A stretch of 64,000 bases of DNA from assembly GCF_014332515.1 (NCBI RefSeq), contig NZ_VFSD01000006.1, positions 124,001 to 188,000 on the forward strand, given 5' to 3'. Origin of the DNA: Pontibacter beigongshangensis (GTDB taxonomy: Bacteria > Bacteroidota > Bacteroidia > Cytophagales > Hymenobacteraceae). A model generated the notes under the pieces. It ran no database searches. It saw nothing but the letters and a program-made list of their open reading frames with translations, and was not told the DNA's origin. The position numbers and the translations under genes are program-made. This document shows positions 1 through 64,000 of the stretch, piece by piece. Position 1 is the first letter of the stretch; each line of letters starts with the position of its first letter.

Positions 1-1
1 C

Positions 2-355
2 CAGTTCAGCAAGCGCATCAGCACCTCGTTTAACTTCACCTACAGCACCGGCCGGCCCATTACGCTGCCCATAGCCAGATACCAGTACGGCAACAGCCAG
101 CGCGTACTTTATTCCGACCGCAACGCTTACCGCGTGCCAGACTATTACCGCGCCGACATCGCCATTAACCTGGAAGGAAACCACCGCATCCAGAAACTGG
201 CCCACAGCTCCTGGACACTGGCCGTTTATAACCTGACCGGGCGTAAAAATCCTTACTCTGTTTTCTTTAAAGCAGAAGAGGGTGAGATCAGAGGGTACCA
301 GCTCTCTATTTTCGGCCAGCCTATCCCGACTTTAACCTATAACTTTAAATTTTAA
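2..355 (+). CDS. TonB-dependent receptor, C-terminal end (partial)
   Basis: The reading frame is open from base 2 to the stop at 355, so this is the last ~117 residues of a gene that starts outside the window. It reads as outer-membrane beta-barrel strands and ends in YNFKF, the aromatic C-terminus expected for insertion by the BAM machinery. Its NAYRVPDYYRADIAI and YNLTGRKNPYSVFF stretches align by eye with the end of the receptor at 59152-61503 (NGYRMAPYHRMDVGV, YNLYSRKNPFFYY), so the two are paralogues. It lies 5 bp before a DUF4249 lipoprotein, the same order as at 59-62 kb. The substrate is unknown. A methionine at 134 is internal and not a start. Confidence 0.88.
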   Translation, partial: QFSKRISTSFNFTYSTGRPITLPIARYQYGNSQRVLYSDRNAYRVPDYYRADIAINLEGNHRIQKLAHSSWTLAVYNLTGRKNPYSVFFKAEEGEIRGYQLSIFGQPIPTLTYNFKF

Positions 356-360
356 GCCGC

Positions 361-1515
361 ATGAATATTCAGCTTCGCACGCCTGTTCTCTGGCTCTTCC
401 TGCTGCTGCTTGGCAGCTGCATCGATCCGTTTCAGCCGGAGGTGGTAGAGCGGCCAAATAATTACCTGGTAGTAGATGGCTATATTAACAGCGGCGGCGA
501 ACTGACCACCTTCCGGCTATCGCGCACCCAGAACCTGACGGAGAAAGGGGAGCCTGCTGCAGAATCAGGTGCCACGGTAGTGGTAGAAGAGGAGGGAGGC
601 GCAGGGTATGCGTTGCCGGAGCTAACGGCAGGTGTGTATGCTGCCAGGCTTCAGTCGCTAAACCCGGAGCGGCAGTACCGACTTTACATTAAAACAACTA
701 ACGGCCGGGAATATGCCTCCGACTTTGTACCCGCTACGCCTACACCCCAGATAGATGAGGTGGCCTGGCAGGCAGAGAGCGATGGCCTGCTGATAACCGT
801 CAGCACGCACGACGATCAGAACAACACCGGCTATTACCGCTGGGAGTACGAAGAAACCTGGGAGTTTACAGCAGCGGAGAAAGCCACCGTGGAAATAGTA
901 AACGGCCAGGTTCGGGACATTACGCCTGAGAGCGAAAATATTTATACCTGCTGGAGAACGGAGCCGTCTACCACTATTCGTTTGGGTACTACTACAAAAA
1001 ATGCCAGTGATATTCTCCGCAATTTCCCAGTTCATAAAATCGCGTCAGATTCAGATAAGCTGCGCATCGGGTACAGCATTCTGGTGAGGCAGTTTGCACA
1101 GACCCGTGCGGCATACGAGTACTGGGAAAACCTGAAGCGAAACACAGAAGACATCGGGAGCCTTTTCGACCCGCTGCCATCGCAGCTCACAGGTAATATC
1201 CAAAGTCTTTCGGAGCCGGACGAACTGGTGATAGGATTTGTGAGTGCTAATTCTGCAACAGAGAAGCGGATGTTTGTGAGTAAATCGGAGCTGCCGAAAA
1301 ACTGGCAGGCGCCCCGCCTTCTCTGCGTGGCAGATTCGACTAATCTGCCAGTAAATGGCGCCGTAGAAAAAATGAAAAACGAAAAATATTATGTGTTGAA
1401 AAAGCGAATTTTGGGCGAAGGCAATGTGCTGTTGGGCTATCAGGCCAAGTTCAGAGGCTGTGTGGATTGCAGAGAATACGGCACCAATGTAAGGCCTGAA
1501 TTCTGGCCGCAGTAA
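361..1515 (+). CDS. DUF4249 family lipoprotein
   Basis: A 384-residue exported lipoprotein. The N-terminus is a hydrophobic signal followed by the lipobox LLGSC, so Cys20 should be lipidated. The following CIDPFQPEV and YLVVDGYI stretches are typical of DUF4249, a family known mainly from Bacteroidota as the partner of TonB-dependent receptors. The gene starts 5 bp after the receptor stop and is followed 17 bp later by the macroglobulin-like gene, so all three are probably co-transcribed. The likely place is the outer membrane next to the receptor; the biochemical role is unknown. Two cysteines near the C-terminus (GCVDC) might form a disulfide. A second family member is at 61528-62442. Confidence 0.85.
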   Translation: MNIQLRTPVLWLFLLLLGSCIDPFQPEVVERPNNYLVVDGYINSGGELTTFRLSRTQNLTEKGEPAAESGATVVVEEEGGAGYALPELTAGVYAARLQSLNPERQYRLYIKTTNGREYASDFVPATPTPQIDEVAWQAESDGLLITVSTHDDQNNTGYYRWEYEETWEFTAAEKATVEIVNGQVRDITPESENIYTCWRTEPSTTIRLGTTTKNASDILRNFPVHKIASDSDKLRIGYSILVRQFAQTRAAYEYWENLKRNTEDIGSLFDPLPSQLTGNIQSLSEPDELVIGFVSANSATEKRMFVSKSELPKNWQAPRLLCVADSTNLPVNGAVEKMKNEKYYVLKKRILGEGNVLLGYQAKFRGCVDCREYGTNVRPEFWPQ

Positions 1516-1532
1516 TTTCTAACCTGATAACC

Positions 1533-4001
1533 ATGAAGGCGAATTTAATCTCTCAAATAATAGCACGCGCAAGTAAACCTGTCAGCCGTCACTCTCTGAA
1601 GTTAATCAGGTGCCTGCTCTTTCTTGTTGCCTTTTGTGCTACAGGTAGCAGGACGGTTGGCCAGGGGGCGAACCCGCTTACAAGCATCGTCAGCAGTTTC
1701 GACAAGCACCGAAAAGAGATAATGCAGGAAAAGCTGTTCCTGCACATCGATAGGCCGTCGTATGTAAGCGGAGAAACCATGTGGCTTAAGCTTTACAACC
1801 TGGACGGGACGCTGCACCAGCCCCTGGACCTGAGCAAAGTTGCGTACGTGGAAGTGCTTGATACTGCCAACCAACCGGTGCTGCAGGCAAAAATAGCCCT
1901 TAGAGAGGGTATAGGGCATGGTTCTTTTGTGCTTCCTCTCACACTTGCCTCCGGCAACTACAACGTGCGGGCGTACACAAGCTGGATGAAGAACTTTAGC
2001 CCGGATTTCTATTTCGAGCAGCCTGTAACCATCGTAAATACGTTTACTAACCTTGGCTTAAAACCAGTTAAAGACACAGCGGCTTTTGCCCTGCAGTTTT
2101 TCCCGGAAGGCGGCCACCTGGTAAGCGGCGTAGAAAGTAAGGTCGCTTTTAAGGCAGTAGACCAAAAGACTGGAAAGGGCCTAAACTGCGAGGGAGAGGT
2201 GGTAAACCAGGAAGGAGAAGTAGTAGCCCGGTTCCGGACACTGAAATTTGGCATGGGGAGCTTTTTGTTTACGCCAGCCGATAACCAGACGTACACAGCC
2301 CTTGTTAAGATGCCGTTAAGGGGGGCGATGCTTACACAAGCCTTACCTGCAGCCAGCGCGCATGGTTACGCGGTTCAGGTAGAAGACGCATCTGCCACAG
2401 ACCTTAAGGTAACGGTGCAGGCTACCAGCCAGCAGGCGGAGCCGGTGTATCTGTTGGGCCATGCCCGGCAAATGATAGCCGTAGCGGAGGCAGGAATGCT
2501 TGCCGGCGGTAAGGCCAGCTTTACGGTAAAGAAAGCTGCGCTGGCAGATGGAATAACACACTTTACTGCATTTAATGCGTTGAAGAAGCCGGTAAGTGAG
2601 CGTCTGTATTTTAAAAGGCCGGCCACCAAACTCGAAATAGAAGCAAAGGCTGAAAAAAGTTACTTCAACACACGCGATAAAGTGACGCTGGAGCTCCTGA
2701 CCACAGCCGGTGCCGGAAAAGCAACACCAGCCAATCTTTCCATGGCAGTTTACCGCTTGGATCAGTTGCCAACCGTTGCTACGCCAGCCGATATCAGCAG
2801 TTTTATCTGGCTCACCTCCGACCTGAAAGGAACGATCGAGAACCCGGCCTACTACCTGACCGCAACAGGCCCGGAGGCTGACGAAGCACTCGACAACCTG
2901 ATGCTGACACATGGCTGGAGCCGTTTCCGCTGGGAAGATGTGCTGGCAGATAAAACGCCTGCCTTTGCGTTTGCACCTGAATACGACGGACATTTTATCC
3001 GGGGCAAGGTGACGCATAAAGTTACGGATGGCCCTGCCCCAGGAGTTACCGCCTACCTGGCTGCTCCTGGCCGGCACGTGCGCCATTATAATGCCACGAG
3101 CTCCGCCGATGGCACCATACAGTTTGAGGTAAAAGACTTTTTTGGCCCTAAAGAAATTGTGGTGCAAACCAATACCTTGCACGACAGCAGCTACCAGCTA
3201 CAGGTGCTGAGTCCTTTTTCGGAGCAGTACAGTTTTACAAAGCTCCCTGCCTTTGCCGTTTCAGCACGCCAGGAGCAGGAACTGGTGCAACGGCACTTGG
3301 AGGTGCAGGTGCAGCAGGCTTTTTACGAGGACAAACAGCACATTTTCCGCACCCCAGGAGTAGATAGCACCGCTTTCTTCGGTACTCCGGCTGAGCGTTA
3401 TCTGCTGGATGATTACACACGTTTTAAGCAGCTGGAGGAGGTGCTGCACGAATACGTGACCGCCGTGCGGGCCCGTAAACGCAGAGGCGACTATCACCTT
3501 ACCGTGCTGGACCGGCCGGGCAACACCATTTTTGCCGATAACCCGCTGGTGCTGCTCGATGGCGTTCCGGTATTTGATATGAACAAGGCAATGGCCATCG
3601 ACCCGCTTAAACTACAAAAGCTGGAGGTGGTGGCTGAAAAGTATTTTCATGGCCCCATGGTGTATAAAGGTATCGTGAGCCTCTCTACCTACCAGGGCGA
3701 CCTGGAAGGTTTTCAGCTGGACCCGCGCTCGCTGCTGCTCGAATATGAAGGCCTGCAGCTGCAGCGGGAGTTTTATGCGCCAGCTTATGCCTCCGAACCT
3801 GAACAGCGGAGCCGCCTGGCAGACCAGCGCAAACTGCTGCACTGGGCTCCAGACATTGCAACAGGTGAAAACGGGAAGGCAACGCTTGAGTTCTCTACAT
3901 CAGATCAGGCAGGAACTTACCTGGTAGTGCTGCAGGGTATATCGAAAGCGGGACTGGCAGGAAGCAAAATATTTTCAATAGAGGTAAAGCAACCGTTATA
4001 G
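1533..4001 (+). CDS. Exported macroglobulin (MG2)-like protein with TonB-plug-like domain
   Basis: An 822-residue protein with an N-terminal hydrophobic segment (about residues 24-42) that reads as a signal peptide after a basic stretch. Residues ~65-88 (KLFLHIDRPSYVSGETMWLK) match the MG2 fold of alpha-2-macroglobulin-like proteins. The middle looks like successive Ig-like beta domains. Around residues 668-700 the stretch LVLLDGVPVF and a later VYKGIVSLSTY resemble the plug domain of TonB-dependent receptors, but there is no barrel. Large proteins of this type are common in Bacteroidota and poorly understood. It is the third gene of the receptor/DUF4249 operon, so a role in handling a surface substrate is inferred. 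No thioester motif was seen. It ends before a double hairpin terminator. Confidence 0.75.
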   Translation: MKANLISQIIARASKPVSRHSLKLIRCLLFLVAFCATGSRTVGQGANPLTSIVSSFDKHRKEIMQEKLFLHIDRPSYVSGETMWLKLYNLDGTLHQPLDLSKVAYVEVLDTANQPVLQAKIALREGIGHGSFVLPLTLASGNYNVRAYTSWMKNFSPDFYFEQPVTIVNTFTNLGLKPVKDTAAFALQFFPEGGHLVSGVESKVAFKAVDQKTGKGLNCEGEVVNQEGEVVARFRTLKFGMGSFLFTPADNQTYTALVKMPLRGAMLTQALPAASAHGYAVQVEDASATDLKVTVQATSQQAEPVYLLGHARQMIAVAEAGMLAGGKASFTVKKAALADGITHFTAFNALKKPVSERLYFKRPATKLEIEAKAEKSYFNTRDKVTLELLTTAGAGKATPANLSMAVYRLDQLPTVATPADISSFIWLTSDLKGTIENPAYYLTATGPEADEALDNLMLTHGWSRFRWEDVLADKTPAFAFAPEYDGHFIRGKVTHKVTDGPAPGVTAYLAAPGRHVRHYNATSSADGTIQFEVKDFFGPKEIVVQTNTLHDSSYQLQVLSPFSEQYSFTKLPAFAVSARQEQELVQRHLEVQVQQAFYEDKQHIFRTPGVDSTAFFGTPAERYLLDDYTRFKQLEEVLHEYVTAVRARKRRGDYHLTVLDRPGNTIFADNPLVLLDGVPVFDMNKAMAIDPLKLQKLEVVAEKYFHGPMVYKGIVSLSTYQGDLEGFQLDPRSLLLEYEGLQLQREFYAPAYASEPEQRSRLADQRKLLHWAPDIATGENGKATLEFSTSDQAGTYLVVLQGISKAGLAGSKIFSIEVKQPL

Positions 4002-4023
4002 GAGGCAACTGAAGCCACAGATC

Positions 4024-4092
4024 TTTTTATGCCCGCTGTGCTGGTTAGCGGGCATAAAAAGAGGGAGCAGATGCGTAGGCTCTGCTCCCTCT
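4024..4092. terminator. Tandem bidirectional hairpin terminators
   Basis: Two adjacent hairpins lie between convergent genes. The first pairs 14 bases perfectly (TTTTTATGCCCGCT, 4024-4037, with 4047-4060), and flanking A and T runs allow termination in both directions. The second has 12-bp arms (AGAGGGAGCAGA at 4060-4071 and its complement at 4081-4092) and runs into TTTT. They serve the plus-strand gene ending at 4001 and the minus-strand gene ending at 4152. Confidence 0.85.
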
Positions 4093-4151
4093 TTTTTGCC
4101 AGTAGCTCCGGAGCAGGATGCTTCAGAGCTACTGGTAAATGACCAGAAAAA

Positions 4152-4397
4152 TCAATTCTTGCGGTCATCACGGTCGCGCTCACGTTCCGGATCTACGGTA
4201 CGCCTTCTGGTGGTTGTGTCGTACTCCACCACCGTTTCCTCCACATCATACTCGGTCACGATAGTGTCGCGGGCAACTACTTTTTTATTGTCTTCATCGT
4301 CCAGCACGGTTGCGTCATCGCCTCTGCCTTGTCTCTCGCACGAAAAAAGAAATATGGCACCAAGCGCAAAAAAACCCGATAATAATATATTTTTCAT
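4152..4397 (-). CDS. Small charged lipoprotein
   Basis: An 81-residue predicted lipoprotein. Residues 1-20 form a signal with the lipobox IFLFSC, so Cys20 would be lipidated. The mature part is short, highly charged and without predicted fold: an acidic stretch (GDDATVLDDEDN), a repeated TxxEYD pattern, then an Arg/Asp-rich tail. Such tails suggest a disordered protein anchored in a membrane. I do not recognise a family. It stands alone, convergent with the operon at 1-4 kb, and the sequence gives no functional clue. Confidence 0.7.
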   Translation of the reverse strand: MKNILLSGFFALGAIFLFSCERQGRGDDATVLDDEDNKKVVARDTIVTEYDVEETVVEYDTTTRRRTVDPERERDRDDRKN

Positions 4398-4789
4398 ATG
4401 CTCTTAACTAAGTTAAACGATATGTGAAAGGTAGCAGGATCTCAGTTGAAACAGACCTGTTCACAATTTCCTATAGTACGGCATTAGGCCAGGAAATGAT
4501 TTGAGCCCCTGTTTAGGTGTTAGTGTAAGGCAGCAGCGTTCCGCATGATTTTTTATGTATGGCGGTTCAGGGAATAATGTTGTGGAGAAGGGTAAGCCTG
4601 ATGCCTTTCGGGTACGGAGGATCTGGGTATGGACCATATTGCTGGTAGGGCAGCTCCGTTATTATCCCGAAACCATAATCAGACAGATTGCCATTCCGGT
4701 TTCGGGGATGTCAGGGCCAATCTGCAGCACTCGGGCCTTAACTCATTAGCTGATGTTACGCACCTTGATCAATAGCTTCCTTTTCAGGC

Positions 4790-4820
4790 AATTATTTGAA
4801 TGAAAGAGGCCCTCGGGAGG
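4790..4820 (+). repeat. 31-bp intergenic element, copy 1
   Basis: AT-rich end AATTATTTGAATGAAA, palindrome end CCTCGGGAGG (one change from CCTCCGGAGG). It is followed by a CTG-type tail (CTACTGTTGCTCTCTGCAGC). The tail points toward the 3' end of the gene at 5089-5367. Confidence 0.85.
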
Positions 4821-5022
4821 CTACTGTTGCTCTCTGCAGCGGCGTCTCCCTGTAACGTGGTTGGATAATGAACCAATGCGCGATCTGTTCTGGGAAATGA
4901 TTTGATACCCACGCAAGCTCCAACAGCTAAGGCTAAACGGCTTCGGCCTTACAAGGTAAGACCGCTACAGCAGGACTTCCTGATAATTGGTGCGTACCAT
5001 TTGTTTCTAATTTGGAGCAGCA

Positions 5023-5065
5023 CTAGAAAAAAGCACTTCCAAAATTTCTTTTGAAAGTGCTCTAG
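5023..5065 (-). terminator. Hairpin terminator of the 92-residue gene
   Basis: On the minus strand AGCACTTTC pairs with GGAAGTGCT around an AT-rich loop and is followed by TTTTTTC. It lies 24 bp past the stop of the minus-strand gene at 5089-5367, as expected for an intrinsic terminator. Confidence 0.75.
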
Positions 5066-5088
5066 AAAGGACATTATTGACCGGGAAA

Positions 5089-5367
5089 TTATACCAGTTG
5101 TTCTTTTAAGGCAGGAATCAGCATGTTTCTGGCTACAGACTCCATCAGGTTTGCCTCGTGAGAATATGGCTGCACGCCCTCCATAAAAGTGTAGGTGATT
5201 TTCTCGAACTCCACCGCTCTTTCCGTGATTTTACTCACGGCCATGGTACGGATATCTGTGCATTGACCTACCAGCACTGCTTTGCCATTTAAATATAAAG
5301 CATAAACATATGTGCCTTCGCCTGGCGTATCGTTTTTTCGTTTGTTTTCGTTTGAGCTAATGATCAT
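5089..5367 (-). CDS. Small protein, possibly a degenerate GIY-YIG-like fold
   Basis: A 92-residue protein that I do not assign firmly. The pattern YVYALYLNGKAVLVGQCTDI near residues 20-39 and a later acidic helix (EANLMESVARNMLIPALKE) recall the first strands and conserved Glu of GIY-YIG domains. The hallmark is weak, the usual Arg is not evident, and the domain would be short, so catalytic activity is doubtful. It stands alone between long AT-rich spacers with its own terminator. The first ~15 residues are polar and may be disordered. No signal peptide or membrane segment is present. Confidence 0.6.
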   Translation of the reverse strand: MIISSNENKRKNDTPGEGTYVYALYLNGKAVLVGQCTDIRTMAVSKITERAVEFEKITYTFMEGVQPYSHEANLMESVARNMLIPALKEQLV

Positions 5368-6262
5368 AAACAGGTTATATTTTGAAGGAGAATTGTTTAA
5401 TCAATTGAAATACATTCGTCGACATTTTTAAGTTCAAGCAAACTCATAATTTTTTAAGGAAAAATGATGTTATAACTGCAAGTAAATCTGAATCTTAGAA
5501 CTTGATTTGTTGTACACAGTAGCTTTCTTGTACTTGCATAATTCGACATAAATATATTAAAAAATGATTAAATAGTATGCATGTTGAAAAATAATCAGTA
5601 GAAACACTAGAAGTTTGGTTGTTTCGTAATCTAATTAAGATTCAACGCTCCGTATTCTTAGGTACTTATATAATTAGTGTTTTTTATACGTTAAATCAAA
5701 GAGCTGGACTGCTGAATAAAATAATCCGAAACAAAAGGAAGCGAAAATGAATTAAAAGCAAAGTTTAGAAAGTATGCTAACACAGGGTGCATAATTATTC
5801 AAATCAAACTGCCCCTCCGGAGGTTTCTGCTGCTGCTCCCAAGGCACCTGGGTTTCCTGCAGCTCAGAAGAGAACAGCACTTTTATTAGTCTCACTCTAC
5901 TAGTAAGGTAAGCTATGTATAGATTAAATTATGTTAAAATTAGATAAAAAAGGGAGTGTGGGAAGGTGCCTGCTTTGAAGCAGGTAGTGGATCTTTTATA
6001 GGCAGGCATGTGCAGGCGGTACAGAATCAGGCTAGATTGACAGTTTGTCTGGTTATGGGTAAAGAAGCTAAGTGATTTCCTTTCAACTGTTTAATTTTTC
6101 AATTTAAAATAACTTACTTTGTACATTGCGATAATTGCATTTACTGAAGTTCCTTTAAAAGAAAAAATCAGAAGGTACGGGTGGGCAGGAGAGAAAAAAA
6201 TTGGACAGGGCAAATGTAATTTCTCAATAGTAACTCAACCAGTCAGGCTGTCTCAAAACGCT
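5368..6262. other. AT-rich spacer upstream of the first giant kinase
   Basis: Nearly 900 bp without a convincing gene, with base composition clearly more AT-rich than its neighbours from 5400 to 5780. It holds one 31-bp element (5793-5823). The stretch TTACTTTGTA around 6112-6121 resembles a Bacteroidota -7 box, which would place transcription start just before the kinase start at 6263. Confidence 0.55.
5793..5823 (+). repeat. 31-bp intergenic element, copy 2
   Basis: AATTATTCAAATCAAA at the AT end and CCCTCCGGAGG at the palindrome end, followed directly by a TTTCTGCTGCTGCTCC tail. It sits between divergently oriented genes. Confidence 0.9.
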
Positions 6263-9200
6263 ATGCTTAATCAAGATCAGAATCAGAACGATGCGCTTCT
6301 GGCAATGCTTTTTCGAAAACTACAGTATGGCGCCCTGGTAACAGATGCCAGTGGCAGGATTGTATTAATGAATGCGGAACTCGTCGGCTACCTTGGCCTG
6401 CCACATCCGGCCAGCTATTATGCGGGGCTTCCAATAAGCTCGCTTGCTGCGTATGCCTTCCTGGCGACACCCCCTAAAGTTACTTTTAGCGAAGCAGCCG
6501 AAGCGAAAGATTATGTATCTGTGGGTGCCCGTACCTTTGAGCGTGAAAGGATGGCCAACATGCAGCTGCCAGGCTTCGGCCAGACCGGAACAGCCTGGCT
6601 GTTCCGGCAAGTTCCTTCGGCACATGCGCAACCACCAAAAACTGCCGGCCCGGCAAGTGAGTTTGCCGGCAACCGCCCCAACCCGATCCTGAGCCTGAGC
6701 AACCACGGCAAACTGGTACACCGCAACGCTGCTGCCCAACTGCTGGTGCAGCAACTTTCTCCTAAACGGCAGGAGGCATTCGGGAAACTGTTGCTCCGCA
6801 AGATACAGCAGGCTGATGTAACCCTGAAAGCCGGCAAGTTTGTGGTTTGCTCCGCCCGCCAGTTCTTTAATGTTTCGCTGACCCACGATCCGGCAAATAG
6901 CCTTATCTGGCTATACCTGACGGACATTACAAACAACAGATCAGCGCAGCTGGCGCTAAAGGAAAGTCAGAAGCTGCTAGACAGTATTACCCGGACCTTT
7001 CCGGGCATTATTTATATTTATGAGCTCCCTGCGGGAAAAACGCTGTATACGAACAGCTACATGGAACATGTGCTGGGTTATAACAGCCACGAGGTGGAAG
7101 CCAAGGGAGGGCCTTTCCTTTTCAGGGTTTTAAGTGAGGAGGAAAAGGAGCGGGCGGAGCATCATCTGGCAAAAATGGTCCGGGTGCCTTCCGGCCAGGT
7201 GGTCAGTAATTCCTACAAAGTCAGAGATAAGCAGGGCCGGGCAAAATGGCTCGAGTGCCGGGAGACGGTGTTTGCCCGAAACAAGGCCGGTGAGGTTACA
7301 CAGGTTTTAGGCACTGCTGTAGATATAACGGAGCAGAAACTGCAACACCAGCAACTAGACCGGCAAAAGGCCTTCTACGAATCTATCCTGGACACAGTTC
7401 CTTCAGAGATTGTTGTTTTTGACAGCGAGCTCCGGTACAAATATGTTAATCCTGCCGCTGTAAACGAGAAAGAGATACGGGAATGGATGCTGGACAAAGC
7501 ATATGGAGCCTATGCCGCGCACAGAAACCTTCCGAAAGAGCGGTTTTATAACCGGGCCAGACATCTCCAGAAGGCGTTGGAACAGAAAATCTCTGTGCAG
7601 ATGACGGAAACCATCCACGACCCGGAAGGAAATCCCTTACACTTTATTCGCGAAATATCCCCGCTACTAGATGAGCAGGGGCAGGTGAAACTGTTGGTTT
7701 CTTCGGGGCAGGAGATTACAGCTCTTCGTAACGCGCAGGAAGAGGCGCTGGCCAGCGAGGCCAGCAACAGGGCCATTCTACAGGCCATTCCTGACTTGGT
7801 GTTCATCCTGAACCGGGAGGGAAAATTTACAGGCATCAACAAATCGGCCCATACGCCGCTTGCACTACCGGAAAACAAGGTCATCGGCAAAAACATACGG
7901 GCATTTACAACGGTGGAACTGGCTAATAAGATGCTTACCACTTTCCAACAGGTGCTGCAGACCGGGCGACTCGCCAGCATCGAATATGAAACCAACGAGC
8001 CGGAGGGGCTGCAGTTCTGGGAATCGCGCATCATCAAGTACAGCGATGACCAGGTGATGATGATGAGCCGCAACATCACGGAACAGCGCGAAAACGAGCT
8101 CTTGCTAAAGGAGAAAGATGAGCTGCTCCGTCAGATCATGGATACCAGCTTTAACCTGATTTACGTGAAAGACTCCCAGGGCTATTACTCGTACGCCAAC
8201 ACCACTTTCTCTGAGTACGCAGGCTATCCGGTAGAAGAGATCATCGGGAAAAAGGAAAAGGATTTGCTCCCACTGCTTCATGATTCGGCCGTTATAAGCA
8301 GAACAGACCAATTGGTATTAGATACTTTGCAAAGTCATACCCTCGAGCAGCTTTTCACACTGAAAGATGGGCGGCAGGTATGGCTCCGGATAGTGAAAAA
8401 GCCCCTTTTCATGCGCTCCGGTAAAGTACATGTGCTGAGCATTGGGTCTAATGTTACCGCAGAAAAGCAAGCCAAGGAAGAACTGCAGAAAAGCGAGGAG
8501 TTATACCGGCTGCTTTCCGAAAACTCTAAAGACATTGTTTGCCTGCATGAGACAGACGGCACCATTATTTTCATTTCCAGGTCGGTAGAAGATATGTACG
8601 GCTACACGCAGGCGCAAATGGTGGGTACATCTCCCTTCGATATCATGCACCCCAACGATGTGCAGATGGTGCAGGAAGAAGGTTTGAAAAAAGTGCTGGA
8701 GAAAAAAACCAACGTGGTGCTGGAGCTGCGCCAGAGAAAAAAGAATGGCGAATATGTGTGGGTGGAGGCTGTCATTAAACCAATTCTGAAGAACGGCGAG
8801 GTGTATAAAATCCAATCCTCCATACGGGACATATCGGAGCGTAGAAAAGCCGGTGAAGCCCTGAAGAGAAGCGAGAAAAAATACAGGGAACTGATAAAGC
8901 ACAGCCAGGCTTACATCCTGACGCACGATCTGCAGGGCCATATCCTGACGGTGAACCCTTACATGCTGCACCAGCTGGGGCTCCCTGAAGAGGCGGTGCT
9001 TGGCAGGCATTTTCAGGAGTTCTTTTCTTTTACCGGTTCCGGCAGCTTTAACGAGTACCTGCAGGAATTTGAGCTGGAGGCTGCCGCCGAAGGTTTACTG
9101 ACCCTGGTAGACAAAGAAAATGAAAAGCGCTACCTCTACTGCCAGAACTACAAGGTGCAGGAGCAGGGCGAGTTGCCCTACGTAATCGCCATTGCCCAGG

Positions 9201-10786
9201 ATATAACCGAGCGCATCCTGATTGAGGAGGAGCTGAAAAAGGCAAAAGAAGTTGCTGAGGAGTCGGCAAGGGTAAAGGAAAATTTCCTGGCCAATATGAG
9301 CCACGAGATCAGAACCCCCATGAACGGCATTTTGGGCATGGCCGGGCTGCTCGGAAAAACGGAGTTGAACGCCATCCAGCAAAATTACCTCAACATTATC
9401 AGGCGCTCCTCCGATAACCTGCTGGTCGTGATCAACGACATCCTGGATTTCTCTAAGCTGGAGGCCGGAAAAATTTGTCTGGAGCGGATTCCTTTCCGCC
9501 TGACAGACACGGTGACACAGACCTACGAAACGCTGCGGTATAAAGCCGAGGAAAGGGATATCAGCTATACCTTGCAGCCTTTCCCATTCGATGACTTAAC
9601 CGTGTGGGGCGATCCGTACCGGCTGAACCAGATTTTGCTGAACCTGCTGAACAATGCCATCAAGTTCACCGAAGAAGGACGTGTGGAGCTCTCGGTGCAA
9701 TTGCTGGAAGAGACAGCGGAAATGGTCCGGCTTGAGTTTAAAGTGCAGGACACCGGCATCGGCATTCCGGAAGATAAACGGGAGAGCATTTTTGAAGGGT
9801 TCACGCAGGCCTATAGCAGCACCACCCGCAAGTATGGGGGCACAGGGCTTGGGCTGAACATTAGCAAAGCCCTGGTGGAGCTTCAGGGCGGCCGCATCTG
9901 GGTGGAAAGCAGAGAGAAAATAGGCAGCACCTTCCTGTTTACCATCACCTACCAAAAGAGCCAGCTGCCGGTAGAGCAGGCCCCCCTGGCAGAGCCAGTC
10001 TTTATGCAACTCAAAGACCTGAGGGTATTGCTGGCCGAAGACAACGACATCAATGTTTTTCTGGCGCAGGCTATCATAGAAGGATGGGGGGCCACGGTAG
10101 ACATTGCCCTGAACGGTGCGATGGCCGTAGAGATGGCCGCCGGAAATTGCTATGATGTTATTCTGATGGATATTCAGATGCCCGAATTAAATGGACTGGA
10201 TGCCACGCAGCAGATCAGGCAGTTTTCAGACCAGAAAAAGGCTGGCGTCCCAATAATCGCGCTCACTGCCAATGTGATCAAAGGCGATGCCGAAAAGTAC
10301 CTCGATGCCGGCATGAACGACTTTGTGTCGAAGCCGTTTCAGGAAGCTGAGTTGTATCAGAAAATAAAACACGTGCTGCCGGCAGCCTTACCCGATGAGG
10401 CAAAAGAACAGCCCTTGCCGGTTGCAGAGAAGCCTAAAGCAGAAACAAACCTGCCGCTCTACAACTTGTCGCTGCTGGAAAAGATGACACGCAGCAACGA
10501 AACCATGATCAGGAAGACCAAACAAATATTTGTAGATACGGTGCTCCAGACAGTAAGGGAGCTGGAGCAAAAGTACCAGGCGGCAGACTGGCCCGGCGTG
10601 AGCCGGGCGGCCCATAAACTGAAACCGACCTACGACCTGATAGGTGTTGAAAAACTCCACAAGGTAATTCGTGAAATTGAGCAAAATGCCATGGAGCAGA
10701 CAAACCTCTCCCGTATGGGGGAGCAGATTCAGCTGGTTGCCAGCGTATCGGAGCAGGTGGTGGCGCAACTACAGAAAGAACTGTGA
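6263..10786 (+). CDS. Hybrid histidine kinase with eight PAS domains, receiver and HPt
   Basis: A cytoplasmic phosphorelay protein of 1507 residues; no membrane segment is seen. I count eight consecutive PAS-like domains (to about residue 1000), several ending in the typical DITE or DISE connector. Then come HisKA (NMSHEIRTP, His1014), a HATPase domain with N-box LNNAIKF and G-boxes DTGIGI and GGTGLGL, a receiver with phospho-acceptor Asp1303 (LMDIQMP), and an HPt domain with His1451 (AAHKLKP). A complete His-Asp-His relay is thus present in one chain, and the final acceptor is unknown. The open frame extends upstream to 6119, but I chose the methionine at 6263 because the PAS homology starts there and a promoter-like box lies near 6112. 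The gene stands alone. Confidence 0.92.
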   Translation: MLNQDQNQNDALLAMLFRKLQYGALVTDASGRIVLMNAELVGYLGLPHPASYYAGLPISSLAAYAFLATPPKVTFSEAAEAKDYVSVGARTFERERMANMQLPGFGQTGTAWLFRQVPSAHAQPPKTAGPASEFAGNRPNPILSLSNHGKLVHRNAAAQLLVQQLSPKRQEAFGKLLLRKIQQADVTLKAGKFVVCSARQFFNVSLTHDPANSLIWLYLTDITNNRSAQLALKESQKLLDSITRTFPGIIYIYELPAGKTLYTNSYMEHVLGYNSHEVEAKGGPFLFRVLSEEEKERAEHHLAKMVRVPSGQVVSNSYKVRDKQGRAKWLECRETVFARNKAGEVTQVLGTAVDITEQKLQHQQLDRQKAFYESILDTVPSEIVVFDSELRYKYVNPAAVNEKEIREWMLDKAYGAYAAHRNLPKERFYNRARHLQKALEQKISVQMTETIHDPEGNPLHFIREISPLLDEQGQVKLLVSSGQEITALRNAQEEALASEASNRAILQAIPDLVFILNREGKFTGINKSAHTPLALPENKVIGKNIRAFTTVELANKMLTTFQQVLQTGRLASIEYETNEPEGLQFWESRIIKYSDDQVMMMSRNITEQRENELLLKEKDELLRQIMDTSFNLIYVKDSQGYYSYANTTFSEYAGYPVEEIIGKKEKDLLPLLHDSAVISRTDQLVLDTLQSHTLEQLFTLKDGRQVWLRIVKKPLFMRSGKVHVLSIGSNVTAEKQAKEELQKSEELYRLLSENSKDIVCLHETDGTIIFISRSVEDMYGYTQAQMVGTSPFDIMHPNDVQMVQEEGLKKVLEKKTNVVLELRQRKKNGEYVWVEAVIKPILKNGEVYKIQSSIRDISERRKAGEALKRSEKKYRELIKHSQAYILTHDLQGHILTVNPYMLHQLGLPEEAVLGRHFQEFFSFTGSGSFNEYLQEFELEAAAEGLLTLVDKENEKRYLYCQNYKVQEQGELPYVIAIAQDITERILIEEELKKAKEVAEESARVKENFLANMSHEIRTPMNGILGMAGLLGKTELNAIQQNYLNIIRRSSDNLLVVINDILDFSKLEAGKICLERIPFRLTDTVTQTYETLRYKAEERDISYTLQPFPFDDLTVWGDPYRLNQILLNLLNNAIKFTEEGRVELSVQLLEETAEMVRLEFKVQDTGIGIPEDKRESIFEGFTQAYSSTTRKYGGTGLGLNISKALVELQGGRIWVESREKIGSTFLFTITYQKSQLPVEQAPLAEPVFMQLKDLRVLLAEDNDINVFLAQAIIEGWGATVDIALNGAMAVEMAAGNCYDVILMDIQMPELNGLDATQQIRQFSDQKKAGVPIIALTANVIKGDAEKYLDAGMNDFVSKPFQEAELYQKIKHVLPAALPDEAKEQPLPVAEKPKAETNLPLYNLSLLEKMTRSNETMIRKTKQIFVDTVLQTVRELEQKYQAADWPGVSRAAHKLKPTYDLIGVEKLHKVIREIEQNAMEQTNLSRMGEQIQLVASVSEQVVAQLQKEL

Positions 10787-10859
10787 CCTGGTTGTTGGTT
10801 GTTGATGGACTTTTAAGTGATGGACTTCTATAATTAACAACCTTAGCAATTCAGAAAGC

Positions 10860-10890
10860 AATTATTCTAATGAAAAACGACCTCCGGAGC
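10860..10890 (+). repeat. 31-bp intergenic element, copy 3
   Basis: Perfect AT end AATTATTCTAATGAAAA, palindrome CCTCCGGAG, with a tail that includes CTGCTGCTCCTGCTGCTCC about 20 bp further on. Confidence 0.9.
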
Positions 10891-11083
10891 TGATCTGATA
10901 GTCTGCTGCTCCTGCTGCTCCTTTTCGATATTAGATTTGAGAGGAAAGACTGTTTTTGTCAGAATCAGAATTTACAGAATTAAAGAATGTGCAGAATGAT
11001 CTTTACTGTGCCTATATTGAATAAATTTAGCTGTGCGTAGTCGGAAACTAGGTACAGCGAGAGATGGAATTTATCTTTAAATT

Positions 11084-11165
11084 TTCAAATTGACAGACCT
11101 TCAAATTGAAATATCTCCAAATTGAAGAATTAGCACATCAGCACATTAACTCATTAGCACATTAA
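11084..11165 (+). repeat. Short-period tandem repeat (16 bp, then 8 bp)
   Basis: Three 16-bp units begin at 11084, 11100 and 11116 and share TTCAAATTGA or a close variant. They pass into four 8-bp units from 11130 (TTAGCACA, TCAGCACA, TTAACTCA, TTAGCACA) and a final TTAA. The repeat ends 6 bp before the SNF2 start codon. Related fragments occur at 37160-37215 and 53330-53395 in the opposite orientation. Confidence 0.85.
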
Positions 11166-11171
11166 GTACAC

Positions 11172-14100
11172 ATGTCAGAGAAGCAGCCGGATTTAGAGCA
11201 GGAGCAACAGGAGAAGGAGCATCCGTTTGTGTATGTGCTGGAGGATTTTTCATTTGCGAGCCTTAGCAGCACCTACCTGCTGCATCACAGCCTGGAGCCG
11301 GTTTCGACAGATGCCAGAGATGTAGCCGGTATCCATCCGCAGTTTATCGAGGTGAATTTCGGCTCCTTTACCAGCCCCTCCAGCACCGTCTATTTCCCGA
11401 TGGTAGAAGTGAGCCGGCAGGAGAGGGCGCTGGTCTTTACCTGCGGCTGCAGAACTCCGAAAAGGAAACTGTGCGAGCACCAGGCACAGGTACTCCTGCT
11501 CATCATGAGCCGGAACGAGATCCGGGTGTTTTTTGATGAGGACCTGCGCGAGCAGAAATTCAGGCAGGCAGCGCTCAGCTACGGACTCGAAAAGGAAGCC
11601 AACCTGAGCGATTTCTTTGAACTGGAATATGCCGGCCGGACGCTCCAGGTAAAGCCCCGGCTCAAGGAGTTGCTATCTTCTGATAAGCTGAACGAGGCCT
11701 ATCTGAAAGAGCGCTTACTGCCAAAGCAGCAAAGTCAGGGGCCTGAAGTCGGGCAAAAGGAAAGCACGCGCATGGTAGCTGTCCTGAGCGAACACCGGTA
11801 CTACAGCCACCTCTGCGTGGAGCTCTTCGAGGCTCATCTCACCCGCGACGGGAAAGTTAAAAATCCGCTGAAACCCGTCGACCCGCTGGATCTGATCTGG
11901 GGCACCGACAAAAGCGAGGAGTTGAAATTTTACACAGGAATTTCCAAATTTCATAAAAACTACACCACCGGCAAGCCCGCCTCAGACCTCGAGGCGCTTA
12001 AGGCCATTGTTCGGAACCCGCTCCAGCTCGATTTCTTCTGCCACAACCTGAGCGCCTCAGCAAACATTACGGCGGCCTCTGTGGTGCCGGTGCGGCTCAC
12101 AAACCAGCCTGTCAATCTCCGCCTGGCCGTGAAGGTTAAGGAAAGCTTTTATGAGGTGACGGGGCAGCTGGAACTGGAGGGTAACACCTACAATCTGGAG
12201 AAGCTGCAACTCCGCTACGATTTTTTTGTGCTGCTGCAGGGCAGGCTGCACCTGGTCGATAACCCTCACTTTCTGCGCATCATCGGGTTCTTTAAACAGC
12301 ACCACAACAAGCTGCTGCTGCACAAGTCTAAGTTCGAGGCCTTCCGGCAGCAGATTCTTTCCGAGCTCGAAAGCCGGGTGCACATTTCCTACTCCTACCT
12401 GAAACCGGCCACACCCAGGCAGCTGGAGCAGCAGGGGTATACAAAAGCCCCGGAGAAGATCATCTATCTTTCCGATTCAGAAAACTATGTGCTGCTGACA
12501 CCTGTGCTGCGCTATGGCCACACAGAAATTCCCGTGCTTTCCAAAAAACAGGTGCACGCCATAGACGACCAGGGGAACGCCTTTCTGGTGGAACGTGATG
12601 TGGAGCAGGAGCTGCATTTAACCACCACCCTGCTGCTGCAGCACCCCGACTTTGAGGAGCAGCTGCACCGCGACCACTTCTCGCTGCACAAAAAACATTT
12701 CCTGGATGAGGATTGGTTTTTAAATGCTTTTGAAGTGTGGCAAAATCAGAATATCACCATCCTCGGCTTTAACGAGATCAGTAAGAACAAGCTGAACCCG
12801 AACAAGGCCAGGATCTCCATTATCGTGACCAGCGGCGTAGACTGGTTCGATACTTCTATTGAGGTGCGGTACGGGAAACAGCGAGTGGCGCTGAAACACC
12901 TGCACAGAGCCATCCGGAACAGGAGCAAATACGTGCCCTTAGGCGACGGAACCATGGGCATACTGCCGGAAGAGTGGCTGGAGAAATTCGCTGGCTATTT
13001 CAAAACCGGCGACATCGTGGAGGAGCATCTGCGCATTCCTAAAATCAACTTCTCCGGCATTTCCGACCTGTACCAGGAGGAGCAGCTGACAGAGGAGGTA
13101 AAGGAGCAACTGGCCTTGTACCGCTCCAGGTTCTCCGGCTTCGAAGCCATACGGGAGGTGGAGGTGCCCCGGGAGCTGAACGCCACGCTGCGGGAGTACC
13201 AGAAGCAGGGGCTGAACTGGCTGAACTTTCTGGATGAGTTTAACTTTGGCGGTTGCCTGGCCGACGACATGGGCCTGGGGAAAACGGTGCAGGTACTGGC
13301 CTTTATATTGTCGCAGCGGGCAAGGCAGCAGCACAATACCAACCTGGTAGTAGTGCCAACATCGCTCATCTTTAACTGGCAGGCCGAAATAGAAAAGTTT
13401 GCGCCCTCCCTGAGGCTGCTCACCTTTTATGGCGCTGGCAGAGCCAAAGGATCAGTCGAATTCAGCCAGTACGAAATCGTGCTCACCTCTTATGGCGCCC
13501 TACTCTCTGATGTCCGCTTGCTGAAGCAGTACCGGTTTAACTACATTTTTCTGGATGAGTCGCAAAACATCAAGAATCCGGAATCGCAGCGGTTTAGGGC
13601 GGTGCGGCTGCTGCAGGCACGCAACAGAATTGTGCTCACCGGCACCCCGGTCGAGAACAACACCTTCGATCTGTTCGGGCAGTTCGCTTTTGCCTGTCCC
13701 GGTTTGCTCGGTAGCAAGCAGCATTTCAAGGAGCACTATTCCGCGCCCATCGATAAATTTAAAGACAGCCAAAGAGCTCGGGAACTGCAGCAAAAGATAA
13801 GGCCGTTCCTGTTACGAAGAACCAAGCAGCAGGTAGCCTCCGAACTCCCCGATAAAACAGAAATGGTGCTATACTGTGAGATGGGAGAGGAGCAACGAAA
13901 AGTGTATGATGCCTGCGAAAAAGAGATACGCGATTTCCTGACAGACCAAAGCGAGGAGAACCTCCCGAAAACGAGCATGCAGGTGCTGCAGGGGCTCACC
14001 AAGCTCCGGCAGATCTGCAATTCTCCGGCCTTGCTCCCTGACGAGCATTTTTACGGAAACACATCAGCCAAAATGGAGGTGCTGCTGGAGCAGATCGAGA

Positions 14101-14570
14101 GCAAGTCAGGGCAGCACAAAATCCTGGTTTTTTCGCAGTTCGTCTCCATGCTCAACCTGATTGAAAAGGAGCTGGCAGCCAGGGGTATTGCCTATGAGTT
14201 CCTGACCGGTAAGACCCGCAACCGAGCAGCCACTGTAGCGGAGTTTCAGGGCAACCCTGCTGTGCGTGTTTTCCTTGTCAGCCTGAAAGCCGGTGGCACT
14301 GGCCTCAATTTAACCGAGGCTGATTATGTGTACCTGGTGGATCCCTGGTGGAACCCCGCTGTGGAGAACCAGGCCATAGACCGCACCTACCGCATCGGGC
14401 AGAAAAAGAATGTGGTGGCGGTGCGCCTGATCTGCCCCAATACCATCGAAGAGAAAATCATGAAGCTGCAGGAGGCTAAAAAGCAGCTGGTGCAGGACCT
14501 GGTAAAATCGGATGCCTCAGTGTTTAAATCGCTCACAAAGCAGGATCTGCTGAGCCTGGTAACACGTTAG
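11172..14570 (+). CDS. SWI2/SNF2-family DEAD-like helicase with SWIM zinc finger
   Basis: A 1132-residue DNA-dependent ATPase of the SNF2 superfamily. Near the N-terminus Cys91, Cys93, Cys101 and His103 (CGCRTPKRKLCEH) form a SWIM-type zinc site. A long middle region of mixed alpha/beta character follows. The ATPase begins near residue 660 with LREYQKQGLNWL; the Walker A is DDMGLGKT near 698-705, and the Walker B motif reads LDESQ, a DEAH variant, near 795. The C-terminal helicase lobe ends with RTYRIGQKK near 1071. This matches bacterial SWIM-SNF2 proteins in order and length. These are presumed to remodel protein-nucleic acid complexes; the precise substrate is unknown. No obvious operon partner is present. 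Confidence 0.92.
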   Translation: MSEKQPDLEQEQQEKEHPFVYVLEDFSFASLSSTYLLHHSLEPVSTDARDVAGIHPQFIEVNFGSFTSPSSTVYFPMVEVSRQERALVFTCGCRTPKRKLCEHQAQVLLLIMSRNEIRVFFDEDLREQKFRQAALSYGLEKEANLSDFFELEYAGRTLQVKPRLKELLSSDKLNEAYLKERLLPKQQSQGPEVGQKESTRMVAVLSEHRYYSHLCVELFEAHLTRDGKVKNPLKPVDPLDLIWGTDKSEELKFYTGISKFHKNYTTGKPASDLEALKAIVRNPLQLDFFCHNLSASANITAASVVPVRLTNQPVNLRLAVKVKESFYEVTGQLELEGNTYNLEKLQLRYDFFVLLQGRLHLVDNPHFLRIIGFFKQHHNKLLLHKSKFEAFRQQILSELESRVHISYSYLKPATPRQLEQQGYTKAPEKIIYLSDSENYVLLTPVLRYGHTEIPVLSKKQVHAIDDQGNAFLVERDVEQELHLTTTLLLQHPDFEEQLHRDHFSLHKKHFLDEDWFLNAFEVWQNQNITILGFNEISKNKLNPNKARISIIVTSGVDWFDTSIEVRYGKQRVALKHLHRAIRNRSKYVPLGDGTMGILPEEWLEKFAGYFKTGDIVEEHLRIPKINFSGISDLYQEEQLTEEVKEQLALYRSRFSGFEAIREVEVPRELNATLREYQKQGLNWLNFLDEFNFGGCLADDMGLGKTVQVLAFILSQRARQQHNTNLVVVPTSLIFNWQAEIEKFAPSLRLLTFYGAGRAKGSVEFSQYEIVLTSYGALLSDVRLLKQYRFNYIFLDESQNIKNPESQRFRAVRLLQARNRIVLTGTPVENNTFDLFGQFAFACPGLLGSKQHFKEHYSAPIDKFKDSQRARELQQKIRPFLLRRTKQQVASELPDKTEMVLYCEMGEEQRKVYDACEKEIRDFLTDQSEENLPKTSMQVLQGLTKLRQICNSPALLPDEHFYGNTSAKMEVLLEQIESKSGQHKILVFSQFVSMLNLIEKELAARGIAYEFLTGKTRNRAATVAEFQGNPAVRVFLVSLKAGGTGLNLTEADYVYLVDPWWNPAVENQAIDRTYRIGQKKNVVAVRLICPNTIEEKIMKLQEAKKQLVQDLVKSDASVFKSLTKQDLLSLVTR

Positions 14571-14724
14571 TGCTCCGCCAACCTGATTTTGTGGAAAGGT
14601 TCGCTGCTTGTAAAGCAGCCAGAAAGCATAGCTGCCACTATTTCTACTTTTGAATTTCAGGTTTATAATTTAGACAAGCACAAGATAGTTGAAAGTTGAA
14701 AAGCCTGAGTTAGATAAGGTTTTG

Positions 14725-14741
14725 TGTATCAGTATGATACA
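14725..14741. promoter_or_regulatory. Perfect inverted repeat, candidate operator
   Basis: TGTATCAGTATGATACA has perfect 7-bp arms around GTA and lies 58 bp before the phosphoribosyltransferase start. The size and position suit a dimeric regulator. No regulator gene lies beside it, so function is inferred only from symmetry. Confidence 0.4.
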
Positions 14742-14798
14742 TCAATTCCTTTGTTTATTCGTACAGATTAGATAGAGTTTTATCCAACTTGCAGGCCT

Positions 14799-15440
14799 AT
14801 GTTATTCAGCAGCAGAGAAGAGGCTGGCCTTGTGCTGGCACAGCATTTATCTAAATACCGGGGCACAAGTTCGGTAGTAGTCGCTCTGCCGAGAGGCGGT
14901 GTGCCATTAGGCCATATTATTGCCCAGGAACTTCACTTTCCGCTAGATATCATCCTGATTAAAAAAATTGCCTACCCCGGGCATCCAGAGTACGCCATAG
15001 GCGCCGTTAGTCTGCAGAGCATGGTCCTGAACCCGGACATCGACCTGCCGGAAGACTACTATCTTGAACAGACCGAAAACATCCGGTCTGAGCTGCAGAA
15101 GCGGTATGAGCTCTATAAAGGCGCCCGCCACTCGATCGACCTGAAAGGCAAGACTGTATTGCTGGTGGATGATGGCATTGCCACCGGCTACACCATAATG
15201 GCAGCGGCCCAGCTCATTCGTGCGGCTGAGCCGGCCAGCATTGTTATCGCCGTGCCGGTCGCCTCTCCCAGTGTCCTGGATAAGCTCTCGGAACTTGTGG
15301 AAGAAATTATTTGCGTTTATGCACCCTCAGAGTTTAAGGCAGTAGGGCAGTTCTACCAGGATTTCTCTGAAGTGACCCACGACGAAGTAATCCGGCTGCT
15401 GGCAGACCGCGACATAGAGCAGGACGAAGGAGACTATTGA
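14799..15440 (+). CDS. Phosphoribosyltransferase family protein
   Basis: A 213-residue type I PRTase-fold protein. The PRPP-binding loop reads VLLVDDGIATGYT at about residues 119-131, with the paired acidic residues and the Thr expected. The N-terminal ALPRGGVPLG is a second family signature. A middle insertion with helices (about 75-110) agrees with the stand-alone predicted phosphoribosyltransferases found in many bacteria. These have no settled substrate, although some are fused to hydrolases. The protein is cytoplasmic. It lies alone, behind a perfect inverted repeat that may be an operator. Purine salvage or nucleotide repair roles are possible but not shown. Confidence 0.85.
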   Translation: MLFSSREEAGLVLAQHLSKYRGTSSVVVALPRGGVPLGHIIAQELHFPLDIILIKKIAYPGHPEYAIGAVSLQSMVLNPDIDLPEDYYLEQTENIRSELQKRYELYKGARHSIDLKGKTVLLVDDGIATGYTIMAAAQLIRAAEPASIVIAVPVASPSVLDKLSELVEEIICVYAPSEFKAVGQFYQDFSEVTHDEVIRLLADRDIEQDEGDY

Positions 15441-15655
15441 TTAAATTTAATATGCCTCCACCTGGTTTGACCGGTCGGATAAGGCAATAGGGGGCCGCCG
15501 CGCCAGACTGCAGAGGAAAACTGCAGGTGCTAGCTTGGGCTGGCGACATAGCTATGGTTTACATGGAGCCCGGAAACAGGACCTCTGCCGGCTGCAGGGT
15601 AATAAGAATCATTCTATCCGCTTAATCTCCATTAGTGATGTACCAAAAGTCTTAA

Positions 15656-15663
15656 TACTTTTG
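15656..15663 (+). promoter_or_regulatory. Bacteroidota -7 promoter box
   Basis: TACTTTTG fits the TAnnTTTG consensus of the primary sigma factor of Bacteroidota. It lies 46 bp before the start of the TRIC-like gene. No clear TTG is found at -33, so the promoter may be weak or regulated. Confidence 0.5.
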
Positions 15664-15709
15664 TGCCTTACAGCAGATGGGCGCCATAGTGCCTTATTCC
15701 TGAGTTACA

Positions 15710-16327
15710 ATGAGTATACAACTGATTTTTGAGTTTCTGGGAACATTTGTTTTTGCCATGTCTGGCGCGCTGGCCGTGGGGGAGAAGGGGCAGGAGCACG
15801 ACTGGTTCGGGGCCAGTTTTATCGGCTTTGTAACTGCGATTGGCGGGGGCAGCCTCCGTGATGTGTTGCTGGGAAGTTACCCGCTGGTGTGGGTGCAGGA
15901 TGTGCGGCTGCTGTATATTATTCTGGCAGGCATTGTGAGTGCCGGTCTCTTCTACCCGGTAGTAGTGAAACTTAAGCGCACTTTTCAGCTGTTCGATACG
16001 CTTGGCATTGCCCTTTTTACCATTGTAGGAACCGAAAAGGCCATTAGCTTGGGCTTTAGTGCTGAGGTGGCCGTGATTATGGGGATGTTCTCTGCCGTAA
16101 TGGGAGGCGTATTGCGCGATATGCTTACGAACGAAATTCCGGTGCTCTTCCGGAAAGAAATCTATGCCAGTGCCTGTATGATGGGCGCTATTATTTACCT
16201 GGTGCTCATGGACCTGGGGGTTGAACGCAATACAACTTTTCTGGCAGCGGTTATCTTCATCATCATCACCAGGCTGGTCGCCATCAAATACAACCTGAGC
16301 CTGCCAAAATTCGGGCGCCAGGTGTAG
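15710..16327 (+). CDS. TRIC-like (UPF0126) cation channel
   Basis: A 205-residue inner-membrane protein with about seven hydrophobic segments. It carries two copies of the family half-repeat, recognisable at AIGGGSLRDVLLG and VMGGVLRDMLTNEIP, both ending in the conserved Arg-Asp pair. This is the UPF0126/YadS-like family, whose bacterial members are related to TRIC trimeric intracellular cation channels and conduct monovalent cations. The length is typical. The start at 15710 overlaps no other gene and sits behind a good -7 box. The physiological role in this bacterium is unknown. Confidence 0.88.
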   Translation: MSIQLIFEFLGTFVFAMSGALAVGEKGQEHDWFGASFIGFVTAIGGGSLRDVLLGSYPLVWVQDVRLLYIILAGIVSAGLFYPVVVKLKRTFQLFDTLGIALFTIVGTEKAISLGFSAEVAVIMGMFSAVMGGVLRDMLTNEIPVLFRKEIYASACMMGAIIYLVLMDLGVERNTTFLAAVIFIIITRLVAIKYNLSLPKFGRQV

Positions 16328-16698
16328 AAACTAATTAAGTCAGAAATTCAAAATCAGCACCTACTACAGCCTGCGACTTAACTTTCCGGAATCATACAGG
16401 GCATCACCCTGAGAAAAACGACGCACGTTTCACGATACATGACATTTTATTAGCTGTCTAAAAGGTGAAGCAAATTCCGGTAAGTGGTGCCGCTGTCTAT
16501 ATTTAAAAAAAATCAAATTCAATAAAACCAATCATACCACTACTCTTCGTACGGGCAGGTCGGGACCTGTTCAATCATTTCCCAAAATTCTTCCCCAAAA
16601 ATCCTTCCTCCATAAAATTTCCTTATAAACTTCCCTGCAAACATTATCCTCCATGGCAGCAGGATAGCAGAAACAGCAGCAGCAGCAAAGCATTCTAG

Positions 16699-16729
16699 CG
16701 TCCGGAGGTCTATTTTCATTAGAATAATT
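16699..16729 (-). repeat. 31-bp intergenic element, copy 4
   Basis: On the minus strand the element has the perfect AT end AATTATTCTAATGAAAA and CCTCCGGA, followed by a tail with TTGCTGCTGCTGCTG. The tail points to the 3' end of the gene at 15710-16327. Confidence 0.9.
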
Positions 16730-16851
16730 TCTTCATGTGCCAGGTGGGGCGTGTGCTGATGTACTTGTTTTATAACCTCTGCTTTCCTTTCCTCTGTTCC
16801 AACGTGCTTTCTCGGTGAAAAAGAAAATTATGAATCTTTTTGCTTTAATAC

Positions 16852-16881
16852 TTGTATATACATTAAATGTACATACATTTG
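16852..16881 (+). promoter_or_regulatory. Promoter of the YceI gene with nested palindromes
   Basis: TTG at 16852-16854 and TACATTTG at 16874-16881 are separated by 19 bp and form a canonical Bacteroidota promoter. Between them are two short perfect palindromes, TGTATATACA (16853-16862) and ATGTACAT (16867-16874), which could bind a repressor. The start codon follows 45 bp later. Confidence 0.65.
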
Positions 16882-16926
16882 TGCATCAGATTAAAAAATT
16901 AGTTTTATAACCTAAAGAAAAATATC

Positions 16927-17463
16927 ATGGCAAATGTTAAATGGGCAGTAGACCCCACCCACTCCGAAGTTCAGTTTAAAGTAAAGCACCTGATGATCAC
17001 AACAGTGACAGGTTATTTTGAGAAATTCGACGTGGAGGCGGAATCAGAAGATGAGCAGTTCAGCAACCCGCAGAATGTGGTCTTTACAGCCGATGTGAAC
17101 TCAATCAGCACCAACAACGAGCAACGCGACACGCACCTGAAATCAGCCGATTTCTTTGAAGCGGAGAATTACGGCGAGATCCGCTTCAACGGAACCAAGT
17201 ATGAGCAGGTAGATGGCAGCAATTACAAACTGCACGGCGACCTTACCATTAAAGGCACTACCAAACCAGTAATCGTGCATGTTGAGTTTGGCGGCATCGT
17301 GGTAGACCCCTATGGCCAGACAAAGGCAGGATTTACTGTTTCAGGCAAGATTAGCCGCAAAGAGTTTGGCCTTACCTGGAACGCTGTAACGGAGGCTGGC
17401 AGTGTAGTGGTTAGCGACGAGATTAAGCTGCAGGCAGAAATACAGCTGGTGAAGCAGGCGTAG
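16927..17463 (+). CDS. YceI-family lipid-binding protein
   Basis: A 178-residue YceI-like protein. The family signature is clear: WAVDPTHSEVQFKVKHLMI at the N-terminus, then the antiparallel barrel strands and the TIKGTTKPV stretch. YceI proteins form a lipocalin-like barrel that binds polyisoprenoid or similar long hydrophobic molecules, and they are often induced by stress. No signal peptide is present here, so this version appears cytoplasmic. It has a strong promoter with palindromes and lies upstream of the dioxygenase/esterase pair. A joint role in handling hydrophobic or quinone-like compounds is inferred from context. Confidence 0.92.
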   Translation: MANVKWAVDPTHSEVQFKVKHLMITTVTGYFEKFDVEAESEDEQFSNPQNVVFTADVNSISTNNEQRDTHLKSADFFEAENYGEIRFNGTKYEQVDGSNYKLHGDLTIKGTTKPVIVHVEFGGIVVDPYGQTKAGFTVSGKISRKEFGLTWNAVTEAGSVVVSDEIKLQAEIQLVKQA

Positions 17464-17601
17464 TAAGAGTAGTAGCAGTAGCGGCGGAGGTTTTTTCGGC
17501 TGCTGCTACACTAATTTTTTTTGGACGGCAGTCAGTTGTTCAACCGAATGTGAGGCTTACGTATTACTAAATATGACCTGACAACCAAGGAGATATAGAT
17601 T

Positions 17602-18537
17602 ATGGAAAACAGAATTTTAGGCCTGCACCATATTACGGCAATTGCCGGCAAGGCCAGACAAAACCTGGAGTTTTATACCAACGTGCTGGGGCTGCGGCTT
17701 CTTAAGAAGACAGTTAACTTCGATGATCCGGGCACCTATCACCTCTACTACGGCGATGAGGTGGGCAGTGCAGGCACGATTATCACGTTCTTCCCGTATG
17801 AGGGCGCGCGGCTGGGCACAGCAGGCGCAGGTATGGCCACGCACATCAGCTATACCGTGCCAGAAGGAAGCCTCGGTTTCTGGAAAAAGCGTTTCGACGA
17901 TTTCAGGATAAGTGCTGGGGAGCCGGCAGAAAAGTTTGGGGAGAAATACCTGCCTTTCACAGACCCTGACGGGCTGCAACTGGAGTTGGTGGTGCCGAAA
18001 AACGGCGATAGTCGTACACCCTGGTCTACCCAAGAGGTTCCTGCTGAGGTGGCTATCCGAGGTTTCCATGCCGTAACGCTTACGCTGCGAAACATCAAAG
18101 CCACCGCTGCTATCCTGACAGATATTTTTGAGTACCAGTTGCAGGAGCAGGAGGGCAACCGCTACCGCTACATAACCAATGCCGTGGAAAATGCCGCTAT
18201 CATAGACCTGATAGAGGCGCCTGACGCAAATAGAGGAGAAGGCGGAGCAGGCACTAACCATCATATCGCCTTCCGGGTGAAAAATGAGGAGGTGCTGATG
18301 CAGTTCCGGAAAAAAGTGGCCGGCAGCGGGTTTAACATCACCGAAAAAATAGACCGCAACTATTTCTACTCCCTCTACTTCAGAGAGCCGGGCGGCGTGC
18401 TCTTCGAAATAGCCACCGATAACCCCGGTTTCGGCATCGATGAGCCTTTCGACCAGTTGGGGTCGAGCCTGCTGTTGCCTCCGCAGTACGAATCAAGGCG
18501 GGCCAATATTGAAGCGGTACTGCCAAAGCTGGATTAG
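17602..18537 (+). CDS. VOC-family ring-cleaving dioxygenase (MhqO/MhqA-like)
   Basis: A 311-residue protein with two vicinal-oxygen-chelate halves. The N-terminal half begins LGLHHITAIAGKARQNLEFY and the C-terminal half restarts at AIRGFHAVTLTLRN. Metal-ligand candidates are His9 or His10 in the first half, the His of GFHAV in the second, and a Glu in the closing VLFEIATD. The pattern and size match the glyoxalase/extradiol dioxygenase group that includes the Bacillus MhqO and MhqA proteins, linked to resistance against hydroquinones. The esterase 103 bp downstream resembles MhqD, so the pair mirrors that system. The actual substrate is not proven by sequence. Confidence 0.87.
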   Translation: MENRILGLHHITAIAGKARQNLEFYTNVLGLRLLKKTVNFDDPGTYHLYYGDEVGSAGTIITFFPYEGARLGTAGAGMATHISYTVPEGSLGFWKKRFDDFRISAGEPAEKFGEKYLPFTDPDGLQLELVVPKNGDSRTPWSTQEVPAEVAIRGFHAVTLTLRNIKATAAILTDIFEYQLQEQEGNRYRYITNAVENAAIIDLIEAPDANRGEGGAGTNHHIAFRVKNEEVLMQFRKKVAGSGFNITEKIDRNYFYSLYFREPGGVLFEIATDNPGFGIDEPFDQLGSSLLLPPQYESRRANIEAVLPKLD

Positions 18538-18640
18538 ACCCGATCAGGTGAGAATAGGTCGGGGAGCACCTGGCACTTTTTAATACAGTTTCTGCTTCTG
18601 GTTCTATCCAGGAATTTACCGGAACCTCATTTACTCTAGC

Positions 18641-19270
18641 ATGTACACACACGAAATAAACATTAAAACGTATGGCAGGCCACTAGAAGAAACCGGCAAG
18701 GCCATGGTACTGGTGCATGGCCGGGGGGCTACAGCCGAGAGCATCCTGACGCTGCGTCAGAACCTGGATGTGGCCGACTTCTCTCTTTTGGCCCCACAGG
18801 CTACCAACCATAGCTGGTATCCGTATAGCTTTATGGCCCCGGTGAGTCAGAACCAGCCAGCGCTTGACTCGGCGCTGGCGCTGCTCGATGAGACGGTGCA
18901 ACGCATAAAGGCGGCCGGCATAAAGAGCGAGCATATTTTCCTGCTCGGCTTTTCGCAGGGGGCCTGCCTTAGCGCAGAATTTGCGGCCAGGCAGGCGCAG
19001 CGATTTGGGGGCCTGCTGCTTTTTACGGGTGGCCTGATAGGCGAAAAGATACATACAGACAACTACAAAGGCAGCTTTGAGGGAACTCCTGTATTAATCA
19101 CCACCGGCGACCCGGACCCCCATGTTCCCGTTAGCCGGGTAAACGAATCAGTGCGGATTCTGGAGGAGATGGGGGCTGTAGTTACTAAAAAGATCTACAA
19201 AGGCAGACCGCATACTATCCTGCAGGAAGAACTGGATCTGGCAAAAGAGATCCTTTCAGGAGCCCGTTAG
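18641..19270 (+). CDS. Alpha/beta-hydrolase, carboxylesterase (MhqD-like)
   Basis: A 209-residue single-domain alpha/beta hydrolase of the phospholipase/carboxylesterase family. The oxyanion region reads VLVHGRGA, the nucleophile elbow is GFSQG (Ser about residue 110), the acid lies in TGDPDPHVP, and the catalytic His in GRPHTI. The GDPDPHVP signature is typical of this family. It is cytoplasmic. It follows the VOC dioxygenase on the same strand, as MhqO and MhqD are associated in Bacillus, where they degrade quinone-type electrophiles. No MarR-type regulator is found nearby. Confidence 0.88.
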   Translation: MYTHEINIKTYGRPLEETGKAMVLVHGRGATAESILTLRQNLDVADFSLLAPQATNHSWYPYSFMAPVSQNQPALDSALALLDETVQRIKAAGIKSEHIFLLGFSQGACLSAEFAARQAQRFGGLLLFTGGLIGEKIHTDNYKGSFEGTPVLITTGDPDPHVPVSRVNESVRILEEMGAVVTKKIYKGRPHTILQEELDLAKEILSGAR

Positions 19271-19373
19271 AAAAAGGCTGTACTTACCTACCTAAAGGTG
19301 CAGGCCGGGTTCATGAGGAGAGCGCATGAAAGCTGAGGAAAAGCGACCTGTTTAAACTTTTAATGTACTAATC

Positions 19374-20282
19374 ATGAAAAACGAATGGCCCACGCTTTCT
19401 TATGCAGATGCTAAGGACACCTACCAGACACTGCACCTCTTAACCCAGATCGTTGGGAAGATTAAGCTCGCTAAAATGCCTTGGGTAAATCATTCCTGGC
19501 ACGTAACGCTCCTGGTAACCCCCACCGGACTTTCTACAGCCGACATAGCAGACGGCGACAAGCATTTCCAGATTGATTTCGACTTTTTGCAGCACCAGCT
19601 ACAGCTCAGGACCAGCGCCGGGCAAACACGCTCCTTCGACCTGGAAAAGCTATCGGTGGCCAGTTGCTACGAAAAAATAATAAAGGCCCTGGCTGACTGC
19701 GATATCCAGGTGAAGCTGAACCCGGTTCCAAACGAGCTCGAGAACCCTATTCCATTTCATAAGGATCATCTGCATGCCACCTATAATCCGGACCACGCTG
19801 CCCGGCTGCATAAGGCCCTGCTGCTGACGCAGGGCGTGCTGCAACAGTTCCGGGCAAAGTTCAGAGGCAAGAGCAGTCCGGTTCATTTTTTCTGGGGAAG
19901 TTTTGACCTGGCTGTGTCACGCTTTTCGGGTCGGGAGGCGCCCAGGCACCCGGGTGGGGTTCCGAACCTGCCCGACTGGGTAACCCAGGAGGCCTACTCG
20001 CATGAGGTGAGCAGCTGCGGATTCTGGCCCGGAAACGAGGCGGTGCCATTTGCCGCCTTTTATGCCTACATCTACCCTGAACCGGAAGGGTATAAAGAGG
20101 CCGCCGTGCGCCCGGCACAAGCCTACTACCACCAGGAAATGAGGGAGTTCATATTGCCCTACGAGGCCGTGCAGCAGGCGGAGAACCCGGCCGGCATGCT
20201 CCTGGAGTTCCTGGGCAGCACCTATGAGGCGGCCGCCAACCTGGCGCAGTGGGAGAGGAAGGCCTTAGAGGTAAGTAGCTGA
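19374..20282 (+). CDS. DUF5996 family protein
   Basis: A 302-residue soluble protein matching DUF5996: it starts WPTLSYADAKDTYQTLHLLTQIVGK and carries the conserved WVNHSWHVTL, HATYNP and SSCGFWPG stretches. The family's biochemical role is unknown to me. Members usually stand in stress or redox contexts. It is on the same strand as the YceI/dioxygenase/esterase genes with a 103-bp gap, so it may belong to the same functional group. No signal peptide or membrane segment is present. Two copies of the 31-bp element follow it. Confidence 0.85.
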   Translation: MKNEWPTLSYADAKDTYQTLHLLTQIVGKIKLAKMPWVNHSWHVTLLVTPTGLSTADIADGDKHFQIDFDFLQHQLQLRTSAGQTRSFDLEKLSVASCYEKIIKALADCDIQVKLNPVPNELENPIPFHKDHLHATYNPDHAARLHKALLLTQGVLQQFRAKFRGKSSPVHFFWGSFDLAVSRFSGREAPRHPGGVPNLPDWVTQEAYSHEVSSCGFWPGNEAVPFAAFYAYIYPEPEGYKEAAVRPAQAYYHQEMREFILPYEAVQQAENPAGMLLEFLGSTYEAAANLAQWERKALEVSS

Positions 20283-20343
20283 TGTTTAATGCATCCTGAT
20301 TTATTGAGTGCACCAAACCCTGCACAGGCAGCAGACGTTTTTC

Positions 20344-20374
20344 CATCTGAAGGCCTGTTTTGATTAGAATAATT
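20344..20374 (-). repeat. 31-bp intergenic element, copy 5 (diverged palindrome)
   Basis: The AT end (AATTATTCTAATCAAAA on the minus strand) is well kept, but the palindrome has decayed to CCTTCAGATG. A CTGCTG tail is still present on the left. The tail points to the DUF5996 gene's 3' end 62 bp away. Confidence 0.8.
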
Positions 20375-20477
20375 TGGTGGTTGGTTGTTGAATGGTTGAT
20401 TAAGACTTTGAGGATGACCAGCGAAATATTATTAAAATCTCAACTCTTAACTTTAGAAAAGTCTTAAGTCTAAACAG

Positions 20478-20508
20478 GCTCCGGAGGGCTGTTTTCATTA
20501 GAATAATT
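20478..20508 (-). repeat. 31-bp intergenic element, copy 6
   Basis: Perfect AT end AATTATTCTAATGAAAA and CCCTCCGGAG on the minus strand. The tail is short (CTGTTTAGAC) with no clear CTG run. It lies 103 bp from copy 5 in the same orientation. Confidence 0.9.
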
Positions 20509-20568
20509 GCCTGTGGGGTCGTGCCGCAGCGGAGGGTCCTGTTTATTTGGCCTGATTCTAAATTAATC

Positions 20569-20745
20569 AATTGAATTAGGCACTTGTTTAATAAGATTCA
20601 AATAGCTATAAATCAAATATTTAACATAAAATCTCAGAGCCAGTGTTAAACCAATATACACATTGAGGGTGGTCCTCAAAACCAGTAGTTTGGTAATTTT
20701 TTAAAGAAGGCACTATTGGCTATTAACTAAGTGCCTAATTCAATT
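20569..20745. mobile_element. Foldback (MITE-like) element, 177 bp
   Basis: The ends are inverted repeats of 23 bp with 21 matches (20569-20591 and 20723-20745; core GAATTAGGCACTT). The 4-bp sequence AATC flanks both ends directly (20565-20568 and 20746-20749), as a target duplication would. The interior has no open frame and contains a small hairpin (TTGAGG/CCTCAA, 20663-20679). Size and form fit a miniature inverted-repeat element. An alternative is a large transcribed stem upstream of the gene at 20832. Confidence 0.5.
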
Positions 20746-20831
20746 AATCAAAAAGCAGGTCATGCCTACATCCATTTCGGCAGATTGGCGGTATACTTCA
20801 CTGTAACAAATGTCTCATTTAAAAAAACGTT

Positions 20832-21071
20832 ATGGAAGCGACCTGCAATCATTGCACCCACTGGGAGCAAGACCCCAATAAGGTAGAGATTCAAAGCAAG
20901 GACTTTGGTGTTTGTGACGAGTTAACCGGGCAACATGCCATGGATCCGGAGTATGTGCTGCCACTGGTGCACGAAGTATCGGGCACCGACAACAAGCCGA
21001 AACAGTTCGAGATGATTACAGGAGCCATGTTTGGCTGCAATCATTTTTCCGAACGTAAACGTTGGGTATAA
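20832..21071 (+). CDS. Small cysteine-containing protein
   Basis: A 79-residue protein with Cys5, Cys8, Cys28 and Cys69, of which the first two form a CNHC motif next to two His residues (CNHCTHW). This could bind zinc or an Fe-S centre. I do not recognise a named family, though short CxxC proteins of this type occur across Cytophagales. It is soluble and acidic overall. It stands alone between a foldback element and a 27-bp perfect hairpin that probably terminates it. Confidence 0.7.
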   Translation: MEATCNHCTHWEQDPNKVEIQSKDFGVCDELTGQHAMDPEYVLPLVHEVSGTDNKPKQFEMITGAMFGCNHFSERKRWV

Positions 21072-21375
21072 AGCCTAAACAGTAAAGAATATAGTAAAAC
21101 ACACATCTCCCTGTGCGACTGCTTCTGGTTTTTTTATCAGAGCAGGCAGTCGCACAGGGAGATGTGTGTTTTATCCTTGCCATGAACTGCAGCAACAGTT
21201 GTGCCTTTGGGCGCCAGCCAGGCGGACTTTCCGGCTCCAGCTTTTGCTGCCATTTGCATGCCTGCCGGGTAGTGCACCTGGCACCATTTCCTGATAACGC
21301 AGCGAGGGTATCTTCTTTTTGGTCAACATCTTATAAAAAAAAACGTACCTATAGCCCACTTCCAAACACGAGCTT
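21072..21375. other. Spacer with long hairpin
   Basis: A 304-bp gap. Its first part is the 27-bp hairpin (21096-21172). The rest up to the permease start holds no further clear element; a run of nine A residues lies near 21336. Confidence 0.6.
21096..21172. terminator. Perfect 27-bp hairpin, probable terminator
   Basis: The arms 21096-21122 and 21146-21172 are perfectly complementary over 27 bp (outer AAAACACACATCTCCC and its complement) with a 23-base loop containing seven T. The outer A/T runs allow termination in either direction. It starts 24 bp after the stop of the gene at 20832-21071. Confidence 0.75.
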
Positions 21376-22779
21376 ATGTATAGAGAATCAGGCTTCCCGA
21401 ACAGAGACGTGAAGAAAAACGAGGCGATCCGGCAGGCAGAGCCCAAACCTGCCCTGGGCATGACCGACGCCATTTCGATGATTGTGGGCATCGTGGTAGG
21501 GGCAGGCATTTTCCGGACTCCCTCGCTGGTGGCTGCCAATGTGGAGGGGAGCGGCATGTTTCTGCTGGCCTGGGTGTTGGGTGGTGTAGTGTCGCTAATA
21601 GGAGCACTTTGCTATGCCGAGCTTACCACCACCTATCCACACACGGGCGGCGATTATCATTTTCTGACAAGGGCATTCGGTAAGCGGGTGTCCTTTCTTT
21701 TTGCCTGGGCCCGCATGAGCATTATCCAGACGGGTTCTATTGCCTTGCTGGCTTTTATTATCGGCGATTATGTAGCCCAGATCTACAGCTTCGGCCAGTT
21801 TTCGTCGGTGGTTTATGCGGCCCTGGTGGTGGTGGTGCTCACGGGCATCAATATTATCGGCGTTAAGTCGGGGGCGGCCACTCAGAAACTATTGATTGTC
21901 CTGGAAATTATCGGGATTCTGCTCATTGTAGTGGCAGGTCTGTTTTTTGCCCCTGACCCGGCTACCGGCGCTGCTGTGGCTCCTGAGGCATCGGCAAGCG
22001 GAAACTCCCTTGGGTTAGCCATGGTGTTTGTGCTGCTTACGTTTGGTGGCTGGAACGAGGCCGCCTATATTTCTGCAGAGTTGCGCTCCGGTCGTAAAGG
22101 CATGGCCAAAGCACTGATCCTGAGCATCTTTATTATTACGGCGATTTACCTGCTCATTAACCTGTCTATGCTCCGTGCGCTGGGCCTGGAGGGCATGGCG
22201 CAATCGAGTGCCGTAGCAGGCGATCTGATGCTGGTAACCTTTGGAGAGGGTGGGCTTGTGCTGATCGGGATTATAGTGGCTGTGGCGGCACTTACGTCTG
22301 TTAACGCCACCATTTTTACCGGAGCCCGCACAAATTATGCCTTAGGCAAAGATTTTCCGGTCTTCGGTGCGCTGGGCAAATGGAATGCCCGCACCTCCTC
22401 GCCCGTTAATGCTTTTTTGGTGCAAGGAGCCATTTCGCTTACACTTATCGGGCTGGCACTGTTTACCCGCAATGGCTTCGAAACAATTGTGGAGTACACC
22501 GCGCCTGTGTTCTGGTTTTTCCTGCTGCTGGTGGGGGTGGCGCTGTTCGTCCTGCGCCGAAAGGAGCCTCAGCGGGAGCGACCCTTCCCGGTGCCGCTCT
22601 ACCCGCTAACCCCCCTGGTCTTTTGCCTGACGAGCGCCTACCTGCTTTACTCCAGCCTGGCCTATACCGGACTTGGCGCCCTGGTAGGGGTAGGAGTACT
22701 GCTGGTGGGCGTGCTACTGCTGATGGCACTGCCTACCTTAGAGAAGTGGCTGCACCGGCAGCCGGGAAATCTTGTTTAG
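21376..22779 (+). CDS. APC-superfamily amino acid permease
   Basis: A 467-residue inner-membrane transporter with about 12 hydrophobic helices. The first helix carries the family signature IVGIVVGAGIFRTPS, the unwound glycine-rich substrate site of APC transporters, followed by LCYAELTTTYPHTGGDYHFL. The layout matches APC-type amino acid/polyamine permeases (LAT-like branch). The substrate cannot be told from sequence. The first ~25 residues are polar and cytoplasmic; the ATG at 21376 is used, but a start a few codons later is possible. The gene appears monocistronic. Confidence 0.9.
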   Translation: MYRESGFPNRDVKKNEAIRQAEPKPALGMTDAISMIVGIVVGAGIFRTPSLVAANVEGSGMFLLAWVLGGVVSLIGALCYAELTTTYPHTGGDYHFLTRAFGKRVSFLFAWARMSIIQTGSIALLAFIIGDYVAQIYSFGQFSSVVYAALVVVVLTGINIIGVKSGAATQKLLIVLEIIGILLIVVAGLFFAPDPATGAAVAPEASASGNSLGLAMVFVLLTFGGWNEAAYISAELRSGRKGMAKALILSIFIITAIYLLINLSMLRALGLEGMAQSSAVAGDLMLVTFGEGGLVLIGIIVAVAALTSVNATIFTGARTNYALGKDFPVFGALGKWNARTSSPVNAFLVQGAISLTLIGLALFTRNGFETIVEYTAPVFWFFLLLVGVALFVLRRKEPQRERPFPVPLYPLTPLVFCLTSAYLLYSSLAYTGLGALVGVGVLLVGVLLLMALPTLEKWLHRQPGNLV

Positions 22780-23017
22780 CTGGTGGCCCCCTGAAAAAAA
22801 ATACAGGAATTTCAGCTAATTGTATAACTGAAATTTAGCGCCATTCGTAGTAATATGATTTATTGTAGAGGTGCCGTTAGAAGGAAAAGATCCAGGATGC
22901 AGGTAGCAGGTTGCAGCCTAACCTGTTGCGCTGTGCCATATTCATAATATGATGCTATAGCTTAATTATTAAATTGAATTCTGACTATATTATTGGTAAA
23001 AACTTAACGCTACAAAA

Positions 23018-23572
23018 ATGAGAATTTTCAAAAATACACTGTGCACTTTGCTCTTTGCAATTGTTGCCGTATCTTTTGTGCAGGCCCAGACTACTACGGC
23101 CAGCCGCCCTGTACTGGATGTTCCGTATGTGCCTACACGCCAGGTAGTAGTAGATGCGATGCTCGAATTAGCGAAAGTTTCTAAAAATGATGTGTTGTAT
23201 GACTTGGGTTGCGGCGATGGCCGAATAGTGATCACAGCGGCCAAAAAGCACGGCGCAACCGGCACGGGGGTAGACATTGATCCTGAGCGCATAAAAGAGG
23301 CAAACGAAAACGCACGCAAGGCTAATGTAACCGGCAAAGTTAATTTCGTGGAAGGCAACTTGTTTGATATGGACTTTAGCAAAGCCTCTGTCGTGACGCT
23401 TTACCTGCTGCCCGACATTAACCTGAAATTGCGCCCGCAGCTTTTGGAGCAGTTAAAGCCAGGAACCCGCATCGTGTCGCACGCCTTTGAGATGGGCGAT
23501 TGGAAGCCGGAGCAGACCGTGAATGTAGACGGAGCCACCATTTACCTCTGGACAGTACCCCAGAAGAAATAA
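23018..23572 (+). CDS. Exported SAM-dependent methyltransferase-like protein
   Basis: A 184-residue class I methyltransferase fold. Motif I reads VLYDLGCGDGRIV (about residues 66-78) and is followed by the acidic loop GVDIDPERI. The unusual point is the N-terminus: MRIFKNTLC, a hydrophobic helix, then VQAQ, a good Sec signal peptide with cleavage near residue 24. The mature enzyme would be in the periplasm, where SAM is not known to be available. Alternatives are an uncleaved anchor facing the cytoplasm or a binding protein. It may instead bind another nucleoside. It ends before a perfect hairpin terminator. Confidence 0.85.
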   Translation: MRIFKNTLCTLLFAIVAVSFVQAQTTTASRPVLDVPYVPTRQVVVDAMLELAKVSKNDVLYDLGCGDGRIVITAAKKHGATGTGVDIDPERIKEANENARKANVTGKVNFVEGNLFDMDFSKASVVTLYLLPDINLKLRPQLLEQLKPGTRIVSHAFEMGDWKPEQTVNVDGATIYLWTVPQKK

Positions 23573-23691
23573 TAAAAAGGACACAACTAACAGGACACAG
23601 GATATGAGAGTCGTTTATCAGAAGAAGTTATATCACGTGGTGGCCTCTGTCATGAATCACCAGGATACATAAAAGCCCGGTTAGAGATAAG

Positions 23692-23737
23692 AAAACAGCG
23701 CTGCCTGGTACTTCATTGTACCAGGCAGCGCTGTTTT
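23692..23737. terminator. Bidirectional terminator, perfect 20-bp stem
   Basis: AAAACAGCGCTGCCTGGTAC (23692-23711) pairs perfectly with 23718-23737 around a 6-base loop, TTCATT. It lies between the convergent genes ending at 23572 and 23769 and carries A/T runs at both outer ends. Confidence 0.9.
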
Positions 23738-23768
23738 GGTTTATAAGATCCTACTGCCTTACTTATGC

Positions 23769-24335
23769 TCAGGAGTCGTTATCCATCTTGCCTTTGGCAT
23801 CGATGCACCACCGCATCTCCTCCATAAAAATAGCTGCATGCTTTTCGGTGTTGGCTCTATCGGTCGGGGTACCGTCTATGGCGTAGTTCTCCTGCACTTT
23901 TGAAACCGGGAATTTGGCCGGTACCACCCAGGCCCGTATTTTCCAGAGGGTAAATTGGAGGGAGGCCATTACCTGTGTGCCGCCAAACTGTCCATCCGAT
24001 ACAGTAACCAGCCCGATCGGCTTCCGGTACCACTCTTGGTAGAGCAGGTCTACCACATTTTTGAGGCTGGCCGGGTAGCCGCCATTATACTCGGGTGTGG
24101 CAATGATAACACCGTCTGCCTTCTTTATGCTGGCAGCGAAATCCAACACCTGCTCTGTTGGCTCCTGTAGGTGTTGGAGTCGTTCCTCAAATATCGGGAA
24201 GTTGTACTCCTTCAGATCAAGCAGCTCAACGGTGGCGAGGTTGTTTTCGGTAATATATTTTTGAAAGAACAGGGCTACGCGGTGTGTGTTACGACCAGTT
24301 CGTACACTGGAAGAAATGATGGCAATGTGCGGCAT
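23769..24335 (-). CDS. NADPH-dependent FMN reductase
   Basis: A 188-residue flavodoxin-like reductase. The FMN phosphate loop is at the N-terminus (SSSVRTGRNTHRVA), and TPEYNGGYPASLKNVVD near residues 84-100 is the family signature for isoalloxazine contacts. These enzymes reduce FMN, azo dyes or quinones with NAD(P)H. It lies 3.5 kb from the quinone-type cluster, on the other strand, so a link is only a possibility. Start ATG at 24333-24335, with no signal peptide. It is convergent with the exported methyltransferase gene. Confidence 0.9.
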   Translation of the reverse strand: MPHIAIISSSVRTGRNTHRVALFFQKYITENNLATVELLDLKEYNFPIFEERLQHLQEPTEQVLDFAASIKKADGVIIATPEYNGGYPASLKNVVDLLYQEWYRKPIGLVTVSDGQFGGTQVMASLQFTLWKIRAWVVPAKFPVSKVQENYAIDGTPTDRANTEKHAAIFMEEMRWCIDAKGKMDNDS

Positions 24336-24469
24336 ATAGAGCTAGGGTTGGTGTTGAGATAGATGGTACGGTTCCTGTTTGGCAGAGTTATATGTCCGGA
24401 GGCTGCGCAAACCTGTTCGTAATTTGGCAGAGCCTGTTCCTTCAGCAGCAAGGCAGGTTACTGAAAGGC

Positions 24470-24500
24470 AATTATGCTAATGAAATGAGGCCTCCGGAGG
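24470..24500 (+). repeat. 31-bp intergenic element, copy 7
   Basis: AATTATGCTAATGAAAT at the AT end and GCCTCCGGAGG at the palindrome, followed by a CGCTGCTACTCC tail. The core ends 14 bp before the stop codon of the cytochrome gene, with the tail filling the gap. Confidence 0.9.
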
Positions 24501-24514
24501 CGCTGCTACTCCAA

Positions 24515-26851
24515 CTACGGCAGCGCATTTAACTCTTCCATGGTAAAAGCCTCTTGCCGGTCTTTATACTTTTCGCGTGTTTTCCTGATCTCTTCTGTTG
24601 TTACACGGTCCGCCTGGTTGTTCCACGACCTTCGGATATAGCTGGTAAGTTCTGCCAGGTCCGCATCGCTGAGCTCGCTGTTTTGCGCTACGCCCGGCAT
24701 GTCTCCATTTATTTCTGGGGCCTGGTACAGTTTGTTGTTTACCAAAATGGGGCCCGTTAAGCCATAGAGTATAATAGGTAAAAGCCTGCTTTTCGGCCCG
24801 ACCACCCACTCTGAGTTATTGAGAGGTGGTGCCAGCGCTTTCATACCGCCGCCGTCGGCACCGTGGCAGGACTGGCAGATGGTGGTGTACAAGGCAGCTC
24901 CGCGCGGGAACTCCCGGGCGAGCAGTTCCTGGTTTCTTCTTGTTTTAGCATTAGCAATGGCTTGTAGCACCTTCTTAAACTGCACTTGCATGGCCAGGCT
25001 GGTATCAGGATGAAGCGCCTGCACTTTTTTGTAGAAAAGTTCTTCACGCCCCTGCAGATTGCTGATCACGGCATCGGCCACCAGGTTGTTATCGGGGTGC
25101 TGTTTCATCAGGACCTCTAACCATCGATCTGCCGTTGCCTTGCTGAACGGGCGGACAGAGCGGGCAAGGAGGGCGATGTAAGGAGCCGCCAGCGTATCCT
25201 GTTGCTGCACCAGTTGCTCCAGGGCGGGCAAATAGTTGCGGTAGCTAGCTTTTGTCATCACAGATGGCAGCACAGCCAGCGCCTGCATGCGCACAGGCCA
25301 GTCAAGGTGCCGGAGTAGGGGTAGTACGTCGGCTGTACGCAAGGCTCCCAGCCCTTCCAGCGTCCAGAGGGCGTGCAGGCGGGCCAGGGGCTGGTCCTGC
25401 TGTTGCAGCAGCTGGCGTAAGGCGGGTATGGCTTGTGTCTGTTCTTTGTCGATGAGCAGTTGTTGGGCCTTGTCGCGCACCCAGCCATTGGGGTGCTGCA
25501 GCAGGAGCACCAGCTGTCCGGGAACTTGAGGCAGCACCACCGGCATCGCTTTTTTTCCCTTCGGCACAATCCTGTAAATGCGGCCGCAGGACAAAGGCTG
25601 TTGCAGCCCCCGGTTCGTAATTTCGTGGGCCAGGTAGTCTGTTAAAAAGTGTTTGTGTTGGATAATGCCCCTGTACATATCCAGTACATACAAGGCGCCG
25701 TCGGGGCCACTGTAGAGATTAACCGGCCTGAAGCGTTCGTCTTCGCTTGCCAGGAATTCCCGCCCGGCATATGCCTGCTCTCCCAGCACCTCAAAGCCCT
25801 GTTGCCAGATAATGTTCCTTTTGATCAGGTTGGCGGCAGGCTCTGCCACAAAGGCGTTCTGGTAGTACTCCTTGCCAAACAGCTCCCCACGGTACAGGGT
25901 CGGGCCGCAGGCAGCCGTCACGTTTACCAGGCGCAGCCCCTCATCCAGGATCCCCTCCATGTAGCCCCGGTTAACGCCGGTGGTCGGGCGGGCAGGGTAC
26001 ACGCGGTTGTCTGGCACTATATTTTCGTTGTAGCCTGCCATGCTGCGCTGGTTGCGGTTGGCGGGTCCAAAGCCCGGAGCCAGATAGTCGCCGAGCAGGT
26101 TCTGGGAGTTGTTGTTGTAGAAGAGACGGCCATAGTCGTCCTGGGCAATGCCCCACTGGCCCCTGAAGTGGGTGTCTTCCACAAGCCACTCGCTGCCTTT
26201 CTTTCTGTACCTGGTGCTCGATTTGGCATTGTAGATCCAGTTGTCGAGGGCGCGCAGCAGGCCGTTGGGCTCGTGCTCCACATTACCGCCCGAGGAGAAT
26301 TTGTTGTCTACGAGCGTCTTTTTGCCGGGGCGGTCGTTGCGGATCTCCACAAACCACAGGTTGGGCGGCTCCGCCACCAGCAGGCCATCCTCTATCAGGC
26401 AAAGGGCGCGGGGGAGCACCAGCGAATCCAGAAAAACTTTGCGGTTATCGTAGAGGCCGTCGCCGTTCAGGTCTTCCAGTATCACGACCTTGCCGGTTGG
26501 CAGGTCCTCGCCGGTGCCGGCTGTGTCGGGCATGTAGTTCATCATTTCCACTACCCACATGCGGCCGCGCTCGTCGAAGGTCATGGCAACAGGGGCGATC
26601 ACCAGCGGCTCTGCAGCGGCAAGCTCTACTCTGAAGCCATCTTCCAGGTGCATCTTTTCCATAGAAGCAGCAGGAGAAAGCACCGGCGACGAAGCATACA
26701 TCTGGCGGATCGCCAGGGAATCGGGCTCCATGGGGGCAGGCGGAGTGGCTGCTTCTGTTCCTTCGCTTGTGGACCGGTTCTCAGGCTGGCAGCCCTGCCA
26801 TAATAATAAGACGGAAATTGAAAATAACAATACAGCGATAATGCGTTTCAT
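24515..26851 (-). CDS. PVC-type heme-binding lipoprotein with HEAT repeats and cytochrome c domain
   Basis: A 778-residue exported lipoprotein. The signal ends in the lipobox LLWQGC (Cys21). Residues ~65-430 form a beta-propeller related to sugar/sorbosone dehydrogenases (EDGFRVELAAAEPL, VVILEDLNGDGLYD), the membrane-bound dehydrogenase type. About 430-630 contain HEAT-like helices. A c-type haem motif CQSCHG follows near residue 657-662, with a Met ligand expected in the DMPG region further on. This architecture is frequent in Planctomycetes and Bacteroidota and probably oxidises a carbohydrate-like substrate and passes electrons to the haem. The substrate is unknown. The gene stands alone. 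Confidence 0.88.
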   Translation of the reverse strand: MKRIIAVLLFSISVLLLWQGCQPENRSTSEGTEAATPPAPMEPDSLAIRQMYASSPVLSPAASMEKMHLEDGFRVELAAAEPLVIAPVAMTFDERGRMWVVEMMNYMPDTAGTGEDLPTGKVVILEDLNGDGLYDNRKVFLDSLVLPRALCLIEDGLLVAEPPNLWFVEIRNDRPGKKTLVDNKFSSGGNVEHEPNGLLRALDNWIYNAKSSTRYRKKGSEWLVEDTHFRGQWGIAQDDYGRLFYNNNSQNLLGDYLAPGFGPANRNQRSMAGYNENIVPDNRVYPARPTTGVNRGYMEGILDEGLRLVNVTAACGPTLYRGELFGKEYYQNAFVAEPAANLIKRNIIWQQGFEVLGEQAYAGREFLASEDERFRPVNLYSGPDGALYVLDMYRGIIQHKHFLTDYLAHEITNRGLQQPLSCGRIYRIVPKGKKAMPVVLPQVPGQLVLLLQHPNGWVRDKAQQLLIDKEQTQAIPALRQLLQQQDQPLARLHALWTLEGLGALRTADVLPLLRHLDWPVRMQALAVLPSVMTKASYRNYLPALEQLVQQQDTLAAPYIALLARSVRPFSKATADRWLEVLMKQHPDNNLVADAVISNLQGREELFYKKVQALHPDTSLAMQVQFKKVLQAIANAKTRRNQELLAREFPRGAALYTTICQSCHGADGGGMKALAPPLNNSEWVVGPKSRLLPIILYGLTGPILVNNKLYQAPEINGDMPGVAQNSELSDADLAELTSYIRRSWNNQADRVTTEEIRKTREKYKDRQEAFTMEELNALP

Positions 26852-27360
26852 GCCAAGCGTTAAATAGCCAGTCCCTCATCAACCTTTTTAAAGCTGCCGC
26901 CTACCTGGCGGAAGCCTAAAAGCTCTAACAAGCGTTAGGGGCTAAAATAAGTGATTTTCCGGACTTAGGGCAGTTTGTCAGGAAAATAATATGGCGGGGC
27001 AGTCATTTTCTATGAACTGTAAGGTGCCACAGCTGACAGCAGTATTGCCTCCGGAGGGCTGTTTTCATTGGAATAATTTGATATGTGATGATGATGAGGG
27101 TATTTAGATGCGGGCAGGCAAAAGACCCTGCCTGCGTTTTGTGTCTCAGGCATTTCTTCTGCATCCCTGCTTTGCAAGGTTGATTTTTCAGGCGGCTAAA
27201 AGATAACCTTCTCTATCTGCTGTTTCGTATGGAAGGAAGTACTGCAGTTGCTGGCCGGAATAAAGCTTGTCTGCTGTTCTCAGGTAAATGTGGAAAGTGC
27301 AATATATGCCAGGCTAACATTCCGGCAGCCAAACATTCACGAAACACTAACTAAACACAA
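26852..27360. other. Spacer between divergent genes
   Basis: A 509-bp gap holding one 31-bp element (27048-27078, minus). Another open frame across 27248-27526 overlaps the small gene at 27361 in a different frame and has no support. Nothing else was seen. Confidence 0.6.
27048..27078 (-). repeat. 31-bp intergenic element, copy 8
   Basis: AATTATTCCAATGAAAA and CCCTCCGGAGG on the minus strand, with a tail containing ACTGCTGTCAGCTG. It lies between divergent genes. Confidence 0.9.
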
Positions 27361-27555
27361 ATGGACAACAAGAAAAAAATCAAGCCGCTATCTAGCCTGC
27401 TCCAAAACCCTTCTGAAATCCTGGAAATTGCTAAAAATCCGGGTAAATATGGTCTGGATACCTTCCGGTCGCTCTCTAACCAGCAAAAGCAGTATGTGGC
27501 CTTTGCCGCTGCGGCAGGCCTTGTGATCTACGGCTTTATGGTAAACCGAAAATAG
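27361..27555 (+). CDS. Small single-span membrane protein
   Basis: A 64-residue protein with a basic N-terminus (MDNKKKIK) and one hydrophobic segment near the C-terminus (VAFAAAAGLVIYGFMV). The middle holds a pattern NPSEILEIAKNPGKYGLD. I do not recognise a named family, but the coherent composition and the hairpin terminator directly after it support a real gene. It probably sits in the inner membrane with its N-terminus in the cytoplasm. No function can be given. Confidence 0.7.
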   Translation: MDNKKKIKPLSSLLQNPSEILEIAKNPGKYGLDTFRSLSNQQKQYVAFAAAAGLVIYGFMVNRK

Positions 27556-27572
27556 ACCGGTATGACTGCTTT

Positions 27573-27604
27573 AAAAGCCATTGCTACTCGCAGCAATGGC
27601 TTTT
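27573..27604 (+). terminator. Hairpin terminator of the small membrane protein gene
   Basis: AAAAGCCATTGCT pairs perfectly with AGCAATGGCTTTT around the loop ACTCGC, 17 bp after the stop codon, and ends in TTTT. Confidence 0.85.
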
Positions 27605-27779
27605 GCTATCCGGACTTTCTCTATTATGGCCTCCTTGCTATCGGAGTAGGCTTCTGCTATGATGTTGCTTTGTCCGTTAAAAAGCTGGGTTGCACGGGAA
27701 ATGTGAAGAGTTGGTATTTTGAAAAAGAATGACTGGAGCTGTTTTATCTAGTGCCTAAAGAGCAGCAAAAGCAGCAAAC

Positions 27780-27810
27780 CCTCCGGAGGGCGGTTATGAT
27801 TCAAATAATT
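27780..27810 (-). repeat. 31-bp intergenic element, copy 9
   Basis: AATTATTTGAATCATAA and CCCTCCGGAGG on the minus strand; the tail reads GTTTGCTGCTTTTGCTGCT. It lies between convergent genes. Confidence 0.9.
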
Positions 27811-27874
27811 CATTTGTGATGAATAGGTCACTCAATCACTCTTCCGCTCCCCCCTTCAAAAATCACTCATTCAA

Positions 27875-29236
27875 TTAAGCTTCTGTCTTGTACAGCGTCT
27901 CAAAGAGCTTGTATTTATACCTGGGGTATTCCCGGATCACGGCTACCATCGCAAACAGCGACATGCCGATTACCACCGGGTACACCAGGTACAGGATCGG
28001 GTGCAGCAGGGGCAGGAAGAGCAGCCCGATCAGGATTACCGCCAGCACACTGTACAGGTAAGAGGTCTTGGCACTGAAACTCAGGATGCCGCCTTTCACG
28101 GTTTTGGGGCTGGTAAAAGAGGCGATGATGCCAATAGGCGTGAGCACCAGCACGGAGGCCGCATACATCAGCAAAATAAAGGTAGACTGCTCCTGGTTAA
28201 AGAACAGGACATAGGCTACCACGAAGGCCGCGTCTATGAGCAGGGGCAGGCGGAGTGGCATCAGACTGATCTTCAGAAAAGCTTTAAAGTCGCTGGTGGT
28301 GCGCTCGGTGGTGAGCCACAGGTTCTTATAAAAGCCCCACACGTTGTTGAACACGTACGTATAGATCACCAGCGGCCCCACAAACAGCCACAGCGACAGG
28401 TTCTTGTCGAACATGTGCAGGCCTTTGGCCATAAATACAGTGGCATCCGCCCCCAGCATCAGCAATTTAAAACCGAGTCCGAAGAGCAGCAGTTGCCTGG
28501 CCATTTTGTGATTGTTGAACAGGCGCCAGCTCAGGCTGCGGCGGGCGTTGTGGCTATAGTTCACCACTCTTCGTTTGGGCTCGAAGGCCGCCTGCTCCAG
28601 CAGGTAGTTAGAAACCAGAAAAGCCGCTACAGCTGCCAGGTGCACCACCAGCATCATGGCCGGATCAGCGGGCTCAAACATGGGCGCTTTTACTTGCAGG
28701 GCCACAAAAGCACCTGCCATCACCGCCGAAGAAACAAACAGCCTGCTAAGCCACTTTATTTTGCGCTCGATAAATATCTGGAGCGACCTGCGGGTAAGGT
28801 GAGCGGCAAAAATAACCAGGATGCTTTGCAGGAAATGCGTGAAGCTATAGTCCGGCGACATCAGGAACAGGATGATCACGAAGTTGAGCAGCACAAAATA
28901 AAACGGCGACACCATCTCCACCACCAGTTCTGTCCAGAAGCGCTGCAGCGGCCTAACCGGGAAAATCCGGCTGATAAAATCTGCTTTCGGAATATAGGCC
29001 GGAAAAAAGCCCCGCATGATGGTAATGGCTATCAGGGCAAGGTTGGCATAGCTCAGCACCTTGTCTACACTTGGGTTAATGCCGCCTTCGTGCGCTTTTT
29101 GGAGCAGAAACGTAAATACCCAGCTATAAAAGCCCGACAGCACGACGCCCACCGCCAGAAGCAGCGCACGCTGCGTCCGTTGCTGACGAAAGTAGCTGTT
29201 TAAGCGGGCCTGGCAGGAATATATGATCAAATCCAT
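27875..29236 (-). CDS. ABC transporter membrane subunit
   Basis: A 453-residue integral membrane protein with about 10-12 hydrophobic segments. It has no nucleotide-binding motif of its own. It lies directly downstream of an ABC ATPase gene on the same strand (166-bp gap), the usual order for ABC-2-type exporters of Bacteroidota, and the protein resembles the multi-span permeases of that group. Transport direction and substrate are unknown; ATPases of the neighbouring type usually serve export. Start codon 29234-29236 encodes MDLIIYSC. Confidence 0.75.
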   Translation of the reverse strand: MDLIIYSCQARLNSYFRQQRTQRALLLAVGVVLSGFYSWVFTFLLQKAHEGGINPSVDKVLSYANLALIAITIMRGFFPAYIPKADFISRIFPVRPLQRFWTELVVEMVSPFYFVLLNFVIILFLMSPDYSFTHFLQSILVIFAAHLTRRSLQIFIERKIKWLSRLFVSSAVMAGAFVALQVKAPMFEPADPAMMLVVHLAAVAAFLVSNYLLEQAAFEPKRRVVNYSHNARRSLSWRLFNNHKMARQLLLFGLGFKLLMLGADATVFMAKGLHMFDKNLSLWLFVGPLVIYTYVFNNVWGFYKNLWLTTERTTSDFKAFLKISLMPLRLPLLIDAAFVVAYVLFFNQEQSTFILLMYAASVLVLTPIGIIASFTSPKTVKGGILSFSAKTSYLYSVLAVILIGLLFLPLLHPILYLVYPVVIGMSLFAMVAVIREYPRYKYKLFETLYKTEA

Positions 29237-29402
29237 TTTCTGAGTTAGAAAGTTAGAGAGGTGTTAGTAAGAAAGTCTGTTCGTGAGAGGGGGGTAAGGG
29301 AAAAAGGTATGTTAGTATTTGGTGAAGATGAGCGGTTGCTTATGCTCTTCTTCAAACTCCTAAACATTAACTCTCTAACTTACACCTCCATGACTTTATA
29401 AC

Positions 29403-30164
29403 TTAAGTGAGCATCCAGTCGATGTCGGCATCGTTGGTGTGGTGGTGGGGAAGGAGCAGCTGAAACAGCGCCTGGTCTATCAGGCTCTCGCCGTTCATGG
29501 TAAACTCCTGAATAGAGCCGTTGTACATCAGGTGCCCGTCGTTGAGCACGCCAATATGCGTAGCCACCCGCTCCACATAGTTCAGGTCATGCGACGAGAT
29601 GAGCACCACTCTGTTGGGGGTGCTGTAGCTGCGGATAAGTTTTACCAGCAACTGCGCCGCTATCGGGTCCAGCCCCGTAAAGGGCTCGTCGAGTATCAGC
29701 ACGCGCGGCTTGTGCAGGATAGCGGCCACAATGCCCACCTTCTTTTTCATGCCGGTAGAGTAGCCGGCAATGTTTTTCTGCAGCGACTCCGTTTCAGAAA
29801 AAAAGTAATCGGTCAGGCTGCTGATGCGCCGATCCGCCTCCTCCTGTGGCAGCTTGTAGAGTTTGGCCACAAAGTTCAGGTATTCCAGCCCGGTAAATTC
29901 TTCAATCAGGGGGTTGTCTTCACAAAGGGCGCCCAGATCCTGCTTCACTGCCAGGTTATCCTGCGTATAATTTTTGCCGAACAGGCTGATGCTGCCTGCG
30001 TCTGGCTTAATTAAGTCCAGAATGGAGTTCAGAAACGTGCTTTTGCCTACGCCATTTTTTCCTAAAAGGCAATAGCAATGCCCTTGTTCTATCGTGAGGT
30101 CAAGCGCCTGTAACACCTGTTTCTTTCCAAACGCTTTAGACAACCCTCTGATTTCGATGCTCAT
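29403..30164 (-). CDS. ABC transporter ATP-binding subunit
   Basis: A 253-residue ABC ATPase. Walker A reads GKNGVGKST, the signature motif appears as the variant YSTGMKKKV, and Walker B with catalytic Glu is VLILDEPFTGLDP, followed by the switch His in ISSHDLNYVE. The open frame extends to 30254, but I start at the methionine at 30164 (MSIEIRGLSKAFGKKQVL), because domain homology begins there. It pairs with the membrane subunit downstream. The DRI/CcmA-like form suggests an exporter. It is divergent from the TonB receptor at 30517, with a shared regulatory spacer. Confidence 0.9.
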   Translation of the reverse strand: MSIEIRGLSKAFGKKQVLQALDLTIEQGHCYCLLGKNGVGKSTFLNSILDLIKPDAGSISLFGKNYTQDNLAVKQDLGALCEDNPLIEEFTGLEYLNFVAKLYKLPQEEADRRISSLTDYFFSETESLQKNIAGYSTGMKKKVGIVAAILHKPRVLILDEPFTGLDPIAAQLLVKLIRSYSTPNRVVLISSHDLNYVERVATHIGVLNDGHLMYNGSIQEFTMNGESLIDQALFQLLLPHHHTNDADIDWMLT

Positions 30165-30516
30165 ATATTTTATGATTTGGCTAAAAGAAATTTGCCATTT
30201 ACTTAACGGCCGCTGGGAGCTAAAAATAAGAAGAAGCCCCGGAAAGTCCTGCAAGGTAAATGGTTATAGTCACAACGAAAAAATGCTGCACCTGTTGCCC
30301 ACCACATTTCTTTCGACTTACTCAAGAACAACAACCTTCTCACCCAATAAGGTTCTATTCAGTAACCAGTAAATTCCAATTTACTCATTCCTAGATAAAT
30401 ATATTTACTAATCCGGTAAAATGAAAATGTTAGAGTTGTAGATAATTTAAATTTAGGTTTATCTAAAAAAATATTTAAATTTGGTTTCGAAATAAATTTA
30501 GATAGATCATATAACT
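30165..30516. other. Divergent promoter region
   Basis: A 352-bp AT-rich spacer between the ABC ATPase and the TonB receptor. The receptor-proximal part holds a metal-regulator-like operator and a -7 box (30452-30483). No gene is present. Confidence 0.65.
30452..30483 (+). promoter_or_regulatory. DtxR/MntR-like operator over a promoter
   Basis: TTTAGGTTTATCTAAA (30452-30467) is a near-perfect dyad of the TTTAG-GT form recognised by DtxR/MntR/IdeR-type metal repressors. The sequence TAAATTTG (30476-30483) fits the Bacteroidota -7 box, so the dyad would cover the -33 region. A further half site TTTAGAT is at 30497-30503. The start codon of the TonB receptor follows at 30517. Confidence 0.55.
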
Positions 30517-32787
30517 ATGAGAAACACATTTACGCTTATCCTGGTGTGGCTATCGGCGATGTCGGGTATTGCTCAGACGGGCGCTATCCGCGGTAAAGTG
30601 ACAGGAACTGGTGCCCCGGCGTCGTTTGCGAGCATCGGGCTGGAGGGAACAGTTTTAGGTGCCACTTCTGATGCCGAGGGTAATTTTGAGCTGAGGCAGG
30701 TGCCAGCCGGAAGCTACAGACTGCAGGTACGTGCTGTAGGCTTTGCCCCTTACGATGCCGCCGTGACCGTTATGCCAGAACAGACGGCGTGGGTGGAGGC
30801 TACGCTGCGACAGCAGGCGGCCAGGCTGCGCGAGGTGGTGGTGACAGGCACTATGCGCGAGACATTCTCGCTGGAATCGCCGGTGCCGGTGGAGGTTTAC
30901 ACCTCCAAATATTTCCAGAAAAACCCGACGCCGGCCCTGTTTGAAGCGCTGGCACAGGTAAACGGAGTGCAGCCGCAGATCAACTGCAACGTGTGTGGCA
31001 CCGGCGACATTCATATAAACGGTATGGAAGGCGCCTACACCATGGTGCTGATAGATGGTATGCCACTTGTGAGTGCCCTCTCTACGGTGTATGGCCTGAG
31101 CGGCATACCCAACAGCATGATCGAGCGGGTGGAGGTGGTGAAGGGGCCAGCCTCTACGCTGTATGGTTCTGAGGCCATGGCAGGGCTGATAAACGTAATC
31201 ACTAAAAGCCCGGCTAAAGCGCCCCTTGCTTCGGCCGATGTATTCTTTACCAGCCACCGGGAGCTGAATGCGGATGTGGGCCTGAGCCGCCGCTGGGGCA
31301 AGGCCTCCACACTGCTAAGCACCAACTACTACCGCTTCCAGAACCGGCGAGACGTGAACCACGACAACTTTACGGATGTGCCGCTGCAGCACCGGATATC
31401 ACTCTTTAACAAATGGGCTTTCCAAAGAAAAGACAACAGGCTTGCCTCGCTCGCGGCACGATATTACTACGAAGACCGCTTTGGCGGAGAACGACAGTGG
31501 GCACCGACCTACAGAGGAGGCGACAGCATCTACGGCGAGTCGGTGTATACGAGGCGCTACGAACTGATCGGGACGTACCAACTGCCGGTGCAGGAGCACC
31601 TGATGCTGAGCTACTCCTACAACGACCACCACCAGAACTCCGCCTACGGCAACACCTCCTACATCGGGCAGCAGCGGGTGCTGTTTGGGCAACTGGTCTG
31701 GAACAAGGAGCTGAACCAGCGTCACCACCTGGTGGCCGGCGCCACCTACCGCCACACCTACTACGACGACAACACGCCCGCCACCGAGCAGCAGAGGCCG
31801 CAGGGGGGGCAGAACGAACCAGTTACCACGCGGCTGCCAGGCGTTTTTGTACAGGACGAGCTAAAGCTCTCTGCTGCCACCACCTTACTGGCCGGGCTGC
31901 GCTACGACTATAATACGGAGCATGGCAGCATTTTAACACCTCGCCTCAACCTGAAGTGGGCACCAAACGACGATCATGTTTTCCGGATGAGCCTGGGCAA
32001 AGGCTACCGTGTCGTGAACCTGTTTACCGAAGATCATGCCGCTTTAACCGGTGCCCGTGAGGTAGTGATCCGGAATGAGCTGAAGCCGGAGGAGTCTTAT
32101 AACGCCACCCTGAACTACCAGCACTTCCTGAACCTGGCACAGGGTTACCTGAACCTGGAGGGAAGCGCCTTCTACACCTACTTCACCAACAAGATCGTGG
32201 CCGACTTCCTGACCAACAACTATCAGATCATCTACGACAACCTGAGCGGCCATGCCGTGTCGAGGGGAGTGGCCTTAAATGCCGAGATGGCGCTTACGGC
32301 ACCTTTGCGGGTGCATGCGGGCCTAACCCTGATGGAAGTGTACCAGGTGCAGCAGCCCGAGGGCAAACAGCAAGACATAAAAGTGCCGCAGCTGCATGCG
32401 CCTGCCTTGTCGGGCACGTTTACAGCCTCGTATAACTTTCCGGCAGCCAGGTTGCTGCTCGATTATACCGGCACCTTCAGCAGCCCGATGCACCTGCCGG
32501 TGCAGGAAAATGATTTTAGGCCAGAGAAGTCGCCGTGGTTTACGCTGCAGCATGTGCAGCTCACCAAAAGCTTTGGCAAAGGACTGGAACTGTACGGGGG
32601 CGTAAAGAACATCTTCGACTTTATGCCACGGCACCCGCTCATGCGCCCCTTCGACCCCTTCGATAAGCAGGTGGAGGTGAACAATCCTAACAATTACTCT
32701 TTCGACACTGAGTACAATTATGCGCCCCTGCAGGGCCGACGCACCTTTATTGGATTGCGGTACACGCTGGCGGAAACTAAAAAGTAA
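30517..32787 (+). CDS. TonB-dependent receptor, probably metal-regulated
   Basis: A 756-residue outer-membrane receptor. A signal peptide ends near SGIAQ (residue 20). Residues ~23-100 form a carboxypeptidase-regulatory-like beta domain. The plug follows (about 118-230), with NCNVCGTGDIHINGMEG, VLIDGMPLV and VEVVKGPASTLYGSEAMAGLINVITK. The remainder is a 22-strand barrel that ends RYTLAETKK. The two cysteines of NCNVC are a hallmark of one receptor branch. A DtxR/MntR-like operator overlaps the promoter, so iron or manganese control of uptake is inferred. The carried ligand is not identified. There is no DUF4249 partner here. Confidence 0.92.
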   Translation: MRNTFTLILVWLSAMSGIAQTGAIRGKVTGTGAPASFASIGLEGTVLGATSDAEGNFELRQVPAGSYRLQVRAVGFAPYDAAVTVMPEQTAWVEATLRQQAARLREVVVTGTMRETFSLESPVPVEVYTSKYFQKNPTPALFEALAQVNGVQPQINCNVCGTGDIHINGMEGAYTMVLIDGMPLVSALSTVYGLSGIPNSMIERVEVVKGPASTLYGSEAMAGLINVITKSPAKAPLASADVFFTSHRELNADVGLSRRWGKASTLLSTNYYRFQNRRDVNHDNFTDVPLQHRISLFNKWAFQRKDNRLASLAARYYYEDRFGGERQWAPTYRGGDSIYGESVYTRRYELIGTYQLPVQEHLMLSYSYNDHHQNSAYGNTSYIGQQRVLFGQLVWNKELNQRHHLVAGATYRHTYYDDNTPATEQQRPQGGQNEPVTTRLPGVFVQDELKLSAATTLLAGLRYDYNTEHGSILTPRLNLKWAPNDDHVFRMSLGKGYRVVNLFTEDHAALTGAREVVIRNELKPEESYNATLNYQHFLNLAQGYLNLEGSAFYTYFTNKIVADFLTNNYQIIYDNLSGHAVSRGVALNAEMALTAPLRVHAGLTLMEVYQVQQPEGKQQDIKVPQLHAPALSGTFTASYNFPAARLLLDYTGTFSSPMHLPVQENDFRPEKSPWFTLQHVQLTKSFGKGLELYGGVKNIFDFMPRHPLMRPFDPFDKQVEVNNPNNYSFDTEYNYAPLQGRRTFIGLRYTLAETKK

Positions 32788-32860
32788 GCGGCAACTGCTG
32801 GTGTAGGAGGAATTAATTTAATGGCAGCAGAAATATTTTGTGCAGATAATGCATTAGCTG

Positions 32861-32891
32861 TTGCAAATGTGCCAACTGCTTTCTACTTTTG
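32861..32891 (+). promoter_or_regulatory. Promoter of tRNA-Leu
   Basis: TTG at 32861-32863, 20-bp spacer, then TACTTTTG at 32884-32891, an excellent match to the Bacteroidota consensus. The tRNA begins 15 bp after the -7 box. Confidence 0.7.
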
Positions 32892-32906
32892 CCCCACTAT
32901 TTACCT

Positions 32907-32988
32907 GCGCACGTGGTGAAACTGGTAGACACGCCATCTTGAGGGGGTGGTGCCTTCGGGTGTGGGAGTTCGAATCTCCCCGCGCGCA
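32907..32988 (+). tRNA. tRNA-Leu (GAG)
   Basis: An 82-base tRNA with the class II long variable arm of leucine tRNAs. The anticodon stem CCATC/GGTGG encloses the loop TTGAGGG with anticodon GAG (32941-32943). The T arm is GGGAG/CTCCC with the loop TTCGAAT. The acceptor stem (GCGCACG with CGCGCGC) has one A5-C68 mismatch. The discriminator base is A and CCA is not encoded. It has a strong promoter and a GC-rich terminator. Confidence 0.95.
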
Positions 32989-32997
32989 CTTCTTCAT

Positions 32998-33040
32998 AAC
33001 CCCCGACTTGCTTTTCAGGCAGGCCGGGGGTTTCTGTTTT
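32998..33040 (+). terminator. Terminator of tRNA-Leu
   Basis: AACCCCCGACTTGC pairs with GCAGGCCGGGGGTT (33019-33032) over 14 positions with one mismatch and is followed by a T-rich stretch. It begins 10 bp after the tRNA. Confidence 0.8.
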
Positions 33041-33130
33041 ATCAGGTCCCCCTTTCTGAAAAGTGCAGCATTCTCTTTTTTGTGCCCGCCAGGGAGATAC
33101 AAAATGTTGAGCAAGAAGGAGAAATGAATT

Positions 33131-33161
33131 AATTATTCTAATCAAAACGGCCCTCCGGAGG
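33131..33161 (+). repeat. 31-bp intergenic element, copy 10
   Basis: AATTATTCTAATCAAAA and CCCTCCGGAGG, with the tail CTATGCAACTGCTGCGC. It lies between the tRNA and chaA, 64 bp before the latter. Confidence 0.9.
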
Positions 33162-33225
33162 CTATGCAACTGCTGCGCTACCGCAGAAGCCATTTTTCTA
33201 ATGTTAGTAAACCCTTAAGTACATT

Positions 33226-34311
33226 ATGCTGCTATTACAAGTCAAAAAAATGCGGGTCCTACTTCAATGGACACTGATTTTCCCGGTTCTGGCCTGGGTG
33301 CTGTTCTTCTCAGGACTGATCCCAGGCAACGATATCTTTAAATTTATAGCAAGCGCTCTCCTGATCCTGAGTGTGATGTCGGCTGTTCATCATTCTGAAA
33401 TTATTGCGTTCAAGGTTGGAGAACCGTATGGCACCATTATCCTGGCGGTTTCGATAACGGTAATTGAGGTCTCCATCATTATTTCGCTTATGATGTCGGA
33501 TGGGCAGGAGGCTGTTTCGCTGGCCAGAGATACCGTGTATTCGGCCACGATGCTTATCCTGAACGGAATTGTAGGGCTGTGCCTGCTTATTGGGGGCCTG
33601 AAGCACCATGAGCAGAATTTTTCCAAACCTTCCGTCACCATCGCCCTGGTTTCGCTGATCTCCATTGTAGTTTTTACCTTGGTGTTTCCCACCTTTACCA
33701 AGAGCGTTGTAGGATCTTATTACTCAACGCCTCAACTAGTTTTTGCCTCTATAGCCTGCCTGGTTATTTACTCTTTCTTTTTATTTGCCCAGACCAAAAG
33801 GCACAGGCAATACTTTCTTACCACAGGAGACAGTGAGGAAAGTATTGAAATCAGCAAATGGGTGTTTCTGACAAGTCTGGTTTTTCTGCTGATCAGTCTG
33901 GGCATTGTGGTGCTCCTGGCAAAAACGCTCTCCCCAACCATTGAAACCATAATTGCAAACAATAACCTCCCGAAGGAATTGGTGGGTGTTATCATAGCAG
34001 CGATAATTCTGTTGCCGGAAGGTGTGGCAGCCATAAATGCGGCGCAGAAGAACAGGCTTCAGACCAGCCTGAACTTGTCGTTGGGTTCTGCGCTGGCCAG
34101 TATCGGCTTAACCATCCCAAGTGTGGCGATCGTCTGCATCATCTATGACATGAAAATTATTCTGGGCCTCGACATTAAGTCCATTATCCTGCTGGGGCTA
34201 TCCGTGTTCACGGTCATGCTCTCGCTCAACAGCGGTAAGACGAATATTGTGTATGGGGTGGTACTTTTAGTAAACTTGTTCGCCTTTATTTTCCTGCTTA
34301 TTTTTCCCTGA
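33226..34311 (+). CDS. chaA: Ca2+/H+ (Na+/H+) antiporter ChaA
   Basis: A 361-residue inner-membrane antiporter of the CaCA superfamily with about 11 hydrophobic helices. The two family repeats are visible: GEPYGTIILAVSITVIEVS in the first half and LLPEGVAAINAAQKNRLQ followed by GSALASIGLTIP in the second. Each holds a Glu at the position expected for cation binding. The length is close to the E. coli ChaA. It should expel Ca2+ or Na+ in exchange for protons at high pH or salt. The gene is alone between the tRNA and a 31-bp element. Confidence 0.92.
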   Translation: MLLLQVKKMRVLLQWTLIFPVLAWVLFFSGLIPGNDIFKFIASALLILSVMSAVHHSEIIAFKVGEPYGTIILAVSITVIEVSIIISLMMSDGQEAVSLARDTVYSATMLILNGIVGLCLLIGGLKHHEQNFSKPSVTIALVSLISIVVFTLVFPTFTKSVVGSYYSTPQLVFASIACLVIYSFFLFAQTKRHRQYFLTTGDSEESIEISKWVFLTSLVFLLISLGIVVLLAKTLSPTIETIIANNNLPKELVGVIIAAIILLPEGVAAINAAQKNRLQTSLNLSLGSALASIGLTIPSVAIVCIIYDMKIILGLDIKSIILLGLSVFTVMLSLNSGKTNIVYGVVLLVNLFAFIFLLIFP

Positions 34312-34425
34312 GGTTCCCTAAAAACGGCCCCTGGCGCTATAAGGGGCAGGATACGGCACGAACAGTGAGAGCACGACCATCAGCCTGTTGGATACAGGAA
34401 CGGCGGCTCCGCAAAGGGTGTTGTT

Positions 34426-34456
34426 GATTATTTGAATGAAATAGCCCCTCCGGAGC
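34426..34456 (+). repeat. 31-bp intergenic element, copy 11
   Basis: GATTATTTGAATGAAAT and CCCCTCCGGAGC, followed by a T-run and GCGCCTGCTGGC. The tail lies between the element and the 3' end of the LRR-kinase gene 42 bp away. Confidence 0.85.
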
Positions 34457-34497
34457 TTTTTTGCGACCGCGCCTGCTGGCACAACTAGCATTATCGG

Positions 34498-35859
34498 CTA
34501 CTGGTAGCCGTCAGTTACCGCGGTAGCTTGCCGGTGCATTTTTGCAGCCTGTTCCAGCTTTTCAGCAATTTGCCTAAAGCCGGGCCGTTGCAGAACGTCC
34601 TCCTGCAGGCATGCTTCTTTTAGCTGTACGAGTGCGAGGCAGGTAGCTTGGTCTGTATCTGCAGGAGCCAGGTGGGTGAGAAGATCATCGAGCAGGTAGC
34701 CAAAGGCTCTAACCTCGATGCGCTCCAGGGCAGGTGCCCAAGCTGTGATTGAGTTGCCGTAGCTTGTGGCAGCTCCAAAATCGCCTAGTATTGGGTAGGC
34801 CTGCTCATTTATTAATACATTGTGTGCGTACAGGTCGCCGTGCATTACATTCTGCGTATGCAGATGTGCTGCGGCAGCGGCAACCCCTGCTGCAATGGCT
34901 AGAGCTGCTGTCAGGGAGAAACTGGTGCCTCCGGGGTAAGTATCTCTGGTACAGGTTTCGAAACTTGGAGGTCCGCCTAAATTCTTAAACGAAGGCGGAA
35001 TTAAGTTCAGGACCAGCCCCTGTTTTTGCTCCGGATGGTTGCAAATCTTCCCGAGAACCTGCACAAAATTCGGGTGAGTGCCTGCTGCAATACAGGCATT
35101 CAGTTCATCAGCCGGTGATCCATCGCTGGTCACTTCTCCCTTGAAAATTTTTATGGCAACCTGTGCTGCATTTTTGTCCACATCAGCATGCCGCCAGTGA
35201 GCTTTGTAAATTACGCCAGAGGCACCCTCACCTAACCGCGTGTCAAGCTCAAAGTCTGCCCAATCTAGTTCCTGGAGCGTATTATCCGTTTGCTGCAACG
35301 GGCAGCAGGGGTTGCCGGAAAAGGCGAGCCACGATAAATGCGGAAGCGAGAACAGCCAGCGTGGAAGCGTTTCTAGTTGGTTGGCAGAGATCCGGAGCAG
35401 CTGCAAGTTGCGGCATGCAGCCATTTCGGTGGGGAGTTCTGTCAGTTTATTTCCTGCCAGCATGCATTTCTGCAACCTGTGGCACTTGCCGATAGACTTG
35501 GGCAGGTACTCGATCTGGTTATTGGTTAAGATAAGCCAACGCACCTGTGCCGGAATGGCATCTTCGGCTATAAAAGAAATTCTGTTGGCCTTAAAACCAA
35601 TCATCTCCAGGTGGGGGCACTGCGCAAGCACGGGAGGGAAGTGGTCGAAGTCGTTTTCTGAGAAAAAGGCAATTCGCAGCTTCTTCAGTTTAACAAGGTC
35701 ATCTGGCAGTTGTATTAAATGGTTTCCTGTTAAATCGAGGATCTCTAACGAATCGGCCAGCTCAAGGATTTCGGCAGGAAAATCTGTTAAGCCGCTTGCT
35801 ATTTTTAATCTTTTTATACCTTTGAGTTGTCCGGATTTAAGTTGTTCCAGGGTATGCAT
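34498..35859 (-). CDS. Leucine-rich-repeat protein kinase
   Basis: A 453-residue cytoplasmic fusion. Residues 1 to about 195 form seven or eight leucine-rich repeats (LEILDLTGNHLIQLPDDL type). A Ser/Thr-kinase-like domain follows. Its glycine loop LGEGASGVIY begins at Gly210, the Lys is in VAIKIF, the catalytic loop reads HGDLYAHNV (His340, Asp342) in place of HRD, and GDFGA keeps the metal-binding Asp. The catalytic set is therefore complete. The open frame runs back to 35913, but I start at 35859 (MHTLEQLKSGQ), since the upstream part is hydrophobic and not conserved in character. Bacterial LRR-kinases of this form are known but rarely studied. No partner is adjacent. Confidence 0.85.
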   Translation of the reverse strand: MHTLEQLKSGQLKGIKRLKIASGLTDFPAEILELADSLEILDLTGNHLIQLPDDLVKLKKLRIAFFSENDFDHFPPVLAQCPHLEMIGFKANRISFIAEDAIPAQVRWLILTNNQIEYLPKSIGKCHRLQKCMLAGNKLTELPTEMAACRNLQLLRISANQLETLPRWLFSLPHLSWLAFSGNPCCPLQQTDNTLQELDWADFELDTRLGEGASGVIYKAHWRHADVDKNAAQVAIKIFKGEVTSDGSPADELNACIAAGTHPNFVQVLGKICNHPEQKQGLVLNLIPPSFKNLGGPPSFETCTRDTYPGGTSFSLTAALAIAAGVAAAAAHLHTQNVMHGDLYAHNVLINEQAYPILGDFGAATSYGNSITAWAPALERIEVRAFGYLLDDLLTHLAPADTDQATCLALVQLKEACLQEDVLQRPGFRQIAEKLEQAAKMHRQATAVTDGYQ

Positions 35860-36078
35860 GGCGCTTTGAAAAGTTAACAGGAAGGGGAAGCATAGTGGCA
35901 GTCGGTTTATCAATAGATCCGTCTGATTGCCAGTTTCTGATCTTCCGGGTTTGATTTAAACCATAAAAGTAAGCATGCCCGCAGGTAAAACCATGCAACC
36001 GTACTTATTCCGTTATTTTCTTTTTAATTTAATCGTGCCAGCTACCTGGGTTTAGACAACAAAAGCCTCCAATAAACA

Positions 36079-36558
36079 ATGAACCTGCAGAGAACCGATT
36101 CCAGAAACCCGGATTTTATATCTCTTGTACAATTGCTCGACGCGGACCTTGCCAGAAGAGACGGAGACGACCATCCTTTTTATGCGCAATTCAATAAAAT
36201 AGATAAACTAAACTATGTAGTAGTGGCGTACAATGGGGAGGAACCTGTTGGTTGTGGCGCCATGAAGGAGCTGGAGCCTGGCACCATGGAAGTTAAACGA
36301 ATGTACGTTGCGCCCGACTCCAGAAAGAAGGGGTTTGCCTCCCAAATCCTGGCTGAACTGGAAAAGTGGGCCTGCGAATTGTCTTACAATAGGTGTGCGT
36401 TAGAAACTGGCAAAAAGCAACCGGAAGCGATCGGACTGTACCAAAAGAGCGGTTACCGGCTTATTCCTAATTACGGACAATATGCCGAAGTTGAGAACAG
36501 TGTCTGCTTCGAAAAGAAACTGGAGCCTTCAGAGGCGGCGGCCATTTTTGATAGCTGA
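36079..36558 (+). CDS. GNAT-family N-acetyltransferase
   Basis: A 159-residue GNAT-fold acyltransferase. The acetyl-CoA pyrophosphate loop is RMYVAPDSRKKGFASQIL (motif A, with R/Q-x-x-G-x-A shape), followed by motif B with AIGLYQKSGYRLI. The acceptor is unknown. It is cytoplasmic. The start ATG at 36079 is divergent from the LRR-kinase gene and the next gene follows 55 bp downstream on the same strand. Confidence 0.88.
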   Translation: MNLQRTDSRNPDFISLVQLLDADLARRDGDDHPFYAQFNKIDKLNYVVVAYNGEEPVGCGAMKELEPGTMEVKRMYVAPDSRKKGFASQILAELEKWACELSYNRCALETGKKQPEAIGLYQKSGYRLIPNYGQYAEVENSVCFEKKLEPSEAAAIFDS

Positions 36559-36613
36559 TTTTATGCTAAAAAGCATTTCCCTCTAAAAAATTACGGTTAA
36601 AACTGGATACGAA

Positions 36614-37156
36614 ATGTTGTTACCAGAATCAGAATATAAAGAGTTCTTAGAATTGCACATGCCTCTGCTTTATTTTGTAGGGCAGCAAACGGCTATAGTT
36701 TCTGCCGCCATGGATTTTCAGAGCTTTACACAACTTGATCTTAAGGTGAAATTCAAATGCCGGGAAGCCCTGCTGGAAAATGATCAGCTACTGGATGATT
36801 ATTTGTCCCGGAACGCCGACCGACTAACAGCAGAGCAGGCAGAGCTGCTAAAGGGCTTTAAAAGATGCATAAAAGGCAACTTCATCATTCTGAAATGCCT
36901 GAAGAACCATGCTGTTTTTCTAGGCGCAGAAGACAACCAGTTTTATGCGGTGAAAGCACTGGGTACCCGGTTCCACGAATTCTTTGGGAACTTCCCGGTT
37001 TTGGTATCAGCAAACATTTTGCCGTTTAAAGACAAGATTATTTACGATGGTTTTCTTCAATCCAATAGCATTTATTTTGAAAAGGAAATGACTGCAACGA
37101 TGAATGAAAACTATAAAGAAGCAAAAAAAATGAAGCAAATAAATACGACGCTCTGA
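36614..37156 (+). CDS. Conserved hypothetical protein
   Basis: A 180-residue soluble protein that I do not recognise by name. The pattern KFKCREALLENDQLLDDYLSRNADRLTAEQAELLKGFKRCIKGNFIILKCLKNHAVFL looks like a helical stretch followed by a beta domain, and similar unnamed proteins occur elsewhere in bacteria. It follows the GNAT gene on the same strand by 55 bp and may share its transcript. No membrane or signal segment is present. Function unknown. Confidence 0.7.
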   Translation: MLLPESEYKEFLELHMPLLYFVGQQTAIVSAAMDFQSFTQLDLKVKFKCREALLENDQLLDDYLSRNADRLTAEQAELLKGFKRCIKGNFIILKCLKNHAVFLGAEDNQFYAVKALGTRFHEFFGNFPVLVSANILPFKDKIIYDGFLQSNSIYFEKEMTATMNENYKEAKKMKQINTTL

Positions 37157-37358
37157 GTGCTGCAGCAGTTTTAATGTGCTGATGCTTCCATTGGATGATT
37201 TGGAGATTTGAAAATGAATTTCCGGGGCAGGCTTTGGAAACAATCAACTCTTCACTCATAACAATCCCTCGTCCTGATAGCCGAAGATTCCGAAGCATTT
37301 CGGGGAGACAAAAAGTCTATTATCTTACTTTTATGAAGAGCAGCGGCAGGTGCTACAA

Positions 37359-37389
37359 GCTCTTGAGGGGCATTTTTATTGGAATAATT
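37359..37389 (-). repeat. 31-bp intergenic element, copy 12
   Basis: AATTATTCCAATAAAAA and CCCCTCAAGAGC on the minus strand, with a tail containing CACCTGCCGCTGCTC. Its AT end overlaps the stop codon of the RqcH gene by two bases. Confidence 0.85.
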
Positions 37390-38959
37390 AGCCTCGCCGT
37401 TCAAAGGGATTGTCCGGTTTCACGAGCAGCACCTTTTCCCGCTCCACCACCACCGAGCCCGGAGCAGAACCTTTAGGCTTACGGACATATTTTTTGGGCG
37501 TGTACAGCACCGGACAGAGCGAGTCGCTTTTGCGTTTGCTGTAGTAGGCAGCCAGCTGCGCCGCCTTCTCCAGCACGGTAACCGGTACGGTTTTGCCCGC
37601 CTGGTGCTTGATCACCACATGCGAGCCCGACACATCTTTGGCGTGGAGCCACAGGTCGTCTTTGTGCGTGTGGCGCTGGGTGAGCACATCGTTGTTTTTG
37701 GCGCTTTTGCCTACCAGAATCTTAAAGCCTTCCGACGCAAACACCCTAAACGGAATTTCCGGCTGCGCCTGCTGCTTGGTAGAGAACAGGTGCGCATATT
37801 CCCGCTGGAAATTCTTCAGGGCCTTAAAGCCTTCCACTGCCTCCAGTGCTGCTATGGCATCTTCCAGTACAATAATTTCCTCCAGTTTCCGCTCTGCTTT
37901 TTCCTCCAGCTGCCTCACCTCCAGGTGCTGGTTTTTGGCTTTTCGGTATAGGCGCTCTGCCTGCTTCTGAGGTGTTTCGTCTGGCTTAAGCTTATAAGAG
38001 CGGGTTTTGTCGGTGTAGAAGTCGTAAAGCTCAACCTCGGTGCAGCGTGGCGGTATGTTGGTGAGGTTGGCCATGAGTACGTCGGCGGTTTGGGAGTAGG
38101 AGCGGTCGTGGCGAAGCTCCTGCAGCTTGCTGTCGGTTTGAGCCAGCACAGTGCGGGTGCCGTTGAGTTTTTTGGTGAGCTGCTGCAGGGCCTGCTCATA
38201 TTGCCGCTCAAAGCCGGTTTCGTAGAGGTAGCTGCGGGTAAAGGCGTTCAATGCCTCCAGCGGGTCGTGCAGGGTGTGTTGCACATCGCCCAGCGGTAGC
38301 AGCGACAGCCGTGTTTTGCCTTCCAGCTTCGTGATGTAGTAGGCCTCGGGCTGCTCGAGCTTTTCGAGGAGTGCCTGCACCAGCTCCCACTTTTCCTCCA
38401 GCGCCAGGTTTTCGTATTGTTGCGCTGCCAGGTACAGGGCCGGCAGGTCGCCAAAGGTGGGGTAAATCTTCTTCAGATGTCCATCTGCTGCAGCAAAGGT
38501 AGCAAAGTTCTGGGGCAATGGCCTGTCCATCTGCAGCGGGTCTAGTTCCAGGTCGGCCCCAAACTTCTTGTGGAACAGGTCAACCGGTTCGCCATCCTGA
38601 AAGAGCACGATGTTAGCACGGTTGCCAAAGAGCTTAAAAAGCAGCACAAAACCACCGGACAAACGCAGGTAAAAGCTGCGCTCGTTCTGATGCTGCACCA
38701 CTTCCTGCACCACCTGGCCCAACATAGGCTCCAGCAGCTCCACACTATTGGCCCGCGCCCGTTTAAACTCAGCAGGGAAGGAGAGGGCGGAGAAGTGGGA
38801 GGTGAGCATGGCACGGATATAGAACTCCTCTCCGGCACGGGCAAAACCCAGTATCAGCTCGTCTTTGTTCTGGCTGTAGCAAGTGGCCACCTGCATGCCT
38901 GCCAGTTGTGTGTTCAGCCGCAGCGTCAGTTGCTTCAGGAAGTAGTAGTTCTGGTGCAC
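37388..38959 (-). CDS. rqcH: RqcH / NFACT ribosome quality-control protein
   Basis: A 523-residue NFACT protein, homologous to bacterial RqcH and eukaryotic Rqc2/NEMF. An NFACT-N-like domain fills the first ~190 residues. A helical and coiled-coil region follows (about 250-400), then the NFACT-R domain with the signature SAKNNDVLT and DLWLHAKDVSGSHVVI around residues 418-455. RqcH binds the 50S subunit with a stalled nascent chain and recruits tRNA-Ala to add C-terminal alanine tails that mark the chain for degradation. The length is slightly below that of Firmicutes members. The stop codon TAA lies partly inside a 31-bp element. Confidence 0.88.
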   Translation of the reverse strand: MHQNYYFLKQLTLRLNTQLAGMQVATCYSQNKDELILGFARAGEEFYIRAMLTSHFSALSFPAEFKRARANSVELLEPMLGQVVQEVVQHQNERSFYLRLSGGFVLLFKLFGNRANIVLFQDGEPVDLFHKKFGADLELDPLQMDRPLPQNFATFAAADGHLKKIYPTFGDLPALYLAAQQYENLALEEKWELVQALLEKLEQPEAYYITKLEGKTRLSLLPLGDVQHTLHDPLEALNAFTRSYLYETGFERQYEQALQQLTKKLNGTRTVLAQTDSKLQELRHDRSYSQTADVLMANLTNIPPRCTEVELYDFYTDKTRSYKLKPDETPQKQAERLYRKAKNQHLEVRQLEEKAERKLEEIIVLEDAIAALEAVEGFKALKNFQREYAHLFSTKQQAQPEIPFRVFASEGFKILVGKSAKNNDVLTQRHTHKDDLWLHAKDVSGSHVVIKHQAGKTVPVTVLEKAAQLAAYYSKRKSDSLCPVLYTPKKYVRKPKGSAPGSVVVEREKVLLVKPDNPFERRG

Positions 38960-39036
38960 AGGTTGGTTGTTAATTGTTGATTGCTAAATTGTTAAATTGC
39001 TGTTTATAGGATTTTGAGGATTGGTTGAGTTGGTAC

Positions 39037-39067
39037 AATTCTTCTAATCAAAAAGCCCTTCCAGAGG
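39037..39067 (+). repeat. 31-bp intergenic element, copy 13
   Basis: AATTCTTCTAATCAAAA and CCCTTCCAGAGG, followed by TTTTTCTGCTGCTGATGCC and CACTGCTGCTC, one of the longest tails. Confidence 0.85.
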
Positions 39068-39272
39068 TTTTTCTGCTGCTGATGCCACTGCTGCTCTGGA
39101 AAAGTACATAAGAGGCAGGACTTATGCTGATGAGTATCACCTACCTTCCAGGGTAGATTTTCTTACAATAGTGCCTCGTGCACATGGCGGGCTCCCGCCT
39201 TATTTTTTAGAAGCAGCTGTCAGTGATTTAGTATAATAAAAAACTGCCAATAATCAACCATTTAACCATCTG

Positions 39273-39313
39273 CAACCACCAACCACCAACCACCAACCAC
39301 CAACCAACAACCA
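39273..39313 (+). repeat. 7-bp tandem repeat (CAACCAC)
   Basis: Four perfect CAACCAC units and two near-perfect ones follow without gaps. The array ends 4 bp before the stop of the MBL-hydrolase gene. Its complement is the GTGGTTG type found in shorter form in other spacers of the window. Confidence 0.9.
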
Positions 39314-39317
39314 GCAC

Positions 39318-40079
39318 TCAAATCTCAAGCTGCAGGCCATCGTGGGCCAGGCTGATAAAATCGGGGAGTTGCTCCTCTACATGGCGGTGCCGCCCCATCA
39401 GGTGGCTTATGTGCGTGATGTAGCCTTTTTCCGGTTGAAGTTCAATGAGTATATCGAGGGCTTCCTGGAGCGAGAAGTGGGAGATATGTGGCTCGTGCCG
39501 GAGGGCGTCCAGCACCACCACCTTCGAGCCCTTTATCTTCTCCATTTCTTCGGGAGCGATGTAATTGGCGTCGGTAATATAGGTGAAATCTCCGATGCGG
39601 TAACCCAGCACCGGCAGCTTGTAGTGCAGCACCCGGATAGGTGTAACCAGAATGCCATCTACCTCGAAGGGGGCCTCGGTGATAGGATGGAGCGAAACAC
39701 GCGGGATGCCCGGGTAATTGGCGCCGGAGAAAATATAAGGGAACTCCTGCTTGAGCTGGTTCAGCACCCGTTGCTCCCCATAAACTGGCATGTCTTTTTT
39801 TTGCAGAAAGTTGTAAGCCCTGATGTCGTCGAGGCCGGCGGTGTGGTCTTTGTGCTCATGGGTAAAGAGCAGCGCGTCGAGCGTTTTGATGCGTTCGCGC
39901 AATACCTGCTGCCTGAAGTCGGGGCCGGTATCGATGATGAGGCTTCTCTGGCCTACCTGCAGGTGCACCGATACGCGCAGGCGTTTATCGCGGTAGTCTA
40001 CAGAAGAGCACACCTCGCAGGTGCAGCCGATCACGGGTACGCCCTGCGAGGTGCCAGTTCCTAAAAACGTTATCTTCAA
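39318..40079 (-). CDS. MBL-fold metallo-hydrolase (PhnP-like)
   Basis: A 253-residue metallo-beta-lactamase-fold enzyme. The N-terminus MKITFLGTGTSQGVP and the following CTCEVCSS resemble PhnP-type cyclic-phosphodiesterases. The metal motif is THEHKDHTAGLDD (HxHxDH), with further ligands at the Asp of ITDAN and the His of THISHLMGRH. The CxxC pair near residues 19-24 may bind an additional zinc, as in PhnP. It is the last gene of the operon with the giant kinase and overlaps the preceding gene by 4 bp. The substrate is unknown; no phosphonate genes are nearby. Confidence 0.87.
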   Translation of the reverse strand: MKITFLGTGTSQGVPVIGCTCEVCSSVDYRDKRLRVSVHLQVGQRSLIIDTGPDFRQQVLRERIKTLDALLFTHEHKDHTAGLDDIRAYNFLQKKDMPVYGEQRVLNQLKQEFPYIFSGANYPGIPRVSLHPITEAPFEVDGILVTPIRVLHYKLPVLGYRIGDFTYITDANYIAPEEMEKIKGSKVVVLDALRHEPHISHFSLQEALDILIELQPEKGYITHISHLMGRHRHVEEQLPDFISLAHDGLQLEI

Positions 40080-40348
40080 TGGGTTTCCTCGTTACGTATT
40101 TGCAGATACAACTGCCTGTTCTTGTCGCTCAGGCGGCTCTCATCTACCGAAATAGTTCGCAGAATATCGTAAAGGCAGTTAACTTTCCCTTCTAAGCTGA
40201 AATATTTGTTCACGACGGCCACTTTCATATCTTTCAGGATACAGTAGCCGGCTTTAAAATTCCCTTTCTCGTAGCGCAGCACAAATTCAGACTCCGCAAA
40301 AATATCTTCGAGCTTGCTGAGGAAAGGCCGCGTGTACTTTAACTCCAT
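40076..40348 (-). CDS. Small conserved hypothetical protein
   Basis: A 90-residue soluble protein, not recognised by name. It reads MELKYTRPFLSKLEDIFAESEFVLRYEKGNFKAGYCILKD, an alpha/beta pattern with a single Cys, and has no signal or membrane segment. Its 3' end overlaps the MBL gene start by 4 bp, so translation is probably coupled. It starts 10 bp after the receiver gene. The tight packing suggests a partner of the hydrolase. Confidence 0.8.
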   Translation of the reverse strand: MELKYTRPFLSKLEDIFAESEFVLRYEKGNFKAGYCILKDMKVAVVNKYFSLEGKVNCLYDILRTISVDESRLSDKNRQLYLQIRNEETH

Positions 40349-40358
40349 TTACTTCCTG

Positions 40359-40739
40359 TTATTCCCCGAGGTGTTGTTTTACGGTTTGAACCAGCATATC
40401 AAAATCAAGCGGCTTGGGGAGGTAAGCGTTTATGCCCGCTTCCTTAAAGTCTTCCATCGAGTAATTGTTTGCATTGCCTGTCACGGCGATGATCGGAATG
40501 CCGGCAATTTCCTTGTTGTCGTGCTTACGTATCTCGCGGGTACATTCCATGCCGTTTTTTACCGGGATGTTCAGGTCCATCAGAATAGCATCGATCTTGT
40601 TGCTCTCTACTTGCTTTAATACTTCGCCACCGTTTTTGGCAGTCAGTATCTTATAGTTCTGGAGCTCCAGAATCTTCTTCGTCAGGTTAAGAATTACTGA
40701 ACTGTCTTCAGCAATCAGAATGGTTTTGCTATCTGCCAT
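40359..40739 (-). CDS. Single-domain response regulator (CheY-like)
   Basis: A 126-residue stand-alone receiver domain. Acidic residues near the N-terminus (IAEDS), the phospho-acceptor Asp in ILMDLN, the Thr of AVTGNA and the Lys of LPKP form the complete active site. It has no output domain, so it works by protein contact or as a phosphate shuttle. It starts 8 bp after the giant kinase, so it is likely its relay partner. Confidence 0.93.
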   Translation of the reverse strand: MADSKTILIAEDSSVILNLTKKILELQNYKILTAKNGGEVLKQVESNKIDAILMDLNIPVKNGMECTREIRKHDNKEIAGIPIIAVTGNANNYSMEDFKEAGINAYLPKPLDFDMLVQTVKQHLGE

Positions 40740-40747
40740 AAGAATAG

Positions 40748-43700
40748 TTAAATGATTATTTCTTTGTAAGCCTTTTTATAGTTTTCGTATTGCTCCAGAA
40801 GTTTGGAGAAGTTGTCGTCCACAGCTTCCAGCACATTGTTTTTGATGTCGTGCTCCAGTTGCTTTGCCAGCTCGGCCATCGGGTTAATTCCCAAAGTGAA
40901 ACCGGTGCCTTTTAACTGATGCAATGTACTTAAAATGCCGGTGTAATGTTGTGCTGCCAGCTCTTTTTTGGCTTCCTCGAGCAGGCCGGCGGCCTCTTCC
41001 TCAAAATCGGCATACAGCTGCCTTATAAAATCAGCGCCCCCGATCTGTTTCAGCTGTTCCACCACCGCCTCGTCTATGATAAACGGCTCGTCTGGCTGGC
41101 TGCTGTCCGCAGTGGGGTCCGTGTCCGCATCGGGTGCATCGGTTTTCAGCCAGCTGCTGTTCTCCCATCTGCTCATTACGGCGTAAAGGTCGGAACTTTT
41201 CACGGGTTTCGAAACATAATCGTCCATTCCCTCCTGTATAAACTTAAGGGCATCGTCTTTCATGGAGTAGGCCGTCATGGCAATAATAGGAGGGCAGGCG
41301 GTGGTTAACTGCTCCCTTATCTTCTTCATGGCGGTGACCCCATCCATTTCCGGCATCTGGATATCCATGAAAATGATGTTGTAGCGGTTGGTAGTGGCAT
41401 ATTTTATGGCCTCAAACCCGTTGGAGGCAATGTCGATACGGCAACCGAGGCGCTCCAGCTGCTTCTCGGCCACTTTCTGGTTTATCTGGTTATCGTCTAC
41501 GAGCAGTACATAGGGGGCACTTTCAAACACCTCCACCGCGTTGCTCTGCTGCTGCTGCTCTATGTTGGTTTCCACTTCCCTGGCGTCGGCGAGCCGGGTT
41601 TTAATGCTGAACCAGAAGGTGCTCCCCTGGCCCGAAACAGACTCCACTCCAATATCGCCGCCCATCAGGTTGGTGATCTGCTTAGAGATGGCCAGGCCAA
41701 GCCCGGTGCCGCCAAATGTTTTGGTAGACGAGTTGTCGAGCTGCATAAAGTCGGTGAACAGCACCTGCTGGTCTTCCGGGGAGATGCCTATGCCAGAGTC
41801 TTTTACCCGCACATGCAGCATGTAAGAAGTTTTGCTCAACAGCCTGCTCCTGACAAAGATGCTGATCTTGCCCTCGTTGGTGAACTTAATGGCATTAGAG
41901 ACCAGGTTAGAGAGAATCTGCAGAAACCGGATCTCGTCTGTGAAGATGTAACGCGGTGTGCCAGGCTCAATATGGTACGTAAACATGAGGTCTTTCTGCT
42001 GCGCCCGGTTCACGAACAGGGCGTGGATCTTACCCAGAGTGTCGTAGAGGTCTATGCCGCTCTCGCTGATCTGGAGTTTGCCTGCCTGCATTTTAGACAG
42101 GTCCAGGATATCGTTGAGGATGGCCAGCAGCGCATCAGACGATTTCCGGAGCGTTTCGATGTACTCTTCCTGCTCCTTGTCGGTGTTGATCTGGCGGAGC
42201 AGGTCTATCATGCCGATAATGCCGTTCATGGGGGTGCGGAGCTCGTGGCTCATATTGGCCAGAAACTGGGTTTTCACCTTCAGCAGGTTTTCTGCTTCTT
42301 CTTTGGCTTTGAGCAGGGCTACCTGGGTGCGCTTAAGCTCCGACACGTCGCGGGCCACACCTTCCAGGCTAATGGGCTTGCCTGCGTCATCGTACACTAC
42401 TTTGGAGTCGAGCAGGATGGTTTTCTGAGTGCCGTCCTTGCAGATCATCACCGCCTCCACATCACGTATCGACTCCTGGCTGAGCACACGCTCCCGCATG
42501 AACAGGCGCTGGGCAGGGTGCACAAAAAATCTGCCGCTGTCGTACCCGATGGTCTCTTCCTCGTTGTAGCCCAGCAGGCTTGCAATAGAGGGGCTTACAA
42601 TCTCTATAATCCCGTCGAGGGTTGTGCGGTAGTACACATCCTGGAACGATTCAAATATTCTCCGGAACTTCACCTCGCTGTTTGCCAGCGCCAGCTGCGA
42701 CTTTTTCTTGTCAGAAATATCTAGCGCGATGCCGGATATTTCCTCAAAGGTGCCGTTTTCCAGGTAAATGGGATTCAGGTATACTTCCAGCCAGCCTTCA
42801 GTCTCGGGTATGCTGATCTCGAACTGCTGGGTAGCGCCCTCAAAAGCCTGCTTGTATTTCTCTTTCCAGAATTCCAGATCGCTTTCGTGCGTGCCAACCG
42901 GTTTAATGGCCTCAAGGGCAGTAAACGGAATAAGTTCCTCACCCGGTCTGGAGAAGGTTTTGGAGAAGTTACGGTTAAAGGAGGTGAGCTCGAACTCGCG
43001 GTTCACAGACCACATGTGGTGCGTGCCACTCTCAAAGATTGCCTTCAGCCGGGCATTCTGGTTATTTATCTGCTCCTCGTTGCGCTTACGCTCAATGGCA
43101 AGTGCCACCTGGTTCGAGATAAAGTGCAGGATCTCGATATCGGTATGCACATAAGCATCCGGGTTCTGGTAGTCCTGCAGCGTAATCACCCCGATGATGC
43201 GTTCGCCTATAGCCAGGGGAGAGCAGAGAATTACTTCCGGCAGGGCACCGTGTATGGTCAGATTTTGCTTTTCGGCCAGTTCTATCAGTTCCTGCTTCTG
43301 CATGTAAAGCGGCTTCCCGGTTTTAATAATATATTCCGAAAGACCCATGGTAAACGGGCGCCTTATCTCCACCTTGGTAGATTTGTCGATAAACTGATCG
43401 ACCAGGTACACAAAATGCAGGTGATGGAAATCATAGTCGCAGAGCGCAATATAGATGTTGCGGGTCTCGATGATCTTGCTCAGTTCCCGGTGGATGGCGC
43501 CGTAGAGCGAGTTCAGGTCTTTGCTGCTGATGGCCAGGTTGGCGATGCTATAATACACCTTCTGCAGGCGCTCCGCCTTAATACGGTCGGTTATGTCGTG
43601 CAGGATGGCACGTGTGGCCACCGGCTTGCCATCCTGCCAGCTGCAGGTAATACTGCCGATCAGGTGCACGGGCTTGCCGGCCTTTGTCAGAAAAACCGTC

Positions 43701-45982
43701 TCTATTTTGTTTACATGCTCGCCCTTGTAGAGGTTCCGTAGCTGGTAAATGAGCTTGGCCTTGTAATACGGGTGCACGATGTCGTTCAGGGTGAGGGTTT
43801 CTATATCCACATCGTTGTAGCCCAGGCGGTCTTTCCAGGCCTTGTTCACGAAGATGAACTTATTGTCGGCCGAGATATTCTGGATCAGGTCATGGGCATT
43901 GTCGAAGAGGTCCTGCAAACGGATTTTGTTATCCTTCAGCGCCTCCATGGCAATGCGTTTATCGGTCATGTCCTTGCCCACAATGGTGACCCCCTTTATC
44001 TCGCCATCGGGTCCGTACTCAAACATGCAGTCCCAGCGCAGGGTTTTTACCTGGCCCGACTTCATAAGCAGGTCCCGCTCGTAGTAGGAGTTGAGCTGCT
44101 TCGTCTGGATAGATCGTATAAAGTCCTGCCTTCTTTTCTCCCGTTCATGCTCCGGCACCAGCAGGTCGTGGTAATTTTTCCCGATCAGCTCCTCGCGCTC
44201 ATACTCCAGGTAGTTCAGGAAATAATCGTTGGAGTACACAATCGTGCCCTCCGTGTCCATGCTGAAATAAACCAGGTTCACTTTCTCCAGAAAGCTGCGG
44301 AAGTGCTCCATCGACTCGCGTACCACCTCCTCGCGGCGCTTGGCCAGCTGTACAAGCTTGCGTTGGGTAATGTCGCGCTTAAAAGCCTGTATATAGTACT
44401 GGCCGTCGATCTTGATCCGGTTCAGGGTAATTTCCGCGTCGAAATACGTGCCGTCTTTCCTTACGTTTTTCCATTCGAATGCCACGGGCGCATCTGTGGT
44501 GAGGACCCTGGTCAGGAGCATGCTCGTTTTCTCGGCAGAGGGCGTTCCGTCGGGCTGAAGCTCAGGTGAGAATCTTGCCGGCGATTTGCCGATCAGGTCC
44601 TCTCGCTTGCACCGGAAAAGTTGCGTGGTCTTGTCATTGCAATCCACAATTTTTCCGCTTTCATTAAAGAGCAGGATCGCATCATAAGATGCCTCGAAAA
44701 GCATCTTGTACTTGTCTTCTGAGTGTATGAGCTGCTGCATCAGCTCGTGCCGCGAAATATAATTGCCGATAGCACTGCCTATAAAATCGAGCAGCGATAA
44801 AAAGGAAGGCGTCGTCTTTTCTCCCTCCTCCGGCCACAGCACGATAAGGGCCACCAGGTTTTTTTCGTTCGTAATCGGCAGCAGTGTCAGGTTCCGGCCT
44901 ATCTGCTTCTCCAGATCCGAGCAGATCGCGCGGATAATGTGGCGCTTGTCGGGTGTCAGGATCTGGACAGCCCTTTCATAGTCTAGGGCGAACTCCTCAG
45001 GCAGGCCCTGGCTATTGTCCTCGCCTGCTGAATAAGACAGGGTGGCTGTCTCTGTGTCGGGGGAGTAGGTGTAAACGCAGCCTCCCTTCATGTCTGTTTT
45101 CTGCAGCAGTTCCTCTACCGTGGTGTTTAACACCTCCTGCTCGCTGTTGGAGGTAGAGAGGTTGGTGATCAGGTGGTTCACAAATTCCAACTGATGATTG
45201 CGGAAACGGATTTCCTGCTCGGAGCCAACCAACTCATACAGGTTCCTGGCAGAACCGAACAGTACTTCCTGCTCATCAAACTCCCCTTTCTGCAATAAAA
45301 CCTCGATCGGGAGCAGGTCGTTGGTCTTTTCCAGGAGCCACCACTCAAACTTCTGCGCCTTGCCTTCCATGGCCTGCTTCAACTGGCCTCGCAGAGCCAC
45401 CCGCTCAAACAGGTTTAGGCCGAAGCTCCTAAAGATGGAATTGCCGATCAGGTCTTCTTTTCGCTGATCGATTAGTCTGAGCGCCGTTCTGTTGATATCA
45501 ATAAAAATGCCTGAGCTGTCGAGGATAAAGAGCGGCTCGGTGCTGTACTCAAACACATAGCGGTAATTGTCTCTCTCCGAGAGTGCCACAGCCTCCGCTT
45601 TTGTAGGCATAATCTCTACACTCACAAACTTTTCATTTTCGAAGTGCAGGAGCTGGCATTTATACTGGGCCAGATGCAAAGAAGCTGAGGTGGAGATAAT
45701 GCCGCTGCTTACCTTTTTCTTCTGCTGCAGTTCTTTGAGCAGGTTGGCAAAAGCCGCCTCGCTGCCGTTGCACAGGATATCCTGCAAGCGGTTAAAGTTG
45801 AATTGTTCGTTTTCGGGATTGAGGAGCGCATGCGCAGGGCAGTTGGTGGCCAGCACCTGACCTGTTGTGTCTGCCACCAGCAAGGCCTGGTCGGGCTTTG
45901 CCAGCTGTGCAATCACCTGAAGCAGGTTGTTGGCCTGCAGCGTCAGTTGTTCAGGGGGTTGCCTGTCTGGTAGTTGGGGCAT
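40748..45982 (-). CDS. Giant hybrid histidine kinase with seven PAS, two GAF, receiver and HPt
   Basis: A 1744-residue cytoplasmic phosphorelay protein. From the N-terminus I count two PAS, a GAF (about residues 260-430), three PAS, a second GAF (about 810-985), two PAS, then HisKA with His1246 (NMSHELRTP), HATPase (SNAIKF, DSGIGI, GGTGLGL), receiver with Asp1540 (FMDIQMP) and an HPt domain with His1688 (LHQLKGTG). The many sensor domains suggest integration of several intracellular ligands or redox states. It heads a tight operon with a receiver protein, a small unknown and an MBL hydrolase. No membrane segment is present. A weakly similar kinase is at 6263-10786. Confidence 0.93.
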   Translation of the reverse strand: MPQLPDRQPPEQLTLQANNLLQVIAQLAKPDQALLVADTTGQVLATNCPAHALLNPENEQFNFNRLQDILCNGSEAAFANLLKELQQKKKVSSGIISTSASLHLAQYKCQLLHFENEKFVSVEIMPTKAEAVALSERDNYRYVFEYSTEPLFILDSSGIFIDINRTALRLIDQRKEDLIGNSIFRSFGLNLFERVALRGQLKQAMEGKAQKFEWWLLEKTNDLLPIEVLLQKGEFDEQEVLFGSARNLYELVGSEQEIRFRNHQLEFVNHLITNLSTSNSEQEVLNTTVEELLQKTDMKGGCVYTYSPDTETATLSYSAGEDNSQGLPEEFALDYERAVQILTPDKRHIIRAICSDLEKQIGRNLTLLPITNEKNLVALIVLWPEEGEKTTPSFLSLLDFIGSAIGNYISRHELMQQLIHSEDKYKMLFEASYDAILLFNESGKIVDCNDKTTQLFRCKREDLIGKSPARFSPELQPDGTPSAEKTSMLLTRVLTTDAPVAFEWKNVRKDGTYFDAEITLNRIKIDGQYYIQAFKRDITQRKLVQLAKRREEVVRESMEHFRSFLEKVNLVYFSMDTEGTIVYSNDYFLNYLEYEREELIGKNYHDLLVPEHEREKRRQDFIRSIQTKQLNSYYERDLLMKSGQVKTLRWDCMFEYGPDGEIKGVTIVGKDMTDKRIAMEALKDNKIRLQDLFDNAHDLIQNISADNKFIFVNKAWKDRLGYNDVDIETLTLNDIVHPYYKAKLIYQLRNLYKGEHVNKIETVFLTKAGKPVHLIGSITCSWQDGKPVATRAILHDITDRIKAERLQKVYYSIANLAISSKDLNSLYGAIHRELSKIIETRNIYIALCDYDFHHLHFVYLVDQFIDKSTKVEIRRPFTMGLSEYIIKTGKPLYMQKQELIELAEKQNLTIHGALPEVILCSPLAIGERIIGVITLQDYQNPDAYVHTDIEILHFISNQVALAIERKRNEEQINNQNARLKAIFESGTHHMWSVNREFELTSFNRNFSKTFSRPGEELIPFTALEAIKPVGTHESDLEFWKEKYKQAFEGATQQFEISIPETEGWLEVYLNPIYLENGTFEEISGIALDISDKKKSQLALANSEVKFRRIFESFQDVYYRTTLDGIIEIVSPSIASLLGYNEEETIGYDSGRFFVHPAQRLFMRERVLSQESIRDVEAVMICKDGTQKTILLDSKVVYDDAGKPISLEGVARDVSELKRTQVALLKAKEEAENLLKVKTQFLANMSHELRTPMNGIIGMIDLLRQINTDKEQEEYIETLRKSSDALLAILNDILDLSKMQAGKLQISESGIDLYDTLGKIHALFVNRAQQKDLMFTYHIEPGTPRYIFTDEIRFLQILSNLVSNAIKFTNEGKISIFVRSRLLSKTSYMLHVRVKDSGIGISPEDQQVLFTDFMQLDNSSTKTFGGTGLGLAISKQITNLMGGDIGVESVSGQGSTFWFSIKTRLADAREVETNIEQQQQSNAVEVFESAPYVLLVDDNQINQKVAEKQLERLGCRIDIASNGFEAIKYATTNRYNIIFMDIQMPEMDGVTAMKKIREQLTTACPPIIAMTAYSMKDDALKFIQEGMDDYVSKPVKSSDLYAVMSRWENSSWLKTDAPDADTDPTADSSQPDEPFIIDEAVVEQLKQIGGADFIRQLYADFEEEAAGLLEEAKKELAAQHYTGILSTLHQLKGTGFTLGINPMAELAKQLEHDIKNNVLEAVDDNFSKLLEQYENYKKAYKEIII

Positions 45983-46161
45983 AGGAGTAGGCTAGTAGGT
46001 TTTGGCAGTTTATGTTTGCAACAGTTGGTTACGAAGTTTACGATTTAAACTATAAATTAGCAAAAAATAACGAGGAGGCTATTTTTGAAGCATAGTTTCT
46101 TTTCGGGATCTTACCTAGGAGGGTTATTCCGGGCCTTTTTGCGGAGTGCCCTTGCTTTTAT

Positions 46162-47268
46162 ATGAAGAAAATCTGCTTTACTGTCACCACCGACCTTAAT
46201 TACGACCAACGCATGCAGCGCATCTGTGGGTCTATGGCCAAAAAGGGGTATGTAGTGCAGCTGGTAGGCAGGGTGCTGCCGGTTTCGCTCCCTTTGCAGC
46301 CGCAGCCTTATGCGCAGCAACGGCTCAGGTGCTGGTTTAACAAAGGAAAGCTTTTTTATGCGGAGTATATGCTCCGGCTGTTCTTTTACCTGCTCCGCCA
46401 GCGCTCCGACGCTTACTGCGCCATCGACCTGGACACGGCGCTGCCAGTTTTTTTTATAGCGCTTCTGAAAAGAAAGCCTTTCGTATATGATGCCCATGAG
46501 TACTTCCCGGAAGTGGTGGAGGTGACCCACCGCAAAACCATTAAGGCAATCTGGGCGGCAGTGGAAGGCTTCATAATACGCAGAACCGACCATGCTTACA
46601 CGGTTACGGCCTCAATTGCCGGAGTGTTCAAGCAGAAATATGGTGCCAGCTTCGAGGTGATCCGGAATATGCCCCCCCTGTTGCCTTACCAGGAGCCTGC
46701 AAAGGAGCCGGCCACTATTCTGTACCAAGGCGTGGTAAACGAGGGGCGGGGGCTGGAGCCGCTGCTACGGGCCATGGCAGGAGTAGAGGCAAAGCTGGTG
46801 ATCTGCGGCCACGGCGATATTTTTGAGGAGCTGGTGCAACTGGCCCATACACTTGGTGTAGCCCACAAAGTAGAATTCAGAGGAAAAGTGCTGCCGGCCG
46901 ATCTGCTGGAGATAACACGCACGGCTACCATCGGGGTCATGCTGCTCGAGAACAAGGGGCTGAGCTATTACTACTCCCTGGCCAACAAGTTTTTTGACTA
47001 TATACACGCCGCCACTCCCCAGCTGGTGATAAACTTTCCGGAGTACCAGCGGCTGAACCAGGAGTATGGCGTGGCATTGGAGAGCAGCCTAGAAGTGCAG
47101 GAGCTGCAGGATAAGCTGAACCTGCTCCTCACCGATAAGGCCTTGTACCAGCGGCTGCAGCAAAACTGCCGTGCGGCCAGGGAAGAGCTAAACTGGCAGC
47201 AGGAGGAGCAGAAGCTCTGGCGTTTTTACAAGCAACTATGGAAAACCCGGGAAAAGCAAATTATTTAG
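46162..47268 (+). CDS. Glycosyltransferase family 4-like protein
   Basis: A 368-residue GT-B-fold glycosyltransferase. The N-terminal acceptor half contains DYDQRMQRIC-type and YDAHEYFPEV stretches. The C-terminal donor half has ILYQGVVNEGRGLEPLL, then a late acidic region around YYYSLANKFFDYIHA, where the family's EX7E motif lies in a divergent form. The substrate is unknown, though a surface polysaccharide is usual. It overlaps the start of miaA by 31 bp, so the two are probably co-transcribed. No signal peptide. Confidence 0.85.
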   Translation: MKKICFTVTTDLNYDQRMQRICGSMAKKGYVVQLVGRVLPVSLPLQPQPYAQQRLRCWFNKGKLFYAEYMLRLFFYLLRQRSDAYCAIDLDTALPVFFIALLKRKPFVYDAHEYFPEVVEVTHRKTIKAIWAAVEGFIIRRTDHAYTVTASIAGVFKQKYGASFEVIRNMPPLLPYQEPAKEPATILYQGVVNEGRGLEPLLRAMAGVEAKLVICGHGDIFEELVQLAHTLGVAHKVEFRGKVLPADLLEITRTATIGVMLLENKGLSYYYSLANKFFDYIHAATPQLVINFPEYQRLNQEYGVALESSLEVQELQDKLNLLLTDKALYQRLQQNCRAAREELNWQQEEQKLWRFYKQLWKTREKQII

Positions 47269-48164
47269 TAGTGGTGGTGGGGCCAACCGCTGTTGGCAAA
47301 ACAGACCTGTGCGTGCAACTTGCCCGGCACTACAACACCGTTATCCTGTCGGCCGACTCGCGCCAGTTCTACAAGGAGATGAGCATTGGCACTGCAAAAC
47401 CAAGCCAGGAAGAGCAGCAGGGGGTGCCGCATTATTTCGTCGACTCTCACAGCATTACCGAAGAGTATAATGCGGGTGCCTATGAGCAGGATGTGCTGCA
47501 ATTGCTGGAGAAGCTATATCAGCAGCACGAGCTGGTCATCCTGACAGGTGGCTCCGGCCTGTATGTGCGCGCCGTATGCGACGGGATGGACGACATGCCG
47601 GATGCCTCCCCTGAAATCCGGCAGCAACTCACCGACCAGTACGCGCAGCAGGGGCTGGCACCCTTGCAGGAGCAACTGCAGCAGCTCGACCCGGCCTATT
47701 ACCAACAGGTGGACCCTGCCAATCCGCAGCGGGTTATCCGGGCACTGGAGGTTTGCCTGGCAAGCGGGCAGCCTTACTCCTCGTTCCGGAAGCAGCAGCG
47801 GCCGGAGCGGCCTTTCCACATCATCAGGATAGGCCTGAACCGCGACCGCCAGGAACTCTACCAGCGCATAGACCAGCGCATGGACATGATGTTGCAGCAG
47901 GGGCTGCTGGAGGAGGCGAAGGCGCTCTACCCATACCGGCACCACAATGCCCTGCAGACAGTTGGCTACAAAGAGATTTTCGATTTTATGGAAGGCGCCA
48001 CTGATTGGGAGGAGACGGTGCGGTTGCTGAAGCGCAATAGCCGCCGCTATGCCAAACGGCAGCTCACCTGGTTCAACAAAACCCCCGCATACACCTGGTT
48101 CCACCCGGAGCAGTGGCAGGAGATCCTTCATTTTATAGAGCAGCAGCGGCAGCAGAAGCCTTAA
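47238..48164 (+). CDS. miaA: tRNA dimethylallyltransferase MiaA
   Basis: A 308-residue MiaA, which transfers a dimethylallyl group to N6 of A37 in tRNAs reading UNN codons. The P-loop is GPTAVGKT (residues 15-22), followed by the conserved SADSRQFYK (catalytic Asp) and GTAKP. Later family stretches RVIRALEV, GLNRDRQELYQRI, NALQTVGYKE and RRYAKRQLTWF are all present. The start lies 31 bp inside the glycosyltransferase gene. The last residues (EQQRQQKP) are encoded by the CAG-rich tail of a 31-bp element that begins 2 bp after the stop. Confidence 0.95.
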   Translation: MENPGKANYLVVVVGPTAVGKTDLCVQLARHYNTVILSADSRQFYKEMSIGTAKPSQEEQQGVPHYFVDSHSITEEYNAGAYEQDVLQLLEKLYQQHELVILTGGSGLYVRAVCDGMDDMPDASPEIRQQLTDQYAQQGLAPLQEQLQQLDPAYYQQVDPANPQRVIRALEVCLASGQPYSSFRKQQRPERPFHIIRIGLNRDRQELYQRIDQRMDMMLQQGLLEEAKALYPYRHHNALQTVGYKEIFDFMEGATDWEETVRLLKRNSRRYAKRQLTWFNKTPAYTWFHPEQWQEILHFIEQQRQQKP

Positions 48165-48166
48165 AG

Positions 48167-48197
48167 GCTCCGGAGGGCATTTTTTATTGGAATAATT
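48167..48197 (-). repeat. 31-bp intergenic element, copy 14
   Basis: AATTATTCCAATAAAAA and CCCTCCGGAGC on the minus strand, with a tail containing TTCTGCTGCCGCTGCTGC that lies inside the end of miaA. The core starts two bases after the miaA stop. Confidence 0.9.
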
Positions 48198-48344
48198 GCT
48201 GGATGTTAGTTGTTGATTGTTGAATTGTTAACCTGTTCAATGGTTTATTTGGGAATAAGAAAGTTTGAAGAAGAGAGGCGGTTATTATAAATGAATTACC
48301 ATAGCGCTCTGATTTGGCGAAGTTCCGAGAATAACTTTATCAGT

Positions 48345-48375
48345 AATTATTCCAATAAAAAACGCCCTCCCGGGC
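48345..48375 (+). repeat. 31-bp intergenic element, copy 15 (forms a hairpin)
   Basis: AATTATTCCAATAAAAA and CCCTCCCGGGC. Its palindrome end is the left arm of the long hairpin at 48359-48427 downstream of pfkA. Confidence 0.85.
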
Positions 48376-48427
48376 TCTCACAGGCAGCAACATAATTATT
48401 TGCCTGCGAGAGCCCGGGAGGGCGTTT
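48359..48427. terminator. Long hairpin after pfkA and miaA, bidirectional terminator
   Basis: The left arm AAAACGCCCTCCCGGGCTCTC pairs almost perfectly with 48408-48427, and an inner CAGGCA/TGCCTG segment extends the stem past one mismatch to ~26 bp around an AT-rich loop (ATAATTAT). It lies 14 bp past the pfkA stop and faces miaA on the other side. Copy 15 of the 31-bp element supplies the left arm. Confidence 0.75.
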
Positions 48428-48441
48428 CCTAAACGGTTTAC

Positions 48442-49413
48442 TTATACCGAAAGCACCTCCACCATTTTGGTGAAGTTCGGGTTGATCAGTTTTCTTTTGG
48501 TGAAGGTCTCTTCGAAAGGCGTGTACACCAGCTTGGAGTTGATGAGGCCGGCCATCATGCTCTTATGGCCTTCGAGCAGGCCTTCTACGCAGGCAATACC
48601 CAATCGGCTGGCCAGCAGGCGGTCGAAAGCCGTTGGGGCACCCCCGCGCTGCACGTGGCCTATAATGGTAACGCGTGCGTCCATATCGGGCAGGGCCTCC
48701 TGCACTTTGGCAGCCACCTTCATGGCGCCGCCTTCCACCTCGCCTTCTGCAATAATCACGATCGACGATGTTTTGGAACGGTTCCAGCCGGTGCGCAGGG
48801 CCTCGATAATGCTTGGTATGGTGGTCTCGGTTTCGGGGATCATGACGATCTCGGCCCCGCCGCCAATGGCGCAGGGAATGGCGATATAGCCGGAGTCGCG
48901 CCCCATTACTTCCACAAAGAAAACACGCTCGTGGCTGTCGGCCGTGTCGCGGATCTTGTCGATGGCATCGAGGGCGGTGTTCACGGCCGTGTCGTAGCCA
49001 ATGGTATAGTCAGTGCCGAAAAGGTCGTTGTCGATGGTGCCCGGCGCGCCAACTGTCGGGATGCCGAACTCGTCGTAGAACAGTTTGGCCCCGGTAAAGG
49101 ATCCGTTGCCGCCTATGGCCACGAGCCCTTCTATGCCGAAGTTCTGCAGTTGCTGAAAGGCTTTTTCCCTTCCTTCGCGTGTCATGAACTCTTTGCTTCT
49201 GGCAGACTTCAGAATGGTGCCGCCCCGCTGTACTATATTGCTGACAGAGGAAGACTCCATTTTGAAAATCTCCCCCTTGATCATGCCATTGTAGCCACGT
49301 CTGATGCCGTAAACCTCTATGCCTTTGTATACAGCTGCACGCACTACCGCCCTGATGCAGGCGTTCATGCCGGGCGCGTCGCCTCCAGATGTAAAAACTC
49401 CTATTCTTTTCAT
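48442..49413 (-). CDS. pfkA: 6-phosphofructokinase PfkA (with Asn at position 103)
   Basis: A 323-residue bacterial ATP-type PfkA. The N-terminus SGGDAPGMNACIRAVV with Gly11, the effector and ATP regions (GGTILKSARS), the catalytic PGTIDND (Asp127, Asp129), MGRDSGYIA and HVQRGG stretches are present and numbered as in E. coli. One key position differs: the metal-site motif GGDGS reads GGNGS, so Asn103 replaces the Asp of E. coli. The codon is AAC at 49105-49107 on the complement. I cannot say whether this is common in related Bacteroidota. The enzyme phosphorylates fructose 6-phosphate in glycolysis. The gene is followed by a long hairpin. Confidence 0.95.
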   Translation of the reverse strand: MKRIGVFTSGGDAPGMNACIRAVVRAAVYKGIEVYGIRRGYNGMIKGEIFKMESSSVSNIVQRGGTILKSARSKEFMTREGREKAFQQLQNFGIEGLVAIGGNGSFTGAKLFYDEFGIPTVGAPGTIDNDLFGTDYTIGYDTAVNTALDAIDKIRDTADSHERVFFVEVMGRDSGYIAIPCAIGGGAEIVMIPETETTIPSIIEALRTGWNRSKTSSIVIIAEGEVEGGAMKVAAKVQEALPDMDARVTIIGHVQRGGAPTAFDRLLASRLGIACVEGLLEGHKSMMAGLINSKLVYTPFEETFTKRKLINPNFTKMVEVLSV

Positions 49414-49748
49414 GGGAGAAACGATTTAGTATTTAATAAATATGGTTGGTGAAGAGGAGGTGGTCTCTTTAAGTTAAGACAGCAATTTGGTGAAAAATAT
49501 TAACAGAAGTAAATATCGCAAGCTTTTTTTAAATCTACCCAAAAAAGGTGCGGGCAGGGAGCTCCAAAAATCAATAATCGCCGTATGAGAAGGCTGTCAG
49601 GACTTATTGACAACAGCTTATCCGGATAACAGGTTTCCTGGCAGCTACTAAATCAGTGATTATTCTCGGTGTTAAATAAATTGGGTGACATGATTGTCGT
49701 GTCATTTTTGTATACTAGTAGCCTGAAACACCACTAAAGGAGCGAGAT
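49414..49748. other. Divergent spacer pfkA/TerB-like
   Basis: A 335-bp spacer that must hold both promoters. The dyad at 49686-49704 is the only clear structure. No gene. Confidence 0.55.
49686..49704. promoter_or_regulatory. Inverted repeat before the TerB-like gene, candidate operator
   Basis: TGACATGATTGTCGTGTCA has perfect 5-bp outer arms and purine/pyrimidine symmetry further in. It lies 45 bp before the start codon, next to a TTTTTG that may be a -7 box. The binding protein is unknown. Confidence 0.4.
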
Positions 49749-50174
49749 ATGTTTGGTTTTTTTGAAAGCGATGAAACAAAACGGTTAAAGAGCCACATTA
49801 AAAATCTGGGTGCTCTGGCAAAAGTCGACGGGCATGTAGACCCCGACGAAATGAACTACATCGTCGCCATCGGAACAAGGCACGGGCTGAAGGCGCACGA
49901 TGTAAAGCAGATCCTCTCGAACCTGGACCGGATAGAAGTAAAACCACCTGCCAACGACACCGAGCGGTTCGACCAGATTTACGACCTGGTGGAGATGATG
50001 CTGGCCGACGGCATCATAGACGAGAAGGAGATGGAGTTTTGCACCAGCATGGCACTCAAGCTGGGCTTCCGGAAATCAATTGTGGGGGTGCTGGTGCGCA
50101 AGATCTCTATTGGTGTAAAAGATGGCATGCCGCGCGAGATGATCCGGGAAGAGGCGCAGGCATTCTTTTATTAA
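49749..50174 (+). CDS. TerB-like domain protein
   Basis: A 141-residue all-helical, acidic protein of the tellurite-resistance TerB type: two helical repeats carry the pattern AKVDGHVDPDEMNYIVAI and MLADGIIDEKEMEFCTSM, with the acidic residues that would bind metal. TerB-like domains occur in stress and surface-related settings; their function is poorly known. A second such gene is at 62706-63086. A small membrane protein starts 11 bp after the stop, so the pair may work together at the membrane. Confidence 0.85.
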   Translation: MFGFFESDETKRLKSHIKNLGALAKVDGHVDPDEMNYIVAIGTRHGLKAHDVKQILSNLDRIEVKPPANDTERFDQIYDLVEMMLADGIIDEKEMEFCTSMALKLGFRKSIVGVLVRKISIGVKDGMPREMIREEAQAFFY

Positions 50175-50185
50175 TCCGAAGCGTA

Positions 50186-50515
50186 ATGAAAAAAGTCCGT
50201 ATCCCTATCTCCGTCATTATTTCGACCTATGCAGTTGTGCTGCTGCTGCTTGCGGCCGGGTTCCTGATGCGCGACCAGGGCATACACCGTTTGCAAAGTA
50301 CGGTGCCGGTTTATTTTCTGTTGAGGTTCTGCACCTTCTGGTTCATCAGTTTTATTCTTGCGGTTATTTTTTACCTGGCTAACCTGAATCTCAATTACCT
50401 GGGCACCACCGAAACCGAAAAGAAGTACAGCCTGCAGGTGGGTTTCCTGGCCCTTGGAGCAGGCACGCTGTTGCTGCTGCTGGCGCTTCTGCTGATTATG
50501 TACCTTAACCTGTAA
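50186..50515 (+). CDS. Small three-span membrane protein
   Basis: A 109-residue hydrophobic protein with three predicted membrane segments (about residues 10-25, 45-65 and 82-105). I do not recognise a family. The frame is open back to 50039, but the start at 50186 (MKKVRIPISV) is preferred: it lies 11 bp after the TerB-like stop and begins with a basic leader, while the upstream part overlaps the TerB gene in another frame. Co-transcription with the TerB-like gene suggests that it may anchor it. Confidence 0.75.
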   Translation: MKKVRIPISVIISTYAVVLLLLAAGFLMRDQGIHRLQSTVPVYFLLRFCTFWFISFILAVIFYLANLNLNYLGTTETEKKYSLQVGFLALGAGTLLLLLALLLIMYLNL

Positions 50516-50697
50516 AGCCCGGAGGCACGGCTCTGAAGGAACAAGAACCTGTTGTGTTTTTCCACTTCTTGGTTAGTGGCGGCAGAATGTCAGGCGTGCA
50601 ATGTAGTGCCGGGCGACCGTTTTTTATTAGGCTCTGATCATCTGTTTCCCCATCAACATATCCATCCTTAAATCAATTGTTTAACAGGTCGCCGCCA

Positions 50698-50728
50698 GAT
50701 TCTTCTAATGAAAAAGGCCCTCCGGAGC
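50698..50728 (+). repeat. 31-bp intergenic element, copy 16
   Basis: GATTCTTCTAATGAAAA and CCCTCCGGAGC, followed at once by CTGCTGCCGCC. The tail fills the space up to the stop of the lipoprotein gene at 50745. Confidence 0.9.
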
Positions 50729-50744
50729 CTGCTGCCGCCTGTCT

Positions 50745-51365
50745 CTACTCTGCCTCTTCGTAAGCCGTAAAGGCCCCCGACTCATAAACATAAATGGTGG
50801 CACGGTCGTCTATGGCTACCGCAATGGCATCGGCTCTTGTCTGTTCCGGCTGATAATCCTCGGTGTTGCGCACGGTGGTGCCTGCCTCTGCCAGATAAAG
50901 ATAATAGAGGCTCTTCAGGTTGCCACGGTCGTTAAACAAAATATCTCTCTGGAGTTCATGCAGCTGCCAGGCAGCGTCCTGCTGCGTAAAGGCTAGCATG
51001 AGGACCTGCTCCCTGTACCGTAACTGCAGGGCCAGGTCCTGGTTGTTGTCGCCGTCAAAATCGGCTTTTACCAGAAACGGGCCCTGTTGCTTCTCGCGGG
51101 CATGCTCGTGTGCCTCCTCCGCCAGCACAGGCTGCTGCCAGCCAGGGTATTGCTGCGTTAACAGCGAGATCACCGCCTGTGGCAGCACCAGTTCCGGGTT
51201 CTCGTCTGTCCGGGAGGTGGCCGTGCCATCTGTGGGGGTAGTCAGTAAGGTGTCTGCCGGCAGGTTACCGGGGTTTATGCGCTCCGCTGTCACCTCATCT
51301 GATTTAGGGGTGCAGGCAAAGACGAGCAGCAGCGCGGCAGGAATTATTTTCTGTAGAAACGGCAT
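50745..51365 (-). CDS. Lipoprotein with an FG-GAP-like segment
   Basis: A 206-residue exported lipoprotein, with signal and lipobox LLLVFAC (Cys18). The mature part starts with a Thr/Pro/Asp-rich linker and then a compact domain containing VKADFDGDNNQDLALQL, an FG-GAP/calcium-loop-like signature. I do not recognise a specific family. It lies 45 bp downstream of the SLC13 permease gene on the same strand and may share its transcript. Function unknown. Confidence 0.75.
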   Translation of the reverse strand: MPFLQKIIPAALLLVFACTPKSDEVTAERINPGNLPADTLLTTPTDGTATSRTDENPELVLPQAVISLLTQQYPGWQQPVLAEEAHEHAREKQQGPFLVKADFDGDNNQDLALQLRYREQVLMLAFTQQDAAWQLHELQRDILFNDRGNLKSLYYLYLAEAGTTVRNTEDYQPEQTRADAIAVAIDDRATIYVYESGAFTAYEEAE

Positions 51366-51410
51366 GGCAGATCTGGTTTGAGATTACATACTTCTGTTTC
51401 CGGGTTGGTG

Positions 51411-53168
51411 TTACAAAGGCCAGAACACCGGCACCAGCACAATAATGGCGGCCAGCAGCAGGAGGGTAAGCGGAGAACCTATTTTGATGAAGTCCATGAA
51501 CCTGTACTTGCCGGGGGTATACACCAGGATGCAGGCCGGCTCAAAAGGTGTGACAAGCGAAACCGAGGCCGCCAGCATAATAGCGATAGCGAAGGAGCGC
51601 GGATCTGCATCCATCTCTAATGCCGTGCGTATGGCAACTGGCACAATTACGAGGGCTGCGGCCGCATTAGACATGGGCTGGGTGAGTATGACCGTGAGCA
51701 GCACAAAACCGGCAAGCACCGCTATCTTGCCCCAGGAGCCAAGCAGATCCACAATGCCTGTAGCCAGAAAATCGGCTGCACCAGAGTTTTCCATGGCTGT
51801 TCCGAAAGCCGACATGCCCCCGATCAGGATGAGCAGGCGCCAATCTATGGCCTGGTAGGCTTTGCTGCTGCTGATGCAGTTGAGCAGGATGCTGATGATG
51901 GCCGCCGACAGAAAGGCGATGGAGAGAGGCAGCAGCTCCAGCGTGCCAGCCAGAATGGCCAGTACAAAGCAGGCAATAGCCAGGATGCCTTTTCGTTTCT
52001 TAAAAAGAACAGGTGCGAAGGAATTGAGCATGGCCAGGTTGCGTGAGCCGCGAATATTCTCCAGCCGGTCTGTGGCGCCCTGCACCAGCAGCACATCTCC
52101 CAGTTTCAGGTGTATGCTCCCGATCTTGCTTCGCAGGGTTTCGCCGTAGCGCGAAACCGCCAGCACTACCAGGCCATAGCGGCGCAGAAACTCCGACTCC
52201 TTCACCGTTTTCCCTATCAGGTCCGACTGCCGGGTGATCATGGCCTCCGCCAGGTTGACATCGTCCGTCACCAGGTCTCTTTCCAGTATCACATCCGCCA
52301 TAATGTCTATGCCCTTGGTTTCCTTCACCTTCATCAGGTTCTCGATTTCTCCTTCTACCAGCAGGATGTCGTTCTCATTGATGCGGGTACGGAAGTCTGG
52401 CAGGAAATTGTCTTCGCCCCGTATCACGTTTATGATCCTGAAGTTGAGCGAAGCAAGATCGGAGGCATAGATCAGCTGGCCTACCAGCGGCGAGTAGGGC
52501 CTTACAACGATTTCCGTCATGTATTTCTGCAGCATGTACTCCTCGGTAAGTTGCTGGTCGGCATGGTCGGGGAGCATGCGTTGCCCTATGGTCATCATAT
52601 AAACCACCCCGATCAGAAAAATAACAGAGCCGATAGCGGTAATTTCGAACAGCCCCACTGGTTCCAGGCCAGCCTTTACGATATAGCCGCTCACCGCCAC
52701 GTTGGTGGAAGTGCCGATAAGGGTACAGGTGCCCCCCAGAATGGCCGCGTAGGCCAGAGGCATCAGCAGCTTGGAAGGGCTCATGTTTATTTTTTTCGAC
52801 AAGCCGGTGAGGGGAGTCACGAACATGGCCGTAACCGTGGTGTTGTTCATAAAAGCAGACACGAGGCCAGTTACCATCATAATTACGAAGAGCATCAGGT
52901 TGGTGCTCCTGGTAGCCAGCCGCACCAGCTTTACCACCACAAAATCCAGGATGCCAGTCTCCTCCAGGGCGGCACTCAGGATAAAGATAGCGGCAATGAT
53001 AATGATGAAGTCGCTGCTGAAGCCGGCAAAGGCCTCTTCCGGCGTCACGATGCGGGCAGCCGTGAGCACAACCAGCATCAGGAGGGTCACAATTTCCACC
53101 GGCAGCTTTTCGGTGGCAAACAAGATCACCGCAATCAGGAGCAGTGAGAGCACAAGGGCTATTTCCAT
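51411..53168 (-). CDS. SLC13-family permease with two TrkA-C domains
   Basis: A 585-residue inner-membrane transporter. About five to six hydrophobic helices at each end (residues 1-195 and 400-585) flank a soluble middle with two TrkA-C (RCK-C) domains, visible in ADVILERDLVTDDVNLAEAMI and the following GEF-rich strands. MNNTTVTAMFVTPL near residue 107 is the SLC13/DASS signature, with a second copy in the last helices (PMSNAAAALVIVPV). The architecture matches DASS transporters of the bacterial SLC13/TrkA-C group, which move dicarboxylates, sulfate or other anions with Na+. Which anion is moved is unknown. Confidence 0.9.
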   Translation of the reverse strand: MEIALVLSLLLIAVILFATEKLPVEIVTLLMLVVLTAARIVTPEEAFAGFSSDFIIIIAAIFILSAALEETGILDFVVVKLVRLATRSTNLMLFVIMMVTGLVSAFMNNTTVTAMFVTPLTGLSKKINMSPSKLLMPLAYAAILGGTCTLIGTSTNVAVSGYIVKAGLEPVGLFEITAIGSVIFLIGVVYMMTIGQRMLPDHADQQLTEEYMLQKYMTEIVVRPYSPLVGQLIYASDLASLNFRIINVIRGEDNFLPDFRTRINENDILLVEGEIENLMKVKETKGIDIMADVILERDLVTDDVNLAEAMITRQSDLIGKTVKESEFLRRYGLVVLAVSRYGETLRSKIGSIHLKLGDVLLVQGATDRLENIRGSRNLAMLNSFAPVLFKKRKGILAIACFVLAILAGTLELLPLSIAFLSAAIISILLNCISSSKAYQAIDWRLLILIGGMSAFGTAMENSGAADFLATGIVDLLGSWGKIAVLAGFVLLTVILTQPMSNAAAALVIVPVAIRTALEMDADPRSFAIAIMLAASVSLVTPFEPACILVYTPGKYRFMDFIKIGSPLTLLLLAAIIVLVPVFWPL

Positions 53169-53736
53169 AAAAGCGATAAAAGTATGGCGATGCTAGGGTT
53201 TACCCATACAGGTGTAGCTTGGGCTTTTACGTACACTTGCGCCACAAGATTGCCTTCTGCCGCAAATTTATCCAAAGGTCATGCTGCCAGGTGCAGCAGC
53301 ACCGGCCTGTTAGCCTTTTTGAATGGAAGATTTGGTTCATGTGCTGATGTGCCAATTGTTAAATGGTTAAATAGTTGATTTGGAAATTTGAAGCTGAATG
53401 ACAAGAGAAGGCTAGCAATTGCATTTAACCTCTCACTCCACTAAAACTAAACGCTGAAAAAGTCCTGTGTTCTGCGTCCTTTTTATGCAGCACCAACAAC
53501 AGCAGATACTCTGGAGGGCCGTTTTCATTAGAATAATTCAATAAAAGAGACCTCCTGCACGAGCCGCGCAGCTAAAGGGCTCCGTCAATTAATTTTTGGA
53601 AAATTCAGGTGACGTTACAAAAGTTTCAAACAGGCCAGAGGCCTTGGGAATAGTCGTCATGGCGCGAGGACGCCCACGCCATGACAATTTCTAATTTGAA
53701 GCGCCCTGGTAAGGTTCTCGGAACCTGGCCAGGGTG
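53169..53736. other. Spacer with 31-bp element and two hairpins
   Basis: A 568-bp gap. It holds low-complexity AT-rich sequence with TTG and GTGCTGATGTGCC motifs (53330-53395), a 31-bp element (53508-53538), a hairpin GTCATGGCG/CGCCATGAC (53656-53685) and the terminator at 53701-53737. Confidence 0.65.
53508..53538 (-). repeat. 31-bp intergenic element, copy 17
   Basis: AATTATTCTAATGAAAA and CCCTCCAGAG on the minus strand, with the tail ATCTGCTGTTGTTGGTGCTGC. Confidence 0.9.
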
Positions 53737-53737
53737 C
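53701..53737 (-). terminator. Hairpin overlapping the aminotransferase stop
   Basis: GCGCCCTGG pairs with CCAGGGTGC, and an inner AGGTTC/GAACCT stem closes on the loop TCG. The outer base overlaps the stop codon of the aminotransferase. It lacks a long T-run, so termination strength is uncertain. Confidence 0.55.
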
Positions 53738-54927
53738 TATCCTACTGCTTCTTGTACTGATTGGAGAATAAGGGTGCAGGCGTCTTTTATCTGGTCTTCT
53801 GTAATGGTGAGGGGCGGGGCAATGCGCATGGAGTTGTCGCAGAACAGGAACCAGTCGGTGAGCACACCGTTCAGGATAGCCTGGTCTATCACGGCTTTCA
53901 GCACCTCAAACGACTCAAACTCTGCCGCCATCAGCAAACCGCAGTTCCGGACCTCTTTTATGCGCGGGTGCACCAGCAGGCTTTTAAAGAGCTCTGCTTT
54001 CTGCTGCACACCAGTCGTTAGCTGCTCTTCCAGCACCACCCGGATGGTGGCCAGCGAAGCCGCGCAGCTAACCGGATGACCGCCAAAGGTGGTGCAATGG
54101 CCCAGGATGGGGTTGGTTTTAAAGGCTTCCATAATTTCCTGCGGCGCAATAAAGGCGCTGATCGGCATGCCGCCCCCCATGCCTTTGGCGCACACCAATA
54201 TGTCCGGCTCAATGCCGAACTGCTCGAAGGCCCAGAAGGTGCCGGTGCGGCCAAAGCCACACTGGATCTCGTCCAGGATCAGCAGGGTGCCGGTTTGGTT
54301 GCATCGCTCGCGCAGGTGCCGGAGGTACTCGTTTTGTGGCACCCTAACGCCAGCCTCGCCCTGCACGGTTTCTATGAGCACGGCGGCGGTGCGCTCCGTA
54401 ATGTGCTGCAGGTCCTCCAGCGCGTTATACCGTATGTGGCGCACATCTGGCAGCAGCGGCCGGAAAGCGTTCTTAAAACTCTCGCTGCCGTTCATGGAGA
54501 GGGAGCCCTGGGTGGAGCCGTGGTAGGCGTTGTAGCACGAGATAAGCTCTGTGCGGCCGGTATGGCGCTTGGCCAGCTTCAGGGCTCCCTCCACGGCCTC
54601 AGATCCTGAGTTCAGGAAATAGGTGTTGTTGAGCCGCGCCGGCAAAGTCTGGCTCAACGCCTGCGCCAGCTGCGCCTGAGGCCCCTGCACAAACTCGCCG
54701 TACACCATCAGGTGCATGTATTTGTCGAGCTGGTCTTGTATGGCGCGCACCACGCGCGGGTGCCGGTGCCCCACGTTGCTCACGCCTATACCCGAAATCA
54801 GGTCCAGGTACCGTTGCCCCTCAGAGCCGTACATGTACACGCCCTCTGCCTTTTCTATCTCTATCATCAGGGGGAAGTCTGATGTCTGCGCTACATGCTG
54901 CAGAAACAATTGCCGCTGTGAAACCAT
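53737..54927 (-). CDS. Class III pyridoxal-phosphate aminotransferase
   Basis: A 396-residue fold-type I, class III (omega) aminotransferase. The PLP-binding motif is ILVCAKGMGGGMP (Lys in AKG), preceded by the Asp of LILDEIQCGFGRTG that pairs with the pyridine nitrogen. The N-terminal stretch YLDLISGIGVSNVGHRHP is typical. The family includes acetylornithine, ornithine and 4-aminobutyrate aminotransferases, and I cannot choose between them. It stands alone, with no amino-acid biosynthesis genes nearby. Start codon at 54925-54927. Confidence 0.88.
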   Translation of the reverse strand: MVSQRQLFLQHVAQTSDFPLMIEIEKAEGVYMYGSEGQRYLDLISGIGVSNVGHRHPRVVRAIQDQLDKYMHLMVYGEFVQGPQAQLAQALSQTLPARLNNTYFLNSGSEAVEGALKLAKRHTGRTELISCYNAYHGSTQGSLSMNGSESFKNAFRPLLPDVRHIRYNALEDLQHITERTAAVLIETVQGEAGVRVPQNEYLRHLRERCNQTGTLLILDEIQCGFGRTGTFWAFEQFGIEPDILVCAKGMGGGMPISAFIAPQEIMEAFKTNPILGHCTTFGGHPVSCAASLATIRVVLEEQLTTGVQQKAELFKSLLVHPRIKEVRNCGLLMAAEFESFEVLKAVIDQAILNGVLTDWFLFCDNSMRIAPPLTITEDQIKDACTLILQSVQEAVG

Positions 54928-55585
54928 GCCGCAAAGATACTTAATTGCAATGACATACAGGAGCCGGTGCTGCGCAAGGGATGTACGACAAAGTGCCCGG
55001 TGGCTTAGTTACTTTCCTGCTTGGCTCAGAATGTAATTATTCTAATGAAAAAGCCCCTCCAGAGGCTTTTTAGAAGGTAGCTGGCAGATGCTGAATATAG
55101 TTAGTGACACATTATATAGGCATTTGTTTCACCTATCCTTTTGATACAATCAATAAAATGTCGTGTGTCGTTTAGCGCGAGGTGATGCCATGCACGGTTC
55201 CGGAAAGTTAAGTCGATGTCTATAATGGATGTTAGATTTTTTTGACAGAGGCTTATAGAATTCCTGCCGCAGGTTTACAGGATGTAGGGATTCTCATGCT
55301 GGTCGCAGCATGAGAGGTACCATGCTTTTGTAAAGATCATTTTCTGGGATGAGGTTTGTCATTTGCAAAATGATAAGAACCTTTCAAATTGCGTACGCTA
55401 CATTGGGCGCAGTGCAGGGGCAAATGCTGCCTATTACCAGAGTGGCTGTAGCACCAGCCACCTGGTTCACCTCCTATAACCACGGGTTCCGCAAATGGCA
55501 GTTACGCTGCTTTAATTCAGGGTTAAAATCTTCAACGTAGCCTCAGAATTCAGGCAACAAAATTCCAACGTTAAATTATTATATA
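54928..55585. other. Divergent spacer
   Basis: A 658-bp gap between the aminotransferase and the P-type ATPase. It holds a 31-bp element (55035-55065). No gene was seen; an open frame at 55349-55540 has no recognisable content. Confidence 0.6.
55035..55065 (+). repeat. 31-bp intergenic element, copy 18 (hairpin form)
   Basis: AATTATTCTAATGAAAA and CCCCTCCAGAGG. The copy can fold as AAAAAGCC/GGCTTTTT around an 8-base loop, a terminator-like shape. No CTG tail is evident. Confidence 0.85.
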
Positions 55586-58330
55586 ATGAATGTAACAGAA
55601 GAAAAGCGAACGGGTAACAAGATCATGCACAAGGAAAAGCAATACGACTGGCATCATCTGGAAGTTGCCCAAGCCCTGGATCTGCTACAGGTTTCTCCTG
55701 ACAAAGGGTTGGACCAGGGCGAGGCGGAGGGGCGGATAGCAGCGTACGGCCGCAATGTTATGACTCCCAAAAAGAAGCAGAGCGCTTTTATCCGGTTTCT
55801 GCTGCAGTTCCATCAGCCACTGATTTATATCTTGCTGGCTGCCACCGCGATCACACTTTTCATGCAGGAGTATATCGATGCCGCTGTCATTTTCGGGGTG
55901 GTGCTCCTCAATTCCATTATCGGCTATATACAGGAGTCGAAGGCCCTGGAGGCAATAGATGCCCTGGCTAATAGCATGACGGCCAGAGCGCATGTGATCA
56001 GAGCCGGCAGAAAGCAGAACATCGATGCGCAGGAACTGGTGCCGGGCGACGTGGTCCTCATTCAGTCGGGCGATAAGTTCCCGGCAGACGTGCGCCTGGT
56101 GCAGCAGCGCGACCTGAAAGTAGATGAGTCGGCCTTGACTGGGGAGTCGGTGGCAGTGGAGAAAAATACCGATACGGTGCCTGCCGATGTCGTGCTCGGT
56201 GACCGGCTGTGTATAGGCTTTTCATCTACGGTAGTAACCTATGGCCACGCCAAAGGCGTGGTGGTGGCTACCGGCGATCATACAGAGGTTGGTAAAATCC
56301 AGCAGTCGATCGCCAGCGCCCAGGATCTGGAAACACCGCTTGCCCTTAAGATTAAAGCTTTCAGTAACCTGCTGTTGTGGGTAATCTTAAGCCTGTCGGC
56401 TATTGTTTTGGTAATAGGGCTGATGCGGGGCATTCCATTCGAAGAAACATTTATGATAGCCATAGCGCTGGCAGTGAGTGCCATACCCGAGGGGCTTCCG
56501 GTTGTTGTGACCATTATGCTGGCCTTGGGCGTTTCTAAAATGGCCAAGCGGAAAGCCATTATCCGCAAGTTGGTGGCTGTGGAAACCTTGGGAAGCACCA
56601 GTGTGATATGCTCTGACAAAACAGGCACGCTTACTGAAAACCAGATGACGGTGCAGCAGGTCGTAGCCGGGGGCAAGTTTTACGAAGTGAACGGGCTAGG
56701 GTATCGCCCTCAAGGGCAGGTACTGGAAAACGGAAAAGCAGCAGACCTGGCCAATAACAGAGCGCTAGAATTTTGCCTGAAAGCCGGGATGCTCTGCAGC
56801 AACAGTGCCATTCTGGAAAAAGATGGCCAATGGATAACGGAGGGCGACCCTACAGAAGGCGCCATGATCGTCACAGCACGCAAAGCAGGCTTCGAAGAGA
56901 AACAGCTGGAGCGGGAGTACCCGCGGCAGGATACGATCCCGTTTGAGTCGGAGTACCAGTACATGGCAACCCTGCACAGAGGCGATGACCCGGTGATTTT
57001 CCTGAAAGGCTCGCTGGAAGCGGTGCTGGAGCGTTGTTCTGAGGCCCTGCAGCCTGACGGCAGTACCACCAGCCTGGAGAAAGAAATAATCCAGACACAG
57101 GTGGAGGAAATGGCGGCAGAAGGCCTTCGTGTGTTGGCTTTTGCTATGGCAGAAGCACCGGAAGGGAAAGATAGCATCGAACATGGCGACACTAAAGCGG
57201 GCATGTTTTTCCTGGGAGTGCAGGGCATGATTGACCCGCCGCGCAAGGAAGCTGTGGAGGCCGTAAAGCTGTGTCAGAAGGCAGGCATAGAGGTGAAGAT
57301 GATTACAGGCGACCATGCCACCACAGCCTCTGCCATTGCCAGCCAGATAGGCCTGAAGGGCCGGAAGGAGAATGGGAAACTAGTGGCCGTAGCCGGGCGG
57401 GTGCTGCAGCAGATCGAAGACAAGGAATTAGAGGAAGTAGCCGAAACCACCTCTGTTTTTGCCCGCGTATCGCCCGACCAGAAGCTCCGGCTCGTGAAGG
57501 CGCTGCAGGCCCGCGGCAAAATAGTGGCCATGACCGGCGACGGAGTGAACGACGGCCCGGCGCTGAAGCAGGCCAACATCGGCATCGCCATGGGTATTAC
57601 TGGCACAGACGTGGCCAAAGATGCCTCAGACATGATCCTTACCGACGATAACTTTTCCTCTATAGAAGGGGCGGTGGAAGAAGGCAGAAGCGTGTTCGAC
57701 AACCTGATTAAGTTTATTGTCTGGACCTTGCCAACCAACCTCGGCGAGTCGCTCATTATTATTGTAGCCGTTATACTGGCTTCGCAGCTTCCGGTGCAGC
57801 CAGTACAGATACTCTGGATAAACATGACTACCTCTACGTTGCTGGGCCTTACGCTTGCTTTTGAGCCCAAGGAGCCCGGCATTATGGATCGCCCGCCCCG
57901 CCCTGCCAACAGACCTATTCTCACACAAGGGCTCATCATGCGCTCGCTCCTGGTAGGCGTGGTAATGCTGACAGCCGCCTTTGGTTTGTATCTTTACGAA
58001 TTGGACAGGGGGGCCACGTTGGCAGAGGCCCAGACCGTAGCAACCACTGTGTTTGTGGTATTAGAATCTTTTTACCTGCTAAACTGCCGCTCTCTTGTAA
58101 AATCTATACGGGCCATAGGGTTCTTCTCCAACATGTGGGTTTATTATGGTATCGCCGCCATGTTTTTGGTGCAAGCCCTCTTTATTTATGTACCTGGCAT
58201 GAACACGCTGTTTCACTCCAGCCCACTGGATGCCATGCAGCTGCTCCGGATATTCGGTGCCGGGGCGGTCTTGTTCATCATCGTGTCGGTAGAGAAATAT
58301 ATTCGGTCCAGGATCAAAACGCGCAGATAG
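55586..58330 (+). CDS. P-type cation-transporting ATPase (P2A-like)
   Basis: A 914-residue P-type ATPase. It has an N-terminal cation-ATPase domain, PEGLP at about residue 301 in helix M4, the phosphorylated Asp344 in SDKTGTLTENQM, nucleotide-binding stretches (KGSLEAVL), the hinge TGDGVNDGPALK and the M5-M6 region NLGESLIII and NMTTSTLLGLTLAFEP. The order and length match the Ca2+/Mg2+/Na+ type (P2A and relatives); the exact ion cannot be told. A 14-residue N-terminal extension precedes a second Met (MHKEKQ), which is a possible alternative start. It would export or import cations across the inner membrane. Confidence 0.92.
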   Translation: MNVTEEKRTGNKIMHKEKQYDWHHLEVAQALDLLQVSPDKGLDQGEAEGRIAAYGRNVMTPKKKQSAFIRFLLQFHQPLIYILLAATAITLFMQEYIDAAVIFGVVLLNSIIGYIQESKALEAIDALANSMTARAHVIRAGRKQNIDAQELVPGDVVLIQSGDKFPADVRLVQQRDLKVDESALTGESVAVEKNTDTVPADVVLGDRLCIGFSSTVVTYGHAKGVVVATGDHTEVGKIQQSIASAQDLETPLALKIKAFSNLLLWVILSLSAIVLVIGLMRGIPFEETFMIAIALAVSAIPEGLPVVVTIMLALGVSKMAKRKAIIRKLVAVETLGSTSVICSDKTGTLTENQMTVQQVVAGGKFYEVNGLGYRPQGQVLENGKAADLANNRALEFCLKAGMLCSNSAILEKDGQWITEGDPTEGAMIVTARKAGFEEKQLEREYPRQDTIPFESEYQYMATLHRGDDPVIFLKGSLEAVLERCSEALQPDGSTTSLEKEIIQTQVEEMAAEGLRVLAFAMAEAPEGKDSIEHGDTKAGMFFLGVQGMIDPPRKEAVEAVKLCQKAGIEVKMITGDHATTASAIASQIGLKGRKENGKLVAVAGRVLQQIEDKELEEVAETTSVFARVSPDQKLRLVKALQARGKIVAMTGDGVNDGPALKQANIGIAMGITGTDVAKDASDMILTDDNFSSIEGAVEEGRSVFDNLIKFIVWTLPTNLGESLIIIVAVILASQLPVQPVQILWINMTTSTLLGLTLAFEPKEPGIMDRPPRPANRPILTQGLIMRSLLVGVVMLTAAFGLYLYELDRGATLAEAQTVATTVFVVLESFYLLNCRSLVKSIRAIGFFSNMWVYYGIAAMFLVQALFIYVPGMNTLFHSSPLDAMQLLRIFGAGAVLFIIVSVEKYIRSRIKTRR

Positions 58331-58382
58331 AGCAAATGAAATTACAAAATGCCTAGCGCAGGCTGAAGTTAGTAGAATAATT

Positions 58383-58417
58383 AGAAGAGGCTGCCCAAAA
58401 GTGGAGCAGCCTCTTCT
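58383..58417 (+). terminator. Hairpin terminator after the P-type ATPase
   Basis: AGAAGAGGCTGC pairs with GCAGCCTCTTCT around a loop with AAAAGTGGA, 53 bp after the ATPase stop, followed by TTTT. Confidence 0.75.
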
Positions 58418-58990
58418 TTTATGGAATAATACCACTATTGCTTCATTTGTTCGTCTCTATCCACAGAGCTGTCCCCTGACAGACCTTTCTTTGTATGCAC
58501 CAGACCATAGTCGTCAGGCTAAGCAAAATGCTTTCATACTGTTATTCCAGAAAAAGCCGCACCACTGGCCTTTTTGGGGCATTTTTCAACAACAAGCACA
58601 GCGGCTGCTCAATATGCAAAAATAATATATAAGCGCCTGACGGCCTTTCTCCTACTTAGCCTGACCGGTATGATGAACAGGCCAATTGCTGACTCACCCC
58701 AAGTACACTGTCAGGGGGGGCAGCGCACGAAAATTTAAAGCCCAGAATCCAAATGAGAATGGCAGAAGCAAGAAAATAAAAAGTCCTGTGCAGCCTCAAA
58801 CACTGATAGTGCCCGTAATTACTCCCTTTTAGAGTGTGCCCTTGCAACTCGTATTTTCATCCCTCTGACTTTTCAGAACTGGCGATAGCAGCTTGTCAAG
58901 GATTGGCTTTTGAAACTCTGTAATCAGCAACAAATGGCTCCAGCTGCAGTCCCGCACCAGCGCGTCCATTTTATCGAGTTCTCTTCCTGA

Positions 58991-59021
58991 AATTATTCTA
59001 ATGAATAAGCCCCTCCGGAGA
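58991..59021 (+). repeat. 31-bp intergenic element, copy 19
   Basis: AATTATTCTAATGAATA and CCCCTCCGGAG, followed by TTCTTTCTGCTGATGCTGC. It lies 130 bp before the TonB receptor start. Confidence 0.9.
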
Positions 59022-59151
59022 TTCTTTCTGCTGATGCTGCATCTCTTATGAGTAAATTGACATTTAAGCCCCGATAAATAACAATATCTGGCATATATAT
59101 TGCAGCTCTAATATCCATTGGCTAAGTCCTACATCATAATCATATAAAACT

Positions 59152-61503
59152 ATGAAACTACGCTTTACCCTATTGCTGCTGCTCAGCAGTGCAGGGGCGC
59201 TGTTTGCTCAAAGCAGGCATACCATCAGCGGGTACGTGCGGGAGAAGGGGAGTGGCGAAACGCTGCTCGGGGTGGTGGTGTACCAGCCGGGCACCAGCGT
59301 TAGCACCACCACCAACACCTACGGCTTTTACTCCCTTACCTTGCCCGCCACAGACTCTCTGGCACTAACCTATGCAATGGTTGGCTACCTGCCCGAGGTA
59401 CGGAAGGTAAGCCTGAAACAAAGCGTGGAACTGAACATAGCGCTGCAGTCAGGCGCCTCCCTCAAAGAGGTGGAAGTGGTGGGGAACCGGGTGCAGCGGG
59501 TAAGTGAGTCGGTGCAGATGAGCTCGATCGACATCCCGATATCGCAGATCAAGGATATCCCGATGCTGCTCGGTGAGAAGGACGTGATGAAGGTGCTGCA
59601 GCTCATGCCGGGTGTGCAGAAGGGCAGCGAAGGCAACAGCGGCATTTATGTGCGCGGTGGCGGCCCAGACCAGAACCTGATCATCCTTGACGATGCCACT
59701 GTATACAACGCCTCGCACCTGTTCGGTTTCTTCTCGCTTTTCAACGGCGATGCGCTGAAGAGTGTGGAGCTGACAAAAGGCGGCTTCCCGGCGCGCTATG
59801 GCGGGCGGCTTTCTTCTGTAATAGAGCTCAACATGAAAGAAGGGAACAAGGAGGAACTGCACGGCGAAGGCGGCATCGGGCTGATCTCATCGCGACTGAT
59901 GCTGGAGGGGCCGATCAAAAAAGGCAAATCTTCTTTCCTGATCAGCGGCCGCCGCACCTATGCCGATGTGATCGCCCGGCCTTTTATGAAACTGGAAGAT
60001 GGCACGGCCGGCTACTACTTCTACGACCTCAACACCAAACTAAACTACGATTTCGGGCAGAAGAACAAGCTCTACTTAAGCGGCTACTTCGGGCAGGACC
60101 GCTTTTATTACAACGACAAGTACGAGGACAGCAAGATGCGCGGCGGCCTTGATTGGGGCAACGCCACCGGTACCCTACGGTGGAACCACCTTTTCAACGA
60201 CAAGCTCTTTGCAAACACCTCCCTTATCTTTAGCCGCTACCGTTTTAACATCGCAATAAAGGAGGAGCATACAGGAGGAGACAAATATGAGCTGCAGTAC
60301 TTCTCGGGCATCCAGGACCTGTCTTTAAAGTACGATGTGGACTATATGCCCAACCCGCAACATGCAATCCGGGTTGGCTTTCAGTCTACGCTCCACCGGT
60401 TCCAGCCGAGTGCGCTGGTGGTAAAGGATACAGAGCTGGCGCAGAACGACCGCCGTGTCAAGAACATAGATGGTGTGCAGTCGGCGGTGTATATCGAAGA
60501 TACGTTTAAACCGATGCCGGGGCTGCGACTGAATGCCGGTTTCCGCCTGAGCCATTTTGCTGCTAAAAGCAAAACTTACCTGATGCCGGAGCCGCGCTTA
60601 TCGGCCGCCTATAACATTCGTGACGATTTTGCCATGAAAGCCTCTTACGCCCAGATGAACCAGTACGTGCACCTGCTCAGCAATACCGGCATCGGGCTGC
60701 CAACCGACTTGTGGGTGCCTACCACCGACCTGGTGGCGCCACAGCAGTCGCGGCAGGTGGCAGTGGGATTTGCCAAAGATTTTAAGGAAAAGGATATTGC
60801 CCTGACAGTGGAAGGCTACTACAAAAAGTCGCGGAACATTATCGGCTACAAAGAGGGCGCCAGCTTTATGACGATAGATGACCCGGAAACGGCCGAGGAG
60901 GTGAAGTGGGAAGATAACGTGACCAGTGGCCAGGCCTGGTCTTATGGGGCAGAGTTCCTGCTGCAGAAGAAGGTGGGGCGCTTCTCAGGCTGGATCGGCT
61001 ACACCCTCTCCTGGACCCAACTGCAGTTCGACTCCCTGAACTTCGGCCAGAAATTCTACGCCCGCTACGACCGCCGCCACGATTTGTCTTTGGTAGGCAT
61101 CTATAAACTCAGTGATGCCATTACCCTGTCGGGCACCTGGGTGTATGGTACCGGCAACGCGATTACGCTACCGGTGGGGCATTTTAACAGTGACCCCAAT
61201 CATCCTTCTAGAAACAGCCATGGGGGCGGTATGTACTGGCAGCAGGCAACGGAGTATGGTGAGCGGAATGGGTACCGCATGGCACCATACCACCGCATGG
61301 ATGTGGGCGTACAGTTCCACAAGGCCAAGCGTTGGGGCGAGCGCACCTGGGAGGTAAGCTTCTACAATCTTTACAGCCGCAAAAACCCCTTCTTCTATTA
61401 CCTGTCTGAAGAATACAACGGGGGACAGACCTCTGAGACCAAGCTGAAACAGGTATCGCTGTTTCCGATTATTCCATCAGTTAGTTACGGATTTAAATTT
61501 TAG
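59152..61503 (+). CDS. TonB-dependent receptor
   Basis: A 783-residue outer-membrane receptor. The signal peptide ends near ALFAQ (residue 20). A CarboxypepD_reg-like domain with the ISGYVRE and YGFYSL pattern covers about 25-105. The plug (about 120-235) contains VMKVLQLMPGVQKG and YVRGGGPDQNLIILDDATVYN, then a beta-barrel follows to the C-terminus YGFKF. It is followed 24 bp later by a DUF4249 lipoprotein and is a paralogue of the partial receptor at the left end of the window. It probably takes up an organic compound; the substrate is unknown. Confidence 0.93.
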   Translation: MKLRFTLLLLLSSAGALFAQSRHTISGYVREKGSGETLLGVVVYQPGTSVSTTTNTYGFYSLTLPATDSLALTYAMVGYLPEVRKVSLKQSVELNIALQSGASLKEVEVVGNRVQRVSESVQMSSIDIPISQIKDIPMLLGEKDVMKVLQLMPGVQKGSEGNSGIYVRGGGPDQNLIILDDATVYNASHLFGFFSLFNGDALKSVELTKGGFPARYGGRLSSVIELNMKEGNKEELHGEGGIGLISSRLMLEGPIKKGKSSFLISGRRTYADVIARPFMKLEDGTAGYYFYDLNTKLNYDFGQKNKLYLSGYFGQDRFYYNDKYEDSKMRGGLDWGNATGTLRWNHLFNDKLFANTSLIFSRYRFNIAIKEEHTGGDKYELQYFSGIQDLSLKYDVDYMPNPQHAIRVGFQSTLHRFQPSALVVKDTELAQNDRRVKNIDGVQSAVYIEDTFKPMPGLRLNAGFRLSHFAAKSKTYLMPEPRLSAAYNIRDDFAMKASYAQMNQYVHLLSNTGIGLPTDLWVPTTDLVAPQQSRQVAVGFAKDFKEKDIALTVEGYYKKSRNIIGYKEGASFMTIDDPETAEEVKWEDNVTSGQAWSYGAEFLLQKKVGRFSGWIGYTLSWTQLQFDSLNFGQKFYARYDRRHDLSLVGIYKLSDAITLSGTWVYGTGNAITLPVGHFNSDPNHPSRNSHGGGMYWQQATEYGERNGYRMAPYHRMDVGVQFHKAKRWGERTWEVSFYNLYSRKNPFFYYLSEEYNGGQTSETKLKQVSLFPIIPSVSYGFKF

Positions 61504-61527
61504 TGGCCGCACCTTATCCTGTACCTC

Positions 61528-62442
61528 ATGAAGACTAATTATTTAAACAGAAACCGTATTCCGCAGCTCGTGCTGCTCCTGCTCACGCTGTTTGTGCTGC
61601 CAGCCTGCGAAGACGATGTGACCAACATCAGGAACCTCGACGTAAGTCCGAAGCTAGTGGTAACCTCATTCATCTCGCCGCAAGACACTTTTCTGGTAGC
61701 AAAGCTCCAGACCTCCCAGCCAGCCATAGGCAAGATGCTGAGCGAAGAACAACGCAAGGTGAAAGATGCTGCCGTTACCATATCGGATGGCTTAACAACC
61801 GTGACGCTGCCGTACAATGCCGACCTTAACAGCTACCAGACAGAAGCCGTTAACCTGCCTCCTGTGGCGGGCAAAACCTATACACTTAAAGTATCCACGC
61901 CTGCCGGCGCTAAAGCCGAAGCCTCCTGTGTAGTGCCTGCTGTCGACAACATCGAAATTACGGAGATCAACTATACCGCCACCCGGGATGATGAGGAATA
62001 TCACCACAACTTCTGGCGCTATGACCTCAGCTATAAATGGATAGATGCCCCCGGCGTAACCAACTATTACCATGCCCTTGCTTATATGAAGTACCAGGTA
62101 GAGGTTTGGCCGAACAAACTAACCATGTTCAATGATATCTATCCTACGCTGGATAAGGGGAACCTGGTTAAAGATGAGAGTGCCGTTAATAATGTGCTGC
62201 AGTCTCCCAAATTTACACAATATGGCAACGACCTGGGGCCGGTGCCCAGGCCGTACACCTTGTATGCTTACCTGATGGTAACAGAAAAGCACTATTACCT
62301 GTACCACCGGTCTGTGCTGGAGCAGCAGGAGGTAAGCGGCAACCCTTTTGCTGAGCCGAAATTCATTTACTCTAATATGGCAGGTGCGCTGGGGGCTTTT
62401 GGCGCCTACAACCGGCTGGAGGCGGTAAAGGAGATAAAGTAG
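61528..62442 (+). CDS. DUF4249 family lipoprotein
   Basis: A 304-residue exported lipoprotein. A signal with lipobox LFVLPAC (Cys27) is followed by EDDVTNI and LVVTSFISPQDTFLVAKL, the usual beginning of DUF4249. It is co-directional with the TonB receptor (24-bp gap) and matches the protein at 361-1515 in size class and order. No third gene with an MG2 domain follows here. It is presumably outer-membrane associated and helps the receptor. Confidence 0.85.
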   Translation: MKTNYLNRNRIPQLVLLLLTLFVLPACEDDVTNIRNLDVSPKLVVTSFISPQDTFLVAKLQTSQPAIGKMLSEEQRKVKDAAVTISDGLTTVTLPYNADLNSYQTEAVNLPPVAGKTYTLKVSTPAGAKAEASCVVPAVDNIEITEINYTATRDDEEYHHNFWRYDLSYKWIDAPGVTNYYHALAYMKYQVEVWPNKLTMFNDIYPTLDKGNLVKDESAVNNVLQSPKFTQYGNDLGPVPRPYTLYAYLMVTEKHYYLYHRSVLEQQEVSGNPFAEPKFIYSNMAGALGAFGAYNRLEAVKEIK

Positions 62443-62705
62443 GGAATAATGTTCCGAAAGCAGGAGCTGGGCCTGTTTTGGTAAGAGCCATGCACATAGT
62501 TTCGCTGCTTAAGATCATCTGGGAAATTTGTTCTCGGGGAAGATTCATGGGCAGGACTCTGCTATTTTTAAAAAATAATTGTAATGATGCGGTCAATTAA
62601 TGCGTAATAGCTTATTGGTACTCACCTGCTGGTCCGGAACATGGAGGCAAAAGCAGGAAGCAGCATACTGGTTTAAGGTATTATTAAAATCTAAATTAAC
62701 GAAAT

Positions 62706-63086
62706 ATGGCAACCGGCACCTCATACAACGACTTACTAAACACCAGGCAGAAGAAACTGGCTTTCTTCCAGAACATTGTTTTACTAGCCATAGCCGACAG
62801 GCATGTGGATGAGCAGGAAAGTGATTTTCTGGTAACGATAGGAGACCAGTTAGGGCTTACGGAGAAGGATACACAGCCAATCACGGATAATTTGTCGGTG
62901 CTCAGTTTTATAATGCCCGAAGATGGGATGCAAAAAACCATGGAACTGCAGACGCTGGTTTTGATGATGTTGCAGGATGGCGAGCTGGAAGAACGGGAAT
63001 ACAACCTCTGCCTGGAGTACACCCGCCGGATCGGCTACAGCAAAGAAATATTAGATGACCTTATTACGCAACTTACGAAGAGCTGA
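62706..63086 (+). CDS. TerB-like domain protein
   Basis: A 126-residue all-helical, acidic protein with the TerB-like pattern AIADRHVDEQESDFLVTIGDQLGL and later MLQDGELEEREYNLCLEY, similar in plan to the gene at 49749-50174. Acidic residues in the loops may bind metal ions. It is on its own and ends before a perfect hairpin shared with the next, convergent gene. The role is unknown. Confidence 0.8.
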   Translation: MATGTSYNDLLNTRQKKLAFFQNIVLLAIADRHVDEQESDFLVTIGDQLGLTEKDTQPITDNLSVLSFIMPEDGMQKTMELQTLVLMMLQDGELEEREYNLCLEYTRRIGYSKEILDDLITQLTKS

Positions 63087-63089
63087 AAG

Positions 63090-63135
63090 GGAAAAGCAGG
63101 AGGGGGACATCAGGATGTCCCCCTCCTGCTTTTCC
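63090..63135. terminator. Bidirectional terminator, perfect 21-bp stem
   Basis: The arms 63090-63110 and 63115-63135 pair perfectly (inner GGAGGGGGACAT and complement) around the loop CAGG, between convergent genes. Confidence 0.9.
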
Positions 63136-63157
63136 TGCTAATGTGCAGCCGTGTGTA

Positions 63158-63856
63158 TTAAGCAGGCAGCAAATCCTGAAACCAGAATCCTGTGTCGTAC
63201 CCTGCTGTTTCATCAGCAGATACACCATACTGCTTCAGCACCCGCTCCCCAAGCGAGTAATTGACAGGAGCTTTAAAAATCGGCCCATCGAACACGAAAG
63301 AATGGAACTCTCCATTTTCGCCGCAGGGATCTACGCCGGCAGGTAAATCATCAAGGAACGACTCGTCCAGCAGACGACCTGCAAAAGAAGCATTCAGGAG
63401 GCGGGCGTTTACGCTAACCACCACCGCCTTAAAACCAAGTGCGATAAACTCCCGCACCAACTCATCGGTAGGCTGCTCCCACAAGGGGAAGACGGCTTTT
63501 AGCCCCACCTTTGCCAGCTGCTGCTCCCGGTAATCGCGTAGGTCCTGCAGGTTTATGTCGCCGAAAATGGCATGGCTGATGCCTTCCTGCTGTAGCTGTT
63601 GCATGGTGGTGGCCATCAGGTGGTTGTAGGCTTCCATGCCGGTATTGTCTGGCAGGAGCATTTGCTGCAGCGGCAAACCGATTTGCAGGGCCTGTTGTTC
63701 GAGCAGTTCCTGCCGCACACCATGCATGGTAATGCGCCGGGTGGCATTGCTCAGGGTTGTCAGTAATCTGTCTATTATATAAGTGCTATCCTGCTGTGTG
63801 CGGTGCAGGCAAAGAGCCGAGTCTTTTCCGCCGCTCCAGTTAAACACGCTTTTCAT
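63158..63856 (-). CDS. Dph6-like PP-loop ATP pyrophosphatase
   Basis: A 232-residue N-type ATP pyrophosphatase domain. The PP-loop SGGKDS (residues 8-13) is at the N-terminus, followed by a family pattern with GDINLQDLRDYRE and, near the C-terminus, DPCGENGEFHSFVFDGP. This matches the diphthine-ammonia ligase group (Dph6/MJ0570 type). Bacteria make no diphthamide, so this bacterial branch probably amidates a different substrate, which is unknown. The start ATG is at 63854-63856. It is convergent with the TerB-like gene. Confidence 0.88.
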   Translation of the reverse strand: MKSVFNWSGGKDSALCLHRTQQDSTYIIDRLLTTLSNATRRITMHGVRQELLEQQALQIGLPLQQMLLPDNTGMEAYNHLMATTMQQLQQEGISHAIFGDINLQDLRDYREQQLAKVGLKAVFPLWEQPTDELVREFIALGFKAVVVSVNARLLNASFAGRLLDESFLDDLPAGVDPCGENGEFHSFVFDGPIFKAPVNYSLGERVLKQYGVSADETAGYDTGFWFQDLLPA

Positions 63857-64000
63857 GCCGTGGACGTTTAGTTTCTGTTCAGGAATTAGGAACTCAAATT
63901 TACCTTATTAATTCGGGCGGCAGCCATAGAAGCGGAGATACTTTTACCGATTTAGTACCCTGCGTGGCACCATATTCGTAAATAGAGAAGGAGCCGAAGG

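Follow-up and report, generated by a model that had tools for sequence, protein, structure and literature searches.

A conserved palindrome, very probably an MntR operator, upstream of the gene for a predicted TonB-dependent manganese receptor in Bacteroidota

The passage of manganese through the Gram-negative outer membrane is poorly known. The sources considered here name MnoT of Burkholderia (PMC9315381, PMC13217887) and, as a candidate, the CQNC receptor of Stenotrophomonas maltophilia (PMC13217887) as outer-membrane manganese receptors. In the parts of these sources considered here, MnoT is described as a TonB-dependent outer-membrane Mn transporter that is induced at low Mn (PMC9315381, PMC13217887); it is similar to YncD and acts together with TseM, a secreted protein of the T6SS (PMC9315381). 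The CQNC receptor, reported in 2026, is described as MntR-controlled and as associated with a periplasmic thioredoxin-fold protein, which the authors suggest reduces the receptor motif; such receptors, together with a 25-bp box, are described for Lysobacterales, Sphingomonadales and Opitutales, and the main text of that paper does not contain the string "Bacteroid" (PMC13217887).

On the regulatory side, the portion of PMC4805248 considered here reports that PgMntR of Porphyromonas gingivalis binds the promoter of its own Mn-transporter operon, more strongly with Mn; this protein has two FeoA domains and the predicted ligands Asp19 and Cys108, and it serves the transporter FB2. As for receptors of free metals, the part of PMC8610252 used here describes how OprC of P. 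aeruginosa, a copper receptor, holds the bare metal ion through Cys/Met of the plug and His/Met of the barrel, an example of bare-metal binding by a plug Cys in combination with residues of the barrel. Another paper on copper receptors (PMC12914433) uses neither "manganese" nor "cysteine" in its main text, and we found no Bacteroidota Mn receptor in the titles and abstract openings listed by searches of the open-licence PMC literature.

A palindrome before the receptor gene

The window, that is, the whole 64-kb stretch of DNA that was analysed, contains the following features around the site of interest.

29403–30167, minus strand: ATPase of the divergent, exporter-like ABC transporter, probably unrelated to the system
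30452–30467, plus strand: predicted MntR-type operator (MntR box), TTTAGGTTTATCTAAA, starting 65 bp 5' of the receptor ATG and conserved before receptor orthologues and fabH-mntR
30476–30483, plus strand: -7 promoter element TAAATTTG, of the TANNTTTG type, 8 bp past the operator (a promoter by consensus only)
30497–30503, plus strand: half site TTTAGAT, present but not a full palindrome
30517–32787, plus strand: TonB-dependent outer-membrane receptor, 756 aa, predicted Mn importer (Pfam Plug, TonB_dep_Rec_b-barrel, CarbopepD_reg_2)
30586–30843, plus strand: N-terminal CarboxypepD_reg-like domain, residues 24–109 (Pfam)
30874–31185, plus strand: Plug domain, residues 120–223 (Pfam)
30982–30996, plus strand: NCNVC segment, residues 156–160, with Cys157 and Cys160, both present in 84/84 unselected orthologues

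The receptor ATG, at 30517, lies downstream of the palindrome, of TAAATTTG and of the half site. The 16-bp dyad of the initial annotation is real and lies 8 bp before TAAATTTG. The usual Bacteroidota promoter consists of TANNTTTG at -7 and TTTG near -33, and from the spacing to TAAATTTG at -7 the -33 region falls inside the palindrome. The proposal that the dyad overlaps the -33 position agrees with the spacing seen here. TANNTTTG occurs at -8 to +40 bp from 51 of the 106 boxes examined before receptors and is missing from the other 55; its distance from the box is 4 bp in 18 cases, 8 bp in 6 and 30–32 bp in 17, with many Pontibacter relatives showing 30–31 bp. Because TANNTTTG is near only 51 of the boxes, and often 30–31 bp away, the exact overlap of box and -33 region is not conserved and the promoter geometry is not uniform. 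The second half site noted in the initial annotation does occur, but nothing beyond its presence speaks for it: inspection by eye of the relatives' upstream sequences showed no conserved counterpart, and its inclusion in the system is not supported.

Plain counts of the palindrome were uninformative. In the window, TTTAGN6CTAAA with at most one mismatch matched 3 times, against 2.36 expected, which is no excess, and there was no second TTAGN6CTAA core. In the source genome (5.75 Mb, 75 contigs), the exact form occurred at 6 places, as did the reversed control, and the one-mismatch form gave 58 matches versus 49 for the reversed pattern, again no clear excess. When the inner purine and pyrimidine were also fixed (TTTAGRNNNNYCTAAA), exactly two sites were left in the 5.75 Mb and none for the reversed control. 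One precedes the receptor gene; the other (C75:49165–49180) precedes fabH-mntR-mntABCD. The search for further copies of the dyad before metal genes, which the initial annotation had proposed, was therefore successful, as the only other consensus copy stands before a metal-transport operon. In some relatives the TTTAGRNNNNYCTAAA pattern is no commoner than its control (8 versus 8 in genome G014, for example), implying that its position matters rather than its number. Since the counts in window and genome show no excess, the significance of the site must rest on comparison.

We compared the site first within the family. Among 80 genomes of the same family, the receptor was found in 36 (one match each, E ≤ 1e-80) and was absent from 44 at that threshold. 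We examined 30 of the 36 loci, own genome included; TTTAGN6CTAAA was upstream of the receptor in 29 of these, while the last one (L028) has ATTAGACCAATCTAAA, with one mismatch. The regulator gene, mntR, is present in 78 of the 80 genomes. In all 30 family loci examined for it, own included, TTTAGN6CTAAA occurs about 1.15–1.33 kb upstream of mntR, where it precedes fabH-mntR.

For the whole phylum, genome contigs were scanned and the best 80 of 576 confirmed relatives were taken; the closest named ones in this set are from Pontibacter, at about 70% identity. TTTAGN6CTAAA lies upstream of 44 of these 80 receptors; P. roseus (L120), for instance, has both receptor and box. The remaining boxes were GTTAG...CTAAC and ATTAG...CTAAT versions, so that the core can be defined as TTAGN6CTAA. 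This core was found within 200 bp upstream in 70 of the 80 named Bacteroidota receptors (best 80 of 576), as compared to a mean of 0.55 and a maximum of 3 in shuffled sequences. One of the two scan patterns, PQ[LI]NC[NS]VC, contained the plug cysteines, and any count of CxxC in the 80 named loci, or in the alignment A2, is consequently biased. For this reason, we also searched 395 Bacteroidota genomes drawn without regard to the motif. The receptor was present in 86 of them (one match each, E ≤ 1e-120), and the 84 orthologues analysed, with identities down to 36%, are all of those not already covered by the earlier sets. Between 250 bp upstream of the chosen start and 40 bp inside it, 74 of the 84 have TTAGN6CTAA (shuffles: mean 0.69, maximum 3). 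By comparison before the same genes in family and phylum, then, the palindrome is a conserved site.

Counting against the operator reading, the core box is missing in 10 of the 80 named receptors (best 80 of 576) and in 10 of the 84 unselected ones. Six of the 80 loci have neither core box nor mntR (L131, L144, L159, L160, L161 and L182); among them are L144, L159 (Larkinella), L160 and L161 (Runella). A small conserved gene precedes the receptor in five loci, including L159, where it matches no Pfam family.

The receptor, its neighbours and its cargo

The protein has the architecture of a TonB-dependent receptor, with plug and barrel both found by Pfam, by the structure model and in the CirA fold. 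An AlphaFold2 model based on an alignment of 73 sequences (pLDDT 85.7) took the place of an earlier one with 11 sequences, whose plug was poorly modelled. Among the matches listed, the closest solved fold is CirA (Z 37.5, rmsd 3.2, 555 residues aligned), with several others, FyuA, Fiu, FptA and BtuB (Z 35.0) among them, within about 2.5 Z units. The 50 structure matches listed include no solved manganese receptor, an absence that excludes nothing. The window receptor scored far below the cut-offs of the NCBIfam models for siderophore, heme, B12 and PqqU receptors. In a plasmid collection (40 matches listed from 1527 records), no match covering at least 80% of the query exceeded 28.4% identity.

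The initial annotation had pointed out an unusual NCNVC segment in the plug. This segment reads INCNVCG in the window receptor, and its two cysteines occur at the same place in every one of the 84 orthologues drawn without regard to the motif, in which Met182, His371 and His507 are invariant as well. His469 is found in 82 of the 84, Met658 in 66 and His166 in 48 (Arg replacing it in 35); the latter two are invariant in alignment A2, which is biased toward the plug pattern, but not in the 84 unselected orthologues. In a profile alignment, the CNVC loop comes to lie opposite the loop of the CirA plug that precedes SIRG; in solved receptors this loop faces the binding cavity.

An mntR homologue stands near the receptor in 31 of the 80 named loci (best 80 of 576), within 1 kb in 28 of them and divergent in 27 of these 28; the unselected stretches have one in 34 of 84, divergent within 1 kb in 15. 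Genes for MntA, MntD, MntH or ZIP occur in 17 of the 80 named loci (best 80 of 576) and in 21 of the 84 unselected stretches, mntB being left out of the count because any ABC ATPase matches it. The gene order is mntR-mntA-receptor-mntB-permeases in L138 (Chryseosolibacter) and L151, and mntR-receptor-mntH in L187. In 17 of the 80 named loci (best 80 of 576) and in 45 of the 84 unselected ones (48 without regard to strand), the gene directly behind the receptor, in the same orientation, is of the thioredoxin fold. No such gene lies beside the receptor in the window; in this genome it sits elsewhere, behind mntABCD.

Downstream of the window receptor are a tRNA-Leu (gag) at 32907–32989 and a gene for a ChaA-like Ca/H exchanger at 33226–34311. 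The initial annotation had further suggested that the divergent ABC transporter shares the control of the receptor. We rejected this candidate: the pair is exporter-like, it starts 284 bp from the box and, in the best 80 of 576 relatives, the only loci that show it directly divergent from the receptor are the five of Pontibacter, L118–L122. The transporter is probably outside the system. More distant ABC ATPases are found on the divergent side in L167, L181 and L191.

Taken with the regulator described below, these sequence comparisons make it likely, in our judgment, that Mn-loaded MntR represses the promoter and that the receptor imports Mn(II) or a Mn complex in a TonB-dependent manner. The main alternative accepts an MntR/DtxR operator and supposes that the receptor chiefly imports something else for which there is a need under Mn or Fe shortage, for example zinc or an iron complex. 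The cargo of most known TonB-dependent receptors is an iron complex, heme or B12; CirA and BtuB are among the nearest folds in the matches listed, and Zn is a further possible substrate of the ZIP and ZnuA-type neighbours. The part of PMC4805248 considered here reports in vitro binding of Fe as well as Mn by PgMntR. This alternative nevertheless appears unlikely in view of L138 and L151, where the receptor lies inside the mnt operon, of other loci in which it adjoins mntH, and of the own genome, in which the consensus box is common only to the receptor and the mntR operon.

The regulator and a mechanism for repression

The second box of the genome is upstream of fabH, followed by the gene for a DtxR-family regulator and by a four-gene metal ABC transporter, mntABCD, made up of a ZnuA-family binding protein, an ATPase and two ABC-3 permeases. 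The MntA-like protein has the zinc binder AztC as its best NCBIfam match, under the cut-off. About 0.5 kb behind mntD there is a DsbH/DsbD-like gene of the thioredoxin fold (L016:3838–4395), whose product shares 37% identity over 117 residues with the one behind the L185 receptor. Among 20 fetched mntR regions, 12 have mntABCD after mntR, and in 10 of these 12 the thioredoxin gene lies at most 250 bp behind mntD; L214 has mntABCD without a thioredoxin gene in reach, and in L215 that gene is 2.9 kb further on. Six other regions have a thioredoxin gene about 2–3 kb after mntR without mntABCD. In the two of these that were read (L200 and L211), the gene between mntR and thioredoxin is MntH-like, the L200 protein exceeding the NCBIfam cut-off (604 bits versus 430). 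L216 and L217 have neither mntABCD nor a thioredoxin gene.

Some further features were recorded on the side. The gene fabH (3-oxoacyl-ACP synthase III, L016:10123–11127), which lies between MntR box and mntR (L016:9275–9928, minus strand) in the own genome, is present in all 30 regulator loci examined (L058–L087), which places a fatty-acid initiation gene inside a putatively Mn-repressed operon. The MntC-like permease (L016:5989–7272) ends in a C-terminal DtxR-type metal-binding domain (PF02742) and is thus a permease-regulator fusion. A second DtxR-family gene (39% identity) occurs in another genome (G012:C1:2150896–2151477), just upstream of the receptor and divergent from it, where the main mntR is also present.

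Three domains of the regulator exceed their cut-offs: PF01325 (HTH), PF02742 (metal-binding/dimerisation) and a single FeoA domain, PF04023. Among solved structures its best relative is 5zr4; SloR and ScaR are among those that come next. By spacing, Glu101, Glu104 and His105 match the Mn-type ligand set of B. subtilis MntR (Glu99, Glu102 and His103, as listed in the portion of PMC4805248 considered here). At the positions of MntR Asp8 and Glu11, all 31 regulators of the 80 loci (best 80 of 576) have Asn and Lys, respectively, so that their metal selectivity can be called Mn-type only provisionally. In loci holding both box and regulator, the outer pair of the box varies with the recognition helix: T-A is accompanied by TKAASVTDM-like helices, A-T by INAASVTDF, and G-C by IKMPTVNSM or VSKPTVNAM; L164 and L181 are among the exceptions. 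This covariation is what direct binding by MntR would give, although it is confounded with phylogeny, as related species share both.

It might be argued that the regulator is an IdeR/DtxR-type iron sensor heading an iron regulon: the Pfam name of its family is iron-dependent repressor, and the box resembles half of an IdeR/DtxR site. We regard this as quite improbable. The protein has Glu where the iron-type DtxR has Cys102 (a position mapped by spacing), its best NCBIfam match is MntR (NF047407, 175.6 bits) rather than DtxR (83.2 bits), both below the cut-off, which for MntR is 350, and its operons, where seen, carry mntABCD or an MntH-like gene. That the palindrome is a chance AT-rich dyad without function, as counts no higher than chance in the window and an exact form no commoner than its reversed control might suggest, is extremely improbable, because family and phylum alike keep it in front of the same genes.

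The palindrome is, on the comparative evidence, very probably the operator of the cell's MntR. The iron- or manganese-controlled uptake put forward in the initial annotation is supported, and regulator, operon and neighbours narrow it to a Mn response or a Mn-led Mn/Fe response. Because of the mntABCD or MntH-like partners and the type of regulator, manganese is the best reading for the sensed metal; a response modulated by Fe is possible.

The MntR-Mn reading predicts the following mechanism. The repressor, a DtxR-family MntR with a FeoA domain encoded elsewhere in the genome, would be metal-loaded when cytoplasmic Mn(II) is sufficient and would then occupy the box, covering the -33 region and spacer and turning the receptor promoter off. 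When Mn is scarce, the box would be free and the receptor would be made together with the inner-membrane importer encoded in fabH-mntR-mntABCD, and probably also with the thioredoxin whose gene lies behind mntABCD. TonB energy would then drive the uptake of Mn(II), or of a Mn complex, by the receptor through the outer membrane. The likely metal handles are the Cys-x-x-Cys of the plug and the conserved His and Met residues, and the thioredoxin-fold protein would probably keep the two plug cysteines reduced or help metal release.

The receptor would accordingly belong to a conserved, little-studied Bacteroidota family of probable manganese importers. With these results, a family present in 86 of 395 sampled Bacteroidota genomes gains a putative regulator, an operator sequence, conserved residues that are candidates for binding the metal, and a probable redox partner; [TGA]TTAG-N6-CTAA[ACT] can be offered as the candidate consensus of MntR operators in much of the phylum. 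A bolder version, which we advance only tentatively, is that of a phylum-wide dedicated Mn(II) import line, in which a redox-active Cys-x-x-Cys in the plug of the receptor holds the bare metal, to be gated or released by a periplasmic thioredoxin that is itself under Mn control. If true, this would couple outer-membrane Mn uptake to the thiol redox state.

Comparison with known systems

Among the systems mentioned at the outset, PgMntR resembles the regulator of the window genome in being a Bacteroidota DtxR-family protein with FeoA. As far as PgMntR has been described in the source used, it differs from the regulator here, which carries a single FeoA domain together with Asn8 and Glu101 and is associated with mntABCD and a receptor box. 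MnoT is similar in being a TonB-dependent receptor, with Mn as the predicted cargo and control by low Mn predicted here. Unlike the YncD-like MnoT, the window receptor reaches only 43.5 bits against the PqqU model, whose cut-off is 1200 (PqqU and YncD we take to be one protein). With OprC, whose described site is CxxxM-HxM and whose substrate is copper, the contrast lies in the plug CxxC and the MntR box.

By its described features, the nearest published system is the Stenotrophomonas maltophilia CQNC receptor. It, too, has an MntR box ahead of a TonB-dependent receptor whose plug carries Cys-x-x-Cys, with a partner of the thioredoxin fold and with mntH and mntR in the vicinity. Compared with what is reported for CQNC, the motif here is C-N-V-C (C-N/S/G-V/I-C, or C-A/G/S-V-C in distant members), the box has 16 bp, the range is Bacteroidota, and the thioredoxin gene of the window genome is found behind mntABCD, not beside the receptor. 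Judged by analogy, the occurrence in Bacteroidota of a similar set of MntR box, plug CxxC and thioredoxin supports both the reading proposed here and that proposed for S. maltophilia.
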